From NCBI GenBank assembly GCA_001184205.1, contig LBMP01000003.1:186001-250000 (forward strand): 64,000 bases of DNA. The letters are read 5' to 3'. This document shows, in pieces, positions 1 through 64,000 of this stretch. Position numbers and translations under genes: made by a program. The number at the start of each line of letters is the position of its first letter. Within the stretch, counting starts at the first letter, position 1. The stretch comes from Desulfocarbo indianensis. Its GTDB lineage: Bacteria > Desulfobacterota > Desulfarculia > Desulfarculales > Desulfarculaceae. The notes under the pieces were generated by a model. It was not told where the DNA came from and did not search any database. It worked only from the letters and a program-made list of their open reading frames with translations.

Positions 1-1531
1 TGATGACCTCGGCCATCTTGTCCTGGGTGTCCTGGGAGCAGGTGAACAGGTTATTGGTCACAAAGGAGACATAGGGCAGCGAGCGGGCGTATTCGGCCAC
101 CGCCTCCACGTCCACCACGCCGGCGATGTTGATGCCGCAGGAGCAGACGAAGACGCCGATGCGCGGCGTGTCGCCGGCCACGTCCAGGGCCTTGGGCACT
201 TCCTTGTGTTTCACCAGGCTGCCCCGGGCGGCGCTAAGCTTGCCCGCCGCCGCGCAGGCCGCGGCCGAGGCTTCCATCACCGAGTAGGGGATGTCCTTGG
301 GCCCGTTGAGGGCGCCGCAAACGTAGATGCCCGGCCGGCTGGTGGCCACCGGAGAGAAGGAGTCGCTGGCCGTGAACGCGCTGGAGGTAAGCTCGATGTC
401 CAGCTTCTTGGCCAGCTCGATGGTTTCCGGAGCCACTTCCAGGCCATGGCTAAGGACCACCATGTCGTACTCGTCGATCTTGATCTCGCCCTTTTCCGTG
501 GCGTATTCGATGCGCAGGCCCTTGTCGGGCTTTTCGGCGATGGTGTGCACCCGGGAGCGGATGAACTCCACGCCCTGCTTCTTGGCCTTTTCGTAGTAGC
601 GCTCGAAGTCCTTGCCGGTGGTGCGCATATCCATGAAGAATATGGAAACGTCCAAGCCGCCGTGGGCGTGCTCCATGGCGATGGTGGCTTCCTTCAGGGC
701 GTACATGCAGCACACGCTGGAACAGTAGGGGTGGTCGCAGGTGTTCATGTCGCGCGAGCCCACGCACTGCAGGAAGGCGATGCGCTTGGGAGCGGCCTCG
801 TCGCCGGGCCGCACCAAATGGCCCATCCAGGGTCCGCTGGCGGCTAAAATGCGCTCGAACTCCAAGGCGGTGACCACGTTGGGGAAGCGCGCGTATTCGT
901 AGGCGCTGTAGCCGGTGGGGTCAAAGGCCTTGAAACCGGCCGAGACGATCACCGAACCCACCTGCATTTCGCGCTCGACCTCCTTCTGCTCGAAATCCAC
1001 CGCGCCGGTGGGGCAGAACTTTTCGCAGGCCTTGCACTTGCCTTTTTGCAGGTAGATGCAGTTGGGCTCGTCTATGGCGTATTTCAATGGCACTGCCTGG
1101 GCGTATTGCACGTAAGCCGCCTTACGCTTGTCCAATTTCTCGTTGTATTCGTTGGGGACCTTCTTGGGGCACTTTTCCGCGCAAGCGCCGCAAGCGATAC
1201 ATTTGGCCATGTCGATGTAACGCGGATGCGAAACGACCTTGACCTTGAAATCCCCTTCCTCACCCTGGATATCCACCACTTCCGACTTGGTCAGAAGCTC
1301 GATGTTTATATGCCGGCCGACCTCGACCAGTTTGGGCGAGATGATTCACATCGCGCAGTCATTGGTGGGGAAGGTCTTGTCCAACTGGGACATGACGCCA
1401 CCAATGGCCGGGCTCTTTTCCACTAGATAGACATAGTACCCGGAGTCGGCCAGGTCCAAAGCGGCTTGCATGCCCGCTATGCCGCCTCCGACCACCATCA
1501 CCGCGCCGGTAACCTTGTTGCTTGCAGTCAT
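1..1531 (-). CDS. hdrA: HdrA-like heterodisulfide reductase subunit A, selenoprotein (3' part outside window)
   Basis: FAD- and Fe-S-containing subunit of the kind that takes part in flavin-based electron transfer or bifurcation in anaerobes. About 510 codons are visible and the gene runs off the left edge. An FAD/NAD Rossmann motif ([11 protein letters not shown], residues 15-25) opens the protein. A ferredoxin-like CxxCxxCxxxC lies at C111/C114/C117/C121, and a second cluster at C160/C166/C169/C173. Codon 62 is TGA (1346-1348) in the context [15 protein letters not shown], where the family usually has Cys. The frame stays open and conserved from there to base 1, so this is read as selenocysteine and not as a stop. 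Start ATG at 1531 is preceded by GAGGAG. A gene caller that stops at TGA would yield a false 61-residue protein and a headless fragment. It could belong to an Hdr-Mvh, Hdr-Flx or Qmo-like complex; the partners lie outside the window. Confidence 0.9.
1313..1348 (-). promoter_or_regulatory. Sec UGA codon and bacterial SECIS hairpin in hdrA
   Basis: Downstream of the in-frame TGA (1346-1348, minus strand) there are 15 nt, then CTGGTC (1325-1330) pairing with GGCCGG (1313-1318), including two or more G-U pairs. The 6-nt loop is GAGGTC. A short stem with GGU in the apical loop about 20 nt after the UGA is what SelB-binding bacterial SECIS elements look like. Seen by hand folding only. Confidence 0.8.
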
Positions 1532-1712
1532 GGCGCTCCTCGCGCAAGTTATTTGTTTAACAAATACAACAGGACGCTTTCCGCATCCGTTGTCCGGTTT
1601 ACAGGTCCCTACCTTGTATACTCACATAAATACGATGTCAAGCGGGCTATGGCCGCGGCCCAAGCCCCATGAGGCCAATGGCCAACCAGGGCCATGGCCT
1701 TGGTTCCATTAA

Positions 1713-2258
1713 TCAAGCGCCCCTCTTGACCACCTCGTCCTGGGGAAACCCAGCCTCCGCCAGCAGCACATCGATCACCTCCTGCCGGGAGGTTTCCACC
1801 CTGGCCCCCACGTAATCGGGCTGGATGGGCAGCTCCCTGTGGCCGCGGTCGATGAGCACCGCCAATTCAATGCGCTGGGGACGCCCGAAATCGATGAGCG
1901 CATCCAAGGCGGCGCGCACCGTGCGGCCGGTGAACAGCACGTCATCCACCAGGACCACCACCATCTCATCCAGCGAAAAACCGATCTCGGTCTTGCCGAC
2001 TTTGGGACGGCTGTGCAGCCTGGTCCAATCGTCACGGTAGAGGGTTATGTCGATTATACCGTGCTGGGGAGGGGTGGCTCCCAATGCTTGCAGGAGATCG
2101 CGCAGACGGCTGCTGAGATAAGCGCCGCCCGTTCGCACGCCCACCACGGCCAAGCCAGGGCCAGCGCCGTGGCGCCTGACAATGGCTTCGGCCATGCCGG
2201 AGAGCATCTCCTGAATTTGGGAGGCTTTGTAGACGACCTCCGCCCGGTCAATTGCCAT
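1713..2258 (-). CDS. pyrR: Bifunctional pyr operon regulator / uracil phosphoribosyltransferase PyrR
   Basis: Phosphoribosyltransferase-fold protein of 181 residues. In Gram-positive bacteria PyrR binds pyr mRNA and controls attenuation by UMP, and it also converts uracil and PRPP to UMP. The PRPP loop VVLVDDVLFTGRT lies at about residues 101-113, and VGVRTGGAYL at 39-48 fits the family. I place the start at the internal ATG 2258 (MAIDRAEVV), where family homology begins and where AGAGGA lies just upstream. An upstream in-frame start at 2318 would add 20 residues of unconvincing sequence. It stands alone here, with no pyr genes next to it, so whether it regulates RNA in this organism is open. 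Confidence 0.9.
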   Translation of the reverse strand: MAIDRAEVVYKASQIQEMLSGMAEAIVRRHGAGPGLAVVGVRTGGAYLSSRLRDLLQALGATPPQHGIIDITLYRDDWTRLHSRPKVGKTEIGFSLDEMVVVLVDDVLFTGRTVRAALDALIDFGRPQRIELAVLIDRGHRELPIQPDYVGARVETSRQEVIDVLLAEAGFPQDEVVKRGA

Positions 2259-2439
2259 GGGTCCTCTACCCCTAACTAATGACCGCGGCCTCCCCGGCTG
2301 TAAGGCCTGGTCCCCCAAGGGTGAGCTTTTTTATAACCGGCTTCGGGATAAGTGACAAGTTAATTCTCTGTTTTGAGCCGCCCCTCCCCGCCCCCGCCCG
2401 CCAAGCCGCAAAAAATGCGCTAAAATCCAACACAAGGTC

Positions 2440-2468
2440 TTGACCTGGAAGCCTTGTGGGCCTATAAA
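2440..2468 (+). promoter_or_regulatory. Sigma70-type promoter of tRNA-Leu
   Basis: TTGACC (2440-2445), a 17-nt spacer and TATAAA (2463-2468), ending 10 nt before the tRNA 5' end. Close to consensus and correctly placed for a stable RNA gene. Confidence 0.75.
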
Positions 2469-2478
2469 TCGCAGGTGC

Positions 2479-2566
2479 GCCGGAGTGGCGGAACTGGTAG
2501 ACGCAGGGGACTCAAAATCCCCCGGTCCTTGTGGCCTTGAGAGTTCGAGTCTCTCCTCCGGCACCA
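2479..2566 (+). tRNA. tRNA-Leu (anticodon CAA), CCA encoded
   Basis: The acceptor arms GCCGGAG (2479-2485) and CTCCGGC (2556-2562) pair fully. The D-arm region TGGCGGAACTGGTAGACGC, an anticodon loop with CTCAAAA (CAA), a long variable arm and the T-arm GAGTTCGAGTCTC mark a class II leucine tRNA. The discriminator A and CCA are at 2563-2566. A remnant integrase gene abuts the 3' end, which points to past use as an attachment site. Confidence 0.95.
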
Positions 2567-2578
2567 AAGGTAACAAAG

Positions 2579-2609
2579 GGTTAGCCTTCATGGCTGGCCT
2601 TTTCTTTTT
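2579..2609 (+). terminator. Rho-independent terminator after tRNA-Leu
   Basis: GGTTAGCC (2579-2586), loop TTCAT and GGCTGGCC (2592-2599) form an 8-bp stem with two G-U pairs, followed by TTTTCTTTTT. It overlaps the 3' codons of the opposing integrase remnant. Confidence 0.75.
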
Positions 2610-3141
2610 GGGCCAAAATCATGTTGTGCGCCTTTTTTGTGCCTGCCGCATAGGTTGGTGTGCCCGGCGCATCGCTCAAGTATCGTTCAACGCTCAGTGC
2701 AGCCTGCTCCAGGTCCCGCAGATTCACGATGTCATAGCGGTCAAAAATCGACCTGGTCTTGTGGCCGCTGACGGCCATGGCCACCCTCTCGGGCACTCCC
2801 GCCCTGACCATGTTGCGGACTGCGGTCCGACGCAGGTCATGAAACAGCTTGCCTTGGATACCCGCCTCTTTGCATGCCCGCCTCCACACCACCCGGAAGT
2901 CCTTGATGGGGTTGCCGTTGCGGTGAAACACGTAGGTGCAGCCTAACTGCCGGTTGCGGAACTGCTCCTTGAAGACCTCCACAAGCTCCGTATCTAGAAA
3001 GATGGTCCGCCCCTCATCGTTCTTGGTGGTGCCCGCCTCCAGCCTCACTACCGCACGATTGACTACAACCGCACCAGGAGGCACAGTGCCAATGGCTACC
3101 TCAGCCCATTGGCCTTCGAGTCCCAACAGGTCGCTTAACAA
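2581..3141 (-). pseudogene. Truncated tyrosine recombinase (integrase) remnant
   Basis: The C-terminal catalytic domain of a phage-type integrase is clear: HDLRRTAVRNMV (H101, R104), SGHKTR (H127) and FDRYDIVN (nucleophile Y136), with the beta-hairpin lysine near K40. The N-terminal DNA-binding domain and the segment with the first catalytic arginine are missing. The first ~28 residues do not look like an integrase, and a stop lies a few codons upstream of the TTG that opens the frame. With no full active site it is probably inactive. It points at the tRNA-Leu 3' end 15 nt away, the usual arrangement of an integrase and its attB, so it is the scar of a lost element. Confidence 0.75.
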
Positions 3142-3250
3142 CCTGTCCGCCGTGCCTGGGTAAGATCATGACAAGCAGGCCCGCGATTAGACAACAACGT
3201 CCTTGATAACAACACCTGGCAACCGCGAAGGTCGAGCACGGGAAACCCAC

Positions 3251-3284
3251 CTACACTAAAATCGCAGATGGCCGCTAAGTGTAG
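3251..3284. repeat. Inverted repeat downstream of the TonB receptor gene
   Basis: CTACACT (3251-3257) and AGTGTAG (3278-3284) are perfect inverted arms with a 20-nt loop, 20 nt past the receptor stop codon. There is no T-tract, so it may be a transcript-end hairpin or nothing. Weak. Confidence 0.3.
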
Positions 3285-3304
3285 CCGCTAGGGAAACATG
3301 CTGG

Positions 3305-5455
3305 TTAGAAACGAGCGGTCAACATAAGGCCGAAAATCTGCGGCTCTCCCGCGCGCCCATACCATACATTGTTGACTTGGTAAGCGCGGGTGGCATATTC
3401 CTCATCCAGCAAATTACGTCCGTACAAATACACGTCAAAATGGCCGGTTTCATAACCGATTTTTACATTGAGCAAGCCATAGTTTTCTTGCGACTGCGTG
3501 TTGGCCGGATCAAAGTATACCTTGCCGAAATGATTATAGCCGGCGTTGATAAAAAGCCCCTCCATGAACCGGTATGTCATCCCCAGATTGACCGTGTATT
3601 GAGGGGAGTCCGTGATCCGGTTGCCGTCATAGACGTTTGCGCCTTGCGCGTAATCATCGTAGGTCGCATCGGTATAGGCGAAACCTGCCATTAACAGCAA
3701 TCCCTTGACCGGCCTCACGATCAATTCCAGCTCGGCGCCCTTGCTGGTGGCCTTGCCGGCGTTCTCTATGTAAGCGGAGGTTCCCCCAGGTATCCTGATT
3801 TCAACTTGCATGTCCGACCAGTCTATGTAAAAAAGCGCCGCGTTTAGCTCTACCCGACCATTCAGCCACCTGGTTTTGGCGCCCAGTTCATAGCTCCAGA
3901 TGAATTCAGGTTTATAGGTGGAACCCATTTGTTGCTTGGCGTTGAATCCTCCGCTTAGAAATCCTCGCGAGACGCTTAAATATGGGGTCATGGATTCGTT
4001 GAGCTTGTAGCTGAGCGAAGCCTTGGGCAGCCAGGCGTCAAAACTATCGTCAACGCTTCCCCGCTCTTGCATATAGCCCATCTTTTGCATCACGGGGCCC
4101 GAGGTGGTTTGCTCGTAGTCGAAATCCTTGCCCTCCCAATCGTAACGAAGCCCCAAGGTTAGGCTCAAACGCTCTAAAAAGGTATAGGTCGCTTCGGCAA
4201 AGGCGGCCATGCCAAAGGTGTCGGTAGTGCTTTTTTGGGCGAGGGTTTCACCGGGCATACCCATGCCCATGTTCTTGAAGTTCATCCAGGTATCGTATTG
4301 CCTTTGGTCTTCTTCCGATAAGATGAACAGACCGCCTATCCAGCGGAAAGCCGAATCTTCCCGGTCCGATAAAAGCCGTATTTCTTGTGAAAATGCCGAT
4401 ACGTCCTTGGCAATGCCCAGGGTCATCATATCCAGCGGCGTGGCATCCAGATCGTTGAGCGCGGAATAATCCTCTTTGCGAAAGGAACTTATTGAGATCA
4501 ACTTCATTCCGCCCATTTGATATCTTGCTCTCAAGTAGGTTCCATCGGCATTTTTCTCGGATTTTCCAACGCAATCCACATTGACATTCTCACGCAGGTT
4601 TCCTTGTTTGAGGGGAGCATACTGAGCGTTGTTGCCGTCAAACCTCTGCAAATCATATCCCAAGGTCAATTCCAAATCGTCCCTCGGGGCGTATTGCAAG
4701 GTCACGCGTCCATCGGTATTTTCTCCGCGGCCCCCGTCATCGGAGCCGTCGAATTTATTTTCAAAATAACCCCTTGTCTCATAGTAACGCGCGGCCGCTC
4801 GAAACTTGAGCTTGTCATCCAGCAAAGGTCCGCTGACGGACCCTTGGCCCTGATAGGTATCAAAGGAAGCAACCCCCAGCTTCAGCTTTGTCTCCCAGTT
4901 GGGAGTGGGTTGCTTGGTAATGACATTGATGATGCCCGCCTCGGAATTTCTTCCGTATAGCGTTCCCTGGGGCCCTCGCAACACCTCGACGCGCTCCACG
5001 TCAAAAAGGCTTATGTCCAGCCCGGAGTAATACACGTCATCCACGTAAAAGCCCACCACCGGAGTCTGGGTCATGGCTCCCATAACTCCGCGCATGGCGG
5101 CGAAAGTGGTCATCATCGTATTGCCCGTCTGGGTCATGTAGAGGTTGGGAACGAGATCGACCAGCTCCAAAGTGCTCGCCAGGCCGAAATCTTCCAGTTG
5201 TTCCTCGGTCACCACGGTAACGCTGGCGGGAATGTCCTGGGCTTTTCCGTCTCGTTTTTCGGCCGTAACCACGATGTCATCTATTTTAATCTCATCCTTG
5301 GATGCCTTGGTCGCGCTATTTTCTCCTGCTTGATTCAACCCATGCTTGACCTTCTTGCCGGCTGCCACGGCTTCCGCAGCAAAGCCAAATATCGCGTACG
5401 CCGTAATCGCTGTAAGCAATAAAAATATCCCGGTCGCGTTTACTCTGCTAAGCAT
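3305..5455 (-). CDS. TonB-dependent outer membrane receptor (siderophore type)
   Basis: Outer-membrane gated beta-barrel of 716 residues that uses TonB-ExbBD energy to import a ligand, probably an iron chelate. A signal peptide covers roughly residues 1-32 (hydrophobic stretch FLLLTAITAYAIFGFA). A TonB box-like IDDIVVTAEK lies near 58-67. The plug follows (IPASVTVVTEEQLEDFG, then VERVEVLRGPQGTLYG and INVITKQP), then the barrel, ending with a C-terminal Phe. The start is ATG 5455 with GTGAGG upstream; a longer frame to 5569 adds unlikely sequence ahead of the signal peptide. The next upstream gene on the same strand is an AraC regulator of the PchR kind, which supports a siderophore role. The ligand cannot be named from sequence. 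Confidence 0.9.
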   Translation of the reverse strand: MLSRVNATGIFLLLTAITAYAIFGFAAEAVAAGKKVKHGLNQAGENSATKASKDEIKIDDIVVTAEKRDGKAQDIPASVTVVTEEQLEDFGLASTLELVDLVPNLYMTQTGNTMMTTFAAMRGVMGAMTQTPVVGFYVDDVYYSGLDISLFDVERVEVLRGPQGTLYGRNSEAGIINVITKQPTPNWETKLKLGVASFDTYQGQGSVSGPLLDDKLKFRAAARYYETRGYFENKFDGSDDGGRGENTDGRVTLQYAPRDDLELTLGYDLQRFDGNNAQYAPLKQGNLRENVNVDCVGKSEKNADGTYLRARYQMGGMKLISISSFRKEDYSALNDLDATPLDMMTLGIAKDVSAFSQEIRLLSDREDSAFRWIGGLFILSEEDQRQYDTWMNFKNMGMGMPGETLAQKSTTDTFGMAAFAEATYTFLERLSLTLGLRYDWEGKDFDYEQTTSGPVMQKMGYMQERGSVDDSFDAWLPKASLSYKLNESMTPYLSVSRGFLSGGFNAKQQMGSTYKPEFIWSYELGAKTRWLNGRVELNAALFYIDWSDMQVEIRIPGGTSAYIENAGKATSKGAELELIVRPVKGLLLMAGFAYTDATYDDYAQGANVYDGNRITDSPQYTVNLGMTYRFMEGLFINAGYNHFGKVYFDPANTQSQENYGLLNVKIGYETGHFDVYLYGRNLLDEEYATRAYQVNNVWYGRAGEPQIFGLMLTARF

Positions 5456-5635
5456 ATAAAACCTCACTTTGCGATCCTGATAATCCACACTGTTCGCTTG
5501 CATGGAAGAACTTAAACGCAACTTGAATAATGCAAAGTAGGGCTTTTTGCATAGAACGACCGGTACCAATAATGGTAGCTGGGGAAGTTTTGGGATGGAA
5601 CGGTAACGATTATGCCGGAGAGGGCGGCGTAGCGG

Positions 5636-6640
5636 TTATTTATGCCTGGACTTGGCCAAGCGGCCGGGTGTGGTTCCGTAGTGCTTGGAAAATTCTCGTA
5701 TGAAATGAGACGCATCGCTAAAGCCCAGTTGCTGGCCGATTTCGGTGATGCTGAGGCGGCCTTCCATCAGTAAGCCATGAGCCAGGCGAAGCCGTTCCTG
5801 CCTGATGGCGCCATACACCGTGCTTTTGAACACTTGCTGAAAACCTTGTTTCAGCTTGGTCGTGTTTATGCCGACCTGCCGCGCCAGTTCCATCAGGGAG
5901 GGCGGGCTGTCGATCTTTTCGAGGATAATCCGCCTGGCTTCATGGATACGGTCCACGTCATACGGGCGCAGCCTCAATTGCCCATGGGGAATACTTTTTC
6001 TCGATGATTCATGGAGTTGATTAAGCAGCAGCTCTATGGTTTTGCATTCCATATACAGCCTTTTCATTCCTCCATGCAGTGCGCAATTATGGATTTGGTC
6101 AAGAATAATCCGCGTTCGGAGACTGAGGGGGGCGATACGCGCGCAAGGTTCCTGCTTGGATCCATCTACGATATGGCGAAGGTACAAGGGAAGCGAACCC
6201 AGATCGCCATCCAGTTGGGCATGCAATTGTTGGGGTGCGATATAAATATTAAAAATAGAGTAGCGCTGATGGGCCAGCAGGTTTGTCTCGCAAAGGGATT
6301 GCGGAGTAAAGGACACCACAACTTTATTGGGTTCTCCGTGGACAATTTGTTGGGACAGCAAGGAGCGTTTAATCCGGGCGCGTCCAAAGCCTGAAAGATG
6401 AAAAGAAAAAATCAGAGGCGCCTCTTCCACGGCAAAAGAATGGCGGATGGCATCTTGAACCTTGAAGTCCATGAACAACAGCTCGATCTTGGACGGCAGC
6501 ACGGTATGGCGCAGGCCTTGATCAATGGCTCCTCCCAGACCCTTCAGATTGTTCCATACCGAGTTTATGCCAGCGTGGCTGTATGAATATTGCCGATTGC
6601 CGGGCAAGGTAACTTGCTCCCCTCCCCCCTCCTGAACCAC
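5636..6640 (-). CDS. AraC-family transcriptional regulator (PchR-like)
   Basis: A protein of up to 334 residues. The C-terminal ~100 residues hold the double HTH of the AraC family (MELARQVGINTTKLKQGF, then ITEIGQQLGFSDASHFIREF and TPGRLAKSR). The N-terminal part has the divergent ligand-binding look of PchR/YbtA regulators, which sense siderophores and activate cognate TonB receptor genes. It lies directly upstream of a TonB receptor on the same strand, with 180 nt between. The start is uncertain: the frame opens with GTG at 6640 without a clear Shine-Dalgarno, while a very strong purine run (AGGAGGGGGGAGGGGAG) lies just inside, ahead of a TTG at codon 12. Confidence 0.85.
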   Translation of the reverse strand: MVQEGGGEQVTLPGNRQYSYSHAGINSVWNNLKGLGGAIDQGLRHTVLPSKIELLFMDFKVQDAIRHSFAVEEAPLIFSFHLSGFGRARIKRSLLSQQIVHGEPNKVVVSFTPQSLCETNLLAHQRYSIFNIYIAPQQLHAQLDGDLGSLPLYLRHIVDGSKQEPCARIAPLSLRTRIILDQIHNCALHGGMKRLYMECKTIELLLNQLHESSRKSIPHGQLRLRPYDVDRIHEARRIILEKIDSPPSLMELARQVGINTTKLKQGFQQVFKSTVYGAIRQERLRLAHGLLMEGRLSITEIGQQLGFSDASHFIREFSKHYGTTPGRLAKSRHK

Positions 6641-7229
6641 AGATGTCCACTACCTCGCTTGCTGCTGGGGATCAGGAGCGCCGTCCACCCAGCGTTGTTT
6701 GATGGTTGGCATTATATTAGATCACTCTAATCATGGCTAGCGGTTTTTACCCCTTCCTCATCAATTCCGGCAACGCTTTCAGGGTGGCTGTCGTTTGTTC
6801 AGGCGCTGCCCGCGCGCGCAACTGATCAATCGGATGGAGTCTAGGTTTTGGGGAAGCCTGAAGGCCCCCCTAAAAGACTGCCTCGCATACCGGGGTCTGC
6901 TCAGGCGACCGGGTCAATAAGCGCCTTGCCAACCACAGCCTATGAATATAGCATTTATGAACAGATACCATGATTATGATCCTCTTTACTATTTCGAGGC
7001 CATAGGCAGCAAGCCGATGAACGTATCCCAGCGGGTCAGGCGCATCAGCAACAGCGCACAACACGCGGACTTGCCCATCATGGGATGGGCTTGGTCGAGC
7101 CTGACCAACTGAACCTGTAACCGGTTAAACTGCGGACCCAGACCTGCCCCGGTCGTCGCATTCGATAATGGATCACAACGTTGCTTGAACTCCTTTGCGA
7201 TGGTTCCCAACCTGTGACCGGGAGTCCAT
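6641..7229. other. Intergenic region without a convincing gene
   Basis: About 590 bases between the AraC gene and the divergent kinase operon. Short minus-strand frames exist here but lack plausible starts or recognisable content. It should hold promoters for both directions. A GGGAG before the ATG at 7230 is the kinase ribosome-binding site. Apart from the small palindrome at 6716-6731 I see no structured feature. Confidence 0.5.
6716..6731. promoter_or_regulatory. Short palindrome upstream of the AraC gene
   Basis: ATTAGA, a 4-nt spacer and TCTAAT form a perfect inverted repeat about 76 bp upstream of the AraC-type start. Position and symmetry would suit an operator, for instance an iron-responsive or autoregulatory site, but it does not match a Fur box well. 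Confidence 0.3.
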
Positions 7230-10200
7230 ATGCACATTTACTGGGGCATCCGTAAAAAACTGCTGGTCATAACCGCTCTGACCATGTTGCCGCTTCTGGC
7301 GGGCGTGGTGTGGATCACCGCCCGTCTGGTGGAAAAAGCCCATTCGCGCCAGGCCTTCATCTTGGAAACCGCCAGGCTGGACCAGGTTACATCCCGTTTG
7401 AATGCCTTGTCCCGCATGGCGGTATCCGACGTCGTGTTCCTATCCCGCCTGCCCTCCCTGTCCGCCCTGGCCCGGACCAGCGCCGCCCAAAAAGCGGATC
7501 AGCAGCCCGGCGGCGACGACCGGCAGTATTACAATGAATCTCTCAAGGCCCTGCTTGGATTCATGAACGCGAAAAAGGTCTATGATCAGGCAAGGCTGCT
7601 CAATTCAGAGGGGCGGGAGGTTATCCGGGTCAATTTTATCGACCACAAGGCCCAGGAGGTCCCTTCTTCAAGGTTGCAGGCGAAATCCGACCGCTACTAT
7701 TTCACCAGCGCCGCCAAGCTGCCGTCGGACAAGGTGTACGTGTCTTTTGTGGATTTGAACCGCGAATACGGCCAAATTGAAAAACCCTACAAGCCCGTGC
7801 TGCGCTTTGCCGCCCCCTTGCGCGATGCCGGCGGCAAACTCATGGGAGTGGTGGTGCTCAATTTTTTCGCGGAGATCCTTTTTAAAAATTCCCTGCAAGA
7901 CGTGATCGAAAAGGACGCAAGCGTCTGGATGATCCTGGACCAGGACGGGCATTATCTCTACCACTCCCGCCATCCTGAAAAGCTTTGGGGATCGCCGCGC
8001 GACCTCGATACCGGCCAGCGCTGCCAAAAGGATTTCGGCCCGGCCTGTTCGGACATCCTGTTCGCTAAAAAAACCCCGGTGGAGATGGATGGAGAGTCCT
8101 GGGACGCTCTATCCAATCTCGTGACTTTTCCCCAGAACCCAGGTAAATGGCTGGCGGTGGCGCATCTGATGCCCGCGCCAAAGTTGGCGGCCTATTTACC
8201 GCAGTTGGGCTGGGCCGTGGTGTCCATATTCGTTATCGCCCTGGTGGCCGCGCTGTTGCTGGCCTGGCTCAGCGGCCGGCTGGTGGTCAACCCGCTGGTC
8301 ACGCTGGTGGACACCATGAAGCGCTTCAGCCGGCAGGACTGGAGCGCCAGGAGCGAACTGGCGGGCAATGACGAACTGGGCCTCTTGGCCGCGGGCTTCA
8401 ATGACATGGCCGCCCGGCTGCAAGGCCTCTACGCCGACCTGGAGTCCCAGGTCAGCGAGCGCACCGCCGAGCTGAACCGGACCAACCTCCGTCTGATCCA
8501 GAGCGAGGCCCGCATGAGGGCCATCATAGACAACACGGTGGACGCCATCATCACCATCGACGCCCAGGGGGTGGTGCAATCCTTCAACAAGGGGGCGGAG
8601 AAACTTTTCGACTACTCGGCCGAGGAAGTGATAGGCCAAAAGATCAACATGCTGCAACCGCCCGAGGTCGCCGAAAAGCATGATCAATACCTCAAGCATT
8701 ATCTGGAAACCGGCGAGGCCCACATAATCGGCACGGGACGCGAGGAGCGCGGCCGCCGCAAGGACGGCAGCACCTTCCCCATGTATCTGGCGGTCAGCGA
8801 GGTCCGGCTGGATGATTCTCTTTTGTTCACCGGCATCATCCGGGACACCACCAAACTGCGCACCGCCGAGGACTCCCTCAAGGAAAGCCAGGCTCTGTAC
8901 AAGTCGCTGGCCGAGGCCGCGCCGGTGGGCATTTTCAATATCGATGCGCAGGGCCGTTACACCTACGTAAATGAGCAATGGAGCAAGATAGCCGGACTCG
9001 GCGAGAACCAAGCTTTGGGCTCCGACTGGATCCAGTCCATACACTCCCGGGACAGGGAGGCGATCGCCGAGCAATGGAAGCAAACCGCCGGCGGAGGGGC
9101 TCCCTTCGAGGCGGAATACCGCTTCGAACAGCCTGGAGGAAAAGTCGTCTGGGTCTATGGCCGGGCCGTGGCCAGGAAAGACGCCCAGGGAGCGCCGTCG
9201 GGCTACGTCGGCACCATCACCGACATCAGCAAGCTCAAGGACCTGGAGCTTTCCCTGTCGGAGAGCATCCAGCGCTTCCAGGCCACCTTTGATCAGGCCG
9301 CCGTGGGCATCGCCCACGTGGGTCCGGACGGCACCTGGCTGCGGGTCAACAACAAGCTTTGTCAGATAGTGGGCTACACCCGCGAAGAGCTCTTGGGCAA
9401 GACCTTCCAGGACATAACCCATCCCGACGATCTCCAAACCGACCTGAGCTTGCTCGATAAAGTGATCGCCGGTGAACTGGAAACCTATTCCCTGGAAAAG
9501 CGCTACATAAAAAAAGACGGCTCCCTGGTCTGGATCGAACTTACCGTCTCCCTGGTGCGCAGGGAGGACGGCTCGCCAAACTACTTCATCTCGGTGGTCG
9601 AGGACATCGACGCCCGCAAGCAGGCGGAAAACGCCAGGGCCGCCAGCGAACGGCGCTTCCGCACCCTGGTGGCCAATGTGCCCGGAGCGGTCTACCGCTG
9701 CGAAAACGACGAGAACTGGACCATGCGCTTCATCAGCGAGCCCATCAAGTCCATTACCGGCTATCCGGCGAAGGATTTCATAGACAACCGCCGCCGCAGT
9801 TACGCCGACACCATCCATCCGGATGATCGCGACAGGATATCCCGTGAGGTCAAGCAAGCGCTGGAAAACGGCAGGAGCTTCGAACTGGAATACCGCATAG
9901 TCCGCCGCAACGGCCAGGTGCGCTGGGTATACGAAAAGGGCCAAGCGGTGACCGACGAAACCGGCGCCCAGCGTTTGGACGGCGCCATCCTGGACGTCAC
10001 CGAGCGCAAGAAAATAGAACAGGACAAGGTCCGCCTGGGCCGGATCATGGAAGAGTCGCTCAATGAGATATTCATATTCGACGTCCACACGCTCAAGTTC
10101 GAGCAGGTGAACCACGGCGCCCGGCAGAATCTGGGCTATTCCATGGACGAACTCAGGGAGATGACCCCCCTGGACATCAAACCCGAATACACCCTGGAAA

Positions 10201-12677
10201 AGTTCCAGGCGCTGGTGGCGCCCCTGCAGGACGGCGGCGAGCAACGCATCGAATTCGCCACCGTGCACCAGCGCAAGGACGGCACGCTTTATCCGGTGGA
10301 AGTGAACCTGCAACTCTCCGCCCAGGACACCGACCAAGCCTTCGTGGCCATCATCCAGGACGTGACCGAGAAAAACAAGGCGCGCACCGAGATAGAGCGC
10401 CTGTCCCTGGTGGCGGAGCGAACCGACAACGCGGTCATGATCACGGGTGCCGACGGTCTCATTCAGTGGGTCAACGACGCTTTCACCCGCGTCAGCGAAT
10501 ATACCCAGGATGAGGCCCTGGGCAAGAATCCGGGCAAGCTTTTGCAGGGGCCGGAGACCGACCCGGCAACGTTCGAGCTGATGAGCCAGCGCTTGGTGCG
10601 GGGCGAAGGCTTTACCGTGGAGCTGATCAACTACACCAAAAGCGGACGCAAGGTTTGGCTGAACCTGGACGTGCAGCCGGTTTACGACGGCAACGGCCGC
10701 ATCACCAATTTCGTGTCGGTGGCCAGCGACATCACCCAGAGCAAACGCAGCGAGGAGGAGCTGCGCAAACAGGCCCAGATAATAGACCAGATCCACGGCG
10801 CGGTGGTCACCCTGGACCTTCAAGGCAAGGTGACCAGTTGGAACCAGGGGGCGGAGGCTCAATACGGCTACGCCAAGGAAGAGGCGCTGGGGCGCCACAT
10901 ATCCTTTGTGCACCGGGAAGAAGATCAGCCCCACTTGGATGAAATGATCTTCGAGCCCCTTAAGCAAAAGGGACAACACGAGGTCGAGGCCCTTATCCGT
11001 AGAAAATCAGGCGAGACCTTCACTGCTCTCTTGTCGCTGGCCATGCTCAACAACTTGAGGAATGAACCCATCGGCATCGTGAGCAACGCGGTGGACATAA
11101 GCGAACGGAAAAAAGCGGAAGAGACCGTGCGCAAGGCCAAGGAGGCCGCTGAATCGGCGAACCGCACCAAGAGCGAGTTCCTGGCCAACATGAGCCATGA
11201 ATTGCGCACCCCGCTCAACGCCATCATCGGCTTTTCGGAGATACTGCTCGACAACACCTTCGGCGATCTCAACCAGAAGCAGGCCCGCCAGACCCGGCAT
11301 ATCTTGGACAGCGGACGCCATCTGCTTTCCCTGATAAACGACATCCTGGATCTGTCAAAGGTGGAAAGCGGCAAGATGGAGCTGGAGCTTTCCGTGGTGA
11401 ATCTGGCCACCCTGGTGGAATCCAGCCTGGTTTTGATCAAGGAGAAGGCGCTGAAGCATAACATCGCGCTGGAATGGCGTCCTCCGGAAGCCATAAGCCA
11501 ATTGAATCTCCCGGCCGATGAACGCAAGATAAAGCAAGTCCTGTTCAACCTGCTTTCCAACGCGGCCAAGTTCACCCCAGACGGCGGCCACATAACCATC
11601 AGCGCCTCCCGCCAGGACGACGAGGTCCTGGTCAGCATCCGCGACGACGGCATAGGCATCGCCAAGGAGGATCAAGAACGCATCTTCGGCGAGTTTGAGC
11701 AGGTGGACTCCTCCTATTCGCGCAAACAGCAGGGCACCGGCCTGGGCTTGGCGCTCACCCGCAAGCTCGTGGAACTGCACGGCGGCCGCCTTTGGGTGGA
11801 AAGCCGGGGCGCAAACCAGGGCAGCACCTTTTCCTTCACCATACCGATCAAATCCCTGCGGCCCCAGGAAGCTCTCGCGGAAGCCCAATTGGCCGAGGCC
11901 CCAGCCCCCGGCGAAACCGCCCCGCACGCCAAGCGCACGGTTCTGGTGGTGGACGACGACCCCCTGGCCCGCGAGCTGCTGTCCGGCTATCTGCAGGAAG
12001 GCGGCTATGAGGTCGTATTGGCGGCCGACGGCGCCAACGCTTATAAAATGGCCAAGAGCATGCAGCCGGCGGCCATAACCCTGGATATCATGCTGCCCGA
12101 TATAAGCGGCTTCGAGGTGCTGCGCCAACTGCAGGAAGACGAAGCCACCGCCGGCATCCCGGTGATAATCGTGTCCATAAGCGATCGCCGCAAAATGGGG
12201 CTGAGCCTGGGAGCCACCGACTTTCTGCAAAAACCGATAAGCAAGGACGAACTGCTGCGCCTGCTTTCCGACCTGGTGGCCCGCTGCAAGATGGGTTACC
12301 GAAAAGTGCTGGTGGTGGACGACAATCCCGCCGACGTAGAGATGATCGGTTCGATCGTCAGCGAACGCGGCTGCGAGGTGATGGCCGCCCACGACGGAGC
12401 CGAAGGCCTCGACCTGGCTTTGCAGCTTAAGCCCAACCTCATCATTCTCGATCTGAACATGCCCGAAATGTCGGGCTGGGACTTTTTGGAGGCGCTGCAA
12501 CAACAGGCCGGCGATTGGCATCCTCCCATACTGGTCTACACCGGCGAAAGCCTCTCCTCCCAGCAGCGCCAGAAACTGGCCGGCAGAGTGCAAGCCATCG
12601 TCCTCAAAGGCGGCGGCAAGGAGGATCTTCTTCATGAATTGGACCGCTTGACGCAGATGGCGTTTAAAAGGAGCTGA
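7230..12677 (+). CDS. Membrane hybrid sensor histidine kinase with seven PAS domains and two receivers
   Basis: A 1815-residue signalling protein. Domains in order: TM helix (~9-31); periplasmic double-Cache-like sensor (~32-315); TM helix (~318-342); HAMP (~343-395); seven PAS repeats starting near 428, 556, 682, 810, 936, 1060 and 1181, several followed by PAC motifs such as VGTITDIS and GIIRDTT; HisKA with H1323 in NMSHELRTPLN; HATPase with the N box LFNLLSNAAKF and glycine boxes DDGIGIA and GTGLGLAL; receiver 1 (~1570, LDIMLPD); receiver 2 (~1691, LDLNMPE). Start ATG 7230 has GGGAG upstream. It heads an operon with a lone receiver and a receiver-HD-GYP protein, which suggests that a phosphorelay feeds c-di-GMP hydrolysis. 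The signal is unknown. Confidence 0.93.
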   Translation: MHIYWGIRKKLLVITALTMLPLLAGVVWITARLVEKAHSRQAFILETARLDQVTSRLNALSRMAVSDVVFLSRLPSLSALARTSAAQKADQQPGGDDRQYYNESLKALLGFMNAKKVYDQARLLNSEGREVIRVNFIDHKAQEVPSSRLQAKSDRYYFTSAAKLPSDKVYVSFVDLNREYGQIEKPYKPVLRFAAPLRDAGGKLMGVVVLNFFAEILFKNSLQDVIEKDASVWMILDQDGHYLYHSRHPEKLWGSPRDLDTGQRCQKDFGPACSDILFAKKTPVEMDGESWDALSNLVTFPQNPGKWLAVAHLMPAPKLAAYLPQLGWAVVSIFVIALVAALLLAWLSGRLVVNPLVTLVDTMKRFSRQDWSARSELAGNDELGLLAAGFNDMAARLQGLYADLESQVSERTAELNRTNLRLIQSEARMRAIIDNTVDAIITIDAQGVVQSFNKGAEKLFDYSAEEVIGQKINMLQPPEVAEKHDQYLKHYLETGEAHIIGTGREERGRRKDGSTFPMYLAVSEVRLDDSLLFTGIIRDTTKLRTAEDSLKESQALYKSLAEAAPVGIFNIDAQGRYTYVNEQWSKIAGLGENQALGSDWIQSIHSRDREAIAEQWKQTAGGGAPFEAEYRFEQPGGKVVWVYGRAVARKDAQGAPSGYVGTITDISKLKDLELSLSESIQRFQATFDQAAVGIAHVGPDGTWLRVNNKLCQIVGYTREELLGKTFQDITHPDDLQTDLSLLDKVIAGELETYSLEKRYIKKDGSLVWIELTVSLVRREDGSPNYFISVVEDIDARKQAENARAASERRFRTLVANVPGAVYRCENDENWTMRFISEPIKSITGYPAKDFIDNRRRSYADTIHPDDRDRISREVKQALENGRSFELEYRIVRRNGQVRWVYEKGQAVTDETGAQRLDGAILDVTERKKIEQDKVRLGRIMEESLNEIFIFDVHTLKFEQVNHGARQNLGYSMDELREMTPLDIKPEYTLEKFQALVAPLQDGGEQRIEFATVHQRKDGTLYPVEVNLQLSAQDTDQAFVAIIQDVTEKNKARTEIERLSLVAERTDNAVMITGADGLIQWVNDAFTRVSEYTQDEALGKNPGKLLQGPETDPATFELMSQRLVRGEGFTVELINYTKSGRKVWLNLDVQPVYDGNGRITNFVSVASDITQSKRSEEELRKQAQIIDQIHGAVVTLDLQGKVTSWNQGAEAQYGYAKEEALGRHISFVHREEDQPHLDEMIFEPLKQKGQHEVEALIRRKSGETFTALLSLAMLNNLRNEPIGIVSNAVDISERKKAEETVRKAKEAAESANRTKSEFLANMSHELRTPLNAIIGFSEILLDNTFGDLNQKQARQTRHILDSGRHLLSLINDILDLSKVESGKMELELSVVNLATLVESSLVLIKEKALKHNIALEWRPPEAISQLNLPADERKIKQVLFNLLSNAAKFTPDGGHITISASRQDDEVLVSIRDDGIGIAKEDQERIFGEFEQVDSSYSRKQQGTGLGLALTRKLVELHGGRLWVESRGANQGSTFSFTIPIKSLRPQEALAEAQLAEAPAPGETAPHAKRTVLVVDDDPLARELLSGYLQEGGYEVVLAADGANAYKMAKSMQPAAITLDIMLPDISGFEVLRQLQEDEATAGIPVIIVSISDRRKMGLSLGATDFLQKPISKDELLRLLSDLVARCKMGYRKVLVVDDNPADVEMIGSIVSERGCEVMAAHDGAEGLDLALQLKPNLIILDLNMPEMSGWDFLEALQQQAGDWHPPILVYTGESLSSQQRQKLAGRVQAIVLKGGGKEDLLHELDRLTQMAFKRS

Positions 12678-12684
12678 AGAAACC

Positions 12685-13071
12685 ATGGCCGAGGGAAAAG
12701 TTCTGATCGTGGAAGACAATCCCATCAATATGGAGCTGGCCCAGGATCTCTTGGAGGTGCGCGGCTTTGAAGTGCTGACCGCCACTTCCGCGGAAGAGGG
12801 ATTGCATGTCGCCCATAGCGAACTTCCCGATATTGTGCTGATGGATATAAGCCTGCCCGCCATGGATGGACTGGAGGCGATACGAAGGCTTAAACAGGAA
12901 CCCGACACCCGGCCCATACCCGTGGTGTGCATGACCGCGCACGCCATGGAGGGGGACATGGAGATGGCCATGCAGGCGGGCGCGGCGGGTTATATCACCA
13001 AACCCATCAACACCAGGGAGTTCGCCAACCAAGTGACCCTGCACTTGAAAAAACAGCCCCAAGGAGATTGA
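12685..13071 (+). CDS. Single-domain response regulator (CheY-like receiver)
   Basis: 128 residues consisting only of a receiver domain: acidic pair ED near the N-terminus (VLIVEDNPINME), phospho-acceptor Asp in IVLMDISLPAMDG, the T/S switch in CMTAHAM and the conserved Lys in ITKPINTREF. It has no output domain, so it probably shuttles phosphate between kinase and partner or acts by protein contact. It starts 7 nt after the hybrid kinase stop, with AGGAG overlapping the kinase 3' end, and is followed 8 nt later by the HD-GYP gene. One operon. Confidence 0.93.
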   Translation: MAEGKVLIVEDNPINMELAQDLLEVRGFEVLTATSAEEGLHVAHSELPDIVLMDISLPAMDGLEAIRRLKQEPDTRPIPVVCMTAHAMEGDMEMAMQAGAAGYITKPINTREFANQVTLHLKKQPQGD

Positions 13072-13079
13072 GGGAAGCC

Positions 13080-14186
13080 ATGGCGACCGACGAGCCGGGC
13101 CAAGCCAAGCAAGGCGTGGCAGCGCAATCAGGCAAGGTGCTGGTGGTGGACGACGAAGCTTTCAATCGCGAGTTGTTGGAAGACCTGCTGATGCCCTGGG
13201 GTTACCAGGTCACGCTGGCCGAAGACGGGGAAAGCGCCCTGGAGCAGGTGGCCAACGACCCGCCGGACGTGATCTTGCTGGACGTCATGATGCCCGGCAC
13301 CGATGGCTTCGAAGTGGCCAGGCGCATCAAGCAGGATGAGGCCACCAAGGGGATTCCGGTGGTCATGGTCACCGCGCTCAAGGCCGTGGAGGACCGGGTG
13401 AAAGCCTTGCAAGTCGGCGCCAACGACTTTCTCTCCAAGCCCGTGGACAAGCTGGAGCTGCAGGCGACGGTGGCTTCGCAGATGAAAATCAAGGCTTACC
13501 ACGACTTCATGAAAAACTATCAGGCCGAGCTTGAAACCCAGGTCGCCAAACGCACCGAGGAGTTGCGTCACGCCTTGGACAAGCTCAAGCAGGCGTCGCT
13601 GGATACCATAATGCGCTTGGCCCGGGCGGCGGAATACAAGGACGAGGACACGGGGGCCCACATTCTGCGCATGAGTTCCTATGGAGCCGCCGTGGCCCGG
13701 CAAATGGGGCTGGGCGAAAAAGTGGCCCAATGGATTCTCTATGCCGCGCCCATGCATGACGTGGGCAAGATAGGCATACCGGATAACGTCCTGCTCAAAC
13801 CCGACCGCCTGAACCCCGACGAATGGGAGATAATGAAGACCCACACCACCATCGGCGGAGGCATCCTTTCCGGAGCCAGCGCCGGCTACCTCAAGCTGGC
13901 GGAAATTATCGCGCTCACCCATCACGAGCGCTGGGACGGCGCCGGCTACCCCCACGGCTTCAAGGGCAAAGAGACTCCCCTGGCCGGACGCATCGCGGCC
14001 ATCAGCGACGTGTTCGACGCCCTCACCTCCAAGCGCCCCTACAAGGAAGCCTTCTCCATCGAGAAATCCTTCGCCATCATACGCGAGGGACGCGGCACCC
14101 ATTTCGACCCCGAGGTGGTGGACGCTTTTTTCGCGATAGAGGACGAGGTGCTGGCCATCAAGGAAAAGCACGGCGACGACAGCTAG
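13080..14186 (+). CDS. Response regulator with HD-GYP phosphodiesterase domain
   Basis: 368 residues. The receiver occupies ~18-135 (VLVVDDEAFNRE, LLDVMMPGTDG, KPVDKLE). A coiled linker with TQVAKRTEELRHALDKL follows, then HD-GYP (~175-355) with HDVGKIGIPD, THHERWDGAGYPHG and the HE/GYP residues intact. The HD-GYP family hydrolyses c-di-GMP, so phosphorylation by the neighbouring kinase would be expected to lower cellular c-di-GMP. I choose ATG 13080, preceded by GGAGATTGAGGGA; a start at 12927 would lie inside the previous receiver gene in another frame. It ends the signalling operon. Confidence 0.93.
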   Translation: MATDEPGQAKQGVAAQSGKVLVVDDEAFNRELLEDLLMPWGYQVTLAEDGESALEQVANDPPDVILLDVMMPGTDGFEVARRIKQDEATKGIPVVMVTALKAVEDRVKALQVGANDFLSKPVDKLELQATVASQMKIKAYHDFMKNYQAELETQVAKRTEELRHALDKLKQASLDTIMRLARAAEYKDEDTGAHILRMSSYGAAVARQMGLGEKVAQWILYAAPMHDVGKIGIPDNVLLKPDRLNPDEWEIMKTHTTIGGGILSGASAGYLKLAEIIALTHHERWDGAGYPHGFKGKETPLAGRIAAISDVFDALTSKRPYKEAFSIEKSFAIIREGRGTHFDPEVVDAFFAIEDEVLAIKEKHGDDS

Positions 14187-14351
14187 GCGGCCGGCGGCGT
14201 TATCACGCGCCGACTTAAGCGAGAAAACCGCTTGCCTTGGTTGCCCCATGGCATCGCGGAAGAGTCCGCGCGAGAGCCTCGCGGCAACGCTCCCTATCTC
14301 ACCCTTCTCTTTTTCCGTGTATTTCAGCGCGGTAAATTCTATAAGAACGTC

Positions 14352-14999
14352 ATGGCAGGCAAACCCAAAATGAAGAGGCGCGAACAGATACTCGCCACCT
14401 CCCTGCAAATGTTCAACGAGCAGGGCTCCCACCAGGTCAGCACCAACCACATCGCCCAGGCCATGGGCATCAGTCCGGGCAACCTCTACTATCATTTCAA
14501 AAACAAGGAACACATCATCCGGGAGTTGTTGGCGCGCCTCATCGAAAAGTTCGATTCCTTGGCCCAGGTGCGGGAAGAGGCCGAATCCGGCCTTGACCTC
14601 ATCGCCGAAGCTATCGAAACCACCGCCGACCTGATCTATGCCTATCGTTTTATCTACGTTGAATTGGCGGCCCTGCTGACCCGCGACGAAGAATTCAAGG
14701 CCATGTATCATGGCATCAAGGCGAGGCGGGCCGAGGAATTCGCCGCGCTTTTCGAGTTCGTCGCCCAAACTGGCGGATTTCGCCAGAGCGTCACGGCCGA
14801 TGAGCAGGACGCCCTGGTTTTCATCCTGTGGACCTATGCGGAAGGCATCATAACCGGCCTGCACACCAGCGCTATCCCCGTGACGCCTACGACCATCCGG
14901 GACCATTTCAAGAAGATCGTTTACATCGTCAAAGCCCACCTGACCCCCGCCTTGTGGTCCGCCCTGGCCAAGAAACTGGACCTGCCGGAAAAGCCTTGA
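14352..14999 (+). CDS. TetR/AcrR-family transcriptional regulator
   Basis: 215 residues. The N-terminal TetR DNA-binding domain is plain: REQILATSLQMFNEQG and VSTNHIAQAMGISPGNLYYHF place the recognition helix near residues 38-48. The C-terminal ligand/dimer domain is not assignable to a known ligand. The start at ATG 14352 lacks a strong Shine-Dalgarno; a second ATG six codons later is possible. It lies 80 nt upstream of a methyltransferase gene in the same direction, with a small palindrome between them that could be its operator. Confidence 0.88.
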   Translation: MAGKPKMKRREQILATSLQMFNEQGSHQVSTNHIAQAMGISPGNLYYHFKNKEHIIRELLARLIEKFDSLAQVREEAESGLDLIAEAIETTADLIYAYRFIYVELAALLTRDEEFKAMYHGIKARRAEEFAALFEFVAQTGGFRQSVTADEQDALVFILWTYAEGIITGLHTSAIPVTPTTIRDHFKKIVYIVKAHLTPALWSALAKKLDLPEKP

Positions 15000-15004
15000 C
15001 AGAA

Positions 15005-15020
15005 TAGAGTAAAAGCTCTA
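15005..15020. promoter_or_regulatory. Palindrome between the TetR and methyltransferase genes
   Basis: TAGAG, a 6-nt spacer and CTCTA, six bases after the TetR stop codon and about 60 bp before the methyltransferase start. It is AT-rich in a GC-rich surrounding, and a TetR operator is plausible. No second copy was found upstream of the TetR gene. Confidence 0.3.
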
Positions 15021-15079
15021 ATTTTATCCATGGTCATTCCCGTGCGTTTGCCGGGGAATCCAACCCGAAAGGAATCGCC

Positions 15080-16096
15080 ATGAATATCAGATATCTGATC
15101 TCCGGGTATAAAACCGTGCGGATCCCCGGCCTCTGGCCCGTGATGCGCGACTTGCTGCCATTTTTGCGCATGCACTACCTGTACGCGGCCCTGGAAACCG
15201 GTTTGCTGCCAGCCCTGCGAACCGGGGCCACCCGGGAGACGCTAATAGCCAAACTCCGTGTCCAGCGCCCCCAATTATTGGACGCGCTCCTGGATATGGG
15301 GTTGGCCCTGAAGGAGCTCTCCCTGCGCAACTCCGTCTTCAGCCTCAAGGGAAACCGTTCCAAGGCGCTGGCCTCCCAGGATGGCGATGTCTTGGCCGCC
15401 TTGATCCAGGCCAATGCAACCTACTACCGAGACTCCTACCGCCACCTCGCCGCCCGCATGGGCGGCGCCCCGCTGGGCGACGATCTGGACGAGATCGGCG
15501 AACTGGTGGCCCGTTTCTCCAAAATCGGCGAGCCCATTCTCAGGAGCTTCATTCACTCCCTGATCCCCGCTGCCGGTGTCTTCCGAATCCTGGATGTGGG
15601 CTGCGGAAGCGGTTTTGTTCTGAAAACGGCCAGGGAAGCAAACAATAAGGCAACCGGCGCCGGGATCGATGCGGACAGCAAGGTGGCGGACCAGGCCAGG
15701 AACAACCTGGCAAAATGGGGGCTCCAGAATTCTTTCGACATTCTGGCCGGGGATATCCGCGCCCAGATCGATGCCCGGCAAGGCGGCTTCGATCTGATCA
15801 CCGCCTTCAATCTTATCTATTATGTGGTCCCGGAAGAACGCCCCGAATTTTTCTCCCTGCTGCGCTCCCTCCTCTCCCCCCATGGCCGCCTGGCCCTGGT
15901 CAACAACTTTCAGAGCAAGGGCAAAGACCCCATGGCCGCCAATCTCAACATCGTCAACTGCTCTCTAAAAAGGCTCACCGCTTTGCCGAACCTGGAGGAC
16001 ATTAAAAGCCAGCTTACCGGTTGCGGCTTTCAGCGCATCCAGTTCACCCGCTTCATGCCAAGAAACGAGTTCTACGGCATCACGGCCTATGCTTAG
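15080..16096 (+). CDS. Class I SAM-dependent methyltransferase
   Basis: 338 residues. Motif I, ILDVGCGSGF, is at about 170-179; an acidic motif II region (GAGIDADSKV) and FDLITAFNLIYYV follow. The first ~130 residues look like the helical/winged dimerisation part found in O-methyltransferases of small-molecule type (YAALETGLLPAL, then a winged-helix-like stretch). The substrate is unknown. Start ATG 15080 has AAAGGAA upstream. The gene probably belongs to the regulon of the TetR protein encoded just upstream. Confidence 0.85.
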   Translation: MNIRYLISGYKTVRIPGLWPVMRDLLPFLRMHYLYAALETGLLPALRTGATRETLIAKLRVQRPQLLDALLDMGLALKELSLRNSVFSLKGNRSKALASQDGDVLAALIQANATYYRDSYRHLAARMGGAPLGDDLDEIGELVARFSKIGEPILRSFIHSLIPAAGVFRILDVGCGSGFVLKTAREANNKATGAGIDADSKVADQARNNLAKWGLQNSFDILAGDIRAQIDARQGGFDLITAFNLIYYVVPEERPEFFSLLRSLLSPHGRLALVNNFQSKGKDPMAANLNIVNCSLKRLTALPNLEDIKSQLTGCGFQRIQFTRFMPRNEFYGITAYA

Positions 16097-16298
16097 GTTT
16101 TCACGTGCAATCAAAAATCGCTGGAGCGCATGCCCAACGGCTTACCCCTAAGCGGCGGCCGCCTTGCCAAAACCATACCCGCCGGCATGCGCGGCAAGGC
16201 CACTCGCCATGACAACGCCCGCGCCATGCCCTCTTTGAGCACATGAAATCGCCATGACCTGTGCCGCGTAGCCCGCACTGCGAGCCAGGCCATTTTTC

Positions 16299-16326
16299 TT
16301 GACAGGCTACACGGACTTGCTATATG
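16299..16326 (+). promoter_or_regulatory. Sigma70-type promoter for the structured RNA
   Basis: TTGACA (16299-16304), a 16-nt spacer and TATATG (16321-16326). It places the transcription start near 16333, exactly at the first base of the folded RNA described in the next entry. Confidence 0.65.
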
Positions 16327-16332
16327 AATTTT

Positions 16333-16480
16333 CCGTAACTCTCTCCCTTGGGGGGCACAGCGCGATCGAATTCGCATAGGGAGGAGCTGTTACGGGTCGG
16401 GGTAACCCGAAGACTCTAAAACGGAATAAACCGGCTACGAAGGCCGTCTCCAGGCATTGTCCTGGGGCGGCCTTTTTTTG
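16333..16480 (+). ncRNA. Structured leader RNA or small RNA (candidate riboswitch) upstream of TonB/DUF4198 genes
   Basis: By hand folding: closing stem CCGTAAC (16333-16339) with GTTACGG (16389-16395); inner stem CTCCCT/AGGGAG; a small hairpin GCGA/TCGC; then a GTAA (GNRA) tetraloop hairpin TCGGG/CCCGA (16398-16411); a single-stranded purine-rich stretch (ACTCTAAAACGGAATAAA); then a strong terminator. The layout of promoter, compact multi-helix domain, linker and terminator is that of a transcription-attenuating riboswitch. A free-standing sRNA is the alternative, because the ORF starts 200 nt past the terminator. I could not match it to cobalamin, TPP, SAM, glycine or c-di-GMP-I consensus elements. 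Neighbour genes make a metal or cofactor ligand likely (inference). Confidence 0.55.
16442..16479 (+). terminator. Intrinsic terminator at the end of the structured RNA
   Basis: GGCCGTC plus CCAGG pairs with CCTGG plus GGCGGCC (12 bp with one bulged T, loop CATTGT), followed by seven T residues. It is 5' of the TonB receptor gene and could be the switching element. Confidence 0.8.
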
Positions 16481-16676
16481 TTAGCGCCCTGCCTGGGCGG
16501 CAGGGAATATCCATATGGCTTGGCGAAAGGTAGAGGGACGGCCACCGTTCCTTGGCCGGTCTGAGCGACCGTCCCCCCAGCTTAGCGAGAGACATGTCGC
16601 CTCTTGCCGTCTTATTTTCCTATCCCTTTCGCCGAAAGTCAACCGGGCCAAACCATAAGGGAAAGGAGAATGGATC
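16481..16676 (+). other. Second part of the receptor leader, with hairpins
   Basis: CCCTGCC/GGCAGGG (16487-16505, 5-nt loop) forms a clean hairpin. Downstream, GGGACGG and CCGTCCC (about 16531-16576) can enclose a second folded segment containing GGCCA/TGGCC. AAGGAG at 16663-16668 is the receptor ribosome-binding site. The methyltransferase-side part, 16097-16298, shows nothing I can name. Confidence 0.4.
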
Positions 16677-18752
16677 ATGAGATGCGTCAGTAGCGCCGTC
16701 CTGGTGGCGGCCGGATTCATGCTGGCTTTTTGGCTGGCATGCGGACCAGGGACCTCGGTCCAGGCGGCGGAGGAGAAAGCCGCCTCGACCGAGAGCGCCG
16801 CGGAGCAAGAAGAGAAAAAATCATCAACCAAGCTGGAAGACGTCTTGGTGCGCGGCAAGGGCGAAGCCTTCTCCGGCATCGAGGCCACCAGCGCCACGGT
16901 CTTGGACAACGCCGATGTAACCGACCGCATCTACGTCACGCCGCTGGACATGATGAAATTGTCTCCCGGCGTCAATATCGTCGAATTTCACCAGGGCGGA
17001 GTGCCGTCCGGTCTGCAAATGCGCGGTTTCCCGTGGGTGTCCCACTACACCGATGGCGCCGTCTATCTGGATGGAGTGACGCAGAATACCATACCGGATG
17101 GCGGCAGCACCAATGTGGTCATACCCCTGGAAGTGGAGCGCGTTGAAATAATAAAGGGCCCGTCTTCCGTTTTCTACGGCAACTATGCCAGCGCCGGGTC
17201 CCTTCACTTCCATACCTTTCAAGCCGGCGATTTCACCCGCCTGAAAATGCAGTATGGCAGCTTCAACACTCAGGACTTGGCGGGCGTGATGGCCCGCCGC
17301 GATGGCAACCTGGATCATGTGTATTCCGCTCAGGTTTATCACACCGATGGTTACCAGGATAACTCCAAGTGGGATAAACAGATCGGGGCCGGGCGTTGGA
17401 CCTACCACTGCGGGGACCGCCTGGACGCAAACTTTGGCCTGCGGGTATTCCACAGCACCTGGGACGCGCCGGGATACATACCGCAGCATATGTATAACTC
17501 CAACCCATCCAGCGCCGTCTCGGACGTCAATGGTGGATGGAGTGATCGCGAAGAAGCCAGAGCTAATCTCCTTTACAAGCTTACCGACACTTCCAATCTC
17601 AAATTTTCCGCCTGGGGCGCCCAGCAAGAGTTTCAACGCTATTACCAGGGCTCGTTATCAGCGGGTCTGCAACCCGGAACCGACTATGGTTCCACCTGGC
17701 GCTGGGACAGAGAGGCGTTCGGCACGGGACTGTCGTACAGCTTCCAAGGAAAGGTCTTTTCGCGAGAGACCAAATTCGACCTGGGCGTTGAATGGATGTA
17801 CGAAGAATACGATTGGAAGGAATGGAACCTGGTGGTCGGCAGGGGCAGAACCGCTGGCGACGCCACCTCAAGCCGCATAGACACCCGCTATTGCATATCG
17901 CTGTATGGCGAGCTTGACTATCAAATCCTCACTCCCTTGCGTCTGGTGCTGGGCAGCCGCTTCGACTCCTTCCAGGGCACCCTCGAAAACCGTCTTGAGT
18001 CCAAGACCATTGACCGCGATGGCCCGGATATTTACAGCCCCAAGGCCGGTTTGGTGTTCAACCCGATCAAGGGCGTCGAACTGTTCGCCAATTACGGCAA
18101 GGGTTTCGCCCTGCCGGAACCCATGGATTTTTACGAACGGCAATATCTGGACCCGGCCATACGAACCCAGTATGAGACGGGCGTGCGCTTCGAACCCAAT
18201 ACGTGGAGCAGATTCTCCTTGACCCTCTGGAGCATGGATACCACCGACGATTTTCAGCCAAACCCCGTAAACCCCAACCAAGTCGAGAACGCCGGCGAGA
18301 CCAGGCGACAAGGCATAGAGGCCGATGCCCACTTCACCCTGTGGAAGCATTTAAAGCTGCGCCTGGACTATGCGTACACGGATACGGAATACCTGAGCTA
18401 TGTCGGCGGGGACGGTCAATCGTATGACGGCAACGAATTGACCTATGTGCCGCATAACATCTTCAACGCCGAAATTGGCTGGCACCAAACCCAAGGCTGG
18501 GGAGGCAGGCTTACCTACCGTTACGTCACCGACTACTTCATCGACTCCGCCAACACCATGAAGGGTGACGCTTACGGCACGGTAAGCGCCCAGGCGTCTT
18601 ATCGTTTCAACAAACAATACAAGCTGGCCCTGGATGTAATCAACCTGTTCGACCGGGAATACGCCGATTATGTCGGCTCTAGCAATGGTGAAAAAATCTA
18701 TTCTCCGGGCAATCCGCTCTCTGTTTATCTCACCTTCACCATCGACTGGTGA
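16677..18752 (+). CDS. TonB-dependent outer membrane receptor
   Basis: 691 residues. A signal peptide (~1-31, VLVAAGFMLAFWLACGPGTSVQA) is followed by a charged linker, a TonB-box-like LEDVLVRG (~58), the plug with MRGFPW and VERVEIIKGPSSVFYGN, and a beta-barrel that ends LSVYLTFTIDW. Start ATG 16677 sits 8 nt after AAGGAG; a closer ATG at 16670 is out of frame. The next gene, 17 nt downstream, encodes a DUF4198 protein, a pairing seen in nickel/cobalt uptake loci, so a metal or metal-chelate substrate is likely but not proven. The folded leader RNA suggests control at the transcript level. Confidence 0.9.
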   Translation: MRCVSSAVLVAAGFMLAFWLACGPGTSVQAAEEKAASTESAAEQEEKKSSTKLEDVLVRGKGEAFSGIEATSATVLDNADVTDRIYVTPLDMMKLSPGVNIVEFHQGGVPSGLQMRGFPWVSHYTDGAVYLDGVTQNTIPDGGSTNVVIPLEVERVEIIKGPSSVFYGNYASAGSLHFHTFQAGDFTRLKMQYGSFNTQDLAGVMARRDGNLDHVYSAQVYHTDGYQDNSKWDKQIGAGRWTYHCGDRLDANFGLRVFHSTWDAPGYIPQHMYNSNPSSAVSDVNGGWSDREEARANLLYKLTDTSNLKFSAWGAQQEFQRYYQGSLSAGLQPGTDYGSTWRWDREAFGTGLSYSFQGKVFSRETKFDLGVEWMYEEYDWKEWNLVVGRGRTAGDATSSRIDTRYCISLYGELDYQILTPLRLVLGSRFDSFQGTLENRLESKTIDRDGPDIYSPKAGLVFNPIKGVELFANYGKGFALPEPMDFYERQYLDPAIRTQYETGVRFEPNTWSRFSLTLWSMDTTDDFQPNPVNPNQVENAGETRRQGIEADAHFTLWKHLKLRLDYAYTDTEYLSYVGGDGQSYDGNELTYVPHNIFNAEIGWHQTQGWGGRLTYRYVTDYFIDSANTMKGDAYGTVSAQASYRFNKQYKLALDVINLFDREYADYVGSSNGEKIYSPGNPLSVYLTFTIDW

Positions 18753-18769
18753 AAAAAAGGAGTATCGAA

Positions 18770-19531
18770 ATGTGGGGAAAAAAGTTTGTGGTGCTGTGTA
18801 TGACCCTTATTATGGCTCTTTTCGCCTCGGCGGCTATCGCCCATGACATGTGGGTGTTGCCGGACAAACCCATGGTCGGCAAACCGCTGCGCTTGTTGAT
18901 CGGCTATGGACATAAATTACCCATAGACGAACCCATGGACCTGGCGGCTTTGTCTCCCACCTATGTTCAAGGCCCCCAGGGAAAGGTGGATTTCAAGCCT
19001 GGGTCCCAGCAGGATTTGACAAGCGCGACGCCGCTGGGCAAGGGCACCTATCTGGTGGTGAGCGGAAGCAAGGCGCAGTTTTGGTGCGTATTGCCCGACG
19101 GCTGGAAAAAGGGCTCCAAAAAGGAATACCCCGAGGCCCGCAGCTGCCATCGCTCGGTCAAATTCGCCAAGGCGGTGGTCAACCTGGGCGGGGCCAAGGG
19201 CGACGTGAGCAAGCCCGTGGGACAGGAACTGGAAATCGTGCCGCTGGCCAATCCCGCCACGGTCAAAAGCGGTGGTTATCTGCCCTTGCAGGTGCTTTTC
19301 CAGGGCAAGCCCTTGTTGGGGGCGGAGGTGTACGCTTCCTTCGTGGGTTTCACCGACGATGGAACCGGTTACGCCTTCATGAATCACACCGACAAGAGCG
19401 GCAAGGTCCGGCTGAAGGCCTGGCATCCCGGACAATGGCTGGTGGTGACCAGGCGCGAGGTTCCTTGCGCCGACCCCAAGGAATGCGACTCCCAGTATTA
19501 CAGCGCGGCGCTGGCCATTGAGATCAAGTAG
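18770..19531 (+). CDS. DUF4198 periplasmic protein (NikK-like)
   Basis: 253 residues with a signal peptide (~1-26, ending ASAAIAHD), so the mature protein starts near His-Asp. It has the DUF4198 layout: HDMWVLPDKP at the mature N-terminus, then an Ig-like C-terminal part with GTGYAFMNHTDKSGKVR and WLVVTRREVPC. Family members accompany nickel/cobalt ECF transporters or TonB receptors and are thought to handle metal in the periplasm. A GTG overlapping the receptor stop (18749) could add seven residues, but AAAGGAG at 18756-18762 favours ATG 18770. It forms an operon with the TonB receptor. Confidence 0.85.
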   Translation: MWGKKFVVLCMTLIMALFASAAIAHDMWVLPDKPMVGKPLRLLIGYGHKLPIDEPMDLAALSPTYVQGPQGKVDFKPGSQQDLTSATPLGKGTYLVVSGSKAQFWCVLPDGWKKGSKKEYPEARSCHRSVKFAKAVVNLGGAKGDVSKPVGQELEIVPLANPATVKSGGYLPLQVLFQGKPLLGAEVYASFVGFTDDGTGYAFMNHTDKSGKVRLKAWHPGQWLVVTRREVPCADPKECDSQYYSAALAIEIK

Positions 19532-19948
19532 ATCGCTAGGCTTGATTAACTAGGAGGTTGTTCACTTTTTGCCGGTCCTGAAACTGGCGGATTGTAAGCA
19601 AGGGCGGCGTGGGGGCTCTGGGCTGGCGGTAAGGTTCAGCCGGGCTTCCCGCCGCCCTTTTCTTTGGCGGGAGGTTGGCCGGGCCCTTTCAGAGGTTCAT
19701 CCTTTGCTGCTGGTCTGAAATTATTTACTCGTTACAATTAGCCGGTCTATAGCTTAAACCGGCCATCGACAAAGGGTGTTTTGTGAATCATGAAGTTAAA
19801 TTTTTTTGTGACCTCGGTCTCCGGCCGGTTTAAGCTTGTTTTCTCTTAGGCGGCGCGATCCGCTTCTATATGGGTTAACGCCAATCCAGGTTTTCTATTA
19901 CTCACCCGCGCCCCATGGGGCCGAAGCCATGAGAAGGCGCGGCGTTTG
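19532..19948. other. Convergent intergenic region
   Basis: About 415 bases between the DUF4198 gene (plus) and the acyl-CoA synthetase gene (minus), which converge. It contains the terminator at 19602-19661. The remaining AT-richer part (19700-19870) shows no gene or clear site. Confidence 0.5.
19602..19661 (+). terminator. Terminator of the TonB/DUF4198 operon
   Basis: GGGCGGCG (19602-19609) pairs with CGCCGCCC (19650-19657), enclosing a second stem GGCTG/CAGCC, followed by TTTTCTTT. Confidence 0.65.
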
Positions 19949-21508
<1,560 letters not shown>

Positions 21509-21561
21509 TTCTTCCTCGTGATAAGCTCGGCGCAATTGAATTGAATATGGGGTAGCGGCGC

Positions 21562-22698
21562 TCACAACCTGCGGGCGATGGTGATCTTCTCCGCTTCCTT
21601 GGCGCCTTCGTAGATTTCCAGGATCTTGGCGTGGCGGTAAAAACGCTGGATGTCGTATTCGTCGATGTAGCCGTAGCCGCCGTGCATCTGCAGGGACTTG
21701 TCCGCCGCCCACACCGCGCTCTCGGCGGCGAAGTACTTGGCCATGGCGTTCATCTTGGGGTCGGTCTTGCCCTGGTCCACCAGCCAGGCCGCCTTGTGGC
21801 AGGCCAGGCGGGAAAGCTCGATGCGCGTGGCCATCTCGGCCAGTTGGAACTGCAGACCCTGGTTCTCGATCAAGGGACGGCCGAAGGTCTGGCGCTCGCG
21901 GGTGTAGCGCAAGGCCAAATCCAGGGCGCCCTGGGCCAAGCCCACGCCCTCGGCGGCCACCGAGGTGCGGGTCACGTCGAAGAAATGCATGAGGTAGTGA
22001 AAGCCCTTGCCGGGCTCGCCCACCAGGTTGGCGCGGGGCACCCGCACCTGCTCAAAGCTGACTTCGGCGGTGTCGCTGGCCCGTATGCCCATCTTGCCGT
22101 GGATCTTGCTGGCGGTGATGCCCGGCCGGTCGGCCTCCACCAGAACGATGCTGTGACGGGAATGACGGCCGGCCGCCTCGGGTTCGGTGATGCAGAACAC
22201 CAGGAAGAAATCGCAGATGGTGCCGTTGGTGATGAACATCTTGTTGCCGGTGATGACCAGCTCGTCGCCCTCGCTCACCGCCTTGGTGCGGGAGGCGGCC
22301 ACGTCGGTGCCGGCGTCGGGCTCGGTGAAAGCCCCGGCCGAACACATTTCGCCGCTGACCAAGGGGGGCAGCCAGCGCTGTTTCTGCTCCTCGCTGCCGT
22401 TGAAGAGGATAAGCTGGGCCCCGAAACAGCGGGCCTCGATGCACTGGCCGATGCCCAAGTCCACTCGGCACAATTCCTCGGTGATGAGCGCCTGCTCCAA
22501 AAAACCATAGCCGGGCCCGCCGTACTCTTCCGGGATAATGGGCGCCACCAGGCCCACCTCGGCCGCCTTGGCGCAGACCTCGGCCGGGTATTTCTCCTCG
22601 CGGTCGTATTCGGCGGCGATGGGCGCTATCTCGTTTTGGGCGAACCGGCGGGCGGTGTCCCGTATCAGGCGCTGCTCTTCGCTGAGCTCGAACTCCAT
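21562..22698 (-). CDS. Acyl-CoA dehydrogenase
   Basis: 378 residues, the usual family length. FAD and substrate motifs include AFTEPDAGTDVAASRTKA, the FITNG region and GYGYIDEYDIQRFYRHAKILEIYEGA, in which E364 is at the position of the catalytic base. It oxidises an acyl-CoA to the trans-2-enoyl-CoA and passes electrons to ETF. Start ATG 22698 (MEFELSEEQ) follows GGGAGGAA directly, better than the in-frame ATG five codons earlier. First gene of the operon with the acyl-CoA synthetase. Confidence 0.93.
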   Translation of the reverse strand: MEFELSEEQRLIRDTARRFAQNEIAPIAAEYDREEKYPAEVCAKAAEVGLVAPIIPEEYGGPGYGFLEQALITEELCRVDLGIGQCIEARCFGAQLILFNGSEEQKQRWLPPLVSGEMCSAGAFTEPDAGTDVAASRTKAVSEGDELVITGNKMFITNGTICDFFLVFCITEPEAAGRHSRHSIVLVEADRPGITASKIHGKMGIRASDTAEVSFEQVRVPRANLVGEPGKGFHYLMHFFDVTRTSVAAEGVGLAQGALDLALRYTRERQTFGRPLIENQGLQFQLAEMATRIELSRLACHKAAWLVDQGKTDPKMNAMAKYFAAESAVWAADKSLQMHGGYGYIDEYDIQRFYRHAKILEIYEGAKEAEKITIARRL

Positions 22699-23164
22699 AT
22701 GTTCCTCCCTCATATTTTCCGCTCGCGGCGCTGACCTTGGCCGCGGCGAAGGCTAATAACCGACGGGTAATAAGCAAGCCACATGCCATTGCCCGTCCGT
22801 TAGGTAATCGATTGATTTTGCGTATAGTTTAAGTGGCATCCCCGGGTGAGGTTCCGTGGTGATATCGTGTAAAAAGGTAACAACATGCCGCCCCGCCCGT
22901 CATCTCCCCATATATCTAGCTTTATTTATTGATTTTTATATGAACGCGCCTCAATGTTACGAAAGGTTGCCAAGATTGGAAAGTGTAAGAATTGGTTACA
23001 CTGTACCATATCAAAGCAGGCGCTGAATAGTGGCGTGATTCTGGGCAATGATAGCCCAGAGACCATGGGTTTAGGGACGGCCATAGAGCCCGGGCGTCTG
23101 TTTTGCCCGGGGCCAGCTCGTTTGCCGCCAAGGGAGGCTCTGCTTGCTGCCAAGCCCTACGCTA
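22699..23164. other. Intergenic, AT-richer region
   Basis: About 465 bases between the acyl-CoA dehydrogenase start and the adenine deaminase stop, both genes on minus. Segment 22800-23040 is clearly AT-richer than its surroundings and should hold the promoter of the acyl-CoA operon. A short plus-strand frame here has no family likeness and no ribosome-binding site. Confidence 0.45.
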
Positions 23165-24850
23165 TCAGGGGAAGATTATCTCGCCCCGACGCACGTCGTA
23201 GACGCCTTCATAGGTCAGGCGCAGCGACAGCACCGAGGTGAAGGTGAGGAAGCCAAAGGGCCACATGGGATAATCCAGGCCGCAGCCCAGGTCCCAAAGC
23301 GCTTGATGCAGGTGGCGCATTTCCCGGGCCACCTGCTCCACACTCCCCACCGAGCAGATACCGCCCAAGGCCAGGGGAACCCTGGCCCGCATCTGCCCGC
23401 CCTGCACCAGCGCCACGCCGCCGCCCATGGCCAGCACCTCCGCCGCGGCCTGGCTCATGTCCGCCGGGTTTTGCCCGCCCACCAGGAGGCTATGGATCTC
23501 ATGGGCCACGCTGGAGGCCAGGCCGCCCAGGCCGGGGCAGAAGCCTTTTACCAGGCCCTGACCGCGCCTCTTGCCGTCGCGGCTGAGTATGGTGAGCGCC
23601 ATCACCTCGCCCTGGGGCTGGTAATAGCCCTCCGCCGCGGGAACCGCCAGGTCTTCGCGCTGGGTCACGGTTTGGTTCACGATGCTTATCACCGGAACCA
23701 GCTCGCTACGGGCCGCCTTTTTTATGCGGAAGATATCCGGGCCGGGAGGGGTCATGGTGAAGGGCCGCGCGCCCAGACCGGGGGCGGCCGGGCCGATCAC
23801 CGGCTCCACCAATTGGCCGTCCTGGGCCACCACCCTGCCCTTGGCCAGCACCAGCCGCGGCGTGGGCTTTTCCAGGGAGGAAACCACCTGCATATGCGCC
23901 AGGCGGCCCGGAGCGATGGCCCCCAGCAGATCGTCCAGCCGGAAATATCGGGCCGGGTTGATGGTGGCCATCTGCACCGCCCGGATGGGGTCTATGCCGT
24001 GTTCCACGGCCTGGGCCACCACCCAGTCCATGTTGCCCCGCTCCAGCAGATGCTCGGGAAACATGCCGTCGGAAATGAGCATGAGCCGGCTGCTGTCAAA
24101 GGCCTGCAAGAGCCTGACGGCCTCGGCGGTGCGCGGCAGCTCGGTTCTTATGGACCCGTGGCGGATCATGGTGGCATAGCCCAGGCGCACCCGGTTGATC
24201 ACGTCGTCGGCGGTCAGGGATTCATGGCAGGAGGTCACGCCGTTACTGGCCAGCAAATTGAGCTTGGCCGGATTGCAGCCCGTGGTGTGGCCTTCCACCA
24301 ATAGCCCCAGGCGTTTGGCCGTGGCCAGCCGCCGGCTCATGGCGTGGTCCCCCCTGAGCAGCCGGATGTAGGGACTGAATTCGCTCAGGGAAACCACGTT
24401 GTTATAGGTTGCGGCCAGCTCGATGTCCTGGTCGGACCAAAGCTCGCGGCCCTCCACCTGGGGGTACGGCGGCGAAGCCGAGGGCACCCCGGTGAAAACG
24501 CTGGTCAGGGAGTCATCGAAAGCCTGCATGAACGACAAAAACGCCTCGGCTCCCAGGGCGTTGGCCAGATCGTGGCCGTCGTTGAAAAAGCCGGTGGTGC
24601 CGGTTATGGCCACCTGATTGGCGTAGGCATGGGGATTGTAAAAAAGATCGCCATGGGTGTGGGCGTCGAAATAGCCGGGCAATAAATAATCGCCCTCCAC
24701 GTCCAGGACGGCGGCGCCGCCCATATCAAACGATTCCGCTTCCCCCACGTACACGATTTTTCCGCCGGCGATCGCCACCAGGTGCGGCAAGACCTCGCCC
24801 GTAAACACATTGAGTACACGACCGTTGACCAGGCACAGTTCGGCTTGCAT
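23165..24850 (-). CDS. ade: Adenine deaminase
   Basis: 561 residues, amidohydrolase superfamily. It converts adenine to hypoxanthine and ammonia in purine salvage. Metal and active-site signatures of the Ade family are visible: LPGYFDAHTHGDLFYNP, LLVEGHTTGCNPA, SCHESLTADDVINRV, LMLISDGMFPEHLLERG and QMATINPARYF. The C-terminal domain carries LSRDGKRRGQGLVKGF and the SVAHEIHSLLVGGQNPADM region. Length is normal for the family (about 540-600). No linked purine genes; it is divergent from a decayed fragment at 24921. Confidence 0.92.
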   Translation of the reverse strand: MQAELCLVNGRVLNVFTGEVLPHLVAIAGGKIVYVGEAESFDMGGAAVLDVEGDYLLPGYFDAHTHGDLFYNPHAYANQVAITGTTGFFNDGHDLANALGAEAFLSFMQAFDDSLTSVFTGVPSASPPYPQVEGRELWSDQDIELAATYNNVVSLSEFSPYIRLLRGDHAMSRRLATAKRLGLLVEGHTTGCNPAKLNLLASNGVTSCHESLTADDVINRVRLGYATMIRHGSIRTELPRTAEAVRLLQAFDSSRLMLISDGMFPEHLLERGNMDWVVAQAVEHGIDPIRAVQMATINPARYFRLDDLLGAIAPGRLAHMQVVSSLEKPTPRLVLAKGRVVAQDGQLVEPVIGPAAPGLGARPFTMTPPGPDIFRIKKAARSELVPVISIVNQTVTQREDLAVPAAEGYYQPQGEVMALTILSRDGKRRGQGLVKGFCPGLGGLASSVAHEIHSLLVGGQNPADMSQAAAEVLAMGGGVALVQGGQMRARVPLALGGICSVGSVEQVAREMRHLHQALWDLGCGLDYPMWPFGFLTFTSVLSLRLTYEGVYDVRRGEIIFP

Positions 24851-24920
24851 TGTTCGAGGCTCCTCCAGATGATCGTGTTGCCAACGCGACCTACCATGCC
24901 ATCAATGGCCGGCCTTGTCC

Positions 24921-25343
24921 ATGGTCTCCGTGGGCAAACAGGCGGCTGGCAGGCTTTACGAAATAGCAGGAAAGCTTAACGCCGCCGGCGCGGCGGCTTA
25001 TTTGTCAGACGTCAAGGTTTTGGACGCCTACGGCCTTGCCAGCCTATATCCTTTGCGATGCAGAAAGAGCCCCGGCGGGTATACGGCCAAGGACCTTGAC
25101 GCCTGGAGCCGCGAACACAAGGCCCCCATAGCCATTTTGCAGACGGAGTGGGCTGACATAGCGCGGGTGATACCGGAGAATTGGAGCAAGGTGGCCGAGT
25201 GGCAGATACCGCATAATGTCGTTTTCGGGGACACGACCGTGGCTTTTTTCGCCACCGGGCCCCTGGAGCCGGCGACTATCAAGCGATATCTGACCGAATT
25301 CCAAAAAACCGCGCCCCCCAAACTGAGATTGGACTTATTCTAG
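24921..25343 (+). pseudogene. Orphan C-terminal fragment, probably of a GT-C/ArnT-type membrane glycosyltransferase
   Basis: 140 residues without membrane segments. AAYLSDVKVLDAYGLAS resembles the extracytoplasmic tail of polytopic PMT/ArnT-like glycosyltransferases, which often end with a soluble stretch of this kind, and PHNVVFGDTTVAFFA fits the tail too. The upstream membrane part is absent: adenine deaminase occupies the opposite strand within 75 nt. I therefore read it as the remnant of a truncated gene. A short standalone protein cannot be excluded. Confidence 0.45.
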
Positions 25344-25385
25344 CGTCCCGCCCAAGCGGGCCGCGCTGGGGCGGCGCACAAGAAT

Positions 25386-25422
25386 CCGGCCTGGCGATGC
25401 CAAACGCATAACCAGGCCGGTT
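25386..25422. terminator. Bidirectional terminator
   Basis: CCGGCCTGG (25386-25394) and CCAGGCCGG (25412-25420) form a 9-bp perfect stem between the convergent fragment at 24921 and the DsrE-like cluster. Only short T-runs flank it. Confidence 0.5.
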
Positions 25423-25474
25423 CGATTATATAATCAGGCCGCCTATTGGCAGGCGCGGCGGCCGCTATGCCGGG

Positions 25475-25645
25475 CTACCACCAGCTGACCACCTCGTCAT
25501 GGGCAAACACCTCGGCCACCAGCTTGTCGTAGTCGGTGTTTTCGTACAGGTTCCAGCGAGTGGCTTTTTTCCCCTCGCTCAGGGCTTTGATCAAAAACTC
25601 GGTGCTATCACTGGGCTCGGTTTTAACAATGTTCAAAAGCTTCAT
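25475..25645 (-). CDS. Small protein (56 aa) in the DsrE-like cluster
   Basis: The frame runs from ATG 25645 (GGAGAG upstream) to TAG at 25475. The peptide begins MKLLNIVKTEPSDSTEFLI and ends DEVVSWW. It starts 12 nt after the stop of the preceding DsrE-like gene, so it is the third gene of that operon. The size and last position recall DsrH/TusB, the third subunit of DsrEFH/TusBCD sulfur-relay complexes, but sequence similarity is not evident to me and there is no Cys. Function unknown. Confidence 0.65.
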   Translation of the reverse strand: MKLLNIVKTEPSDSTEFLIKALSEGKKATRWNLYENTDYDKLVAEVFAHDEVVSWW

Positions 25646-25657
25646 GCTCGATCTCTC

Positions 25658-25969
25658 CTAAAACGGAACCACCAGCTGGTACTCTTTTATCTTGGCGACC
25701 ATATCTTCCAGGGTTATGTACTTAAAAAAACCCCATTTGTCCACATTGGCCTGGACATTGGTATACAGCTCGCCCTCAAGGTCGTCCAGAATTTCCAGGT
25801 TTTCCAGGAAGTTATCATCAACCTTGCCGGGCGGCAGACAGACCTCGGCGTCTATGAAAAACGTGGCCACCCACTTGTTCTCCACCAGCATCCCCAGGCT
25901 GGACCGGATGCCTTCCCAGGAGCTATCGGGGTTATTTACTAAAAAGGCCACCTTTTCGATATTTTCCAT
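25658..25969 (-). CDS. DsrE-like small protein
   Basis: 103 residues. VAFLVNNPDSSWEGIRSSLG at the N-terminus fits the start of a DsrE/DsrF fold (beta strand, then helix). One Cys (FIDAEVCLPPG) lies near residue 44; the canonical active Cys of DsrE is not clearly placed. AGGAGG precedes ATG 25969. Middle gene of a three-gene operon. Likely a subunit of a TusBCD-like sulfur-handling complex; the assignment rests on fold-like pattern and context. Confidence 0.6.
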   Translation of the reverse strand: MENIEKVAFLVNNPDSSWEGIRSSLGMLVENKWVATFFIDAEVCLPPGKVDDNFLENLEILDDLEGELYTNVQANVDKWGFFKYITLEDMVAKIKEYQLVVPF

Positions 25970-25981
25970 GCTGCATACCTC

Positions 25982-26287
25982 CTAGAGCACCAGATAGCGG
26001 TCCGCGTCTTCGATCATCATGCCGTGGCGGGCCTGGGTGGCGAAATCCTTGTCCGCTATCACCGGTATCGGCTTTTGCAAATTAAATCTTTCAAAGCCGA
26101 CGTTACACAAGCTCACCTGAGCCTGGCCTTCCAGCTCCTCGAATCCCTCTTGTTTGGTCAGCAGCACGCCGCGGTTGGTGAGGAATACGATAACCTCAAT
26201 GCCGACCTTCTTGGCGGCCTTGCTTATGCCCACCAGGTGCCCCAGGTGCTTGTCCGACGTCACAAAAATCCCCAGCTTTTCGGCCAT
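25982..26287 (-). CDS. DsrE/DsrF-family protein
   Basis: 101 residues. LGIFVTSDKHLGHLVGISKAAKKVG and VIVFLTNRGVLLT match the Rossmann-like DsrE/DsrF fold. A Cys occurs in VSLCNVGFERF. The start is ATG 26287 with AAGGAGG 10 nt upstream; the frame could begin earlier at 26314, but that start lacks a ribosome-binding site. First gene of the cluster. DsrE-type proteins carry persulfide sulfur in sulfur oxidisers and sulfate reducers; the role here is inferred. Confidence 0.7.
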   Translation of the reverse strand: MAEKLGIFVTSDKHLGHLVGISKAAKKVGIEVIVFLTNRGVLLTKQEGFEELEGQAQVSLCNVGFERFNLQKPIPVIADKDFATQARHGMMIEDADRYLVL

Positions 26288-26416
26288 TGAAGCCGTAACC
26301 TCCTTGCTGAGCAAATAGTTAGCTAACCGTGCGGGTAGGCTAGGCGCCCTGCTCTAAGCCAAGCCTATTAGATATGGTAGTAACTCTAATGCATATCCTA
26401 GTTTTTTACAAGGGTA

Positions 26417-28300
26417 CTAATCGTTTGGTTGACTCAGCGCCAAGCTGGTGGTCAGGCGGGCGCTGCCCGCCACCCGGGCATACAGCCTGATCACCGGCGC
26501 GGCGGCCGCCCGGCCGGCCTGGTCCGCGTGCCAGCCAAGCGGAGGATTGGCGCGGCCCTTTATCAGCTCCAGGGATGCCTTGGCCTCCGGAAACATGAGC
26601 GCTTGCCCCCAGGGCCCGCTGATTTCCACCAAGCCGGCATCGGTTATCCGCGCTTCGGCAGAGGCGGGAAAATGATAAAAAATCTCGCAGTCGTGCTCGC
26701 CTTCGGCTTGTAATTGATCAACTATCTGAACCAGGCAGGCGTGTTTATCCAGAAACAAGCGTCGCCGGATAATCACCGGGTCGTTTAGCTGGGAATAGCC
26801 ATCATAGCGGGCCGCCAGAAAAGCGCCGCGGCCGTCTTCCTCCAGGGCCTCCAGCACGGTTTGGCCGTTCTGGGGTTCCTGGCCGTCCAGGCGCAGAGCG
26901 CAATACGCAGCGCGGCTGGAGAGATAGCCGGCCAAGGGGCCGGAACCGGCCGGGCCCGGCGTAATCAGCAGGGGCTGGCCATCCAGGCACAGGCCAAGAC
27001 TCAAGGCCTGGGCGGACCAGAGGGGGTCGCTTTCCGCGGGCCGGGCCAGGGGCGCGGTGCGCAGCCACAGGCTCACCCGGCGTCCCTGGCTGTGGCCGGC
27101 CAAGAGCGCCAGCCCAGCCGCCGGCAGGTGACAAGCGGCCGGCGTCTTGCCGCCGGCCAACTGGCGGATCATCTCCGGGGCCGGCTTGCCGAAAAGCCAA
27201 TAAAGACGCTCGTCCATGACCCGGCCGGCGCGCAGGTCGGGATCGGTGAGCAGGACCGCGTTGAGATTGGCCGCGCCGCTGGCGGCGTCAACCCGTCCCT
27301 GGTCCAGGCCGATCGCCGCCTGGGCCGGGCTCCAGCCCCAGGCCAGCCCCGCGCCCCAAGGCGGAGCCATGGCCCGCACCTGGGGCCCCAGGGCGCGCAA
27401 GCCGGCGATGAGGCCCTCCGGCTGATCCAAACCGGCCTTTTGGCAAAGCCACAGGCTTAAGCCGCCCCATTCCAGCATCACCGGGGCCCAGGAGGTGGCC
27501 AAAGGCGGCCAGGGCTTGGACCAGGCGGCCAGGGCCATGCCCAAACGGCTCAGGCCCAACTGAACCCACTGGTCGGCCTCTTCCACCAGGCACAGGCATC
27601 TGCCCAAATGCAGCAAGGCCCCGGCCGGCCCGGCCTGCAAGGGGCCGGCCTCCGGCGCGCCCAGCAGGGCCTCGGCCAGGATTTGACCGGCCAGGTGCAT
27701 TTGCACCAGAAGCGCCAGCATGGTTTCCTGGGGCAGCAAGGCGGGGTCTTGCAGAAAGCGCAGGCACCACAGCCAGTTCAACACCCTGATCGCCGTGGTT
27801 TGCTCATCCGCCCAGCCCGGCCCCATCAAGGGCGGGTTGTCGGCGCAAAAATCCGCCAAGCTGGCCACGGCGGCCTCGGCCAGGCTGGCGTCCCGGCTCA
27901 GCACAAAGGCCCTGGCCAGACGCAGCGCGCGCTGGCCGCTGAGCCAGGGCCAAAGGGAAGCCTGCTCCTCCGGGCTGAGGCGCACCTGGCTGGCCGGCAG
28001 ATCGCCTTGAGAAATGGCTGGATAGCGGGAAAGCGCCTCGGCCCGGGCCGCGGCCATTATGTCCGCGCCGGGAAACACCGCGCCGAAGCCGCGCAAAGAG
28101 GCGGGGTCCAGGGCCAGGGGCAAGGCGCGGCCCACTTCCACCATGAGCCTGGCGGCCAAGCCGCCGGGTTGCCCCTGGTATCCCGCCTTGGCCAGCAGGG
28201 CTTCCCGAGCTTCGGTTCCGCCCAGGCTTTGCGAAATCCTGCCGGCCAATCGCGAACGCGTAAGCCGCTCCCAGGCGGCTTTTATGTTCATTCCTTTCAT
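26417..28300 (-). CDS. Heparinase II/III-like protein, catalytic residues doubtful
   Basis: 627 residues. The first ~330 are an alpha-helical toroid-like part (WLSGQRALRLARAFVLSRD, GPGWADEQTTAIRVLNWLW, as in the N-terminal domain of heparinase II/III-like proteins). The rest is beta-rich (DGQPLLITPGPAGSG, RRLFLDKHACLVQIVDQL, IFYHFPASAEA). The position where family lyases have His in H(A/N)D-x-L-S reads WSAQALS, and SRAHNT-like becomes SSRAAYCA, so polysaccharide lyase activity may be lost. It is very rich in Ala, Leu, Gly and Pro. A solitary gene, not linked to capsule genes here. Start ATG 28300 has GAGG upstream; an ATG three codons later is possible. Confidence 0.65.
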   Translation of the reverse strand: MKGMNIKAAWERLTRSRLAGRISQSLGGTEAREALLAKAGYQGQPGGLAARLMVEVGRALPLALDPASLRGFGAVFPGADIMAAARAEALSRYPAISQGDLPASQVRLSPEEQASLWPWLSGQRALRLARAFVLSRDASLAEAAVASLADFCADNPPLMGPGWADEQTTAIRVLNWLWCLRFLQDPALLPQETMLALLVQMHLAGQILAEALLGAPEAGPLQAGPAGALLHLGRCLCLVEEADQWVQLGLSRLGMALAAWSKPWPPLATSWAPVMLEWGGLSLWLCQKAGLDQPEGLIAGLRALGPQVRAMAPPWGAGLAWGWSPAQAAIGLDQGRVDAASGAANLNAVLLTDPDLRAGRVMDERLYWLFGKPAPEMIRQLAGGKTPAACHLPAAGLALLAGHSQGRRVSLWLRTAPLARPAESDPLWSAQALSLGLCLDGQPLLITPGPAGSGPLAGYLSSRAAYCALRLDGQEPQNGQTVLEALEEDGRGAFLAARYDGYSQLNDPVIIRRRLFLDKHACLVQIVDQLQAEGEHDCEIFYHFPASAEARITDAGLVEISGPWGQALMFPEAKASLELIKGRANPPLGWHADQAGRAAAAPVIRLYARVAGSARLTTSLALSQPND

Positions 28301-28523
28301 GGCGGCCTCATTCTACAGCATCGGGCTGCCTGTAACCAACCTCGGCTGATGCGCCGTATTATCAGTCAGTTTCCGTTTCAAGGCGTTGGGCGGCCGCCGA
28401 GGTAAATCGCCTCGGCCGTCCGCAGCGTGCATCTGAAGCAAGAGAAGTCTAAGATGAGGAAAGCGTGATGGGCATCGCTTGCCCCCAATGGTTTTTCATC
28501 CAAGCAGCGCGGAGAGATTAGCC

Positions 28524-29534
28524 ATGCAGGTCGCCATCGCTAAAAGCCTGCAATTAGCCGCCTCCGGCGGCTGGCTGGCGGCCCTGGGCGCCCTGGTCTA
28601 TATGTTCTTGGCCAGCGGCGAGACCCGGAGCGCGCCTCCCCAGGGTATCTCGCGCACCGCCTACAGCGCCATGGCCTACCGGGCGGTGGGCGGCCAGGAC
28701 CCGGACCCGGCCACCCGCAACCCGGATTACCTGGCCATCCGTCTGTGCAACCCCGCCATCATCCAGGACCGCCTGGGGCTCAGTCTGGATTTCCGCGAAG
28801 CCATAAAGGAGATAGAGCGCCGGAAGCGCTATCTGTTCTATTACGTGACCGCCCGCACCAAGCACATGGATCGAATCCTGGCCCAGGCCCTGGCTCAGGG
28901 GGCCCAGCAGGTGGTGATCCTGGGGGCCGGCTTCGACACCAGGTCCCACCGCTTCCACGCGGGGCGCCCCCAGGTCCGTTTCTTCGAGGTGGATACGCCG
29001 GCCATGGTGCGCATCAAGCAAGGGCTGGTGCGAGAACGCCTGGGCGACTCCCCGCCCACCCTCAGCTACGTGCCCCTGGATTTCGCCACCCAGCGGCTGG
29101 ACCGGGAGATGGCCCGCGCCGGTTTCAACCGGGAGGCCAAGACCCTGTTCATCTGGGAGGGGGTGGCCATGTATCTGGAGGCCGAGGCGGTGGCCGCCAC
29201 CTTTGGCTTCGTGGCGGCCAACTCCGGCGGGGGAAGTTTGGTGGCTTTTGACTTCGTGCTGCCCGCGGCGCTGGCAGGGTCCGGCAAGGAAAGCCAGCCG
29301 GGCGAAAAAGGGGCGGACCGCTTCACAAAGCTGGGCGAGCCCATGAAATGGGGCATCGAGCCGGCTGAGCTCCAGCGGTTCCTGGCCGGGCAGGGATTGG
29401 AGTTGGCCCAGGTCATGGAGCCCGAGCAAATAAGCGCGCGATACCTGACCGGAAGCGACGGCGCTCTCCTGGGCCGCCTGCCCGCCGTATCCTGGTTCGC
29501 CCTGGCAAGGGCGCCGGAAGCGGCGCGAGGCTAA
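28524..29534 (+). CDS. SAM-dependent methyltransferase, LCMT/TIGR00027 type
   Basis: 336 residues. VVILGAGFDTRSHRF is the SAM-binding motif typical of the leucine carboxyl methyltransferase-like family, followed by FFEVDTPAMVRIKQ and FIWEGVAMYLEAEAV. An N-terminal hydrophobic stretch (LAASGGWLAALGALVYMFLASG) may be a membrane anchor or signal. I start at ATG 28524, which has GGAGAG 7 nt upstream; a TTG at 28479 is weaker. The substrate is unknown; family members methylate carboxylates of small molecules. Confidence 0.85.
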   Translation: MQVAIAKSLQLAASGGWLAALGALVYMFLASGETRSAPPQGISRTAYSAMAYRAVGGQDPDPATRNPDYLAIRLCNPAIIQDRLGLSLDFREAIKEIERRKRYLFYYVTARTKHMDRILAQALAQGAQQVVILGAGFDTRSHRFHAGRPQVRFFEVDTPAMVRIKQGLVRERLGDSPPTLSYVPLDFATQRLDREMARAGFNREAKTLFIWEGVAMYLEAEAVAATFGFVAANSGGGSLVAFDFVLPAALAGSGKESQPGEKGADRFTKLGEPMKWGIEPAELQRFLAGQGLELAQVMEPEQISARYLTGSDGALLGRLPAVSWFALARAPEAARG

Positions 29535-29755
29535 CCACCGGCGGCCGGGCCCGCCTTGCGCCGCCCGCGCACCCCGCGCGGAGGAATGGCCCCGGCACCG
29601 CGGCCTTGGATCGGCGACTGGCAATTGCCAGCAAATATAGTATGTTTGGCCCGCGAGCCGCGGCACCTGCCGGCGGCATAAATGCCTTGCCAGGAACGGC
29701 CGGGCAAAGCTAGTTTGATCCTTACCTGAAACCAAACCCCAACCGGGAGCCCAGC

Positions 29756-31846
29756 GTGAGTCAAGCCAGTCAAACCAAGGCCGAGGCCATCCTCATGGGC
29801 AACGAAGCCATTGCCCGGGGCCTGGTGGAAAACGGCGTGCACCTGATGACCGCCTATCCAGGCACGCCTTCCTCGGAAATCCTGCCTTCGGTGGTGCGTT
29901 TCGCGCCCGAGGCCGACCCGCCGCCCTATTGCGAGTGGTCGGTCAATGAAAAGGTCGCCCTGGAAGTGGCGCTCAGCGCCTCCTACACGGGCAAGCGCAC
30001 GGCCTGCGCCATGAAGCAGGTGGGCCTCAACGTGGCCCTGGACCCGGTGATGAGCGCGGCCTACATAGGAGTCAAGGGCGGCTTCGTCATCATCAGCGCC
30101 GACGACCCCGGCCCCCATTCCTCCCAAACCGAGCAGGACAGCCGGCTTCTGGCCCATTTCGCCAAGCTGCCGGTGCTGGACCCGGACAGCCCGGCCCAGG
30201 CCCGCGACCTGGTGGCCACCGCTTTCAGCCTTTCCGAGCGCTTCGAAATCCCCGTCATGCTGCGGCCGGTGCTGCGGGTGTGCCACGCCCGCCAGAATAT
30301 CGCCCTCAAAAAACCCAAGGCCGTGAGCCGTCCCGCGGATTTCGTGCGCGATCCCTTCCGCTGGGCCGCCATCCCCAAAATGCGCCTGGCCCTGCACCAG
30401 GCCCTGAACCAGAAACTGGTCAAGATCGCCGACTACGTTTCCGGCCAGAAAAAGCTGAACACCTGGCACGCCGAGCCGGGCGATAAAAAGGCGCGCCTGG
30501 GCATTCTGGCCTCGGGCCTGCCCGCCGCCCTGGCCCGCGACCTGCTGGCCGAGCTGGGCGTGGATCCCCAGGAGATGGGGCTGCCCTTCCTGCAAGTGGC
30601 CATGCCCTACCCTCTCCCCCTGGCCCAGGTGGAGCGCCTGCTGAACGGTTGCTCAAAGGTGCTGGTGCTGGAGGAAACCGAACCGCTTTTGGAGATGCTT
30701 TCGCCCCGGCGCGAGAAGCTCTTGGGCCGCTACAGCGGGCATGTGCCCTCGGCCGGGGAGTTGGGCCCGGACGCGCTGGGCGCGGTGCTGGAGCGGGCCC
30801 TCAAGGAGGCGCGCATCAAGACGCCCGCCCCCAGGAAAACCGTGCTGACCGTGCCCGACCAGGCCCCCCTGCGGCGGCCCAATCTTTGTCCGGGCTGCTC
30901 GCACCGGGCGGTGTTCTGGGCCCTGAAGCGCCACTTCCCCGGCGGGATATTCCCCAGCGACATCGGCTGCTACACCCTGGGGCTCAATCAGGGCGCGGTG
31001 GACACCTGCCACGACATGGGCGCGGCCATCAACTTCGCCGCCGCCCTCAGCCGCTCCCACCAGTTGGACGGCGTGGAGCGGCCGGTGATCGCCACCATCG
31101 GCGACAGCACCTTTTATCATTCCGGCAGCGCGGGGCTGATCAACGCCGTGTACAACGGGGCCCGTTTCGTGCTGGTGATCCTGGACAACGAGACCACCTC
31201 CATGACCGGCATGCAGCCCACCCCGGAAAACGGGCTCACCGCCGACGGCCACCCCGGCCGCGCGGTGAACCTGACCCGGCTCATCAAGGGCTGCGGCGTG
31301 GAGCAGGTGGAGGAGGTGGACCCCTACGACCTGCCCGCCCTGGCCAAGGCCCTGCGCAAGGCCCACCGTTTCGCCCAAAAGCCGGAGGGCTCGGTGGCGG
31401 TGGTGGTGGCCCGGCACGCCTGCGTGGCGCACAGGCGCGATGAGGCCATTCCCCATCCGGTTCCCATCAAGGTGGCGGGCAGCGCGGAAAAGCGGCCGCC
31501 AATGCACGACGCCCAGGCGCACCAGTGCGCCGACTGCGGACGCTGCGTGGAGATATGCCCCACCGCCAGCCTGACGCGCACCGCTCCGGGAGTCATCCAG
31601 GTCAACGCCGAGACCTGTAGCGGCTGCCGGCTCTGCGCCCAGGTTTGCCCCACCGGCACCATGGTGCTGGAGGAGGCCCATGGCTGCGTGGGCTGCGGTG
31701 TCTGCACCACCCTGTTCGCGTGTCCGGCCCTGGTGCCGGGGCCCGGCGGCATAATCAGCATCGATCCCGCCTGGTGCGTGGACTGCGGGCTTTGCCGGCA
31801 CGTGTGCGCCCACGGCGCCCTTATCCCAGCGGAGGTGGCATCATGA
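29756..31846 (+). CDS. iorA: Indolepyruvate ferredoxin oxidoreductase, alpha subunit
   Basis: 696 residues; oxidises aryl pyruvates to aryl-acetyl-CoA with reduction of ferredoxin. The N-terminal pyrimidine-domain motif YPGTPSSEILPSVV (~35-48) and the TPP-binding part GDSTFYHSGSAGLINAVYN with LDNETTSMTGMQPTPENG are intact. The C-terminus (~585-690) holds four Cys motifs: CADCGRCVEICP, CSGCRLCAQVCP, CVGCGVCTTLFACP and CVDCGLCRHVC. That is more than the usual pair of [4Fe-4S] clusters, and the protein is longer than usual. Start GTG 29756 after CCGGGAG. It overlaps iorB by ATGA. It serves amino-acid fermentation or its reverse in anaerobes. Confidence 0.92.
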   Translation: MSQASQTKAEAILMGNEAIARGLVENGVHLMTAYPGTPSSEILPSVVRFAPEADPPPYCEWSVNEKVALEVALSASYTGKRTACAMKQVGLNVALDPVMSAAYIGVKGGFVIISADDPGPHSSQTEQDSRLLAHFAKLPVLDPDSPAQARDLVATAFSLSERFEIPVMLRPVLRVCHARQNIALKKPKAVSRPADFVRDPFRWAAIPKMRLALHQALNQKLVKIADYVSGQKKLNTWHAEPGDKKARLGILASGLPAALARDLLAELGVDPQEMGLPFLQVAMPYPLPLAQVERLLNGCSKVLVLEETEPLLEMLSPRREKLLGRYSGHVPSAGELGPDALGAVLERALKEARIKTPAPRKTVLTVPDQAPLRRPNLCPGCSHRAVFWALKRHFPGGIFPSDIGCYTLGLNQGAVDTCHDMGAAINFAAALSRSHQLDGVERPVIATIGDSTFYHSGSAGLINAVYNGARFVLVILDNETTSMTGMQPTPENGLTADGHPGRAVNLTRLIKGCGVEQVEEVDPYDLPALAKALRKAHRFAQKPEGSVAVVVARHACVAHRRDEAIPHPVPIKVAGSAEKRPPMHDAQAHQCADCGRCVEICPTASLTRTAPGVIQVNAETCSGCRLCAQVCPTGTMVLEEAHGCVGCGVCTTLFACPALVPGPGGIISIDPAWCVDCGLCRHVCAHGALIPAEVAS

Positions 31847-32412
31847 GCCGGTTTTCCTGGCAGGCGGTGGTGGCCGGCGTGGGCGGCCAGGGAGTGCTTT
31901 TCGTCACCCGGGTGCTGGCCGGCGCGGCCCGGCGCAAAACCAAGCGGGTGCTCATCAGCGAGGTGCACGGCATGGCCCAGCGGGGCGGCAGCGTGGTCAG
32001 CCACCTGAAGGCGGGCCCCTTTTTCAGCCCCCTGGTCAGCCCCGGTCAGGCCCAGACCCTTTTCTCCCTGGACGCCGGCGAGGCGGTGCGGAACTTAAGC
32101 TTTCTGGCGCCGGGCGGCAGCATGATCGTGAACGCGCCGGACACTTCCTATCTTTCCGGCCAGGCCCTGGCCGCGCTCTACGCCCACCAGGTGCAAACCC
32201 TGGTCTTGGACGCCAGCGCCATGGCCCGCGATGCCGGCGCGCCCAAGGCCGCCAACGTGGTGCTCCTGGCCGCCGCGGCCGAGGCCGGGGCTCTGCCCTT
32301 TGGCAGGGAGGAAATCTGGAGCGTCCTGGATGAATCCACCCCGCCGGCCCGCCGCGCCCTGAACCGCAAGCTCTTCGATATGGTGGCTTGCGACAACCTG
32401 GCGGCCCTGTAG
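31843..32412 (+). CDS. iorB: Indolepyruvate ferredoxin oxidoreductase, beta subunit
   Basis: 189 residues. AGVGGQGVLFVTRVLA is the gamma-type ketoacid oxidoreductase signature, followed by SEVHGMAQRGGSVVSHLK, which binds the CoA/TPP interface in the family. Length is normal for IorB. The start codon overlaps the iorA stop (ATGA), which implies translational coupling and 1:1 expression. Confidence 0.93.
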   Translation: MSRFSWQAVVAGVGGQGVLFVTRVLAGAARRKTKRVLISEVHGMAQRGGSVVSHLKAGPFFSPLVSPGQAQTLFSLDAGEAVRNLSFLAPGGSMIVNAPDTSYLSGQALAALYAHQVQTLVLDASAMARDAGAPKAANVVLLAAAAEAGALPFGREEIWSVLDESTPPARRALNRKLFDMVACDNLAAL

Positions 32413-32420
32413 GGAGCGTT

Positions 32421-32458
32421 AGCCGGCCGCTGGCGCCGTTTCGGCCAAGGGGCCGGCT
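32421..32458. terminator. Convergent hairpin between iorB and the HD-GYP gene
   Basis: AGCCGGCC (32421-32428) and GGCCGGCT (32451-32458) form a perfect 8-bp stem between two converging genes. No T-tract, so it may act only as a 3' barrier. Confidence 0.4.
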
Positions 32459-32474
32459 GCTGTGACGAAAGGCG

Positions 32475-33524
32475 TTACAGGGTAAAGGCGGGACTGCCCA
32501 GAAAGCGCACGAACTCCGGGGCCAGGTCGCTGCCAAAGGCGGGCATGGCCTCCCCCAAAAGCACGGCCGCCGCCTGGCTGGGCGTCATGGCCGGCCTGTG
32601 GGGGCGGTGACTCGTCATCACGTCATAAGCGTCCACGATCCTGACCATGCGGGCCAGATGGGGAATCTTGGCCGCGTTCAGGCCCGTGGGAAACCCGCTG
32701 CCGTCGGCGTTTTCATGATGATGCTGCACGATCATCAACACGTCGTAGGAAACCGCGCCGATGGGCGCCAGCATCTTATAGCCCAATTTGGCATGCTGCC
32801 GGAAAAGCGATCTCTCCCTGGGCGTCATCTGGTCTTCGGGTTTCTCCAAGGGGATACCCGGCAGCTTGGCCATGCCCACGTCGTGCAGCATGCCCCCCAC
32901 CCCCAGGGCCATGACCCGGCTTTCGTCGAACCCCAGGTGCTTGCCAAAGGCCATGCCCAGCATGCTCACGTTGACGCTGTGGGAATAGACCGAATAATCC
33001 ACGCTCAGCACGTCCACCAGCTTGGTCAGTATCTGGGGGTCGCCGGCCATGCGGCTCACGGCGTCCTGGGCCCGCTTGACCGAGTTGTCCAAGGCCTTGG
33101 GGCTCAAATCGCCGCCAAAGAGGATGCGCAGGTTCAGGTCGGACATTTCCTTGATCACCGCCCGCTTCTTGCTTAGGGGCGCGTTGTGCTTGTCCAGGAT
33201 ATTGCCGGCGTTGCTCTCGAAATAGGCGTTGATCGCCTCGCCGTCTTCGATGCGCACGAAAAACTTGGTCTGATTGGCCTTTTTGAGGCGGTCCCGCCAG
33301 GCCTTCTGGTATATCTCGCCCCGCTCGGCGGCCAGGGTCATTTCTATGCGCTTGGATTCCTGGCGGTAGATGGGCACGTAAAAATCCACCGGCAGGGGTT
33401 CGTCCGGCACCAGCACATCCAGGGACAGCGGGGCCACGCCCATCTGGGACGGGTTGAAGCCCACTCTGGCCCGAGACCGCCCCAGCTCCCTATCCAGCAC
33501 GCCGGTTTTTTTCGAGGTTGTCAT
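32475..33524 (-). CDS. HD-GYP domain phosphohydrolase
   Basis: 349 residues. The C-terminal half carries the HD-GYP core: YSHSVNVSMLG, GGMLHDVGMAKLPG (HD), and HHHENADGSGFPTG, where the GYP triad reads GFP, then IVDAYDVMTSHRPHRP. Expected to hydrolyse c-di-GMP. The N-terminal ~160 residues (KRIEMTLAAERGEIYQKAW, then KKANQTKFFVRI) are not a domain I recognise. It is divergent from the TRAP operon and not near the other HD-GYP gene's operon. Confidence 0.87.
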   Translation of the reverse strand: MTTSKKTGVLDRELGRSRARVGFNPSQMGVAPLSLDVLVPDEPLPVDFYVPIYRQESKRIEMTLAAERGEIYQKAWRDRLKKANQTKFFVRIEDGEAINAYFESNAGNILDKHNAPLSKKRAVIKEMSDLNLRILFGGDLSPKALDNSVKRAQDAVSRMAGDPQILTKLVDVLSVDYSVYSHSVNVSMLGMAFGKHLGFDESRVMALGVGGMLHDVGMAKLPGIPLEKPEDQMTPRERSLFRQHAKLGYKMLAPIGAVSYDVLMIVQHHHENADGSGFPTGLNAAKIPHLARMVRIVDAYDVMTSHRPHRPAMTPSQAAAVLLGEAMPAFGSDLAPEFVRFLGSPAFTL

Positions 33525-33748
33525 TGCTTAAGCCATGGTTGCAGCTTCGTATTCGGGCAGGTTCGCGGACCTGCCCCGCCTTGGGCATTTATTGTAACAA
33601 GTAAAGCGCTGCGCATTCAGCAAAATCGCTTCCCGGCATGCCCAGGCCGGCCTCTCCGCCGGCCGCGCGGACCGCGCCCGCCTGGCCGGTAAAGCGGTCT
33701 GACAAATATGAAACCTATTAAGTAGTTGTTTTATAGCTCTTTTTTACC

Positions 33749-33778
33749 TTGAACCAATAGCCGGGGCTGGGGTATGAT
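33749..33778 (+). promoter_or_regulatory. Putative sigma70 promoter of the TRAP operon
   Basis: TTGAAC (33749-33754), an 18-nt spacer and TATGAT (33773-33778), about 70 bp upstream of the binding-protein start. Confidence 0.5.
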
Positions 33779-33785
33779 GCTTAAT

Positions 33786-33808
33786 TTGGGGAGGATAATC
33801 ATCCCCAA
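33786..33808 (+). promoter_or_regulatory. Palindrome at the TRAP operon transcription start
   Basis: TTGGGGA, 9 nt and TCCCCAA form a perfect inverted repeat right after the -10 box. The place fits a repressor operator or a 5' mRNA hairpin. Confidence 0.4.
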
Positions 33809-33846
33809 TCGTCAATTTTTATCCGAGCATCGCAGGGAGGGAACCC

Positions 33847-34872
33847 ATGCGCAAATTGCTATTAATCCTTTCGATAGTTTGCCTGGGATTAGTTTTTTTA
33901 TTCTCGTGTGGAAAAAAAGAAAAAATAGTTATCAAGTTCGGACACGTGGCGCCGCCTTTCCATGGCCAGAGCAAGGGCGCGGAAGCCTTTGCCGCCTATG
34001 TGAAGGAGAAAACCGGGGGCGAGATCGAGATCAAGACCTTCCCCTTCGGTCAGCTGGGCACCGAGCGCTCCATGGCCGAACAGGTGCAGGCCGGCACCCT
34101 GGAGATGGCCTCCATCACCACGGCGGTGATGGGCAACTACGTCCCCCAGGTGCAGGTTATGGACCTGCCCTTCGTGTATCCCAACCGCAAGACCGCCTAC
34201 GCGGTGATCGACGACGACGCCTGGACGGAGAAGCTCTTCTCCTATCTGCCGGCCAAGGGTTTCGTGGGCATCGGCTGGACCGAGAACGAATTCCGCGACC
34301 TCAACAACAAGCTGCGCGACATCCGCAAGCCCGAGGACGTCAAGGGCCTCAAGATCCGGGTGATGAACTCGCCGGTTTACCTGGACACCTTCAAGCAGTT
34401 GGGCGCCAGCCCGGTGGGCATTCCCTTCCCCGAGCTTTACAACGCGCTGCAGCAGGGCGTGATCGACGCCCAGGAAAACCCCCTGCTGACCTCCATCCTG
34501 ATCAAGGCCACCGAGGTGGCCAAATACGTCACCAAGACCGAGCACATCCTCACCGAGTGCATCATCCTGGTCAATCCCGACTTCTGGAAGAAGCTCACCC
34601 CTGACCAGCAGAAAATATTCAAGGAAGCCGGCAAGGTCTGCATCAAGGTCAACCGCGAGGTCAACGCCGCCCTGCATCAGAAACTGCCCAAGAGCGGCAT
34701 TTCCATCGACGAATACTGCAAGCAGAACAACGTGAAGGTGATCCAACTCACCGAGGCGGAGCGCCAGGCCTTTGCCAAGGCCATGCAGCCGGTCTGGGAA
34801 AAATACAAGGGCGTGGTGGGCGCGGAACTTTACGACGCCTTCCAGGCCGCCATCAAAAAGCACAGCAAGTAA
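33847..34872 (+). CDS. dctP: TRAP transporter solute-binding protein (DctP family), lipoprotein
   Basis: 341 residues. A lipobox-like LVFLFSC ends the signal peptide at C21, so it is probably anchored by lipid to a membrane face. DctP signatures: VIKFGHVAPPFHGQSKGAE, FPFGQLGTERSMAEQVQAG, VMDLPFVYPNRKTAY, IRVMNSPVYLDTFKQLGA (which includes the carboxylate-binding arginine) and GVIDAQENPLLT. It binds an organic acid of unknown identity and hands it to the DctQM permease encoded next. Confidence 0.92.
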   Translation: MRKLLLILSIVCLGLVFLFSCGKKEKIVIKFGHVAPPFHGQSKGAEAFAAYVKEKTGGEIEIKTFPFGQLGTERSMAEQVQAGTLEMASITTAVMGNYVPQVQVMDLPFVYPNRKTAYAVIDDDAWTEKLFSYLPAKGFVGIGWTENEFRDLNNKLRDIRKPEDVKGLKIRVMNSPVYLDTFKQLGASPVGIPFPELYNALQQGVIDAQENPLLTSILIKATEVAKYVTKTEHILTECIILVNPDFWKKLTPDQQKIFKEAGKVCIKVNREVNAALHQKLPKSGISIDEYCKQNNVKVIQLTEAERQAFAKAMQPVWEKYKGVVGAELYDAFQAAIKKHSK

Positions 34873-34960
34873 CCACCACGGCGGCGCGGGCTCCCCGGGG
34901 GGCCCGCGCCTCGCGTGAGAGCCCGCGGCCGAACGCCCTGTTCGGCCGGAGGGGCCGGGC

Positions 34961-35482
34961 GTGCGGATGAAAAGCATATTGCGGGCACTTAACTATCTGG
35001 AAGAAGGCGCGCTGGCCGTGGGTCTTCTGGGCTTGGCGGTGATGACCTTCATCGAGGTCATCACGCGCTATGTTTTCAGTCACAGCTTCACCTGGTTCGA
35101 GGAGTTCGCCCGCTACTTCGCCCTGTTTCTCACCTTTTTGGGCGCCAGCCTGGGTGTGAAATACGGCATGCATTTTTCCATGGATTTCGTGGTGAGCCGG
35201 GTGTCCTATCGCCTGGGCAACCTCATGCGGGTTCTCACCTATCTGATCGCCGCCGTATTGTTCGCCGCCATCGCCTGGCTGGCCTGGGAACGGGCCATGC
35301 AGCTGAAGCGCTTCGGCACCACCTCCGCGGCCATGGGCCTGCCCATGTTTTGGGCCTATCTGCCCATAGCCGTGTTCGGCGGAACCATGGTGCTGCGCTT
35401 CATCCATCAGGTATATCGGCACGGCCTGGCCATGATCCGCAACGAGCCCTTGGGCGGCGCGCCCCAGGAGCAAGAGCGATGA
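34961..35482 (+). CDS. dctQ: TRAP transporter small permease (DctQ)
   Basis: 173 residues with four predicted TM helices (starting near 17, 47, 87 and 127) and the DctQ motif RYVFSHSFTWFEEFARYF. GTG 34961 has GGAGGGG 6 nt upstream; ATG 34967 is the alternative. Its stop overlaps the dctM start by ATGA. A GC-rich 88-bp gap separates it from dctP. Confidence 0.9.
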   Translation: MRMKSILRALNYLEEGALAVGLLGLAVMTFIEVITRYVFSHSFTWFEEFARYFALFLTFLGASLGVKYGMHFSMDFVVSRVSYRLGNLMRVLTYLIAAVLFAAIAWLAWERAMQLKRFGTTSAAMGLPMFWAYLPIAVFGGTMVLRFIHQVYRHGLAMIRNEPLGGAPQEQER

Positions 35483-36759
35483 TCATCGCCCTGATCGTCT
35501 GCTTCTGCGCCTTGCTGCTTTTGGGCATGCCCATCAGCGTGATGCTGGCGGCCACCACGGCCGTGGCCCTGCTTTTTTTCACCGACACGCCCTTGACCAT
35601 CCTGGTCCAGCAGATTTTCAACGCGCTGGACAATTCCGTGCTGCAAGCCATTCCTTTTTTCATTCTGGCCGGCGGCATCATGACCGAAGGCGCCTTGGCC
35701 CGCCGCCTCATCGACGTGATGAACCTCTTGGTGGGCCGCATCAGGGGCGGCCTGGCCATGGCCACGGTGGTGGCCTGCGTGTTCTTCGCCGCCCTTTCCG
35801 GCTCCTCGCCGGCCACGGTGGTGGCCATCGGCTCCATCATGTACCCCGCTCTGTTAAAGGCGGGCTATGGCCGCGACTTCACCACCGGCCTCATAACCTC
35901 GGCCGGCTCGCTGGGCATCGTCATTCCCCCCTCCATTCCCATGATCCTCTATTGCCTGGTGATGAACACCTCGGTGGCCGAGCTTTTCATGGCCGGCATC
36001 GTGCCGGGCCTCCTTATCGGCGGCGTGCTCATCGGCTATACCTATACGCTCGCCCATAAAAACGATTGGCGTCACACCCGCCATTATTCCCCGCGCGAGG
36101 CGCTGCAAATCATTATCAAGGGCATTTGGGCCCTCTTGTTGCCGGTGATCGTCTTGGGCGGCATTTACGCGGGCTTTTTCACTCCCACCGAGGCCGCGGC
36201 GGTGAGCGTGATTTACGCCCTTTTGGTGGAGTTCCTTTTCTACCGCGAGTTGACCCTGAAACGCCTGTTCAAGGTCACCCGCGATTCCGCCCTCCTCAGC
36301 TCCTGCCTGCTTTTCATCCTGGCCTGCGCCATGACTTTCGTCTGGCTGCTCACCGCCGAGCAATTGCCCAACAAACTGGCCGATATCATCATCAACTACG
36401 TTGACAGCTGGTGGATGTTCCTGCTTCTGATTTCCATCTTCTTCCTGATCACCGGCGCGGCCATGGACGCCGTGAGCGCCATGATCGTTCTTTCGCCCCT
36501 GTTCGCCGAAACCCTCACCCGCTACGGCATCGATTACATTCACTACGGCATCGTCATGGTGCTCATGATCGAGTTCGGTTTTCTCACGCCGCCCTTTGGC
36601 CTCAATCTTTTCGTCTCCATGGGCATCACCGCCCAGCCGCTGACCTCGGTTGCCAAGGCCACGGCCCCCTTCCTGATTCTCCTGATCGTCTGCGTGCTCT
36701 TGGTGACGTTCATTCCGGACATCTCCCTGTTCCTTCCCAAACTCCTGTTGCGCAAATAG
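35479..36759 (+). CDS. dctM: TRAP transporter large permease (DctM)
   Basis: 426 residues with about 12 TM helices. Family motifs: IPFFILAGGIMTEG, FAALSGSSPATVVAIGSIMYPAL, AGSLGIVIPPSIPMILYC and FGFLTPPFGLNLFVSMGI. It moves the solute with Na+ in TRAP systems. The start ATG 35479 overlaps the dctQ stop. Last gene of the operon. Confidence 0.93.
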   Translation: MIIALIVCFCALLLLGMPISVMLAATTAVALLFFTDTPLTILVQQIFNALDNSVLQAIPFFILAGGIMTEGALARRLIDVMNLLVGRIRGGLAMATVVACVFFAALSGSSPATVVAIGSIMYPALLKAGYGRDFTTGLITSAGSLGIVIPPSIPMILYCLVMNTSVAELFMAGIVPGLLIGGVLIGYTYTLAHKNDWRHTRHYSPREALQIIIKGIWALLLPVIVLGGIYAGFFTPTEAAAVSVIYALLVEFLFYRELTLKRLFKVTRDSALLSSCLLFILACAMTFVWLLTAEQLPNKLADIIINYVDSWWMFLLLISIFFLITGAAMDAVSAMIVLSPLFAETLTRYGIDYIHYGIVMVLMIEFGFLTPPFGLNLFVSMGITAQPLTSVAKATAPFLILLIVCVLLVTFIPDISLFLPKLLLRK

Positions 36760-36829
36760 ACGTATTGACCTGCCAGGACTTTTCCGTATAGCCTATACAT
36801 ATCTGTCAGATTATTGGGGGGTTGAGGTC

Positions 36830-38569
36830 ATGGCTCCGCTGAAGCCCTTGAGCGACTGGCTGCACGGACACTGGGAATGGGCGATCGTCATCGCCGTCCT
36901 GGTCATCCTGGCCGTGCTGGCCCTCCGCTCATTGCGATCCAAAAACCTCGCCGCCCTGTTCCCGGTGGAGCGCATCCAAAAGAGCTTCGCGCGCAAATAC
37001 CCCTTCTCCAACGGTGACAACCAGGTGGAATTGAAGGGCCTGGCCGAGGTGGTGCAATACCTCCACGTCATGCCGCCCAAATACGCTCCCCCCCCCGGCG
37101 TCAGGGCGGCGCTGGCGGGCTTGGAGGTGGGGGACCCGGCGGCTGCGCGAAAGCTTTTCAAGGCCGTTCAGGCCAAGGAATCCGGCAAGGGAGCAGGCTC
37201 CCGCTTGCGCGCCGCCAAAGCCGCCCGCCATTTGGCCGCCCTGGCCATGTTCAGCGACCCGGAGCGCGCCATAACCCACTATCGCCAGTCGCTGGAACTG
37301 GACCCCAAGGACCCGGCGGTGTGGAACCGTTTGGGCCTTTTGCTCCTGCGGCGGGGGGAGATGGCCCAGGCCGAGGACGCCTATGGCCAGGTGCTGGCCA
37401 TAGGCAAGAGCCAGGGCAACGCCCAGGTGCAGGCCACGGCCTATTCCAACCTGGGCCTCATCCATTGGAGCATGGGCTATCTCGAGCATGCCGAGGAAAT
37501 GTACCGGAAATCCCTGGCCATAGAAAAGGAACTGCTCCGCAAGGAGGGCATGGCCGACGATTACGCCAACCTGGGCCTGGTGCTGCAATTGAAAGGCGAC
37601 CACGCGCGCGCTGAATACATGTTCCAAAAATGCCTGGAGCTGGAGATCGACCTCGGCCGCTCCCCAGGCGTTTCACGGGCCTACGCGGGCCTGGGCATGG
37701 CCCAACAGAGCCAGGGCAATCTTTCCGAGGCGGAAAGAAACCTGGGCCTGGCCATGGAAATGGAAGAGGAACTGGGCCGCCGGGATTATCTGGGCTCGAT
37801 CTACAACAGCCTGGGCATGGTTCATCAAGCCAACGGCCGCCTGGAAGACGCCGAGACCATGTATTGGCGTTCCTTTGACATGGAAAAGGCCATGAAGCGC
37901 CAGACCGGCATGGCCGCGGCTTATCGGAACCTGGCCTTGATTTCCAAGAAGCGGAGCTACCTGAACCAAGCGGAGGAAATCTACCGCAAGGCCTTGCGCC
38001 TCGACCAAAGGGCCGAGAGCATAAAAGGCACGGCCCACGATTACATGGGGTTGGGCAACATCCTTTTCACCCGGGGCGATTGGCAAGGCGCCGAGGAAAT
38101 GTACCAGCAGGCCGTGGAGATATTCGAAAGCCTGGGAGACATGGAAGGCATTGCCGACGGGTTCGAAAGCCTGGGCGTGGTTTATTCCAACAGCGGCCGC
38201 CAGGAACAGGCCGTGAAAATCCTCGAGAAGTCCCTGGGCATCAATCTCTACCTGGGGCGCAAGGAGAGCCTGGGACAGAGCTACGGCAAGCTGGGCAACG
38301 CCTACTCGGCCAAGCGCAACCTGGACAAGGCCGAAACCATGTATCTGCGGGCCTTGGCCATTGACCAGGAACTGGAAAACCAGGAGGCTCTGGCCAGCGA
38401 CTATTACAACCTGGGCGCACTCTACGAGGAGCGGTTGGACCTGGCCCAGGCGGAGATATACTACGGGCGCGCCTTGCTGATCTACGAGGAGCGGGATTCA
38501 AAACCCCAAATCGAACTCATGAAAAGCCTCTTGGAGGGGCTGCGCCAGGAATCGCGCAAGATGGTGTGA
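36830..38569 (+). CDS. Membrane-anchored tetratricopeptide repeat protein
   Basis: 579 residues. One N-terminal TM helix (~15-34) and then a soluble domain made almost wholly of TPR units. From about residue 140 the repeat period is close to 40 residues and ten or so units can be counted by the recurring pattern Y-x-N-L-G then A-E-x-M-Y (for example YSNLGLIHWSMGYLEHAEEM, YNSLGMVHQANGRLEDAETM, YGKLGNAYSAKRNLDKAETM). Such repeats form scaffolds. No enzymatic domain. The partner is not evident from neighbours (TRAP upstream, MscS downstream on the other strand). Confidence 0.87.
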   Translation: MAPLKPLSDWLHGHWEWAIVIAVLVILAVLALRSLRSKNLAALFPVERIQKSFARKYPFSNGDNQVELKGLAEVVQYLHVMPPKYAPPPGVRAALAGLEVGDPAAARKLFKAVQAKESGKGAGSRLRAAKAARHLAALAMFSDPERAITHYRQSLELDPKDPAVWNRLGLLLLRRGEMAQAEDAYGQVLAIGKSQGNAQVQATAYSNLGLIHWSMGYLEHAEEMYRKSLAIEKELLRKEGMADDYANLGLVLQLKGDHARAEYMFQKCLELEIDLGRSPGVSRAYAGLGMAQQSQGNLSEAERNLGLAMEMEEELGRRDYLGSIYNSLGMVHQANGRLEDAETMYWRSFDMEKAMKRQTGMAAAYRNLALISKKRSYLNQAEEIYRKALRLDQRAESIKGTAHDYMGLGNILFTRGDWQGAEEMYQQAVEIFESLGDMEGIADGFESLGVVYSNSGRQEQAVKILEKSLGINLYLGRKESLGQSYGKLGNAYSAKRNLDKAETMYLRALAIDQELENQEALASDYYNLGALYEERLDLAQAEIYYGRALLIYEERDSKPQIELMKSLLEGLRQESRKMV

Positions 38570-38624
38570 CTCGCCTGCTCCGGCCCTTGCCGCGCCGCCT
38601 TCAGGGCGGGGCGCGCCTCTCGCC

Positions 38625-39743
38625 CTAATCCTTTGGCTCGCCGGCCTGCGGGGCATCCCCAACCCCGTCGCCCGCTTCATGGGCCTGCGCGGCTCCTTTC
38701 GCGAAATGAACCACCCGCTGCGGAAAGGGTATCTCAATCCCGGTCTGGGTCAGTTTCTTGTAGATGTTCTTGTTGATCTCGTGCAGGATGCGGCCCCGGT
38801 CCGCGGGATTGTGCACCCAGGCCAACAGTTCGAAGTCCAGAGAGGATTCGCCGAAGCGCCTGAAGCGGACCCTGGGCGCGGGCGAAGGCAGAATCTCGGG
38901 CAGTCCCTCCAGGGCGCCCAGGAGCGCTTGCTCCACCTGCTCCGGGTCCGAGTCATAGCCCACCCCCACCGCCGCCCGCACGCGGTAGCGCGGCACCTGG
39001 CCGCTTTCGTTGATGATCTTGGCGTTGGCCATCACCGCGTTGGGTATGGTGATCAAAACATCGTCGCGGGTGAGTAGCCTGGTGGAGCGCACGCCGATAT
39101 CAACCACCTGCCCGCGCTCGCCCGGCCCCAAATCAATGTAGTCGCCCAGGCGGTAGGGCCGGTCCACGAAGATGCTGACCCCGCCGAAGAAATTGGCCAG
39201 GGTGTCCTTGGAGGCCAAGGCCACGGCGGCGGTGACGATGCCGGCCGAGGCCAAGAGCGGGGTCACGTTGACGTGCCACAGGTCCAACAGCCAAAAAGCG
39301 CTGTGCGCCAGGAGGATCACCATGATGAGGTTATCCAGGAGGGGCAGCGCCGAGATGAGCGCGGTGTCGCCGTGCTTTCTTTTGATCAATACCTTGAAGA
39401 TGGTGCGGGAAAGCCGGATGGCCACCAGGGTCCATAGGATCAAAAGCACGGAATAGATCAGGCGGGAGGCGGTATTGACCACGTGGTCGTCGTCAAAAAA
39501 CAGCTTTACCGCCAACACCGCGCCGGCCAGGATAACGCTCCACTGGACCGGCCGGTGCAGTTGTTTTATTATGTCATCGTCCAGGTTGGTGTCGGTTTTC
39601 CTGGTTAACTTTTTGATGATACCCGTGAAGGCTAAATCCGCTAACTTAGCCAAAACAACCGCGGCCAAGATCATGGCCGCCCCCAAAACATAGGGGTGCT
39701 GGTTCAGCCAAGCCCAGGCGTCTGCCATAGATTCGAGGATCAT
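38625..39743 (-). CDS. Small-conductance mechanosensitive channel (MscS family)
   Basis: 372 residues. Five or so N-terminal TM segments, then the MscS pore helix and beta domain: LLASAGIVTAAVALASKDTLANFFGGVSIF, DYIDLGPGERGQVVDIGVRSTRLLTRDD and ITIPNAVMANAKIIN. A short charged C-terminal tail follows. It releases solutes on osmotic downshock. Start ATG 39743, preceded by AGGGAGG and AAAAAAGGA, is preferred over a longer frame to 39818. Confidence 0.93.
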   Translation of the reverse strand: MILESMADAWAWLNQHPYVLGAAMILAAVVLAKLADLAFTGIIKKLTRKTDTNLDDDIIKQLHRPVQWSVILAGAVLAVKLFFDDDHVVNTASRLIYSVLLILWTLVAIRLSRTIFKVLIKRKHGDTALISALPLLDNLIMVILLAHSAFWLLDLWHVNVTPLLASAGIVTAAVALASKDTLANFFGGVSIFVDRPYRLGDYIDLGPGERGQVVDIGVRSTRLLTRDDVLITIPNAVMANAKIINESGQVPRYRVRAAVGVGYDSDPEQVEQALLGALEGLPEILPSPAPRVRFRRFGESSLDFELLAWVHNPADRGRILHEINKNIYKKLTQTGIEIPFPQRVVHFAKGAAQAHEAGDGVGDAPQAGEPKD

Positions 39744-39910
39744 TCCTTTTTTCCTCCCTGCCGCCTGGCGGATGACCCAATGGTCCGCGATCCGACACCA
39801 AGGAGCGGCGTGCTTCAAGCGGAGATATTACCAGCAGTGGCGCTGAGTGGGCAAATTCGACTTAGACGCGCGCGAGGCTCATGGGGCGCAGCGTAACCAT
39901 GGAGGATCAA

Positions 39911-40693
39911 GTGAGGTTATCGGCGGTCAGGCTGACGTTCTGCAGAGCAATCGCCCTATTGGCTTTAATGGGCTTGTTGGTGACCGCGGGCTGCGCCGGC
40001 AAGGTGCCCAGCCAGCCTCCCCGGCCCGGAGATAAACGGCCGGCCACCCAAAGACCCTACACCGTATTGGGCAAGACCTATCATCCGGTGGATTCCGCCC
40101 ACGGCTTTCGCGAGTCGGGCTATGCATCCTGGTACGGCCCCAATTTTCACGGCAAGCGCACCAGCAACGGCGAAGTCTACGACATGGACCAGATGACCGC
40201 CGCCCACAAGACCCTGCCCATGAACACCTTCGTGGAGGTAACCAACCTGGACAACCAGAGCAAGGCGGTGGTGCGCATCAATGACCGGGGTCCCTTTGTG
40301 GACGGCCGGATCATTGATTTGAGCCGCGCCGCCGCCCGGCAATTGGGGGTATACGGCCCGGGCACCGCCAAGGTGGAGGTCGTGGCCCTGGGCTTCAAAA
40401 AGGAAGGCCGCCCCATAAGCGACCAGCCCTCGGACTACACCCCGGCCGCCTCCTACCGCACCGGCCCCTTCACCGTGCAGGTGGGCGCTTTTGTCAGCGA
40501 AAGCAACGCCTGGCGCCTGGCCGCCTCGCTCAGGCCCACCTGGGGCCAGGTGGCGGTGGTGCGTTACGACCGGGGAGACCAGGTGTTTCACCGGGTGAGG
40601 GTGGGCAAGGTCAACGACCTGGATGAGGCCAAGGCGCTACAGGAAAAGCTGAGGCAAGCCGGCTTCAGCCAGGCCTTCGCCGTGGGCTGGTAG
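39911..40693 (+). CDS. rlpA: RlpA-like septal lytic transglycosylase lipoprotein with SPOR domain
   Basis: 260 residues. A lipoprotein signal ends LLVTAGC (Cys ~28). The DPBB/RlpA domain lies at ~85-180: ASWYGPNFHGKRTSNGEVYDM, MTAAHKTLPMNTFVEVTNL, INDRGPFVDGRIIDLSRAAA. A SPOR-type domain ends the protein (FTVQVGAFVSESNAWRLAASL, RVRVGKVNDLDEAKAL), which targets denuded glycan at the division septum. I pick GTG 39911 because GGAGG lies 5 nt upstream and the signal peptide then starts directly; ATGs at 39881 and 39899 would add 10 or 4 residues before it. Confidence 0.92.
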   Translation: MRLSAVRLTFCRAIALLALMGLLVTAGCAGKVPSQPPRPGDKRPATQRPYTVLGKTYHPVDSAHGFRESGYASWYGPNFHGKRTSNGEVYDMDQMTAAHKTLPMNTFVEVTNLDNQSKAVVRINDRGPFVDGRIIDLSRAAARQLGVYGPGTAKVEVVALGFKKEGRPISDQPSDYTPAASYRTGPFTVQVGAFVSESNAWRLAASLRPTWGQVAVVRYDRGDQVFHRVRVGKVNDLDEAKALQEKLRQAGFSQAFAVGW

Positions 40694-40829
40694 GCCCCGG
40701 CAACCCAGACCGGCCAGCGGGCCCACGGGTCTTGGCCCTTAACCTAAATCGGGGGCACGGCACTTACGTCCAGGTGAGCGCGCAAGGCGGGCGGATCCCC
40801 CCATGCCGGCCCGCCATGCCCGCCGCGCG

Positions 40830-41312
40830 CTACATGTCGGGGCCGCCCACCTGTTTCCAGTTGGTGACCACGTTGCCCATTATGTAGACCTGCTCTTTTT
40901 GCAAGGCTTGCACGGCGATGAAGACCTCCTGGGTGGCGTAATCGGTGTGGCGGGCCAGGGCCTCGGCCAGGCTTACCATGAGCTGCTTTTGCTGCTTGGC
41001 GCTGACAAAGGCCGGGATGTAGATATCCACATATATCGGTTTTTTAAGCCCGGCGCCCCGGCAGCCGGGGCAGTATATGGCGTCGAAGGTCTGCCAGTAG
41101 CAAGTGACTTCCTTTTCCGCGAATCCCGTCTCGCGGGAAACATCGGCGCTGATCTTGGCCATGATCCGGCTCAGGTCGCCCTTCATGGGCAGGCTGGTTA
41201 TCTTGATCATGGGGTCGCCGGTCAGGGAAGGCGCGGCCTGGTCGCCGGCCAGGGTCGGGGAAGCGGAAAGCAGGAGAGCTAACATAGTAACAAGGATAAG
41301 TATTTTCACCAT
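40830..41312 (-). CDS. Secreted protein with tautomerase-like C-terminal part
   Basis: 160 residues with a signal peptide (~1-22, ending SPTLAG). From about residue 90, PIYVDIYIPAFVSAKQQKQLMVSLAEALARH and EVFIAVQALQKEQVYIMGNV look like the beta-alpha-beta of the 4-oxalocrotonate tautomerase/MIF fold. The N-terminal catalytic Pro of true tautomerases cannot be free here, since the domain is internal. A CxxC-like pair (IYCPGCRGAG) sits just before it. Start ATG 41312 with AAGGAGG. Function unknown. Confidence 0.6.
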   Translation of the reverse strand: MVKILILVTMLALLLSASPTLAGDQAAPSLTGDPMIKITSLPMKGDLSRIMAKISADVSRETGFAEKEVTCYWQTFDAIYCPGCRGAGLKKPIYVDIYIPAFVSAKQQKQLMVSLAEALARHTDYATQEVFIAVQALQKEQVYIMGNVVTNWKQVGGPDM

Positions 41313-41518
41313 ACGCCTCCTTTTCGGCAGATTTATTCCCGCCCGGCCAGGATGAAATCAGCCCTTAAGCGCTCTTTTCGAGCCATCACCACCTTGCGAT
41401 ATCCCCCCGCCTCGGGGATGAATATTTTTCAAGCAATATATCAGCGTGTTACCTGATCGGAAAAGCTGTTTTCCCGATCCCGCCGCGTGACTACAGTTGC
41501 ATGCGCCGGCAAAGAGAA

Positions 41519-41561
41519 CAACGCCCAGCCAATCCCGCCGAAAGGGGATGGATGGGCGTTG
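41519..41561 (-). terminator. Terminator-like hairpin downstream of ihfA
   Basis: CAACGCCCA (41519-41527) and TGGGCGTTG (41553-41561) form a 9-bp stem about 43 nt past the ihfA stop. The minus-strand flank TTCTCTTT is T-rich. Confidence 0.55.
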
Positions 41562-41603
41562 CTTGAATTTTTGGCTGGCGGGTATGCGGACCAGTACGGG
41601 CGG

Positions 41604-41888
41604 CTATTCGCCGTTGATCTGCTTGCGCAACACTCCCGAAGTCTTGAAAACCACCACCTTGCGCGCGCGGAGTTGAAGGTCGGCGCGGGTCTGGGGGTTG
41701 CGGCCCCGGCGGGCGGCCTTGTCCTTGACCATGAACTTCCCGAATCCACTGATCAAAATATCCTCACCTTGCGCCAAGGTGCCCTTGATGATTTCCAAGA
41801 GGCGCTCCACCACGTCGCGGGAACGGCTTTTAGGCAGCTGGGTTTCTTCATAGACGGTGTTTATTATGTTTTCTTTGGTAAGAGCCAC
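41604..41888 (-). CDS. ihfA: Integration host factor alpha / HU-family DNA-binding protein
   Basis: 94 residues. LTKENIINTVYEETQLPKSRSRDVV and GEDILISGFGKFMVKDKAARRGRNPQT match IHF-alpha; the beta-arm tip RRGRNPQT carries the intercalating Pro. It bends DNA, which matters for sigma54 promoters and site-specific recombination. The start is GTG 41888, preceded by GGAGGAAACC; the longer frame to 41939 has no ribosome-binding site. It lies next to ssrA. Confidence 0.92.
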   Translation of the reverse strand: MALTKENIINTVYEETQLPKSRSRDVVERLLEIIKGTLAQGEDILISGFGKFMVKDKAARRGRNPQTRADLQLRARKVVVFKTSGVLRKQINGE

Positions 41889-42100
41889 CTGCGGTTTCCT
41901 CCGAGCTATGCAAGATAAGGGCAAACTATGAGATATCACGAGCCATTTGGCAACCCGATCTTAGGGACTATGCACAATTGTCCTTGGATTGTCAACCCTG
42001 TAAATACTCGCCTATCTTGGCGAATAGCTCTTCGGGCATCTTGAAGGAGACGCTTGCGATGTATATATTTGTTTGACAGAGCCATTGAAAATTGAAGAAA

Positions 42101-42459
42101 GGGGGCGACACGGTTTCGACGGGGGCAGTTGATGCCCAAGTTGCATGCCGGGGCCTCACCGGCCCGTGACCCGGTGGGAAATAAAGTAATCGCAGACGAT
42201 TACGCATACGCCGTAGCCGCGTAAATAGGCTACCGTCCGCTCAGCCCATTCCCGCGGGGCTGATGTCGGGCGCCGACTAGTGGGATAGGTTTCCGGCATC
42301 GCCTGGCCGGCCGGAAACCGAAAACAAAGGCGAGGCTGGTTCGCCAGGAACCCTGTCAGTGGGGGTCCTTGAGAACGAGACTTTAAAACACTGAATAAGC
42401 ATGTAGACGCTTGGGTTGAAAGCCTTCGGACGGGGGTTCGATTCCCCCCGCCTCCACCA
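42101..42459 (+). ncRNA. ssrA: Transfer-messenger RNA (tmRNA)
   Basis: One-piece tmRNA of 359 nt. The 5' arm GGGGGCG followed by ACACGGTTTCGACGGGG pairs with the 3' part GTTCGATTCCCCCCGCCTCC-ACCA, giving the Ala-tRNA-like domain. The resume codon GCA is at 42192, and the tag ORF 42192-42224 encodes ADDYAYAVAA before TAA, so the peptide added to stalled proteins is (A)ADDYAYAVAA, ending in the protease-targeting AVAA. The 3' end marks the left boundary of the mobile element. Confidence 0.97.
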
Positions 42460-42471
42460 TTTAGAAAAGAC

Positions 42472-42519
42472 AAACCCGTCTCTCTGGGGTCATTCTCCGG
42501 GGTGACGGGTTTTCTTTTT
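42472..42519 (+). terminator. Terminator of tmRNA
   Basis: AAACCCGTC (42472-42480) pairs with GACGGGTTT (42504-42512), followed by TCTTTTT. Confidence 0.75.
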
Positions 42520-42820
42520 CCCCTTGTTTCTAAAGGGTTTGCGCCTGTTTCACATCTTTCCGAAGCACCTCTCCGCACCATCGATTCTCCCCATCTTCCA
42601 GCCTTTCTTTCTCTGTTTGGCCCCTGATTCTCTGTTTTCTCCGGACCAAGTCCGAAGCTCGTCCGGAAAGCTACATCCCTGATTGATAAGGGTTTGCGGC
42701 TGATTGCCATTTTGGGCGGTTGTCTTAGGTCATCGTTCGATGCCGCAACCGGACGTTTTTTTCGAAATCGCCCGCCTCGGCCATGAAAAGAAGCGCGGTC
42801 AACTCCGGCTTCCTGCCCCC
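42520..42820. other. Left-end non-coding region of the element
   Basis: About 300 bases without a credible gene. An 11-bp direct repeat AAGGGTTTGCG occurs at 42533-42543 and 42688-42698. Since the recombinase gene is adjacent, this is a likely place for attachment-site or regulatory sequence. Confidence 0.4.
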
Positions 42821-42852
42821 TAAAGAAGAAAAGCCGACGCTGATGGTCGGCT
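42821..42852 (-). terminator. Terminator of the recombinase operon
   Basis: Read on the minus strand, AGCCGAC, a 7-nt loop and GTCGGCT are followed by TTTTCTTCTTTA. It lies 27 nt past the ParB-like stop codon. Confidence 0.75.
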
Positions 42853-42878
42853 CTCTGGGGCGGTCTCCGGTCCGGTCG

Positions 42879-43301
42879 TCAGTCGGTGGCGAAGCCGAAC
42901 TGGCGGCGCTGCTCGGCCCAGTCCTCGGGAAAGGTCTGGGTCAGCTTGGCCAGCGATAACCCGTTTGGTTCCTCGCCGTTGATCAGGGCTTCGACGATGT
43001 CGGGGGCCAGGGTCGTCAGCTTGAGAATGCGGGCCACATACGAGCCATCGACGTCGAGGGTACGGGCAAGCTCGCTGATGGACTTGATCTGCCCGGATTC
43101 GAGGATGTCGGCCCAGGAAAAGGCCCTTCCCAGCGCCTGGAGGACGGCGGACTGCACCGGCTCCTGCGCCCCGGGGATATCCCCATCCAGGGCCTGGGGA
43201 GCGATGACCGTCTTGCGGCCGCGCATGCGCCGGATCAGCATCGGGATGTGGATCTGCAGGTTGCCGTTGTCGGCTACGGTAATGGTCGGCTTCATTTTCA
43301 T
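42879..43301 (-). CDS. ParB/KorB-like HTH protein
   Basis: 140 residues. The HTH region ISELARTLDVDGSYVARILKLTTLAPDIVEALINGE (split: helix pair at ~75-95, then LAPDIVEA) is typical of ParB/KorB DNA-binding domains; the N-terminal ParB CTPase part is missing. Its start overlaps the stop of the serine recombinase (ATGA), so the two are translationally coupled. It is the last gene of the DUF2924-recombinase operon. It may help direct the recombinase or repress the operon (inference). Confidence 0.65.
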   Translation of the reverse strand: MKMKPTITVADNGNLQIHIPMLIRRMRGRKTVIAPQALDGDIPGAQEPVQSAVLQALGRAFSWADILESGQIKSISELARTLDVDGSYVARILKLTTLAPDIVEALINGEEPNGLSLAKLTQTFPEDWAEQRRQFGFATD

Positions 43302-44884
43302 CGGCTTGCCCTCCGTTCAGTGACTTCGCATGCCAGACCGGCCAGTTCGGCGATGAGCGTTGTCAATCCGTTGGTGCGCAGCTCCATGTCGATTCCGGTC
43401 TCGCGGATCTCCACCTTGTCCACCAGGAGGCGGATGAGGCGATTCCGCTCCACCGGGAAAAGGTCTTCCCAGAAGCCCTCGACATTCTGGAAGGCCTCCG
43501 ACACATCCTGTTCCGTGATGCTGTTCCCCTGGTAAGCTCTGCAGCGCTCGCTCACATGGGTCAGTTGTTTCGAGAGCTCGACTGCCTGGCGGTTGACCGT
43601 CGTCAGCATCTCGGCCTTGCCCGGATGATCGCTGCCAGGTTTCATCAGTTCGAGTGCCTGCTCCCGCGCCTGCGACAGCTCCATCTCGAGTTGGGCTTTC
43701 TGCTTGAACAGCCGCTCCCGCTCCGCCTGCTCTATGTCCCGGGCCGCGAAGTAGGTCTTGGCTACCAGTGTCGGCGTGCGGAACACCGCGCTCAATTGCT
43801 CGATTACCGCCTGCTCGATGTCCCCGGCGGGAATCCGTTTGAGGGGGCACCGGCTCACGGTCCGCTTGCTGTCCTTCTGACAGATGTAATAGGTGTAGTG
43901 GCGGCCGTTCTTGCGGGCGTAGGTCGGTCCCATCGAGCATCCGCAGTGGCCGCAGCGGATGACGCCTTTCAGCGGGGCGACCATTTTGGTTCTTGCCATG
44001 GAAACCTTGACCGGTTTGTTGTCCTCCAGGATGGCCTGCACCTTGTCCCAGGTCGCCCGGTCGATGATCCCTTCGTGCTCACCGGGGTAGCTGCGATCCT
44101 TGTGGGCAATCTCGCCGATATAGACCCGGTTGTTCAGCAGCCGGTAGATGTGGCCTGTATTCCATTCTGAGCCCTCGCGAACCTTGCCTTTCTTGGTGGT
44201 CCAGGCTTTTGTGCGGTATCCCTGTTCGTTCAATTCCTGGCCCAGCTTCTTGGCCGAGCCGATCTGGATGAATCGGCGGAAGATGTACTGCACCGTCCTG
44301 GCTTCATCCGGGTTGACCAGCAGCTTCTTGTTGTTCCGGTCGACGTCGTATCCAAGAATGGGTACGCCGCCGCAGTATTTCCCCCGGCGCTTGGCGGCCG
44401 CCACCTTGTCCCGGATGCGTTCGGCAATGACCTCCCGCTCGTACTGGGCGAAGGTGATCAGGATGCCGAGAAACATTCGGCCGGTGGGGTCGGTGGTGCT
44501 GAAGTGCTGGGTGACCGAGACGAAGCTGACACCCTTCTCGTTGAAGAGGTCGATCATCTTCATGAAGTCCAGCAGCGAGCGGGACAGCCGGTCGACCTTG
44601 TAGACCACGATCACGTCAATCTTCCCGGCATCGATGTCCGCCAGCAGGCGACGCAGCCCCGGGCGCTCCATGTTTCCACCCGAGAATCCACCATCGTCGT
44701 AGCGATCCGGCAGAGCCGTCCAGCCACGCATCCTCTGGGCTTCGATATAGTGTTCCGCCGATTCCCGTTGCGCATCCAACGAGTTGAACTCCTGTTCGAG
44801 ACCTTCCTCGTGGCTCTTGCGGGTGTAGATGGCACAGCGCAGGGTCTTGTTTTTGCCCGGCGCGACATTGCTGTTATCAAGCAT
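43298..44884 (-). CDS. Large serine recombinase / integrase
   Basis: 528 residues. The resolvase domain has the nucleophile S24 in YTRKSHEEG, DGGFSGGNMERPGL, and YKVDRLSRSLLDF with the catalytic arginines. A recombinase domain follows (KLLVNPDEARTVQYIFRRF), then a zinc ribbon (RCGHCGCSMGPTYARKNG with a later YYICQ and RCPL) and a coiled coil (~385-440, QAERERLFKQKAQLEMELSQ). This is the structure of phage-type large serine integrases. Probably the enzyme that moves this element. The gene is coupled to its neighbours by short overlaps on both sides. Confidence 0.92.
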   Translation of the reverse strand: MLDNSNVAPGKNKTLRCAIYTRKSHEEGLEQEFNSLDAQRESAEHYIEAQRMRGWTALPDRYDDGGFSGGNMERPGLRRLLADIDAGKIDVIVVYKVDRLSRSLLDFMKMIDLFNEKGVSFVSVTQHFSTTDPTGRMFLGILITFAQYEREVIAERIRDKVAAAKRRGKYCGGVPILGYDVDRNNKKLLVNPDEARTVQYIFRRFIQIGSAKKLGQELNEQGYRTKAWTTKKGKVREGSEWNTGHIYRLLNNRVYIGEIAHKDRSYPGEHEGIIDRATWDKVQAILEDNKPVKVSMARTKMVAPLKGVIRCGHCGCSMGPTYARKNGRHYTYYICQKDSKRTVSRCPLKRIPAGDIEQAVIEQLSAVFRTPTLVAKTYFAARDIEQAERERLFKQKAQLEMELSQAREQALELMKPGSDHPGKAEMLTTVNRQAVELSKQLTHVSERCRAYQGNSITEQDVSEAFQNVEGFWEDLFPVERNRLIRLLVDKVEIRETGIDMELRTNGLTTLIAELAGLACEVTERRASR

Positions 44885-45401
44885 CCGAACCTCCCTCGGC
44901 TTTTCTGCCGTAAACCTTCTTCAGTCCGAAAAAGACCTTGCCGTTCCACCTGGTCCCGGTGATCTCCCTGGCCACCGCGCTGAGCGACCGGAAGGTGCGG
45001 CCTTCGAACTCGTAGCCATCGGCAAGGACGATCACCTCATAGCGCCGGTCGTTCCAGACCCGCACCAGTCTGGTCCCGGGCAGGATCGCTTCGTTCGATT
45101 TCCGCTCTTCTGGGATGCGTCGATTGACAGTGGCGACCGGGTCCTCCTTGGCGGCCTGCTGGAGATGGACCTTGGCCTGTTCGGACAGCCCGCCGTAGAA
45201 AAGCTCCTGGATGCGATAGGCCAGCCGCTTGATGAGGAATTGTTTCTTGTACTGGGGTGGCTCTTCTCCGTAGAGGTCGAGCCATTTTTCCCGGAGCTGT
45301 TCCAGGGACATGGATTGCAGCAGGGCCATCTGCCGAAGGACTGAGTTTCGGGTTCGGTCCTGATTCTTGCCGCCGGTGGCGGCGTTCTGTAACTCATTCA
45401 T
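44877..45401 (-). CDS. DUF2924 protein
   Basis: 174 residues. MSLEQLREKWLDLYGEEPPQYKKQFLIKRLAYRIQE (split pattern), LPGTRLVRVWNDRRYEVIVL and GTRWNGKVFFGL match the DUF2924 family, which is found beside serine recombinases in prophages and may support recombination. The start is ATG 45401 (AAGGAG upstream); a longer frame to 45470 is unlikely. It overlaps the recombinase start by 8 nt. Confidence 0.85.
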   Translation of the reverse strand: MNELQNAATGGKNQDRTRNSVLRQMALLQSMSLEQLREKWLDLYGEEPPQYKKQFLIKRLAYRIQELFYGGLSEQAKVHLQQAAKEDPVATVNRRIPEERKSNEAILPGTRLVRVWNDRRYEVIVLADGYEFEGRTFRSLSAVAREITGTRWNGKVFFGLKKVYGRKAEGGSDA

Positions 45402-45435
45402 TTTCAACTCCTTATTTTGGTTTCCGGACGAGTTG

Positions 45436-45678
45436 TCATGAATGAATGCTCTGTTCCGGCAATGAATCAAGTCCTTCTCCGAGCACAGGGGAAGAATCTT
45501 CGAAAACCTCTAACTCATTGCCCACACATGCATTTTTTGCCTTTCGGCGCAGGATCGCCGTGGCCAGAATGGAGGCGGCTGACTGGAGCCTCGCCTCACC
45601 CGACAAGCGGCCGGGTTTGCCGTTTTCGCCAAGGTCATCCGTCCCCGGCCCATCATTCATTTCCTGGACATCCAACAT
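45436..45678 (-). CDS. Small hypothetical protein heading the recombinase operon
   Basis: 80 residues. ATG 45678 has GGAGG 7 nt upstream. The middle, ARLQSAASILATAILRRKAK, is an amphipathic helix; the rest is acidic and probably disordered. It lies 34 nt upstream of DUF2924 on the same strand. Not recognised beyond its recurrent kind of place in such operons. Confidence 0.6.
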   Translation of the reverse strand: MLDVQEMNDGPGTDDLGENGKPGRLSGEARLQSAASILATAILRRKAKNACVGNELEVFEDSSPVLGEGLDSLPEQSIHS

Positions 45679-45998
45679 CGAACACCTCCGGTGGGACCGG
45701 GGGACTGGATGGTGTGGATGCCAGAAAACGGTGGCGGTCGGGATGCGCGTTCGATGGCACCCACAACCGCCTCAGCTCCGCCTCTGGTCGGTTATCTGGT
45801 TTCTAACTGTTCGTCCGGCTTCAAACCGGCTTTCTTCAGGCATTACCTACCGAGGGGCTCATGGAAGTGTCGGAAATCAGGTGTGAGATTATTTCTCAAA
45901 AGTGGTTGACATCGTCAACCAATAGAGCTATATTACCGTTCGACATTGCATAAAGGTTCGACAAGGGCCTTAAGGCGATTCACTCAAATGGAGGTTAC
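45679..45998. other. Divergent regulatory region between the recombinase and MarR operons
   Basis: 320 bases. It contains the marR promoter and operator (45904-45934), a tandem TTCGACA repeat (45940-45946 and 45957-45963) between -10 and start, and GGAGG at 45990. The left half is coding-like in composition but holds no gene I can support. Confidence 0.5.
45904..45934 (+). promoter_or_regulatory. marR promoter with operator over the -35 box
   Basis: GGTTGAC-ATC-GTCAACC (45904-45920) is a perfect 7-bp palindrome and contains the -35 TTGACA (45906-45911). A 17-nt spacer leads to TATATT (45929-45934). A repressor on the palindrome would block polymerase. A second copy lies at 46444. Confidence 0.8.
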
Positions 45999-46427
45999 AT
46001 GACGCAAAGCACGATTTCGGATATAAGCAGAGCATTAATCGAGATTGCTTGGCATTTTGGCCCCAAGGGTTTGAATGGCGAATGCTGCGAAAACCTTACC
46101 ATGCCGGAATTCATAGCACTGGACAAAATCTCCACCACATCTCAATGCGCCGTACAAGATGTCGGTTATTCGCTTGGCTTTACAAAAAGCGGTGCAACCA
46201 GAATTGTTAACCGGCTTGAAAAGAAAGGATATGTCCAGAAGATTAAATCCCATGAAGATGCAAGGATCTGCTGCGTGGAAATAACAAAGTCCGGAGAACG
46301 TGTCCTGTCGTCCGCGAATACACGTTACATGGAGCAATTTCATACCATTGCCGCAAAGATGCCGGAGCACTCAGTGGCAGACACCGTTAATATGCTCAAG
46401 GCAATGGCAACTGCCCTGAAGGGCTGA
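45999..46427 (+). CDS. MarR-family repressor, Cys-rich
   Basis: 142 residues. The winged HTH is clear: LTMPEFIALDKI, CAVQDVGYSLGFTKSGATRIVNRLEKKGYV and the wing SHEDARICCVEITKSG. Cys occurs in pairs or near the DNA-binding domain (GECCENL, SQCAVQ, RICCVE), which is unusual and would suit metal, metalloid or redox sensing (inference). ATG 45999 follows GGAGG. It heads an operon with a permease and a Cys-rich small protein; identical palindromes stand before both marR and the permease gene. Base composition is clearly lower in GC than the host genes. Confidence 0.85.
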   Translation: MTQSTISDISRALIEIAWHFGPKGLNGECCENLTMPEFIALDKISTTSQCAVQDVGYSLGFTKSGATRIVNRLEKKGYVQKIKSHEDARICCVEITKSGERVLSSANTRYMEQFHTIAAKMPEHSVADTVNMLKAMATALKG

Positions 46428-46443
46428 TTTTTTTGCGCTTAAA

Positions 46444-46458
46444 GTTGACGATGTCAAC
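46444..46458 (+). promoter_or_regulatory. Second MarR operator, upstream of the permease gene
   Basis: GTTGAC-GAT-GTCAAC, the same half-sites and 3-nt spacing as the site at 45904, located between the marR stop and the permease start. The spacer is the reverse complement of the first one (ATC versus GAT), so the two sites are the same sequence read from opposite strands. Confidence 0.75.
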
Positions 46459-46477
46459 CATAATGGAGAATTTTGGA

Positions 46478-47377
46478 ATGAACAACCTGATCAGTACCAT
46501 TCAATATTTTTTGATCATCACCGCAGAATTGACGGTGCTTTTTTTGGGCATCAGCACGATTGTTGCTTTGGTATTAACGTATATACCGCAAGAAAAACTC
46601 AGACAGTGGCTCTCGCGTCGGGGGATATGGGGCAACTTTTTGGGTGCCGTGGTTGGATCGCTCACCCCCTTTTGCGCATGCTCAACTATACCAATGACGC
46701 TTGGCATGCTGAATGCCGGGGCACCATTTGGGCCGGTTATGTCATTTGTCATCGCTTCACCTCTGCTCAACCCCATCATTATCAGTATGGTCTGGGCACT
46801 GATGGGGATAAAAGCGTGCTTACTCTATTTCGGAGTCACTTTTGGGGGGTCGATGCTATTCGGCGTTATTCTCGAAAAAATCGGTGGGGCGAACTACGTT
46901 AAAAAGGTCAGGGTCAAACCGAGTTGTTGTGGCGCACCCGGTGAATCCGAAAACCCCTTAAACTTTTCGGCTAAGTTAAAAGCGTCATTTATCTCCGCCT
47001 GGGGCGATTTTAGAGCGGTCCTCATTTATCTTCTTGTCGGTGTCGCAATCGGTGCTGGGATTTACGGATACATTCCTCAAGACTTCGTGACAAACATAGC
47101 CGGTCCAGACAACCCATTTGCTATTCCTATCGCGGCCAGTATTGGCGTCCCGCTTTACATCAGGGCCGAAACAGCCATCCCGATTGGGTTGGCCTTGTCG
47201 CAAAAAGGCATGAGCATGGGAGCGGTTATCGCTCTAATTATCGGCGGCGCAGGCATGGCGATACCCGAAATGGCTATGCTGGCAAGTATTTTTAGAAAAC
47301 GTTTGGTTGGCGCAATCGTCATTGTCATCTGGACAACAGCAGTTGTGGGCGGATACGTATTCAACACAATCCTCTAA
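46478..47377 (+). CDS. Permease of the DUF318/ArsP family
   Basis: 299 residues with eight or so TM helices. The family motif GSLTPFCACSTIPMTLGML carries the conserved Cys pair, and PLLNPIIISM and IGVPLYIRAETAIPIGLAL follow; the loop contains PSCCGAPGE. Members include ArsP, which exports organoarsenicals; others are of unknown substrate. I start at ATG 46478 with GGAG upstream, instead of 46433, which would put the operator inside the coding part. Co-regulated with the Cys-rich MarR protein. Confidence 0.85.
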   Translation: MNNLISTIQYFLIITAELTVLFLGISTIVALVLTYIPQEKLRQWLSRRGIWGNFLGAVVGSLTPFCACSTIPMTLGMLNAGAPFGPVMSFVIASPLLNPIIISMVWALMGIKACLLYFGVTFGGSMLFGVILEKIGGANYVKKVRVKPSCCGAPGESENPLNFSAKLKASFISAWGDFRAVLIYLLVGVAIGAGIYGYIPQDFVTNIAGPDNPFAIPIAASIGVPLYIRAETAIPIGLALSQKGMSMGAVIALIIGGAGMAIPEMAMLASIFRKRLVGAIVIVIWTTAVVGGYVFNTIL

Positions 47378-47394
47378 TTTTTAAGGAGAAAACC

Positions 47395-47586
47395 ATGCAA
47401 GACGAAAAAAAGACCAGCTTTTTCAAAAAAATCTTCGGACAAAAATCCTCTTGTTGCTCTCTGGAGCTTGAAGAAGTCGATTCAAATGAAGATAAAATTT
47501 CGCCTCCAAAAAAAACTGCGGCGAATTGCTGTTGTTGTTCACCGACGGATATTGATGTAAAAAAGGATAAAGACAACAAGGAGTAA
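47395..47586 (+). CDS. Small Cys-cluster protein (63 aa)
   Basis: AAGGAG precedes ATG 47395, 17 nt after the permease stop. The peptide has two Cys clusters, KSSCCSLEL and ANCCCCSP, in a Lys/Asp-rich background with no TM segment. It looks made to bind soft metals or metalloids, perhaps as a chaperone for the permease. No family assigned. Confidence 0.7.
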   Translation: MQDEKKTSFFKKIFGQKSSCCSLELEEVDSNEDKISPPKKTAANCCCCSPTDIDVKKDKDNKE

Positions 47587-47609
47587 CGATAAAACGACAG
47601 GAGTATTTG

Positions 47610-48776
47610 ATGGCAACTTTCAACCTACGCCGCTTTTCGAAGCCGGAAATGCTCCGGCGAATCGACAGGAAGCATCTCATTGCCTTTCTGGAGCCTCATG
47701 CCGCCTATTTTTCAGCTCGCGGCGTAGAGTTGCCACCAGTCCAGCAGGAAGATGGCCTGGACTACAACGCGCTCAGTCACATTTTGCTGACCCCGGACGG
47801 CTCAACTCCAGACGACCTTGCAGAGGCGTTGTTCTATGTAAATGAAGTTTCGACTCCTGAAGGATTCGACTCCATTCAGGATGAGATCGCTGGAACGGAC
47901 ATCGACGTGGAAATTGGGGAGAACGCCGCACCGGCAGACTTGGCTATACAGGTCTGGATGGCTGATCGGGAAATCATCGAGAAGGTACACGCCGAACAGT
48001 TCTTCATGAACGTCAGGTCCTTCGAGTATTTCAAGACCAAGAAAAACCCGCTGCCAGATTTCGTGCTGCCATCGGAGGAAACCCTCGCGGCCCTTGAAGC
48101 CGATCTTGACGAATGGTTTTCTAAGAAGCGTCGGGGCAAGTATTCCAAGGTGTTCGTTTATCCGAAAGAAGGCCACACATGGTTCCTCGTGCGCCACGGG
48201 AAGCCCTATGCTCGTGAGGCGGTCATTGAGGCCGGTGAGTCCACCAGTCAGTACTTCCGCCCTGAAAAATTCGACGTGCTTACCTACAACCCCGTCATTG
48301 GGGAGATCCGCATGAACGCCGAAACCAAGGGCGAGAAGGAGCTCTACCGGAAGAAATTCGGGCTGCATCTGTTCGGCAACGAAGAGTTCTTTAGCGAGCG
48401 CAGCCGATTCGACCTCGAGCCACTACGGCAGATCGGGGAAGAAGCGCTTCTTTGTGACGACGTGGAAGGCATTGAATACGTCAGACTGAAAGAGGTTCAG
48501 TTTTTTTGGGGTGGCGCACACAAGGATATAGAAATCCGGCGATCCGAGGACATGTTCGCTTCTCTCCGAGATCGGGATAAGACCCTTCCCGCTGGAGGCA
48601 AGATCGTCAAGGCGAGCTTCCAGATCAAATTCGACGGTTCCAAGACGCCCAGGTCGGTCACCTTGAGTTCAGGTAACCGAGCGCAATTCAAGCGGGATGG
48701 TGATGCCGAGGTTATCGAGCGCTGGCTCGGACTCAGGGGCTTTATTGTCGGAGCCGGAGGGGCCTCGGATGAGTGA
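47610..48776 (+). CDS. Unknown protein A of a coupled gene pair (388 aa)
   Basis: Not recognised. Soluble, with no signal or TM. The N-terminus NLRRFSKPEMLRRIDRKHLI looks helical and DNA- or partner-binding. The central block has KYSKVFVYPKEGHTWFLVRHG, then GKPYAREAVIEAG and KGEKELYRKKFGLHLFGNEEFF. The C-terminus ends KRDGDAEVIERWLGLRGFI. The start is ATG 47610 (CAGGAG upstream); a TTG one codon earlier is possible. Its last bases overlap the start of protein B, so the two are translationally coupled and probably form one complex. It starts only 23 nt after the Cys-cluster gene, so it may share the MarR-controlled transcript. GC is closer to the host than the permease's. Confidence 0.75.
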   Translation: MATFNLRRFSKPEMLRRIDRKHLIAFLEPHAAYFSARGVELPPVQQEDGLDYNALSHILLTPDGSTPDDLAEALFYVNEVSTPEGFDSIQDEIAGTDIDVEIGENAAPADLAIQVWMADREIIEKVHAEQFFMNVRSFEYFKTKKNPLPDFVLPSEETLAALEADLDEWFSKKRRGKYSKVFVYPKEGHTWFLVRHGKPYAREAVIEAGESTSQYFRPEKFDVLTYNPVIGEIRMNAETKGEKELYRKKFGLHLFGNEEFFSERSRFDLEPLRQIGEEALLCDDVEGIEYVRLKEVQFFWGGAHKDIEIRRSEDMFASLRDRDKTLPAGGKIVKASFQIKFDGSKTPRSVTLSSGNRAQFKRDGDAEVIERWLGLRGFIVGAGGASDE

Positions 48777-49833
48777 CCCCTTCTGGGCATACCTGGAGAC
48801 ATTGCCTGGAAAGTCGGCGGCGCTGTTCGATTGGGATAAGGCGCTCTCCGGTTGGGACCGGTATCCATTGTTTCGGGACAATTTTCTTCAACTGACCAAG
48901 AATCACGCGACCGCTGTGGATTGCCCGACGGAATGTGGCCTGGGATGCCCACGTAGTGTGATCACCCATGCGAAGACCGACATCCGAGCCGTCTGCATCG
49001 AAAAAGAACACGCGGCCATCCAACTCTCTCCACGGCAGACGCTGATCTACCGGCTCAAGCAGTCAGCCATCAATGGCGCTATCTGCACGGCCATGGGAAT
49101 TGAACACCGAGAGGCAAAACTCGATGGCCTGCCCCACACATGGAGACTGGGCGATTTCATACCCACGGCTGGGATGGACTTCCCCGTTGTGCTGACAATG
49201 CAGGACAGCAAGGACGCGCTGGTAGAGGTCGTCCGATCATTATGCCTTTCGACCCCCAAACCCTTTGTTGTAATAGCGCCCACGCGCCTTCATCTGAGTC
49301 CTGCAGTTGAAACACTGCTGGCGCAGAAAGACAGCCTTTTCGTCGCGCTGAACGAAGATCTGTACCTGGGTGATGCGCCACGACTCCTGACCTGTCGGGA
49401 CAAGACTGAGATATTCGCTCCCCTTATCGATCAGGTGCCTGGGCCGGATTCAGGCGGCACAGTGTTTTTCATGACACCGCCGGGCACCACATGGCCACAA
49501 ATCAAGATTCAGTTCCGCGATGGCCATACCGTCACAATATGGGCGGGAGACCAGAGCGGTCGATACACCTATACGCAAATGGGAATGGCGAGCAGGAAGA
49601 ATGGCAATCCAACCGAGCAATGGAAATTGCTTGAGGGGTTTGCCAACTCCAGTGGCGAGATCGACTGGCACAGCCGATACGCCTCGGACAAACTGAAGAA
49701 ACAAAAGCAAGAGTTGTCGAAGCACCTGCGTGAATTCTTCCGGCTCGATGATGATCCCATCGAATGGGTCAAGGATACAAAGACCTACCGATGCAAGTTC
49801 CGCATCCTCCCGGAAGGTGCCGAGGTCTACTGA
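48769..49833 (+). CDS. Unknown protein B of a coupled gene pair (354 aa)
   Basis: Not recognised. The N-terminal MSDPFWAYLETLPGKSAALF is followed by a possible zinc site, VDCPTECGLGCPRSV plus a Cys 14 residues on (AVCIEKE). The middle has IAPTRLHLSPAVETLLAQKD and LFVALNEDLYLGD, which recalls a sensor or effector Rossmann-like part but is not decisive. The C-terminus is basic and helical (KLKKQKQELSKHLREFF). ATG 48769 lies inside the 3' end of gene A. A terminator follows at 49861. Confidence 0.75.
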   Translation: MSDPFWAYLETLPGKSAALFDWDKALSGWDRYPLFRDNFLQLTKNHATAVDCPTECGLGCPRSVITHAKTDIRAVCIEKEHAAIQLSPRQTLIYRLKQSAINGAICTAMGIEHREAKLDGLPHTWRLGDFIPTAGMDFPVVLTMQDSKDALVEVVRSLCLSTPKPFVVIAPTRLHLSPAVETLLAQKDSLFVALNEDLYLGDAPRLLTCRDKTEIFAPLIDQVPGPDSGGTVFFMTPPGTTWPQIKIQFRDGHTVTIWAGDQSGRYTYTQMGMASRKNGNPTEQWKLLEGFANSSGEIDWHSRYASDKLKKQKQELSKHLREFFRLDDDPIEWVKDTKTYRCKFRILPEGAEVY

Positions 49834-50153
49834 CCACCCTTAATATCCAAGCGAAATTAAAGCCCCGATTCAGGATTCTGGATCGGGGCTTTTTGCGTCT
49901 TGGAGGCCCGCCCGGTGAAATTTCACTGGGGCCGGGCAAAAAAAGTTAAAAAAATTTTCCTCTGTAAACCCACCACCAATCAGAGCCTTACGGGCTTTCC
50001 TCCTCCTTGAGCCAGGGCGTTTTTCGGGGTCGTAACGAAAATTCGCCAAAGCAGGGTGACAGGTCTGGTGAACACAAAGAGTTCACGACCGCCACCCGGG
50101 AAATTCATGCCGGACCTGTCTCCCGGTCGGTCCAGAAATGAAGGAGGTTCGGC
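49834..50153. other. Intergenic region with a terminator and candidate operator
   Basis: 320 bases between the unknown pair and the replication module. After the terminator, 49926-49965 is strongly A/T-rich. GTGAAC, 7 nt and GTTCAC form an inverted repeat at 50068-50086. It is the natural place for an early promoter and repressor site of the rightward module. GAAGGAGG precedes ATG 50154. Confidence 0.45.
49861..49894 (+). terminator. Terminator of the unknown gene pair
   Basis: AGCCCCGAT (49861-49869) and ATCGGGGCT (49882-49890) form a 9-bp stem followed by TTTT. Confidence 0.85.
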
Positions 50154-50480
50154 ATGAACCAGACAAGTAAAGCACATCTCACCCCACCGAAGCGGCGACT
50201 CATCGAGTTGATGCAGGACATCAACTTCGGCCGCATCACCAACATTCCGGTCCGCGACGGCGAGCCGGAACTCACCCCTGACACGGTCATCGAGCGCGAG
50301 ATCAAGCTGGGCGGACAGAGCGGTCCCAGGCCTGAGCGCGACCAAGATGACTTCATCCTCAAGCAAGAGGTCGTGACGCTGCTGGAGCACCTCGCGCAGA
50401 TGGGCAGCGGAAAAGTCTGCCTGCTCGAGATCAAGCACGGTCTGCCGTTCCTGATGCGCATCGAGGAACGGGCAGCCTGA
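50154..50480 (+). CDS. Hypothetical phage-type protein (108 aa)
   Basis: First gene of the rightward module, with AGGAGG before ATG. The sequence has LTPPKRRLIELMQDINFGRI near the start and KVCLLEIKHGLPFLMRIEE at the end. No TM, no Cys cluster, and I cannot assign a family. Confidence 0.7.
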   Translation: MNQTSKAHLTPPKRRLIELMQDINFGRITNIPVRDGEPELTPDTVIEREIKLGGQSGPRPERDQDDFILKQEVVTLLEHLAQMGSGKVCLLEIKHGLPFLMRIEERAA

Positions 50481-50675
50481 ACACGTAACGACCTGAACCC
50501 TTAGACACTGGACAACAAGCTGGACGCATGGCGGAGGCTGTTGTGGGTGTCGCCGAGCCGAATACGGCAATTGGCGGCGTACCTGCGACCCCTTCGCCCA
50601 CGCGACAGCTTTGTCCTGTGATCTGGCCCGTGCTGACACCCACGCGGAACTCCTCCTCGCTCCGAGGAGGCCCCG

Positions 50676-51260
50676 ATGGTTTCTCAGAATTCTTACGACG
50701 GCATCGACAAGTATGCCGCCGACCTCATTCGGCACAAAGCACGTCAACTCGTAGGCAAGGCCGGATTCACCGAGGACGACAGACCCGACCTCGAACAGGA
50801 ACTGATGATCGATCTGCTGCAGCGGATGCGGCATTTCAATCCCGCCAAGGCCAAGAAGACCACCTTCATGGCCCGGATCGTCGAACGTCACATCTCCACC
50901 ATCCTGGAGGCCCGGTTCGCCCAATGTCGGGACTGGCGGCTCTGCCAAACCTCACTCAACGAACCCCTCGACAACGGCGAAGGCGACACCACCGAGCGAA
51001 TCGACTTCCTGGACAGCGAGGGCTCTCTGGGAAGCGGCACCCGTGAGACAAGGGAGCGCCTCGCCCATGAGATCCGCATGGACCTCGACCGGGCCATCGC
51101 CTCGCTGCCGGAAGAACTCCGGGATCTGTGCGTACGCCTGCACGACAGCACTATGGCCGAAATCGCTCGCGAGATGGGCATTCCCAGAACCACCCTCTAC
51201 GACCGGCTGAGCAAGCTGCGGGACGCGTTCAGCGAGGCTGGCCTTACCGACTACCTGTGA
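50676..51260 (+). CDS. Sigma-70-like transcription factor of the element
   Basis: 194 residues. DDRPDLEQELMIDLLQRMRHFNPAKAKKTTFMA (split) resembles sigma region 2. Region 4 is plain near the C-terminus: LPEELRDLCVRL, then MAEIAREMGIPRTTLYDRLSKL as the HTH. ATG 50676 follows CGAGGAGG. It may switch element promoters; the repeated CCGGTAAGTAA motif just downstream is worth testing as its target (inference). The preceding 195 bases (50481-50675) have no supported gene. Confidence 0.75.
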   Translation: MVSQNSYDGIDKYAADLIRHKARQLVGKAGFTEDDRPDLEQELMIDLLQRMRHFNPAKAKKTTFMARIVERHISTILEARFAQCRDWRLCQTSLNEPLDNGEGDTTERIDFLDSEGSLGSGTRETRERLAHEIRMDLDRAIASLPEELRDLCVRLHDSTMAEIAREMGIPRTTLYDRLSKLRDAFSEAGLTDYL

Positions 51261-51282
51261 TCTCCGACGCATCGACTCCGGC

Positions 51283-51294
51283 TCCGGTAAGTAA
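51283..51294 (+). repeat. Intergenic motif TCCGGTAAGTAA, copy 1
   Basis: It lies 23 nt past the sigma-like gene and 71 nt before the next start. The core CGGTAAGTAA also occurs at 62533 and 63692, each time in a gap ahead of a gene. Confidence 0.5.
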
Positions 51295-51364
51295 GCACCG
51301 TGCCGCATGGTGCGGCTATCCGGGGCCTCGGAAATCAGAACCTGAACAAAAGAGGAGTTCAACC

Positions 51365-51703
51365 ATGACTCAAGACACCTACAAGTACCGTTTTGACGAG
51401 TCGGTCCCGGCCCAGGAACTGGAAGACACTTTCATGCTGGCGATGCTGGCCGTCGAAAGCCTGCATGGCCGTTCCCGTGTGCGGATGGAGAGCCGGTTCA
51501 ATCTGGACAAGGCCCGCCGTACCTGCGTGATCGACGCCTCCACCGATGTCGGCAGCGACCTCGCCCGCATCTTCACCGGCTTCGCCACCAAGGAATACGG
51601 CGAACGCTCGGTCCTGATCGAACGAACCCAACCGTCGGGTTGCGCCTGCGCCTCCAAGCATCGCGCAGCGCCAGCCGCCGCCGAAGCGGGGGTGGCGGTA
51701 TGA
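51365..51703 (+). CDS. Hypothetical protein (112 aa)
   Basis: ATG 51365 after AGAGGAG. ELEDTFMLAMLAVESLHGRSRV and IDASTDVGSDLARIFTGFATKEYG suggest a small alpha/beta protein. A basic, Ala-rich C-terminus contains CACASKHRA. Its stop overlaps the next start (ATGA), so it is co-expressed with the nuclease. No family recognised. Confidence 0.7.
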   Translation: MTQDTYKYRFDESVPAQELEDTFMLAMLAVESLHGRSRVRMESRFNLDKARRTCVIDASTDVGSDLARIFTGFATKEYGERSVLIERTQPSGCACASKHRAAPAAAEAGVAV

Positions 51704-52716
51704 GCGAGCTGATGACCACCACCTATTCCATGTGGCGGCTGTTCCGCAACTGCCGCATGGCCTGCAAATGGCGCTATATCGACGAGCTGGTGCCACTCGA
51801 GCGCGACCCCAATCTGGCCTTCGGCTCGGTCATCCACGACTGTCTGGAATGTTGGCACGGCGAGCGGGATCTGGCCAAGGTCCTCGACCACATCGACCGG
51901 ACCTATCCGAACCGGGCGCAGGACGACCATCAACAGGCCGACTGGCATCTCGCCAGGGCCATGATGAGTGCCTATGCGGAACACTACCCGGCCGAAGACT
52001 TCGAGGTCGTCGCGCTCGAAAAGACCTTCGAAGGCCCCATCGTCAACCCGGCGACCGGCGCGACTTCGCGCAGTTTCATTCTCGCCGGGAAGGTGGACGG
52101 CATCGTCCGTCAGGATGGCCAGTATTTCCTGCTGGAACACAAAACCGCCTCGCAGATCGACGCCAGCTACCTGGAGCGGCTGTGGACCGATTTCCAGATC
52201 ATCCTCTATGCCTGGTACCTGGAGCAGACCCTCGGCATCACGGTCAGCGGCATCATCTACAACGTCCTGGTCAAGGCCAAGCTGCGCCAGGGCAAGGGTG
52301 AGACCGAGGCCGAATTCGAGGCCCGCCGGGCGGAGCTGATCGCCAAGTCGAAAACCGGCAAAAGCAGTGCCAAGCGCAAGCTGCCGGAGGACGACGACAC
52401 CTTCCAGCAGCGGCTCCAGGAGAAGTACCTCGAGACGGGCATGTTCCACCGCGAGGTGCTCTACATCTCCCGCGACCAGTTCGAGGAACTGCGGGCGGAG
52501 CTGTGGGAACTCTCCAAGGCCATGCTCGACGCCCGTCGGCGCGACACCTTCTACCGCAACACCAGCTACTGCTTCCAGTACGGAAGGCCCTGCGCCTACT
52601 TCCAGCTCTGCCGCTCGGGCGGCAACCCCAACGTCATCGAAAACCATTTCCAACGGATCGCCCCGCACGAAGAGCTGCGGGACGGAGCCGGTGAAGACGC
52701 CGCTCCGGTGTTTTGA
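51700..52716 (+). CDS. Cas4/RecB-type PD-(D/E)XK nuclease
   Basis: 338 residues. The nuclease core reads AGKVDGIVRQDGQYFLLEHKTAS (D and E-x-K motif near residues 134-152). Cys at 18 and 22 (NCRMAC) plus a C-terminal trio (SYCFQYGRPCAYFQLC) could hold a [4Fe-4S] cluster as in Cas4/AddB. In phages such enzymes trim ends for recombination. It is followed by a Sak4-like ATPase and DUF669, a common phage recombination set. No CRISPR array is near, so it is not a CRISPR Cas4. Confidence 0.85.
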   Translation: MSELMTTTYSMWRLFRNCRMACKWRYIDELVPLERDPNLAFGSVIHDCLECWHGERDLAKVLDHIDRTYPNRAQDDHQQADWHLARAMMSAYAEHYPAEDFEVVALEKTFEGPIVNPATGATSRSFILAGKVDGIVRQDGQYFLLEHKTASQIDASYLERLWTDFQIILYAWYLEQTLGITVSGIIYNVLVKAKLRQGKGETEAEFEARRAELIAKSKTGKSSAKRKLPEDDDTFQQRLQEKYLETGMFHREVLYISRDQFEELRAELWELSKAMLDARRRDTFYRNTSYCFQYGRPCAYFQLCRSGGNPNVIENHFQRIAPHEELRDGAGEDAAPVF

Positions 52717-52742
52717 AATCCCAACCATAAGGAGACGAAGCC

Positions 52743-53513
52743 ATGCTTCCCAAGACCAAAAGCAAACCCAAACACACGCTCTCGGACCTCACCGCCCTGG
52801 TGTACGGCCCGAGCAAGATCGGCAAGAGCACCTGGTGCTCCAAGGCCGATGACGCACTGTTCCTGGCGACCGAGCCGGGTCTGAACGCCCTGGAGGTGTT
52901 TCAGACCCCGATCACCTGCTGGGACGACCTTCTGCAGGCCTGCGCGGAAATCGCCGATGGCAAGCACGAGTTCAAGACCATCGTCGTCGACACGATGGAT
53001 AACGCCTACAAGATGTGCTCGGACTACGTCTGCAAGAAATTCAAGATCGAGCACGAGTCCGACCTGGGCTACGGCAAGGGCTACGCGCTGATCAACAACG
53101 AGTTCCAGCGCGTCATCAACAAGCTCGCCTTCCTGCCCTATGGGCTGATCCTGATCTCCCACTCCCAGGAACGGGACATCGAGACCCGGACCGGCAAGCA
53201 CACCCGAATCGTGCCGACGCTGCCGGAAAAGGCGCGGAAGCTGGTCACCGGTCTGGTGGACCTGATCCTGTTCTGCGACCTGGACATGAAAACCGGCGAG
53301 GACGGCAAGCCGGTCTGGCAGCGCGTGATGCGCACCAAGCCCAGTCCCAACTACGACGCCGGTGACCGCACCGGCCGACTCCCCGAAGTCATCCCCCTCG
53401 ATTTTTCGAGCTTCATGAAAGCGTTCAACAACACGGCAGCCGGAGCTGCGGCGAGTGCCGCCCGGCCGAAGCCGGAGCCGACCGCGAGTGCGGCGGCGAA
53501 ACCCCAACAGTAA
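52743..53513 (+). CDS. RecA-like ATPase (AAA_24, Sak4-type recombinase)
   Basis: 256 residues. Walker A VYGPSKIGKST (~20-30), Walker B FKTIVVDTMDN (~78-88), a second core motif LILISHSQERDI, and a disordered Ala/Pro-rich tail. This is the layout of the short RecA-fold proteins (Sak4) that act with SSB in phage single-strand annealing. The next gene encodes a likely SSB-like partner. Confidence 0.85.
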   Translation: MLPKTKSKPKHTLSDLTALVYGPSKIGKSTWCSKADDALFLATEPGLNALEVFQTPITCWDDLLQACAEIADGKHEFKTIVVDTMDNAYKMCSDYVCKKFKIEHESDLGYGKGYALINNEFQRVINKLAFLPYGLILISHSQERDIETRTGKHTRIVPTLPEKARKLVTGLVDLILFCDLDMKTGEDGKPVWQRVMRTKPSPNYDAGDRTGRLPEVIPLDFSSFMKAFNNTAAGAAASAARPKPEPTASAAAKPQQ

Positions 53514-53525
53514 GGAGATCCGACC

Positions 53526-53999
53526 ATGGAACACTACGAAAACCAATCCAACAGCAACCTCGACCTGGCGCAGTTCGACGACGCCTTCGAAACCGCCGAA
53601 GTCGAGGAACGCGAGTTCGAGGCTGTCCCCGACGGCAAGTACCAGGTCAACGTCGACCGGGTCGAACTGACCCGCGCCCAGACCTCGGGCAATCCCATGC
53701 TCAAGTGGACCCTGCGCATTCTCGCGCCGACCCACAAGGGCCGTCTGCTCTGGCGCAACAACGTCATGGCCAGCAACGAGAACATCAAGTGGCTCAAGCA
53801 GGACCTCTACACCTGCGGGCTGCAGCTTCAGAAGCTCTCCGATCTGCCGGGCCACCTCGAGCAGCTTCTCAACATCAAGCTGGAGGTGACCAAGCGCACT
53901 CGCGGTGAAAACGAGAACATCTACTTCAACCGTCGCATTGTCATGGCCGACGATACCGGGGCTCCCGGCGCGGCGATGGACGACATGATCCCGTTCTGA
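53526..53999 (+). CDS. DUF669 protein, SSB-like
   Basis: 157 residues. PDGKYQVNVDRVELTRAQTSGNPMLKW and LRILAPTHKGRLLWRNNVM are typical of DUF669 proteins, which accompany phage recombinases. The acidic hydrophobic tail MDDMIPF copies the SSB C-terminal tip that recruits partner proteins. Probably coats ssDNA for the Sak4-like ATPase. Its stop overlaps the next start. Confidence 0.85.
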   Translation: MEHYENQSNSNLDLAQFDDAFETAEVEEREFEAVPDGKYQVNVDRVELTRAQTSGNPMLKWTLRILAPTHKGRLLWRNNVMASNENIKWLKQDLYTCGLQLQKLSDLPGHLEQLLNIKLEVTKRTRGENENIYFNRRIVMADDTGAPGAAMDDMIPF

Positions 54000-54481
54000 T
54001 GATGGACCGGATCACCGTTGTCGTCGACACCCGCGAACAGGAGCCCTACAGCTTCGATAGCGACAAGGTTTCGGCGGTTCGCAAGGCGCTGCCCGCCGGT
54101 GATTACTCACTGGTCGGCCTCGAGGAGCGGGTGGCGGTGGAGCGTAAATCCCTGACGGATTTCGTCTCCACCGTTATCCGGGGGAGAAAGCGATTCCACC
54201 GCGAGCTGGAAAAGCTCTCCGCCTACGAATCCGCCTGCGTGGTTGTCGAGTGCAACTTTCGCGATCTGGTCGATGGCCGCTACCGCAGCGATGCCCACCC
54301 GCACGCGCTGATCGGAACGGTCGCCTCCATCGTCGTCGACTTCGGTGTCCCCGTCTACTTCTGCTCGGACCGGCAGGCCGCCTGCCGTTTTGTCGAGGAG
54401 TACCTGACACGTTTTCACCGGAGGATCGCGAGATGCCAAAAAGAAATGAGAGTAACCCGGCGCGACTCCGGGGAAGAATAG
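53999..54481 (+). CDS. ERCC4-domain nuclease
   Basis: 160 residues. The XPF/Mus81 nuclease signature is complete: VVVDTREQEPY, LPAGDYSL and VAVERKSLTDFVSTVI. It probably cuts branched DNA. ATG 53999 overlaps the DUF669 stop; a second ATG follows directly. Its 3' end overlaps the helicase gene by 49 nt, a large overlap for this operon. Confidence 0.87.
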   Translation: MMDRITVVVDTREQEPYSFDSDKVSAVRKALPAGDYSLVGLEERVAVERKSLTDFVSTVIRGRKRFHRELEKLSAYESACVVVECNFRDLVDGRYRSDAHPHALIGTVASIVVDFGVPVYFCSDRQAACRFVEEYLTRFHRRIARCQKEMRVTRRDSGEE

Positions 54482-56661
54482 AGCGCGTTTACTATGCCGG
54501 ACCCAAGTTTTCCGCAGGGCGACTGCTTACCCCGACCGGTGAGGAAGTCCAGTTCGCGGGCAATTTGTTCGCCCGGGAAAATCAGCCTGTGGTCCTGCTC
54601 GGGTCGTGGTCCACCCATCCCAAATACGGCCGTCAGTTCAAGGTCGACGGGATGGAGCACGACCTCGAACTCGATCCGGAGGGGCTGATCCACTATCTGG
54701 CCAACCATCCGGAGATCAAGGGCATTGGTCCGGCCAAGGCCAGATTGATCGTCGAGAGCTTCGGCGACGCCTTTGAAGAAACCCTTCTGAATGATCCCGA
54801 ACGCATCGCGCTCAAGGCTCGGCTGCCGCTGGACGCGGCCCGGCGGCTGCGTGACGAGTGGTTGAAGAACCGCAGCGTCAACACCGTCATGGCCTGGCTG
54901 TCGGCATTCGGCCTGACCCATCATCAGGTCACCACCCTGGTCGAAAGGCTTGGCGGCAACTGCCTCGATATTCTGAAGGAAGACCCGTACATCCTCATTC
55001 GGGAGATCCGGGGATTCGGCTTCAAGAAGGTCGACAAGATTGCCCGCAAGCTGGGAACCCCCAAGGACCATACCCCTCGTATCCGGGCCGGATTGAATTT
55101 CTGCGTCCGTGAAGCCCTGGACAATGGCCACTGCTGGATCGAATACGAGGATCTGGTGGACCAGGCCAATCTGCTGCTGGTCATGGATGCTCTGGACAGC
55201 CGGGTTCGTATCGAAAGCGCCCTCGATGCGCTCATCGAAGAACAGGCGCTTGCCTGCGATTCACACGGCGGACGCTTCGTGGTCGCTCTGCCGGAGATCG
55301 TCCGCATGGAGCGGGAGCTGGCCGCGCTGTTCGGCCAGGCCGAAACACCCAACCCGCATTTCCAGTCCGTCAAGAAACTCGATGCCCTGATTCGGCGCTG
55401 CGCATCAACGCTGAACGATAAGCAGCTCGAAGCGGTGCGCTCGGCCCTCCAGCACAGCATCAGCCTGATTTCGGGTGGAGCCGGTTCGGGCAAGAGCTAC
55501 ACCATTTCGGTCATCAACACCATCTGCGAGGAGAGTGATCTGGAGGTCGTTCTCGCCGCGCCGACCGGCAAAGCGGCCAAGCGCCTGGAGGAAGTCAGCG
55601 GCCGTAGCGGCACCACCATCCACCGTCTGCTCGGCTATGACGGCAAGGGTTTCTCGCGCAGCAAGGAGAACCCCATCGATGCCGATGTCCTGGTGGTCGA
55701 CGAGTTTTCGATGGTCGATGTGCCCTTGGCCTGGCACCTGTTCGAGGCGGTCGATCTGTCGCGGACCACGGTGCTGCTGGTCGGGGACCACAACCAGCTT
55801 CCGCCGGTGGGACCAGGGAACATCCTGCGCGATCTGATCCAGACACGCGCCATCCCCACGGTCATCCTCGACAAGGTCGTGCGCCAGGCTGGCGTCCTCA
55901 AGGAGAACTGCACCGCCGTTCTCAAGGGCGAGGTGCGCAAGACCAGCGAGGCGTCGGTGGGCGGATGCCGGGATTGGTACCTGGTGGATCAGTTCACCGA
56001 TCCGATGGCGGCACGCTCGTTCCTGCTGGAGCTGTTTCAGGAGCGGCTCGATGCCCTCGGTTTCGACATCATCAAGGACGTGCAGGTGCTGACGCCGACC
56101 CACAAGGGGCCGCTCGGCACCAAGGAATTGAACGAGGAACTACAGCGGCTCATCCAGCGCAAGCTCTGGAACACCGAGGTGCCGCCGGTCGCCATGGGAC
56201 GCCGCGCCCCGTTTCTCAAGCACGACAAGGTCATCCAGACCCGGAACAATTACGACCTGAACGTGATGAACGGTGCCATCGGCTATGTGGTCGATGTCCT
56301 CGCGAACGGCACCCTGGTCATCGACTTCGACGGCATGCCGGTGGAGCTGGAGAAAGGGTCGCCCGACCTGCAGGATCTGCAGCTCGCCTATGCGCTCACC
56401 ATCCACAAAACCCAAGGTTCCGAGTTCCCCTGTGCCGTGGTGGTGGTTCACAAGGCGCATTCCTTCATGCACCACCGCAATCTGCTCTACACAGGAGTGA
56501 CCCGCGCCCGGCGCACCGCCATTGTCCTGGGCGACCATTGGGGCATCCAGAACTGCGCCAAGCGATGCCAGGTGGATGACCGCCGGACCTTTTTGCCCCT
56601 GTTTCTGGACGCCGCCCAGCACGCGGATGCCGATTTCGCCCGTGTCGCGGAGGCCGAATGA
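54433..56661 (+). CDS. RecD2-like superfamily 1 DNA helicase
   Basis: 742 residues. An N-terminal OB-like part and helix-hairpin-helix region (IKGIGPAKARLIVESFGD, IRGFGFKKVDKIARKLG) precede the motor. Walker A SGGAGSGKSYT (~347-357), APTGKAAKRLEEVSG, Walker B VLVVDEFSMVD, GDHNQLPPVGPG and the C-terminal YALTIHKTQGSEFPCAVVV with LLYTGVTRARR complete the RecD/TraA class. I start at ATG 54433, which has GGAGG upstream. It unwinds 5'-3' in relatives. The stop overlaps the primase start. Confidence 0.92.
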   Translation: MPKRNESNPARLRGRIERVYYAGPKFSAGRLLTPTGEEVQFAGNLFARENQPVVLLGSWSTHPKYGRQFKVDGMEHDLELDPEGLIHYLANHPEIKGIGPAKARLIVESFGDAFEETLLNDPERIALKARLPLDAARRLRDEWLKNRSVNTVMAWLSAFGLTHHQVTTLVERLGGNCLDILKEDPYILIREIRGFGFKKVDKIARKLGTPKDHTPRIRAGLNFCVREALDNGHCWIEYEDLVDQANLLLVMDALDSRVRIESALDALIEEQALACDSHGGRFVVALPEIVRMERELAALFGQAETPNPHFQSVKKLDALIRRCASTLNDKQLEAVRSALQHSISLISGGAGSGKSYTISVINTICEESDLEVVLAAPTGKAAKRLEEVSGRSGTTIHRLLGYDGKGFSRSKENPIDADVLVVDEFSMVDVPLAWHLFEAVDLSRTTVLLVGDHNQLPPVGPGNILRDLIQTRAIPTVILDKVVRQAGVLKENCTAVLKGEVRKTSEASVGGCRDWYLVDQFTDPMAARSFLLELFQERLDALGFDIIKDVQVLTPTHKGPLGTKELNEELQRLIQRKLWNTEVPPVAMGRRAPFLKHDKVIQTRNNYDLNVMNGAIGYVVDVLANGTLVIDFDGMPVELEKGSPDLQDLQLAYALTIHKTQGSEFPCAVVVVHKAHSFMHHRNLLYTGVTRARRTAIVLGDHWGIQNCAKRCQVDDRRTFLPLFLDAAQHADADFARVAEAE

Positions 56662-59600
56662 GCATGGGCGGAACGGATAACGTCAGGGAGTATTACCGGC
56701 TCGTCACCGAGATGGACATCGGTGACGTGGCCCGGGAACTCCTGCCGGGACGGATCACCCAGGAGACCGGCCAGCGCTTGATGTGCGACTGCCCCAACCA
56801 TCAGAGCCAGTCGCGCCTGTCGCTGCATGTGATGCTCGACAAGCAGGGCTGGTACTGCTTCGGCTGCGGAGTCGGCGGCGATGTGCTGCAGCTCGTGGAG
56901 TTCATTCAGACGGGCTCGGTCACCGCCGGGCAATCCGGACCGATGCCGGACAGCCACCGTCAGGCCCGGGACTATCTCGCCAAGAAGGCGGGCTTGCCTC
57001 CGCTGTCGCGCTATGGCCTCAGCCAGGAGCGTCTGGCCCAGACGGAGGCCGACCGCGCCTTCGAACTGCGGGTCAAGGACGCGCTGACCTCGCTGGCCAG
57101 GCTTTACCACGCCAGACTCAAAGAGTCGCCGGAGGTCCTCGACTGGCTGAAATCCAAATACGCCCTGAGCGAGGAGACCATCGACGATCTCCTGATCGGC
57201 TACGCGGACAATGCGTCCGGCTCGGTTGCCCAACTGACCGGGGGTGAGGACGGTTTTTCCAAGCGGGAGCTCGCCGCCACCGGTGCTTTCCGTCCCACCA
57301 GCCAGGATGGCCTGACGCCATTTTTCGAGCGCCGCATCGTCTTTCCCTACTGGAGCCGTGGCCGGGTGGTGTTCATGATCGGCCGCAAGACGCCATGGAC
57401 CCCGGATGTGGGCTGGGAGCAAGGGAAATACAAGAAGCTGCCGGTTCACGACGAGCACCAGCGGCCTTACGTGGCCGACTTCATCAACAACGCACTGCTG
57501 TTCAACGAGGACTGCCTGCTGGCCAGGCCCGGCAAGGTAATCATCACCGAGGGGGTGACCGATTGCCTGGCGTTGATGCAACTGGGCCTGCCCACCGTAT
57601 CGCCGGTCACCGTCCGCATCCGGGCCGCCGATTGGGAGCGTCTGATCCCCAAGTTGCGCGGCGTCGAAACCGTCTACATCTGCCAGGACAACGAACTCTC
57701 CCAGGCCGGTCTCAAAGGGGCGCTGCAAACCGCCCGCACCCTGGCCGAACACAAGATCGACACCCGCCTGGTGACGCTGCCCTTGTCGGAGACACAGCTC
57801 TCGGCCCGGCAGGAGCTGACCGAACGGTTCAGCCTGACGGCGAGCGTGGGGCCGAAGGAGCTGGCCAAGCTGCTGGCGGGACGGCCCGCCGAGGAAACCC
57901 AGGCGGCCGAGGCGCTTCTCGCCACCGCCAAGATCGACGTCAACGATTACATTGCCGCTGGGCATACCCGGGAGGATTTCGAACGCCTGCTCGCCGAGGC
58001 CAGCACGCCCATCGAGTTCGGCGTGCGCTCGCTGCCCGAGGGCGCTGAGGAAGAGGAACGCAACCGCCTGCTCGAACCGATCCTGGGGGAGATTTCCGAG
58101 CAGTCGCCGCTGGAACAGGCCCGCCTGCTGAAGATGGTGCAGGAGCGCATCGGTGGTGGTGTTTCGATGGCCACCCTCAAAGAGCAGATCCGCGCCATCC
58201 AGAAGGACCGTAAAGTCGAGTTCCGCAACGAAAAGAAGAAGGCCAAGCGGATGTCCGGCGCGATGCCCGGATCGTGCCGCGCCCGGGTCGACGAGGTGCT
58301 GATCGACACGGAACTGGAGAACGGTGCTCCCGACTACACCCTGGCCGCCGAGGCTGCCTACGACTGGTTCAACGCCAACGGTGCCCAGTTCTTTCACACC
58401 CTGCAGGGCGAGCCGTTCATGTATTTCGACAACGCCATCTACTGGATGGATTCACCGGACCGGGGCCGCAAGCGCCATTACGCGGCCATGCTCTACAAGC
58501 ACACGGGTATGGTGCCGACCACGGGCGGCGGACGGACATTTTTCGAGGTGCTGCCCAGCCTGGCCATGATCCGTGGCCAGGTGCGCGACCATTTCTCCTG
58601 GCTGCACACCGATGTGGCCTCCTACACCGTCTATTTCAATCTGAACAACCCGGAGCACGAGATCGCCAAGATCACCCCGGACGAGATCCGGATCATGAAG
58701 AACGGCGGCAACGAGGACGGCATCATCCTGGACGGCTCGCACAAGATGAAGCCGCTGAAATTCCTGCCCGACGCCGACCTCGAAGAGGCGGACCGGCTCC
58801 TGGTCGATCTGCTGGTGGGCAACATGACCTGTCCGCAGGGGGATCGCTTTCTCATCCTTTCCTGGCTCTCCTGCTTCCTGCTGATCGATTTCGCCGGGAC
58901 GCGGCCCATGACCCGCTTCGAGGGCTCGGCCGGATCGGGCAAGACTACCGCCAGCAAGATCACGTCGACATTGCTTTACGGCGAGCCCCAGCACAAGAAG
59001 GCCACCGACGCGGCGAACTACACCGATGGCTCGCAGAACCCACTCATCGTCCTCGACAACATCGAGGTCAAGCAGATGACCGAGGATCTGACCACCTTCA
59101 TGCTGACCAGCATCACCGGCATCGCCAAGGAGAAACGCAAGAGCGGCACCGACAGCGAGACCATCACCGAGCGGACCAAATGCCTGCTGAACACCACCGG
59201 CATCGAGCCGCTGTGCGGGGAACTTTCGGAGATCCTGTCGAGGTCCTTCGTCATCAACTTCGACCTCGCCAACCAGGCCAGCGACTGCTTTCTGGAATCG
59301 GAGGTCATCTCGGCCATCCAGCAGAACCGGGATCTGATCATCTCGGCCATCATGAAGCGGACCAGCCATGTGCTGGCGATGATCCGGGACGGAGCCCAGA
59401 AACAGGTCATGCGCCTGCTGCACCGAACCATGCCGACCCATGGCAAGCGCCGTTGCAACGACTATCTGAGCCTGATGTACCTGATGATGCTGGCCGGGTC
59501 CGAGGATCACGAGGTGACTACCGGACTTGAGGATCTGAGCCCGCTGTTCATCGAGCAGATACATTCCATCAACGACACCAGCCAGGAGATGGCCCGGGAG

Positions 59601-59969
59601 TCGAACCCCATCGCCACGGCGCTGGCGTCGCTCTTCCACGCTTATCGGAACGCGGTGGAGCTGGACGAGAAGGCCCGCTACGGCGAGGACGACCGGGCAA
59701 ACCATGTGGTGGGGTTCATCGAACGCTACCAGGTGAGGTTCGAGAACGAGAACACCATGGAACCGGTGTCTGCGGGAAGGCTGCTCGCGGCTCTGCGCAG
59801 GGTCGGCCGGGAATTCAACCTCGAGTTCGAATACAAGAAGCCCGCCCAGCTCGGTCGGCGCATCAGCAACGACCTGGACGTCATCCGGGACGCCGGGTTC
59901 GACATCGACCGGCAGCGCAACGCCCACACCAAGAACTTCGAGTACCGGATCAGTAGCAAGGGTGTTTAA
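56658..59969 (+). CDS. Phage-type primase-helicase (CHC2 zinc finger, Toprim, AAA helicase)
   Basis: 1103 residues. The zinc finger is CDCPNH (C43, C45, H48) with CFGC (C67, C70). A Toprim-like part has VIITEGVTDCLAL (~297) and YICQDNELSQAG. The C-terminal motor carries Walker A FEGSAGSGKTTASK (~754) and Walker B PLIVLDNIEV. Primase and helicase on one chain are known from phages and plasmids. ATG 56658 overlaps the helicase stop. It ends the replication operon: an A/T-rich hairpin (59968-59986) and a new promoter follow. The iteron array 2 kb downstream is a plausible substrate. Confidence 0.9.
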   Translation: MSMGGTDNVREYYRLVTEMDIGDVARELLPGRITQETGQRLMCDCPNHQSQSRLSLHVMLDKQGWYCFGCGVGGDVLQLVEFIQTGSVTAGQSGPMPDSHRQARDYLAKKAGLPPLSRYGLSQERLAQTEADRAFELRVKDALTSLARLYHARLKESPEVLDWLKSKYALSEETIDDLLIGYADNASGSVAQLTGGEDGFSKRELAATGAFRPTSQDGLTPFFERRIVFPYWSRGRVVFMIGRKTPWTPDVGWEQGKYKKLPVHDEHQRPYVADFINNALLFNEDCLLARPGKVIITEGVTDCLALMQLGLPTVSPVTVRIRAADWERLIPKLRGVETVYICQDNELSQAGLKGALQTARTLAEHKIDTRLVTLPLSETQLSARQELTERFSLTASVGPKELAKLLAGRPAEETQAAEALLATAKIDVNDYIAAGHTREDFERLLAEASTPIEFGVRSLPEGAEEEERNRLLEPILGEISEQSPLEQARLLKMVQERIGGGVSMATLKEQIRAIQKDRKVEFRNEKKKAKRMSGAMPGSCRARVDEVLIDTELENGAPDYTLAAEAAYDWFNANGAQFFHTLQGEPFMYFDNAIYWMDSPDRGRKRHYAAMLYKHTGMVPTTGGGRTFFEVLPSLAMIRGQVRDHFSWLHTDVASYTVYFNLNNPEHEIAKITPDEIRIMKNGGNEDGIILDGSHKMKPLKFLPDADLEEADRLLVDLLVGNMTCPQGDRFLILSWLSCFLLIDFAGTRPMTRFEGSAGSGKTTASKITSTLLYGEPQHKKATDAANYTDGSQNPLIVLDNIEVKQMTEDLTTFMLTSITGIAKEKRKSGTDSETITERTKCLLNTTGIEPLCGELSEILSRSFVINFDLANQASDCFLESEVISAIQQNRDLIISAIMKRTSHVLAMIRDGAQKQVMRLLHRTMPTHGKRRCNDYLSLMYLMMLAGSEDHEVTTGLEDLSPLFIEQIHSINDTSQEMARESNPIATALASLFHAYRNAVELDEKARYGEDDRANHVVGFIERYQVRFENENTMEPVSAGRLLAALRRVGREFNLEFEYKKPAQLGRRISNDLDVIRDAGFDIDRQRNAHTKNFEYRISSKGV

Positions 59970-60027
59970 AGAGATATTTTCTCTTTTAGATTGACTTTAC
60001 GCCCGCCCATGCCTATATTAAGGCATG
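59968..60027 (+). promoter_or_regulatory. rloAB promoter with palindrome over the -10 box
   Basis: AAAGAGA/TCTCTTT (59968-59986) is a small hairpin after the primase gene. Then TTGACT (59991-59996), a 17-nt spacer and TATATT (60014-60019) form a near-consensus promoter. CATGCCT-ATATTA-AGGCATG (60008-60027) is a perfect 7-bp inverted repeat embracing the -10 box, as a repressor site would. GGAGG precedes ATG 60062. Confidence 0.75.
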
Positions 60028-60061
60028 ATAAAGCGAATATTTCACTTTAGGAGGCGGTAAG

Positions 60062-61408
60062 ATGATAGTCAGTTTCTCACTCGAAAACTGGATGTCCTTC
60101 CGCAACCAGGTCACATTTTCGATGGTCGCCAGCAGGGAGCGCCAGCATGGAGACAGGGTTCCCAAGCTCGGCAAGTACCAGACGAGAGTTCTTCCGGTTG
60201 CGGCAATTTATGGTGGCAACGCGTCGGGCAAGACCAACTTTTTCAAGGCCCTGAGTTTCGCCAAGGCGCTGGTCGTCAAAGGAACCCAGCCCGACAGCCT
60301 GATTCCTGTCGAGCCGTTCCGGCTGGACGCCAAGGTGGCCGATCAGCCGTCACGGTTTGGCTTCGAGTTGCTGATCGACGAGATCATTTACGAGTTCAGC
60401 TTCGCGGTGACCCGCAAGGCGGTTCTGGAAGAGAAGCTGGTGGCCATTACGAGCACCAGTGAAAAGGTGCTCTACCACCGTCGGGACGGAAAGCCCAACT
60501 TCGATGATTCCCTGGCCAAGGACCAGTTCCTCCAGTTCGCCTTCAAAGGGACCCGGGACAACCAACTCTTTCTGACCAACTCGGTTTCCCAGAAGGTCGA
60601 CAATTTCCGGCCGGTCTACGACTGGTTCAAGGACACACTCGAGCTGGTCGCGCCCGATTCTCGCTTCGAACCTTTCGAGCAGTTCCTCGACGAGGGGCAT
60701 CCGCTCTACTCGACCATGAACGAGATGCTGCCGCAGCTCGACACCGGCATCGCGCACCTGGGTGGCGAGGAGATCCCTTTCGAGAACATTCCGCTGCCCG
60801 AGCCACTGAAGACCAAGCTGCAGGAAGACGTCAAGGAAGGCATGACCGTTCGTCTGCTGACCGAGCCGATCAACGAGCGATTTGTGGTGACCCGCAAAGG
60901 TGGTGAACTGATCGCCAAGAAGCTGGTGACCTATCATCCGAAGGCGGACGGCACGGAAGCCAAGTTCGAGATCCGTCAGGAGTCGGACGGCTCACAGCGG
61001 GTGATCGATCTACTGCCCGCGTTTCTTGAGCTGTCGGCCCAGGTCTCGAAGAAGGTCTACGTGATCGACGAGGTCGACCGTAGCCTGCACACGCTGCTGA
61101 CACGCAGATTGCTCGAAGCGTACCTCACCAATTGCTCCACGGAAACCAGAACGCAGTTGCTGTTGACCACCCATGACGTGCTGCTCATGGATCAGCAACT
61201 CCTGCGCCGTGACGAGATGTGGGTAGCCGAAAGAGATGCCACCGGAGCTTCGAACCTGCTCTCCTTCAGCGAGTACAAGGATGTCCGATACGACAAGGAC
61301 ATCCGCAAGAGCTACCTGCAGGGGCGACTGGGTGGAATTCCCCGGATTCTCTTGGGAGGCGCTTTGACCAATCCCTGCCTCACCGAGGAAAGTGAGGGGG
61401 ATGACTGA
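60062..61408 (+). CDS. rloA: RloA/AbiLi-like AAA ATPase (defence)
   Basis: 448 residues. The N-terminus [18 protein letters not shown] is typical of the RloA/AAA_15 ABC-like ATPases. Walker A is [11 protein letters not shown] (~50-60), Walker [16 protein letters not shown] (~330), and [19 protein letters not shown] (~370) holds the switch His. It is always found with an RloB partner in the AbiL-like abortive infection systems, where the ATPase is thought to hold and trigger the nuclease. It overlaps rloB (TGATG). It has its own promoter, so it is a separate cargo unit in the element. Confidence 0.88.
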
Positions 61409-62004
61409 TGCCACCGAAGAGACGCAGATTCCAGAGACCCCTCGGCGAGCGTCGCTACCGCAAACTGTTCGTGATCGCGGTGGAAGGCGTGAAGACCGAG
61501 CCGCAGTATTTCGCCATCTTCAATGACCAACAGTCGGTGATCCGGGTGAACTGCCTCAAAGGCAGTCATGATAGTTCTCCTCCGCAGGTACTGAAGCGGA
61601 TGGAGGACCATCTCCGGCAGGAGGAACTGAGATCCTCCGACGAAGCCTGGCTCGTGGTGGACAAGGATCAGTGGACCGACGAACAGTTGGACCAGCTTCA
61701 TGCCTGGGCTCAGGCACGCGACAATTACGGCTTCGCCCTCAGCAACCCCAAGTTCGAATACTGGTTGCTGCTTCATTTCGAGGACGGCACCGGCATCGCA
61801 TCGTCACGGGATTGCAGCGACCGGCTGAAGCGGCATCTTCCCGGTTACGACAAGGGGATCGACGCACGCAAGATCACCCGCGACCGAATCGATGAGGCCA
61901 TCCGCCGCGCCAGGCTGCGCGACAATCCTCCCTGTGCCGACTGGCCACGAGCCCTTGGCGGCACCACGGTTTACAAGCTGGTCGAAAGCATTCTCCAGGT
62001 CTGA
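61408..62004 (+). CDS. rloB: RloB/AbiLii-like effector (Toprim-type nuclease)
   Basis: 198 residues. Family motifs are all there: IAVEGVKTEPQYF (E26, ~23-35), AWLVVDKDQW (~76-85) and SNPKFEYWLLLHFED (~112-126). The acidic residues of the first two motifs form the Toprim-like metal site. In the AbiL/RloAB systems this is the likely toxic nuclease. Basic N-terminus (PPKRRRFQRPLGERRYRK). Start codon overlaps the rloA stop; a terminator follows 31 nt after its stop. Confidence 0.88.
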   Translation: MPPKRRRFQRPLGERRYRKLFVIAVEGVKTEPQYFAIFNDQQSVIRVNCLKGSHDSSPPQVLKRMEDHLRQEELRSSDEAWLVVDKDQWTDEQLDQLHAWAQARDNYGFALSNPKFEYWLLLHFEDGTGIASSRDCSDRLKRHLPGYDKGIDARKITRDRIDEAIRRARLRDNPPCADWPRALGGTTVYKLVESILQV

Positions 62005-62034
62005 ACCCCAATCGGTTCGATCCCCAATCATCCA

Positions 62035-62061
62035 GGACGCTCTCGGGCGTCCTTTTCTTTT
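62035..62061 (+). terminator. Terminator of rloAB
   Basis: GGACGC, loop TCTCGG, GCGTCC, then TTTTCTTTT. It closes the rloAB transcript just before the iteron array. Confidence 0.75.
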
Positions 62062-62677
62062 GCGGTGGTGCGGTGAACACCGCTGTCCCTTGCGGTGGAT
62101 AGCCACCGCATGCCAAACCCTTGCCAGACAAGGCTTTCATGGCCTTTGCGGTGGTTGCGGTGGTAAACCCAGAGGTCTCACCCCCTATGGGCTGAAATAT
62201 TTTTTCGACTCACCAACCCGGCGTCCCCCACCAGAGAAATTCCGGCCCAGCGTGAGAGACATTCCCCAAATACCACCGCAACCACCGCACTCTATCTTCT
62301 CTTTCTCCATAACTATCTAAAAACAAATAACAAACAATGCTCCACCCTCTGCGGTGGGACGAGAAAATCTTCCACCGCACGACCACCGCAGCCACCGCAT
62401 ATATCCACCGCAGAACCTGCCGGTTTCTCGAAAAACGTTTAGAGACCTCAAAAAACAGTTACAAATCGGCCTCTCGCTAAAAAAACGATTACAAGCGAAA
62501 GCATCGGCCCGCCGTCACCTGGCTTTGGGCTTCGGTAAGTAACGGGAAAAGCGATTAACCCGTATTTCTGGAGCCTGAAGCCATGAGCCTTCTGAAAACC
62601 ATGATCAAGCACACCGCCGGAGGGCAGGAAGCCTCGGCCGGATGTGAACCCCCATTATTACCACCGCAACCACCGCA
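62061..62677. repeat. Iteron array, about 15 copies of CCACCGCA; candidate replication origin
   Basis: The 8-mer occurs as CCACCGCA at 62103, 62273, 62282, 62372, 62383, 62392, 62405, 62661 and 62670, and as its complement TGCGGTGG at 62061, 62069 (last base differs), 62091, 62147, 62156 and 62350. Several are tandem at a 9-bp period. The array covers the 578-bp gene-free region 62005-62582 and reaches into the next gene. Between the groups lies an A/T-rich tract (62290-62340), as expected for a melting site. Together with the primase-helicase upstream this looks like an iteron-type origin; a multi-site operator or partition locus is the alternative. Confidence 0.7.
62531..62542 (+). repeat. 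Intergenic motif CGGTAAGTAA, copy 2
   Basis: TTCGGTAAGTAA ends 40 nt before ATG 62583. It differs from the other copies by one base at the left end. Confidence 0.5.
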
Positions 62678-63353
62678 GCCCGCCATCTATGTCTCCACCG
62701 GGCTCGACATCCATGAGATCGAAGACGCCCGCGACTGGCCTGAAGACATGGAGATCGACGGCACGTTGTGTCGCCGTCTGTCGCCTGAATACTTTGCCTG
62801 GCTACGTTCCCGCATGGTCACCGCCCAAACCGCGCACAAGGCCGGAAAGCTCCCCGAGGATGCCTGGAATACGCTGCGGCAGCGATTCAACGCCATGCAG
62901 GAACTGTCCATCCGGGAGTTCGGCGAGGAACACCTGCAGGAGGTACTGCAGTCCTTTTCCCCGAAGAACTACCAGCCACCCGCGCTTCGTCCCGAGTCCC
63001 AGGAGAAACCCGTCGAAGTTCCCAGAAAGGACTGGATTTATCCCGGGAACCAAGCTTGGAAATGTAAGCAGCCGGTGACTTCCCAGGCTGTCGCCAAGGT
63101 CGACGCCATCCGTGAGGAGGCCATGGCCAAGGGCTGGTCCGAGGCACGCCTCTTTCAGAACCAGGGCCGATTCCGGTTTCCCTGCGGCGAGGACTACGGC
63201 CTGGTCTGTTTCGTCGATGGCGATCAGGAGATTGGCGAGGTCACCGAGCGTTCTATCGAAATTATCCACGGGCCGAAGTCCGGGCGTCCCAGCACGCTGC
63301 GGTTCTACAACCCGGACGTGCCGCAGCCGTGGATGAAGAAAGTGGAGGATTGA
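62583..63353 (+). CDS. Hypothetical protein of the element (256 aa)
   Basis: ATG 62583; GGAG is 13 nt upstream, a wide spacing. The first ~35 residues are Pro-rich, and two iteron copies lie inside that part (encoding PPQPPQP). RRLSPEYFAWLRSRMVTAQTAHKAGKL (split) suggests a helical middle. The C-terminal GRFRFPCGEDYGLVCFVDGD and EVTERSIEIIHG are beta-like. Not recognised. The gene overlaps the presumed origin, so it could encode an initiator or accessory protein (inference, weak). Confidence 0.65.
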   Translation: MSLLKTMIKHTAGGQEASAGCEPPLLPPQPPQPAIYVSTGLDIHEIEDARDWPEDMEIDGTLCRRLSPEYFAWLRSRMVTAQTAHKAGKLPEDAWNTLRQRFNAMQELSIREFGEEHLQEVLQSFSPKNYQPPALRPESQEKPVEVPRKDWIYPGNQAWKCKQPVTSQAVAKVDAIREEAMAKGWSEARLFQNQGRFRFPCGEDYGLVCFVDGDQEIGEVTERSIEIIHGPKSGRPSTLRFYNPDVPQPWMKKVED

Positions 63354-63356
63354 GCC

Positions 63357-63635
63357 GTGAAGAAAAAGAAGCGCTACGCCAACGCCAAGGATGTCCTGCC
63401 CGAGGAACTCTTCGAGCAGATCCAGAAGCACTACACCGGAATTCTCTGGGTTCCTGCACCGAGCCGCTTCTACCAGGAACGCCGCGACCTGGTGCTTGCC
63501 CTTCATCTGCAGGGGATCAGCAGCCAGGAGATCTCCAACCTCGCCGGAGTGACCACCCGCCGGGTCAACCAGATCATCGCCGCCGAACGAAAAAACTGCC
63601 AGGAGCAGTTTTTCGCGCCAGCCCCGGAGGGGTGA
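63357..63635 (+). CDS. Small HTH protein (92 aa)
   Basis: GTG 63357, with GGAGG just before the upstream stop. RRDLVLALHLQGISSQEISNLAGVTTRRVNQIIAAE (split) has the spacing of a sigma-region-4/MerR-like HTH, with IAG-type turn at SNLAGVTTRRV. The N-terminus is Lys-rich. Likely a DNA-binding regulator or small terminase-like protein. Confidence 0.7.
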   Translation: MKKKKRYANAKDVLPEELFEQIQKHYTGILWVPAPSRFYQERRDLVLALHLQGISSQEISNLAGVTTRRVNQIIAAERKNCQEQFFAPAPEG

Positions 63636-63688
63636 GCCCCAGGGATGGGGCGAACAAAACAGGATCGGGACCGACAGTTGAGCGCCGC

Positions 63689-63701
63689 TTCCGGTAAGTA
63701 A
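63689..63701 (+). repeat. Intergenic motif TTCCGGTAAGTAA, copy 3
   Basis: It lies 53 nt past the HTH gene and about 90 nt before the next start. Same core as the copies at 51283 and 62531. Confidence 0.5.
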
Positions 63702-63792
63702 CCCCTGAACCGGCGGGAGCGCGTTTGGAGGCTAAATCGGCCTCCCGCCCCGCATCCCGGCTTGGGAAAACAATATTCGGCAGGATTTCCAC

Positions 63793-64000
63793 GTGGCACT
63801 GAACAAACCGGACAAAGAAACGCTGGACCGCTGGCACCGCAACGAGGGTAAGACCGAACCACCCCGGCGCGGGCCTGGTGCGCCCGAGGGCAACCAGAAC
63901 CGGCTGCGTCACGGCATCTTCGCCGACCGTTGTCTGACACCGGAAGAGAAGGTCATGTTCGACGCGATCATCGACCGCCTCAACCAGGACTTCGAGTTCA
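63793..64000 (+). CDS. Partial phage protein, terminase-small-subunit-like start
   Basis: The frame from GTG 63793 (AGGA upstream) is open to the window edge, 69 codons. RGPGAPEGNQNRLRHGIFA is the GAPxGNxNxxxHG(L/I)(Y/F) pattern seen at the N-terminus of many phage small terminase-like and related proteins. ADRCLTPEEKVMFDAIIDRL follows. Too little is present to be definite. Confidence 0.55.
   Translation, partial: MALNKPDKETLDRWHRNEGKTEPPRRGPGAPEGNQNRLRHGIFADRCLTPEEKVMFDAIIDRLNQDFEF

What the first reader, a model, noticed from the sequence alone, without database searches (positions are those of the whole stretch)
16299..16480. Unassigned structured RNA with its own promoter and terminator upstream of TonB/DUF4198
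A consensus-like promoter fires directly into a 7-bp closing stem that contains a nested multi-helix domain. A GNRA hairpin, an A-rich linker and a 12-bp terminator with seven T follow. This is riboswitch architecture, placed ahead of genes that often deal with nickel/cobalt or metal chelates. I could not fit it to the common aptamer classes.
Basis: partly seen in the sequence, partly recalled or inferred. Interest (0 to 1): 0.6.

Follow-up and report, generated by a model that had tools for sequence, protein, structure and literature searches.

The report
Nickel-uptake leader RNA with terminator switch
The stretch is a short leader RNA that ends in a transcription terminator in front of an outer-membrane metal-uptake gene, and its 3' half belongs to an apparently undescribed family of two-hairpin on/off switches placed before nickel-uptake genes in bacteria that lack the usual nickel repressor NikR.

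Summary
In detail: promoter, folded RNA, GNRA hairpin and a strong terminator are present, and nothing in Rfam matches. The proposed aptamer, the 7-bp closing stem with nested helices, is not conserved. What is conserved is the 3' end: a small hairpin CGGCU[ACGAA]GGCCG (16432-16446) whose 3' arm is also the 5' arm of the terminator, so hairpin and terminator exclude each other. I found about 77 distinct copies of this hairpin/terminator unit in Desulfobacterota and Thermodesulfovibrio. About half carry a second, upstream hairpin with the same loop type ([A/U](N)GAA); the stems vary freely but still pair (38/77 against 2.6 in shuffles). The units sit before TonB receptors, DUF4198, NikM/CbiM, NikL, FecCD permeases, a methyltransferase family and, in tandem, Ni-CO dehydrogenase. 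In several loci the terminator lies 10-60 nt before the start codon, so it must be a cis attenuator. None of 15 motif genomes encodes NikR, against 182/395 genomes of the phylum. The layout resembles ANTAR antiterminators, but loop and stem rules differ and ANTAR proteins are missing from most motif genomes tested. Best reading: a nickel-responsive transcription attenuator with a dual-hairpin antiterminator. Its sensor (protein or direct metal binding) is unresolved.

The parts
16299..16326 (+). sigma-70-type promoter with extended -10 (TTGACA - 16 nt - TATATG, TG at 16318-16319); transcription start expected near 16333
   Evidence: Sequence. TTGAC-type promoter-like sites occur in the 160 nt upstream of 44 of 84 collected units versus 4.1 in shuffles. 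Function inferred.
16333..16395 (+). Long irregular hairpin closed by CCGUAAC/GUUACGG; apical GCGA[UCGAAU]UCGC at 16362-16375. Candidate for the first hairpin of the family (YGAA in the apical loop)
   Evidence: Fold (z -2.07). Not conserved in paralogues or relatives. Assignment as hairpin 1 is inferred.
16396..16414 (+). Alternative candidate for the first hairpin: GUC[GGGGUAACCC GAA]GAC, i.e. the GUC[AGAA]GAC hairpin of relatives with the A replaced by the GNRA mini-hairpin
   Evidence: Sequence; compare GUC[AGAA]GAC in L173, L180, L192. Inferred.
16397..16410 (+). GNRA (GUAA) hairpin
16432..16446 (+). Antiterminator hairpin (hairpin 2): CGGCU[ACGAA]GGCCG; 3' arm shared with the terminator
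   Evidence: Conserved in 24 units upstream of TonB-receptor homologues in the class and about 77 units overall.
16439..16479 (+). Intrinsic terminator: stem 16439-16454/16461-16475, U-tract 16473-16479
   Evidence: (z -5.6).
16480..16676 (+). Rest of the 5' leader of the TonB receptor gene; contains arms 16614-16628/16657-16671 that would cover the Shine-Dalgarno AAGGGAAAGGAG, and 16522-16536/16619-16633 that would compete with them
   Evidence: Weak consensus fold in 7 relatives. Function not shown.
16677..18752 (+). TonB-dependent receptor (regulated gene)
   Evidence: Pfam PF00593/PF07715.
18749..19531 (+). DUF4198 protein; the DUF4198 family often follows this RNA unit directly in relatives
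   Evidence: Pfam PF10670; DUF4198 directly behind 19 units elsewhere.

Best explanation
The RNA is the leader of the TonB-receptor/DUF4198 operon and works as a transcription attenuator. Transcription starts near 16333. By default the terminator at 16439-16479 forms and stops RNA polymerase. If the small hairpin 16432-16446 (loop ACGAA) is held instead, it takes up the 5' arm of the terminator and polymerase reads on into the uptake genes. The family member has two hairpins with [A/U](N)GAA loops, and I propose that a trans-acting factor binds the pair and stabilises hairpin 2 when nickel is scarce, giving uptake under nickel shortage in bacteria that have no NikR. Shown by sequence: the two mutually exclusive structures, their conservation, the loop pair, the gene association, and the terminator inside the 5' UTR in relatives. 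Inferred: nickel as the signal, the direction of the response, and a protein rather than the metal itself as the ligand of the loops (about 55:35 in favour of a protein, because linkers between the hairpins vary from about 5 to about 100 nt and nothing but the loops is conserved).
For: Mutually exclusive hairpin and terminator in the window and in 24 units upstream of TonB-receptor homologues of the class, including a paralogue in the same genome; a further own-genome copy also precedes a TonB receptor. 84 units collected, 77 with a hairpin-2 stem of at least 4 bp, with changed pairs such as GGUC/GGCC, GGUU/AACC, AGUC/GGCU, AGCC/GGCU. Upstream arms pair far better than random upstream sequence (134 pairs against 39 +/- 6) and modestly better than re-dealt arms (13 of 2000 as good). 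First hairpin with [A/U](N)GAA loop in 38 of 77 against 2.6 +/- 1.5 in dinucleotide shuffles; GAA stands out among all 64 triplets, 38 against 14 for the next. Compact form in Thermodesulfovibrio: promoter, ACCC[AYGAA]GGGU, 5-7 nt, GGUC[AYGAA]GGCC, terminator. Genes directly behind: 28 TonB receptors, 19 DUF4198, 11 methyltransferases, 4 FecCD, 4 NikM/CbiM, 3 NikL, and CO dehydrogenase behind tandem copies; the NikL and CODH assignments are above NCBIfam cut-offs. Terminator 10-60 nt before the start codon, e.g. L126, L021, L107. NikR absent from 15 of 15 motif genomes but present in 182 of 395 phylum genomes; the two NikR-positive genomes among the 20 model hits carry spurious hits (Fisher p about 5e-5 for 0/17 against 180/378, not corrected for phylogeny).
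Against: No expression or metal-response data. In the window itself 197 nt lie between terminator and start codon, so a second promoter behind the terminator cannot be excluded. The first hairpin of the window is ambiguous and matches the family loop only loosely. About half of the units have no recognisable first hairpin. Hairpin 2 is so conserved in sequence that its covariation is modest. TonB receptors and FecCD permeases alone would fit iron or B12 as well. A copy before CO dehydrogenase, a nickel user, does not fit simple 'on when nickel is low'. One further own-genome copy precedes what looks like an AraC-type regulator. The NikR contrast is confounded by phylogeny.
Confidence: 0.6

Rival explanations
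1. A true metal riboswitch: the two hairpins with AYGAA/AGAA loops bind Ni2+ or Co2+ directly and the metal-bound RNA favours the terminator.
For: No ANTAR protein in 10 of the 16 motif-genome handles tested; gene set is nickel/cobalt uptake plus Ni-CODH; NikR absent. In some members the apical loop of the terminator also reads A(N)GAA, so a loop pair exists in the terminated state too.
Against: Only the loops are conserved; linker length varies widely; no compact conserved core like the known metal riboswitches; no Rfam match.
Confidence: 0.3
2. It is a member of the ANTAR antiterminator RNAs, read by an ANTAR-domain protein.
For: Same layout: two small hairpins with alike loops, the second overlapping the terminator (PMC3369931). 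The window's genome has two ANTAR proteins.
Against: ANTAR targets have hexaloops with A1 and G4, 3-bp stems and 5-12 nt linkers (PMC3369931); here the loop is AYGAA (G at 3), stems are 4-12 bp and linkers up to about 100 nt. ANTAR is absent from all five Thermodesulfovibrio-type genomes (G441-G443, G445, G446), from G165 and from the four genomes of the class's second family tested (G023, G025, G026, G027).
Confidence: 0.03
3. A free-standing small RNA acting in trans, with its own promoter and terminator, unrelated to the gene behind it.
For: Complete promoter-to-terminator unit of about 147 nt; 197 nt gap to the next gene.
Against: Conserved position before metal-uptake genes in many genera and terminator directly before the Shine-Dalgarno in several loci; diverged body, conserved only at the switch.
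Confidence: 0.06
4. Same switch, but the signal is another one (cobalamin or cobalt, iron, or a metallophore) rather than nickel.
For: TonB receptors, FecCD/BtuC-like permeases and CbiM-type permeases are also B12, cobalt or siderophore genes; an own-genome copy precedes what looks like an AraC-type regulator next to a likely TonB receptor.
Against: NikL and Ni-CODH are above NCBIfam cut-offs; NikR is absent.
Confidence: 0.25
5. An ordinary terminator of the upstream methyltransferase gene or a chance fold.
For: GAAGGCC...GGCCTTTT is a common terminator sequence and chance hits occur in unrelated bacteria.
Against: A promoter lies between that gene and the RNA; GGYYAYGAA upstream of the stem is not needed for termination yet conserved; first-hairpin statistics.
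Confidence: 0.04

Closest known systems
ANTAR antiterminator RNAs (nasF, amiE, eut leaders)
   Same: Two small hairpins with alike loops; the second overlaps the 5' arm of an intrinsic terminator; cis attenuation.
   Different: Loop [A/U](N)GAA instead of hexaloop AxxGxx; longer stems; linker about 5-100 nt; no ANTAR protein in most motif genomes tested; metal uptake genes.
NiCo (czcD) riboswitch, Rfam
   Same: Would concern nickel/cobalt and attenuation.
   Different: No Rfam match; uptake rather than efflux genes; no four-helix junction (that description of NiCo is from general knowledge).
NikR nickel regulon of delta-proteobacteria (Rodionov 2004, PMC545781)
   Same: Overlapping targets: nikM, nikK, nikL.
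   Different: DNA operator GTGTTAC-N13/14-GTAACAC and a repressor; NikR is absent from motif genomes.
Cobalamin riboswitch
   Same: Often before TonB receptors, CbiM and BtuC genes (general knowledge).
   Different: No Rfam match at any threshold used; different structure.

Membership tests
ANTAR antiterminator RNA | two hairpins with hexanucleotide loops, A at 1 and G at 4 | tested here: not met
   Loops are AYGAA, [A/U]GAA or CAYGAA; definition from PMC3369931.
ANTAR antiterminator RNA | ANTAR-domain protein in the genome | tested here: not met
   PF03861 absent from 10 of 16 motif-genome handles (G097 and G444 look like the same genome, which has ANTAR); present in the window's own genome.
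ANTAR antiterminator RNA | second hairpin overlaps the terminator | tested here: met
Any Rfam 15 riboswitch or sRNA family | score above the gathering threshold | tested here: not met
   window; twelve other loci.
Transcription attenuator (general kind) | intrinsic terminator in the 5' UTR with a mutually exclusive conserved antiterminator | tested here: met
Transcription attenuator (general kind) | signal-dependent read-through | not testable with these tools
   Needs transcript data.
Metal-sensing riboswitch | direct ligand binding by the RNA | not testable with these tools
   Needs in-line probing or SHAPE.
AYGAA hairpin/terminator family described here | GGYY[AYGAA]GRCC hairpin fused to a terminator before a metal-uptake gene | tested here: met
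   Window CGGCU[ACGAA]GGCCG + terminator + TonB receptor/DUF4198.
AYGAA hairpin/terminator family described here | first hairpin with [A/U](N)GAA loop | tested here: inconclusive
   Two loose candidates in the window, 16362-16375 and 16396-16414; neither passes the strict rule.

The most novel reading that the evidence does not exclude
A previously undescribed class of nickel-responsive antiterminator or riboswitch (paired [A/U](N)GAA hairpins over a terminator) that controls a whole nickel regulon (TonB receptors, NikK/DUF4198, NikL, NikM, FecCD, a methyltransferase, Ni-CODH) and stands in for NikR in much of the Desulfobacterota and in Thermodesulfovibrio.
Probability: 0.5. Interest if true: 0.85.

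Novelty: new variant of a known kind. Interest (0 to 1): 0.72.

Why it matters
Riboswitches or attenuators for nickel uptake are not described in the sources I could search. If right, this explains how sulfate reducers and relatives without NikR control nickel entry for hydrogenases and CO dehydrogenase. It defines a testable RNA code (paired AYGAA hairpins), and it leads either to a new metal riboswitch or to a new RNA-binding metal sensor.

Tried and rejected
Rfam on the window and on twelve other loci: nothing relevant. 6S RNA: lies elsewhere in the genome. blastn of the RNA in 98 relatives and in phages: no homologue. A covariance model of the 5' domain: only hits up to E = 0.008 in 63 genomes, without promoter or terminator, judged chance. 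ANTAR: loop rule and protein distribution do not fit. NikR box: the window's CCGUAAC/GUUACGG repeat has the wrong orientation and spacing for GTGTTAC-N13/14-GTAACAC or its reversed form (PMC545781). The plain pattern GGNYAYGAAGRCC alone is mostly coding sequence (53 hits in the genome, 3 of the 30 fetched followed by a T-run), so the terminator was required. Literature searches for a nickel-uptake riboswitch or leader found none; subscription papers and bioRxiv are not covered.

Full report
What is in the window. Between a methyltransferase gene (ending 16096) and a TonB-dependent receptor gene (16677-18752, followed by DUF4198 18749-19531) lies a compact transcription unit. It has TTGACA-16-TATATG with an extended -10, about 147 nt of RNA, and a terminator with seven T. 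The whole RNA folds better than all 200 dinucleotide shuffles (z -3.37), but mainly because of the terminator; without it z is -1.2. Rfam has nothing for it.

The 5' domain is not the conserved part. A covariance model of the closed domain plus GNRA hairpin recovers only the window in its class (the weak hits at E 0.008-0.7 lack promoter and terminator). blastn finds no homologue in 98 relatives.

The 3' end is. Reading the DNA upstream of TonB-receptor homologues in the class (for the receptors) showed the same element again and again: GGYY-AYGAA-GRCC running straight into a terminator. It occurs before the 51%-identical paralogue in the same genome (L043), before another TonB receptor of that genome (L062), in a complete 3.66-Mb relative (L038), in another genus of the family (L039), and in many genomes of the second family (L010-L032). 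GGYY pairs with GRCC to make a 4-7 bp hairpin, and GRCC is also the start of the terminator stem. In the window this is CGGCU[ACGAA]GGCCG at 16432-16446 against the terminator 16439-16479.

Breadth. They lie in Desulfobacterota and in Thermodesulfovibrio. The most compact ones read: TTGACA promoter, ACCC[AYGAA]GGGU (or AAGAA in the loop), 5-7 nt, GGUC[AYGAA]GGCC, terminator (L146, L152, L197, L205, L216, L245). So the element has two hairpins with the same loop type, the second overlapping the terminator. In other members the first hairpin is GUC[AGAA]GAC, GGCCC[AUGAA]GGGCC, ACAUC[AUGAA]GAUGU and so on. A first hairpin of this type is found in 38 of 77 units against 2.6 in dinucleotide shuffles, and GAA is the outstanding loop triplet of all 64. 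Because its stems change completely while still pairing, this is strong covariation. Hairpin 2 covaries less, being more conserved.

Genes. Directly behind the units (Pfam/NCBIfam of representatives): 28 TonB receptors, 19 DUF4198, 11 SAM methyltransferases of one homology group, 4 FecCD permeases, 4 CbiM/NikM permeases, 3 NikL-type proteins, a TonB energiser, and an anaerobic CO dehydrogenase behind tandem copies (L135, L235). The TonB count is partly biased because some units were found by reading receptor loci; the R2 search and the pattern scan were not gene-guided. In L126 (NikM), L107 and L021 the T-run ends about 11-25 nt before the start codon, so the terminator is inside the 5' UTR.

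NikR. The nickel repressor NikR, known in other delta-proteobacteria together with nikMQO, nikK and nikL (PMC545781), is absent from all 15 motif genomes tested, while 182 of 395 genomes of the phylum have it. Among the 20 genomes with an R2 hit two have NikR, G237 and G430, and exactly these hits lack GAAGRCC and precede unrelated reading frames. This is suggestive, not proof, because kinship is not corrected for.

Mechanism. The parsimonious reading is a transcription attenuator whose antiterminator (hairpin 2, helped by hairpin 1) is stabilised by something that recognises the loop pair. This is the logic of ANTAR systems (PMC3369931), but the loop is AYGAA rather than AxxGxx and ANTAR proteins are missing from most motif genomes tested. 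So it works like an ANTAR target but is not a member. Whether a protein or the metal itself recognises the loops is open. Variable linkers and the lack of any other conserved core argue for a protein; the absence of a known candidate keeps a direct nickel riboswitch alive. In some Thermodesulfovibrio members the apical loop of the terminator also reads A(N)GAA, so that a pair of such loops exists in both states.

Limits. The window's own first hairpin is ambiguous (apical UCGAAU loop at 16366-16371, or GUC...GAAGAC at 16396-16414). There are no transcript data. 197 nt separate terminator and gene here, leaving room for another promoter. Search recall was low. The literature check covered only open PMC text.

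Noticed in passing
window 16500-16676: The rest of the TonB leader may be a second regulatory structure: arms 16614-16628/16657-16671 would mask the Shine-Dalgarno and compete with 16522-16536/16619-16633. A G-rich/C-rich domain occurs at the same place in 6 relatives, also in those without the upstream terminator unit, but the consensus fold is weak (4 of 14 pairs with changes on both sides).
   Followed up: partly
L135 1282-1650 and L235 103-360: Three to four tandem copies of the hairpin/terminator unit precede an anaerobic CO dehydrogenase (Ni enzyme) gene, so a nickel user as well as importers may be controlled.
   Followed up: partly
G000:C290:92350-92397 (L261 about 1050-1100): Fourth copy in the window's own genome, CCGGTCATGAAGACC + terminator with a CCCC[AAUGAA]GGGG hairpin before it, ahead of a gene that looks like an AraC-type regulator and a transporter and divergent from a likely TonB receptor (by eye, not domain-searched).
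   Followed up: partly
L205, L209, L211, L180, L190: The apical loop of the terminator itself often reads A(N)GAA in these members, so both alternative structures show a pair of such loops.
   Followed up: no
L107, L112, L117, L123, L171, L173, L211: A family of small SAM methyltransferases lies directly behind the unit in several lineages; possible role in a metallophore or in metal-enzyme maturation.
   Followed up: no
window 42101-42459: tmRNA gene, and a tRNA at 2479-2563.
   Followed up: no
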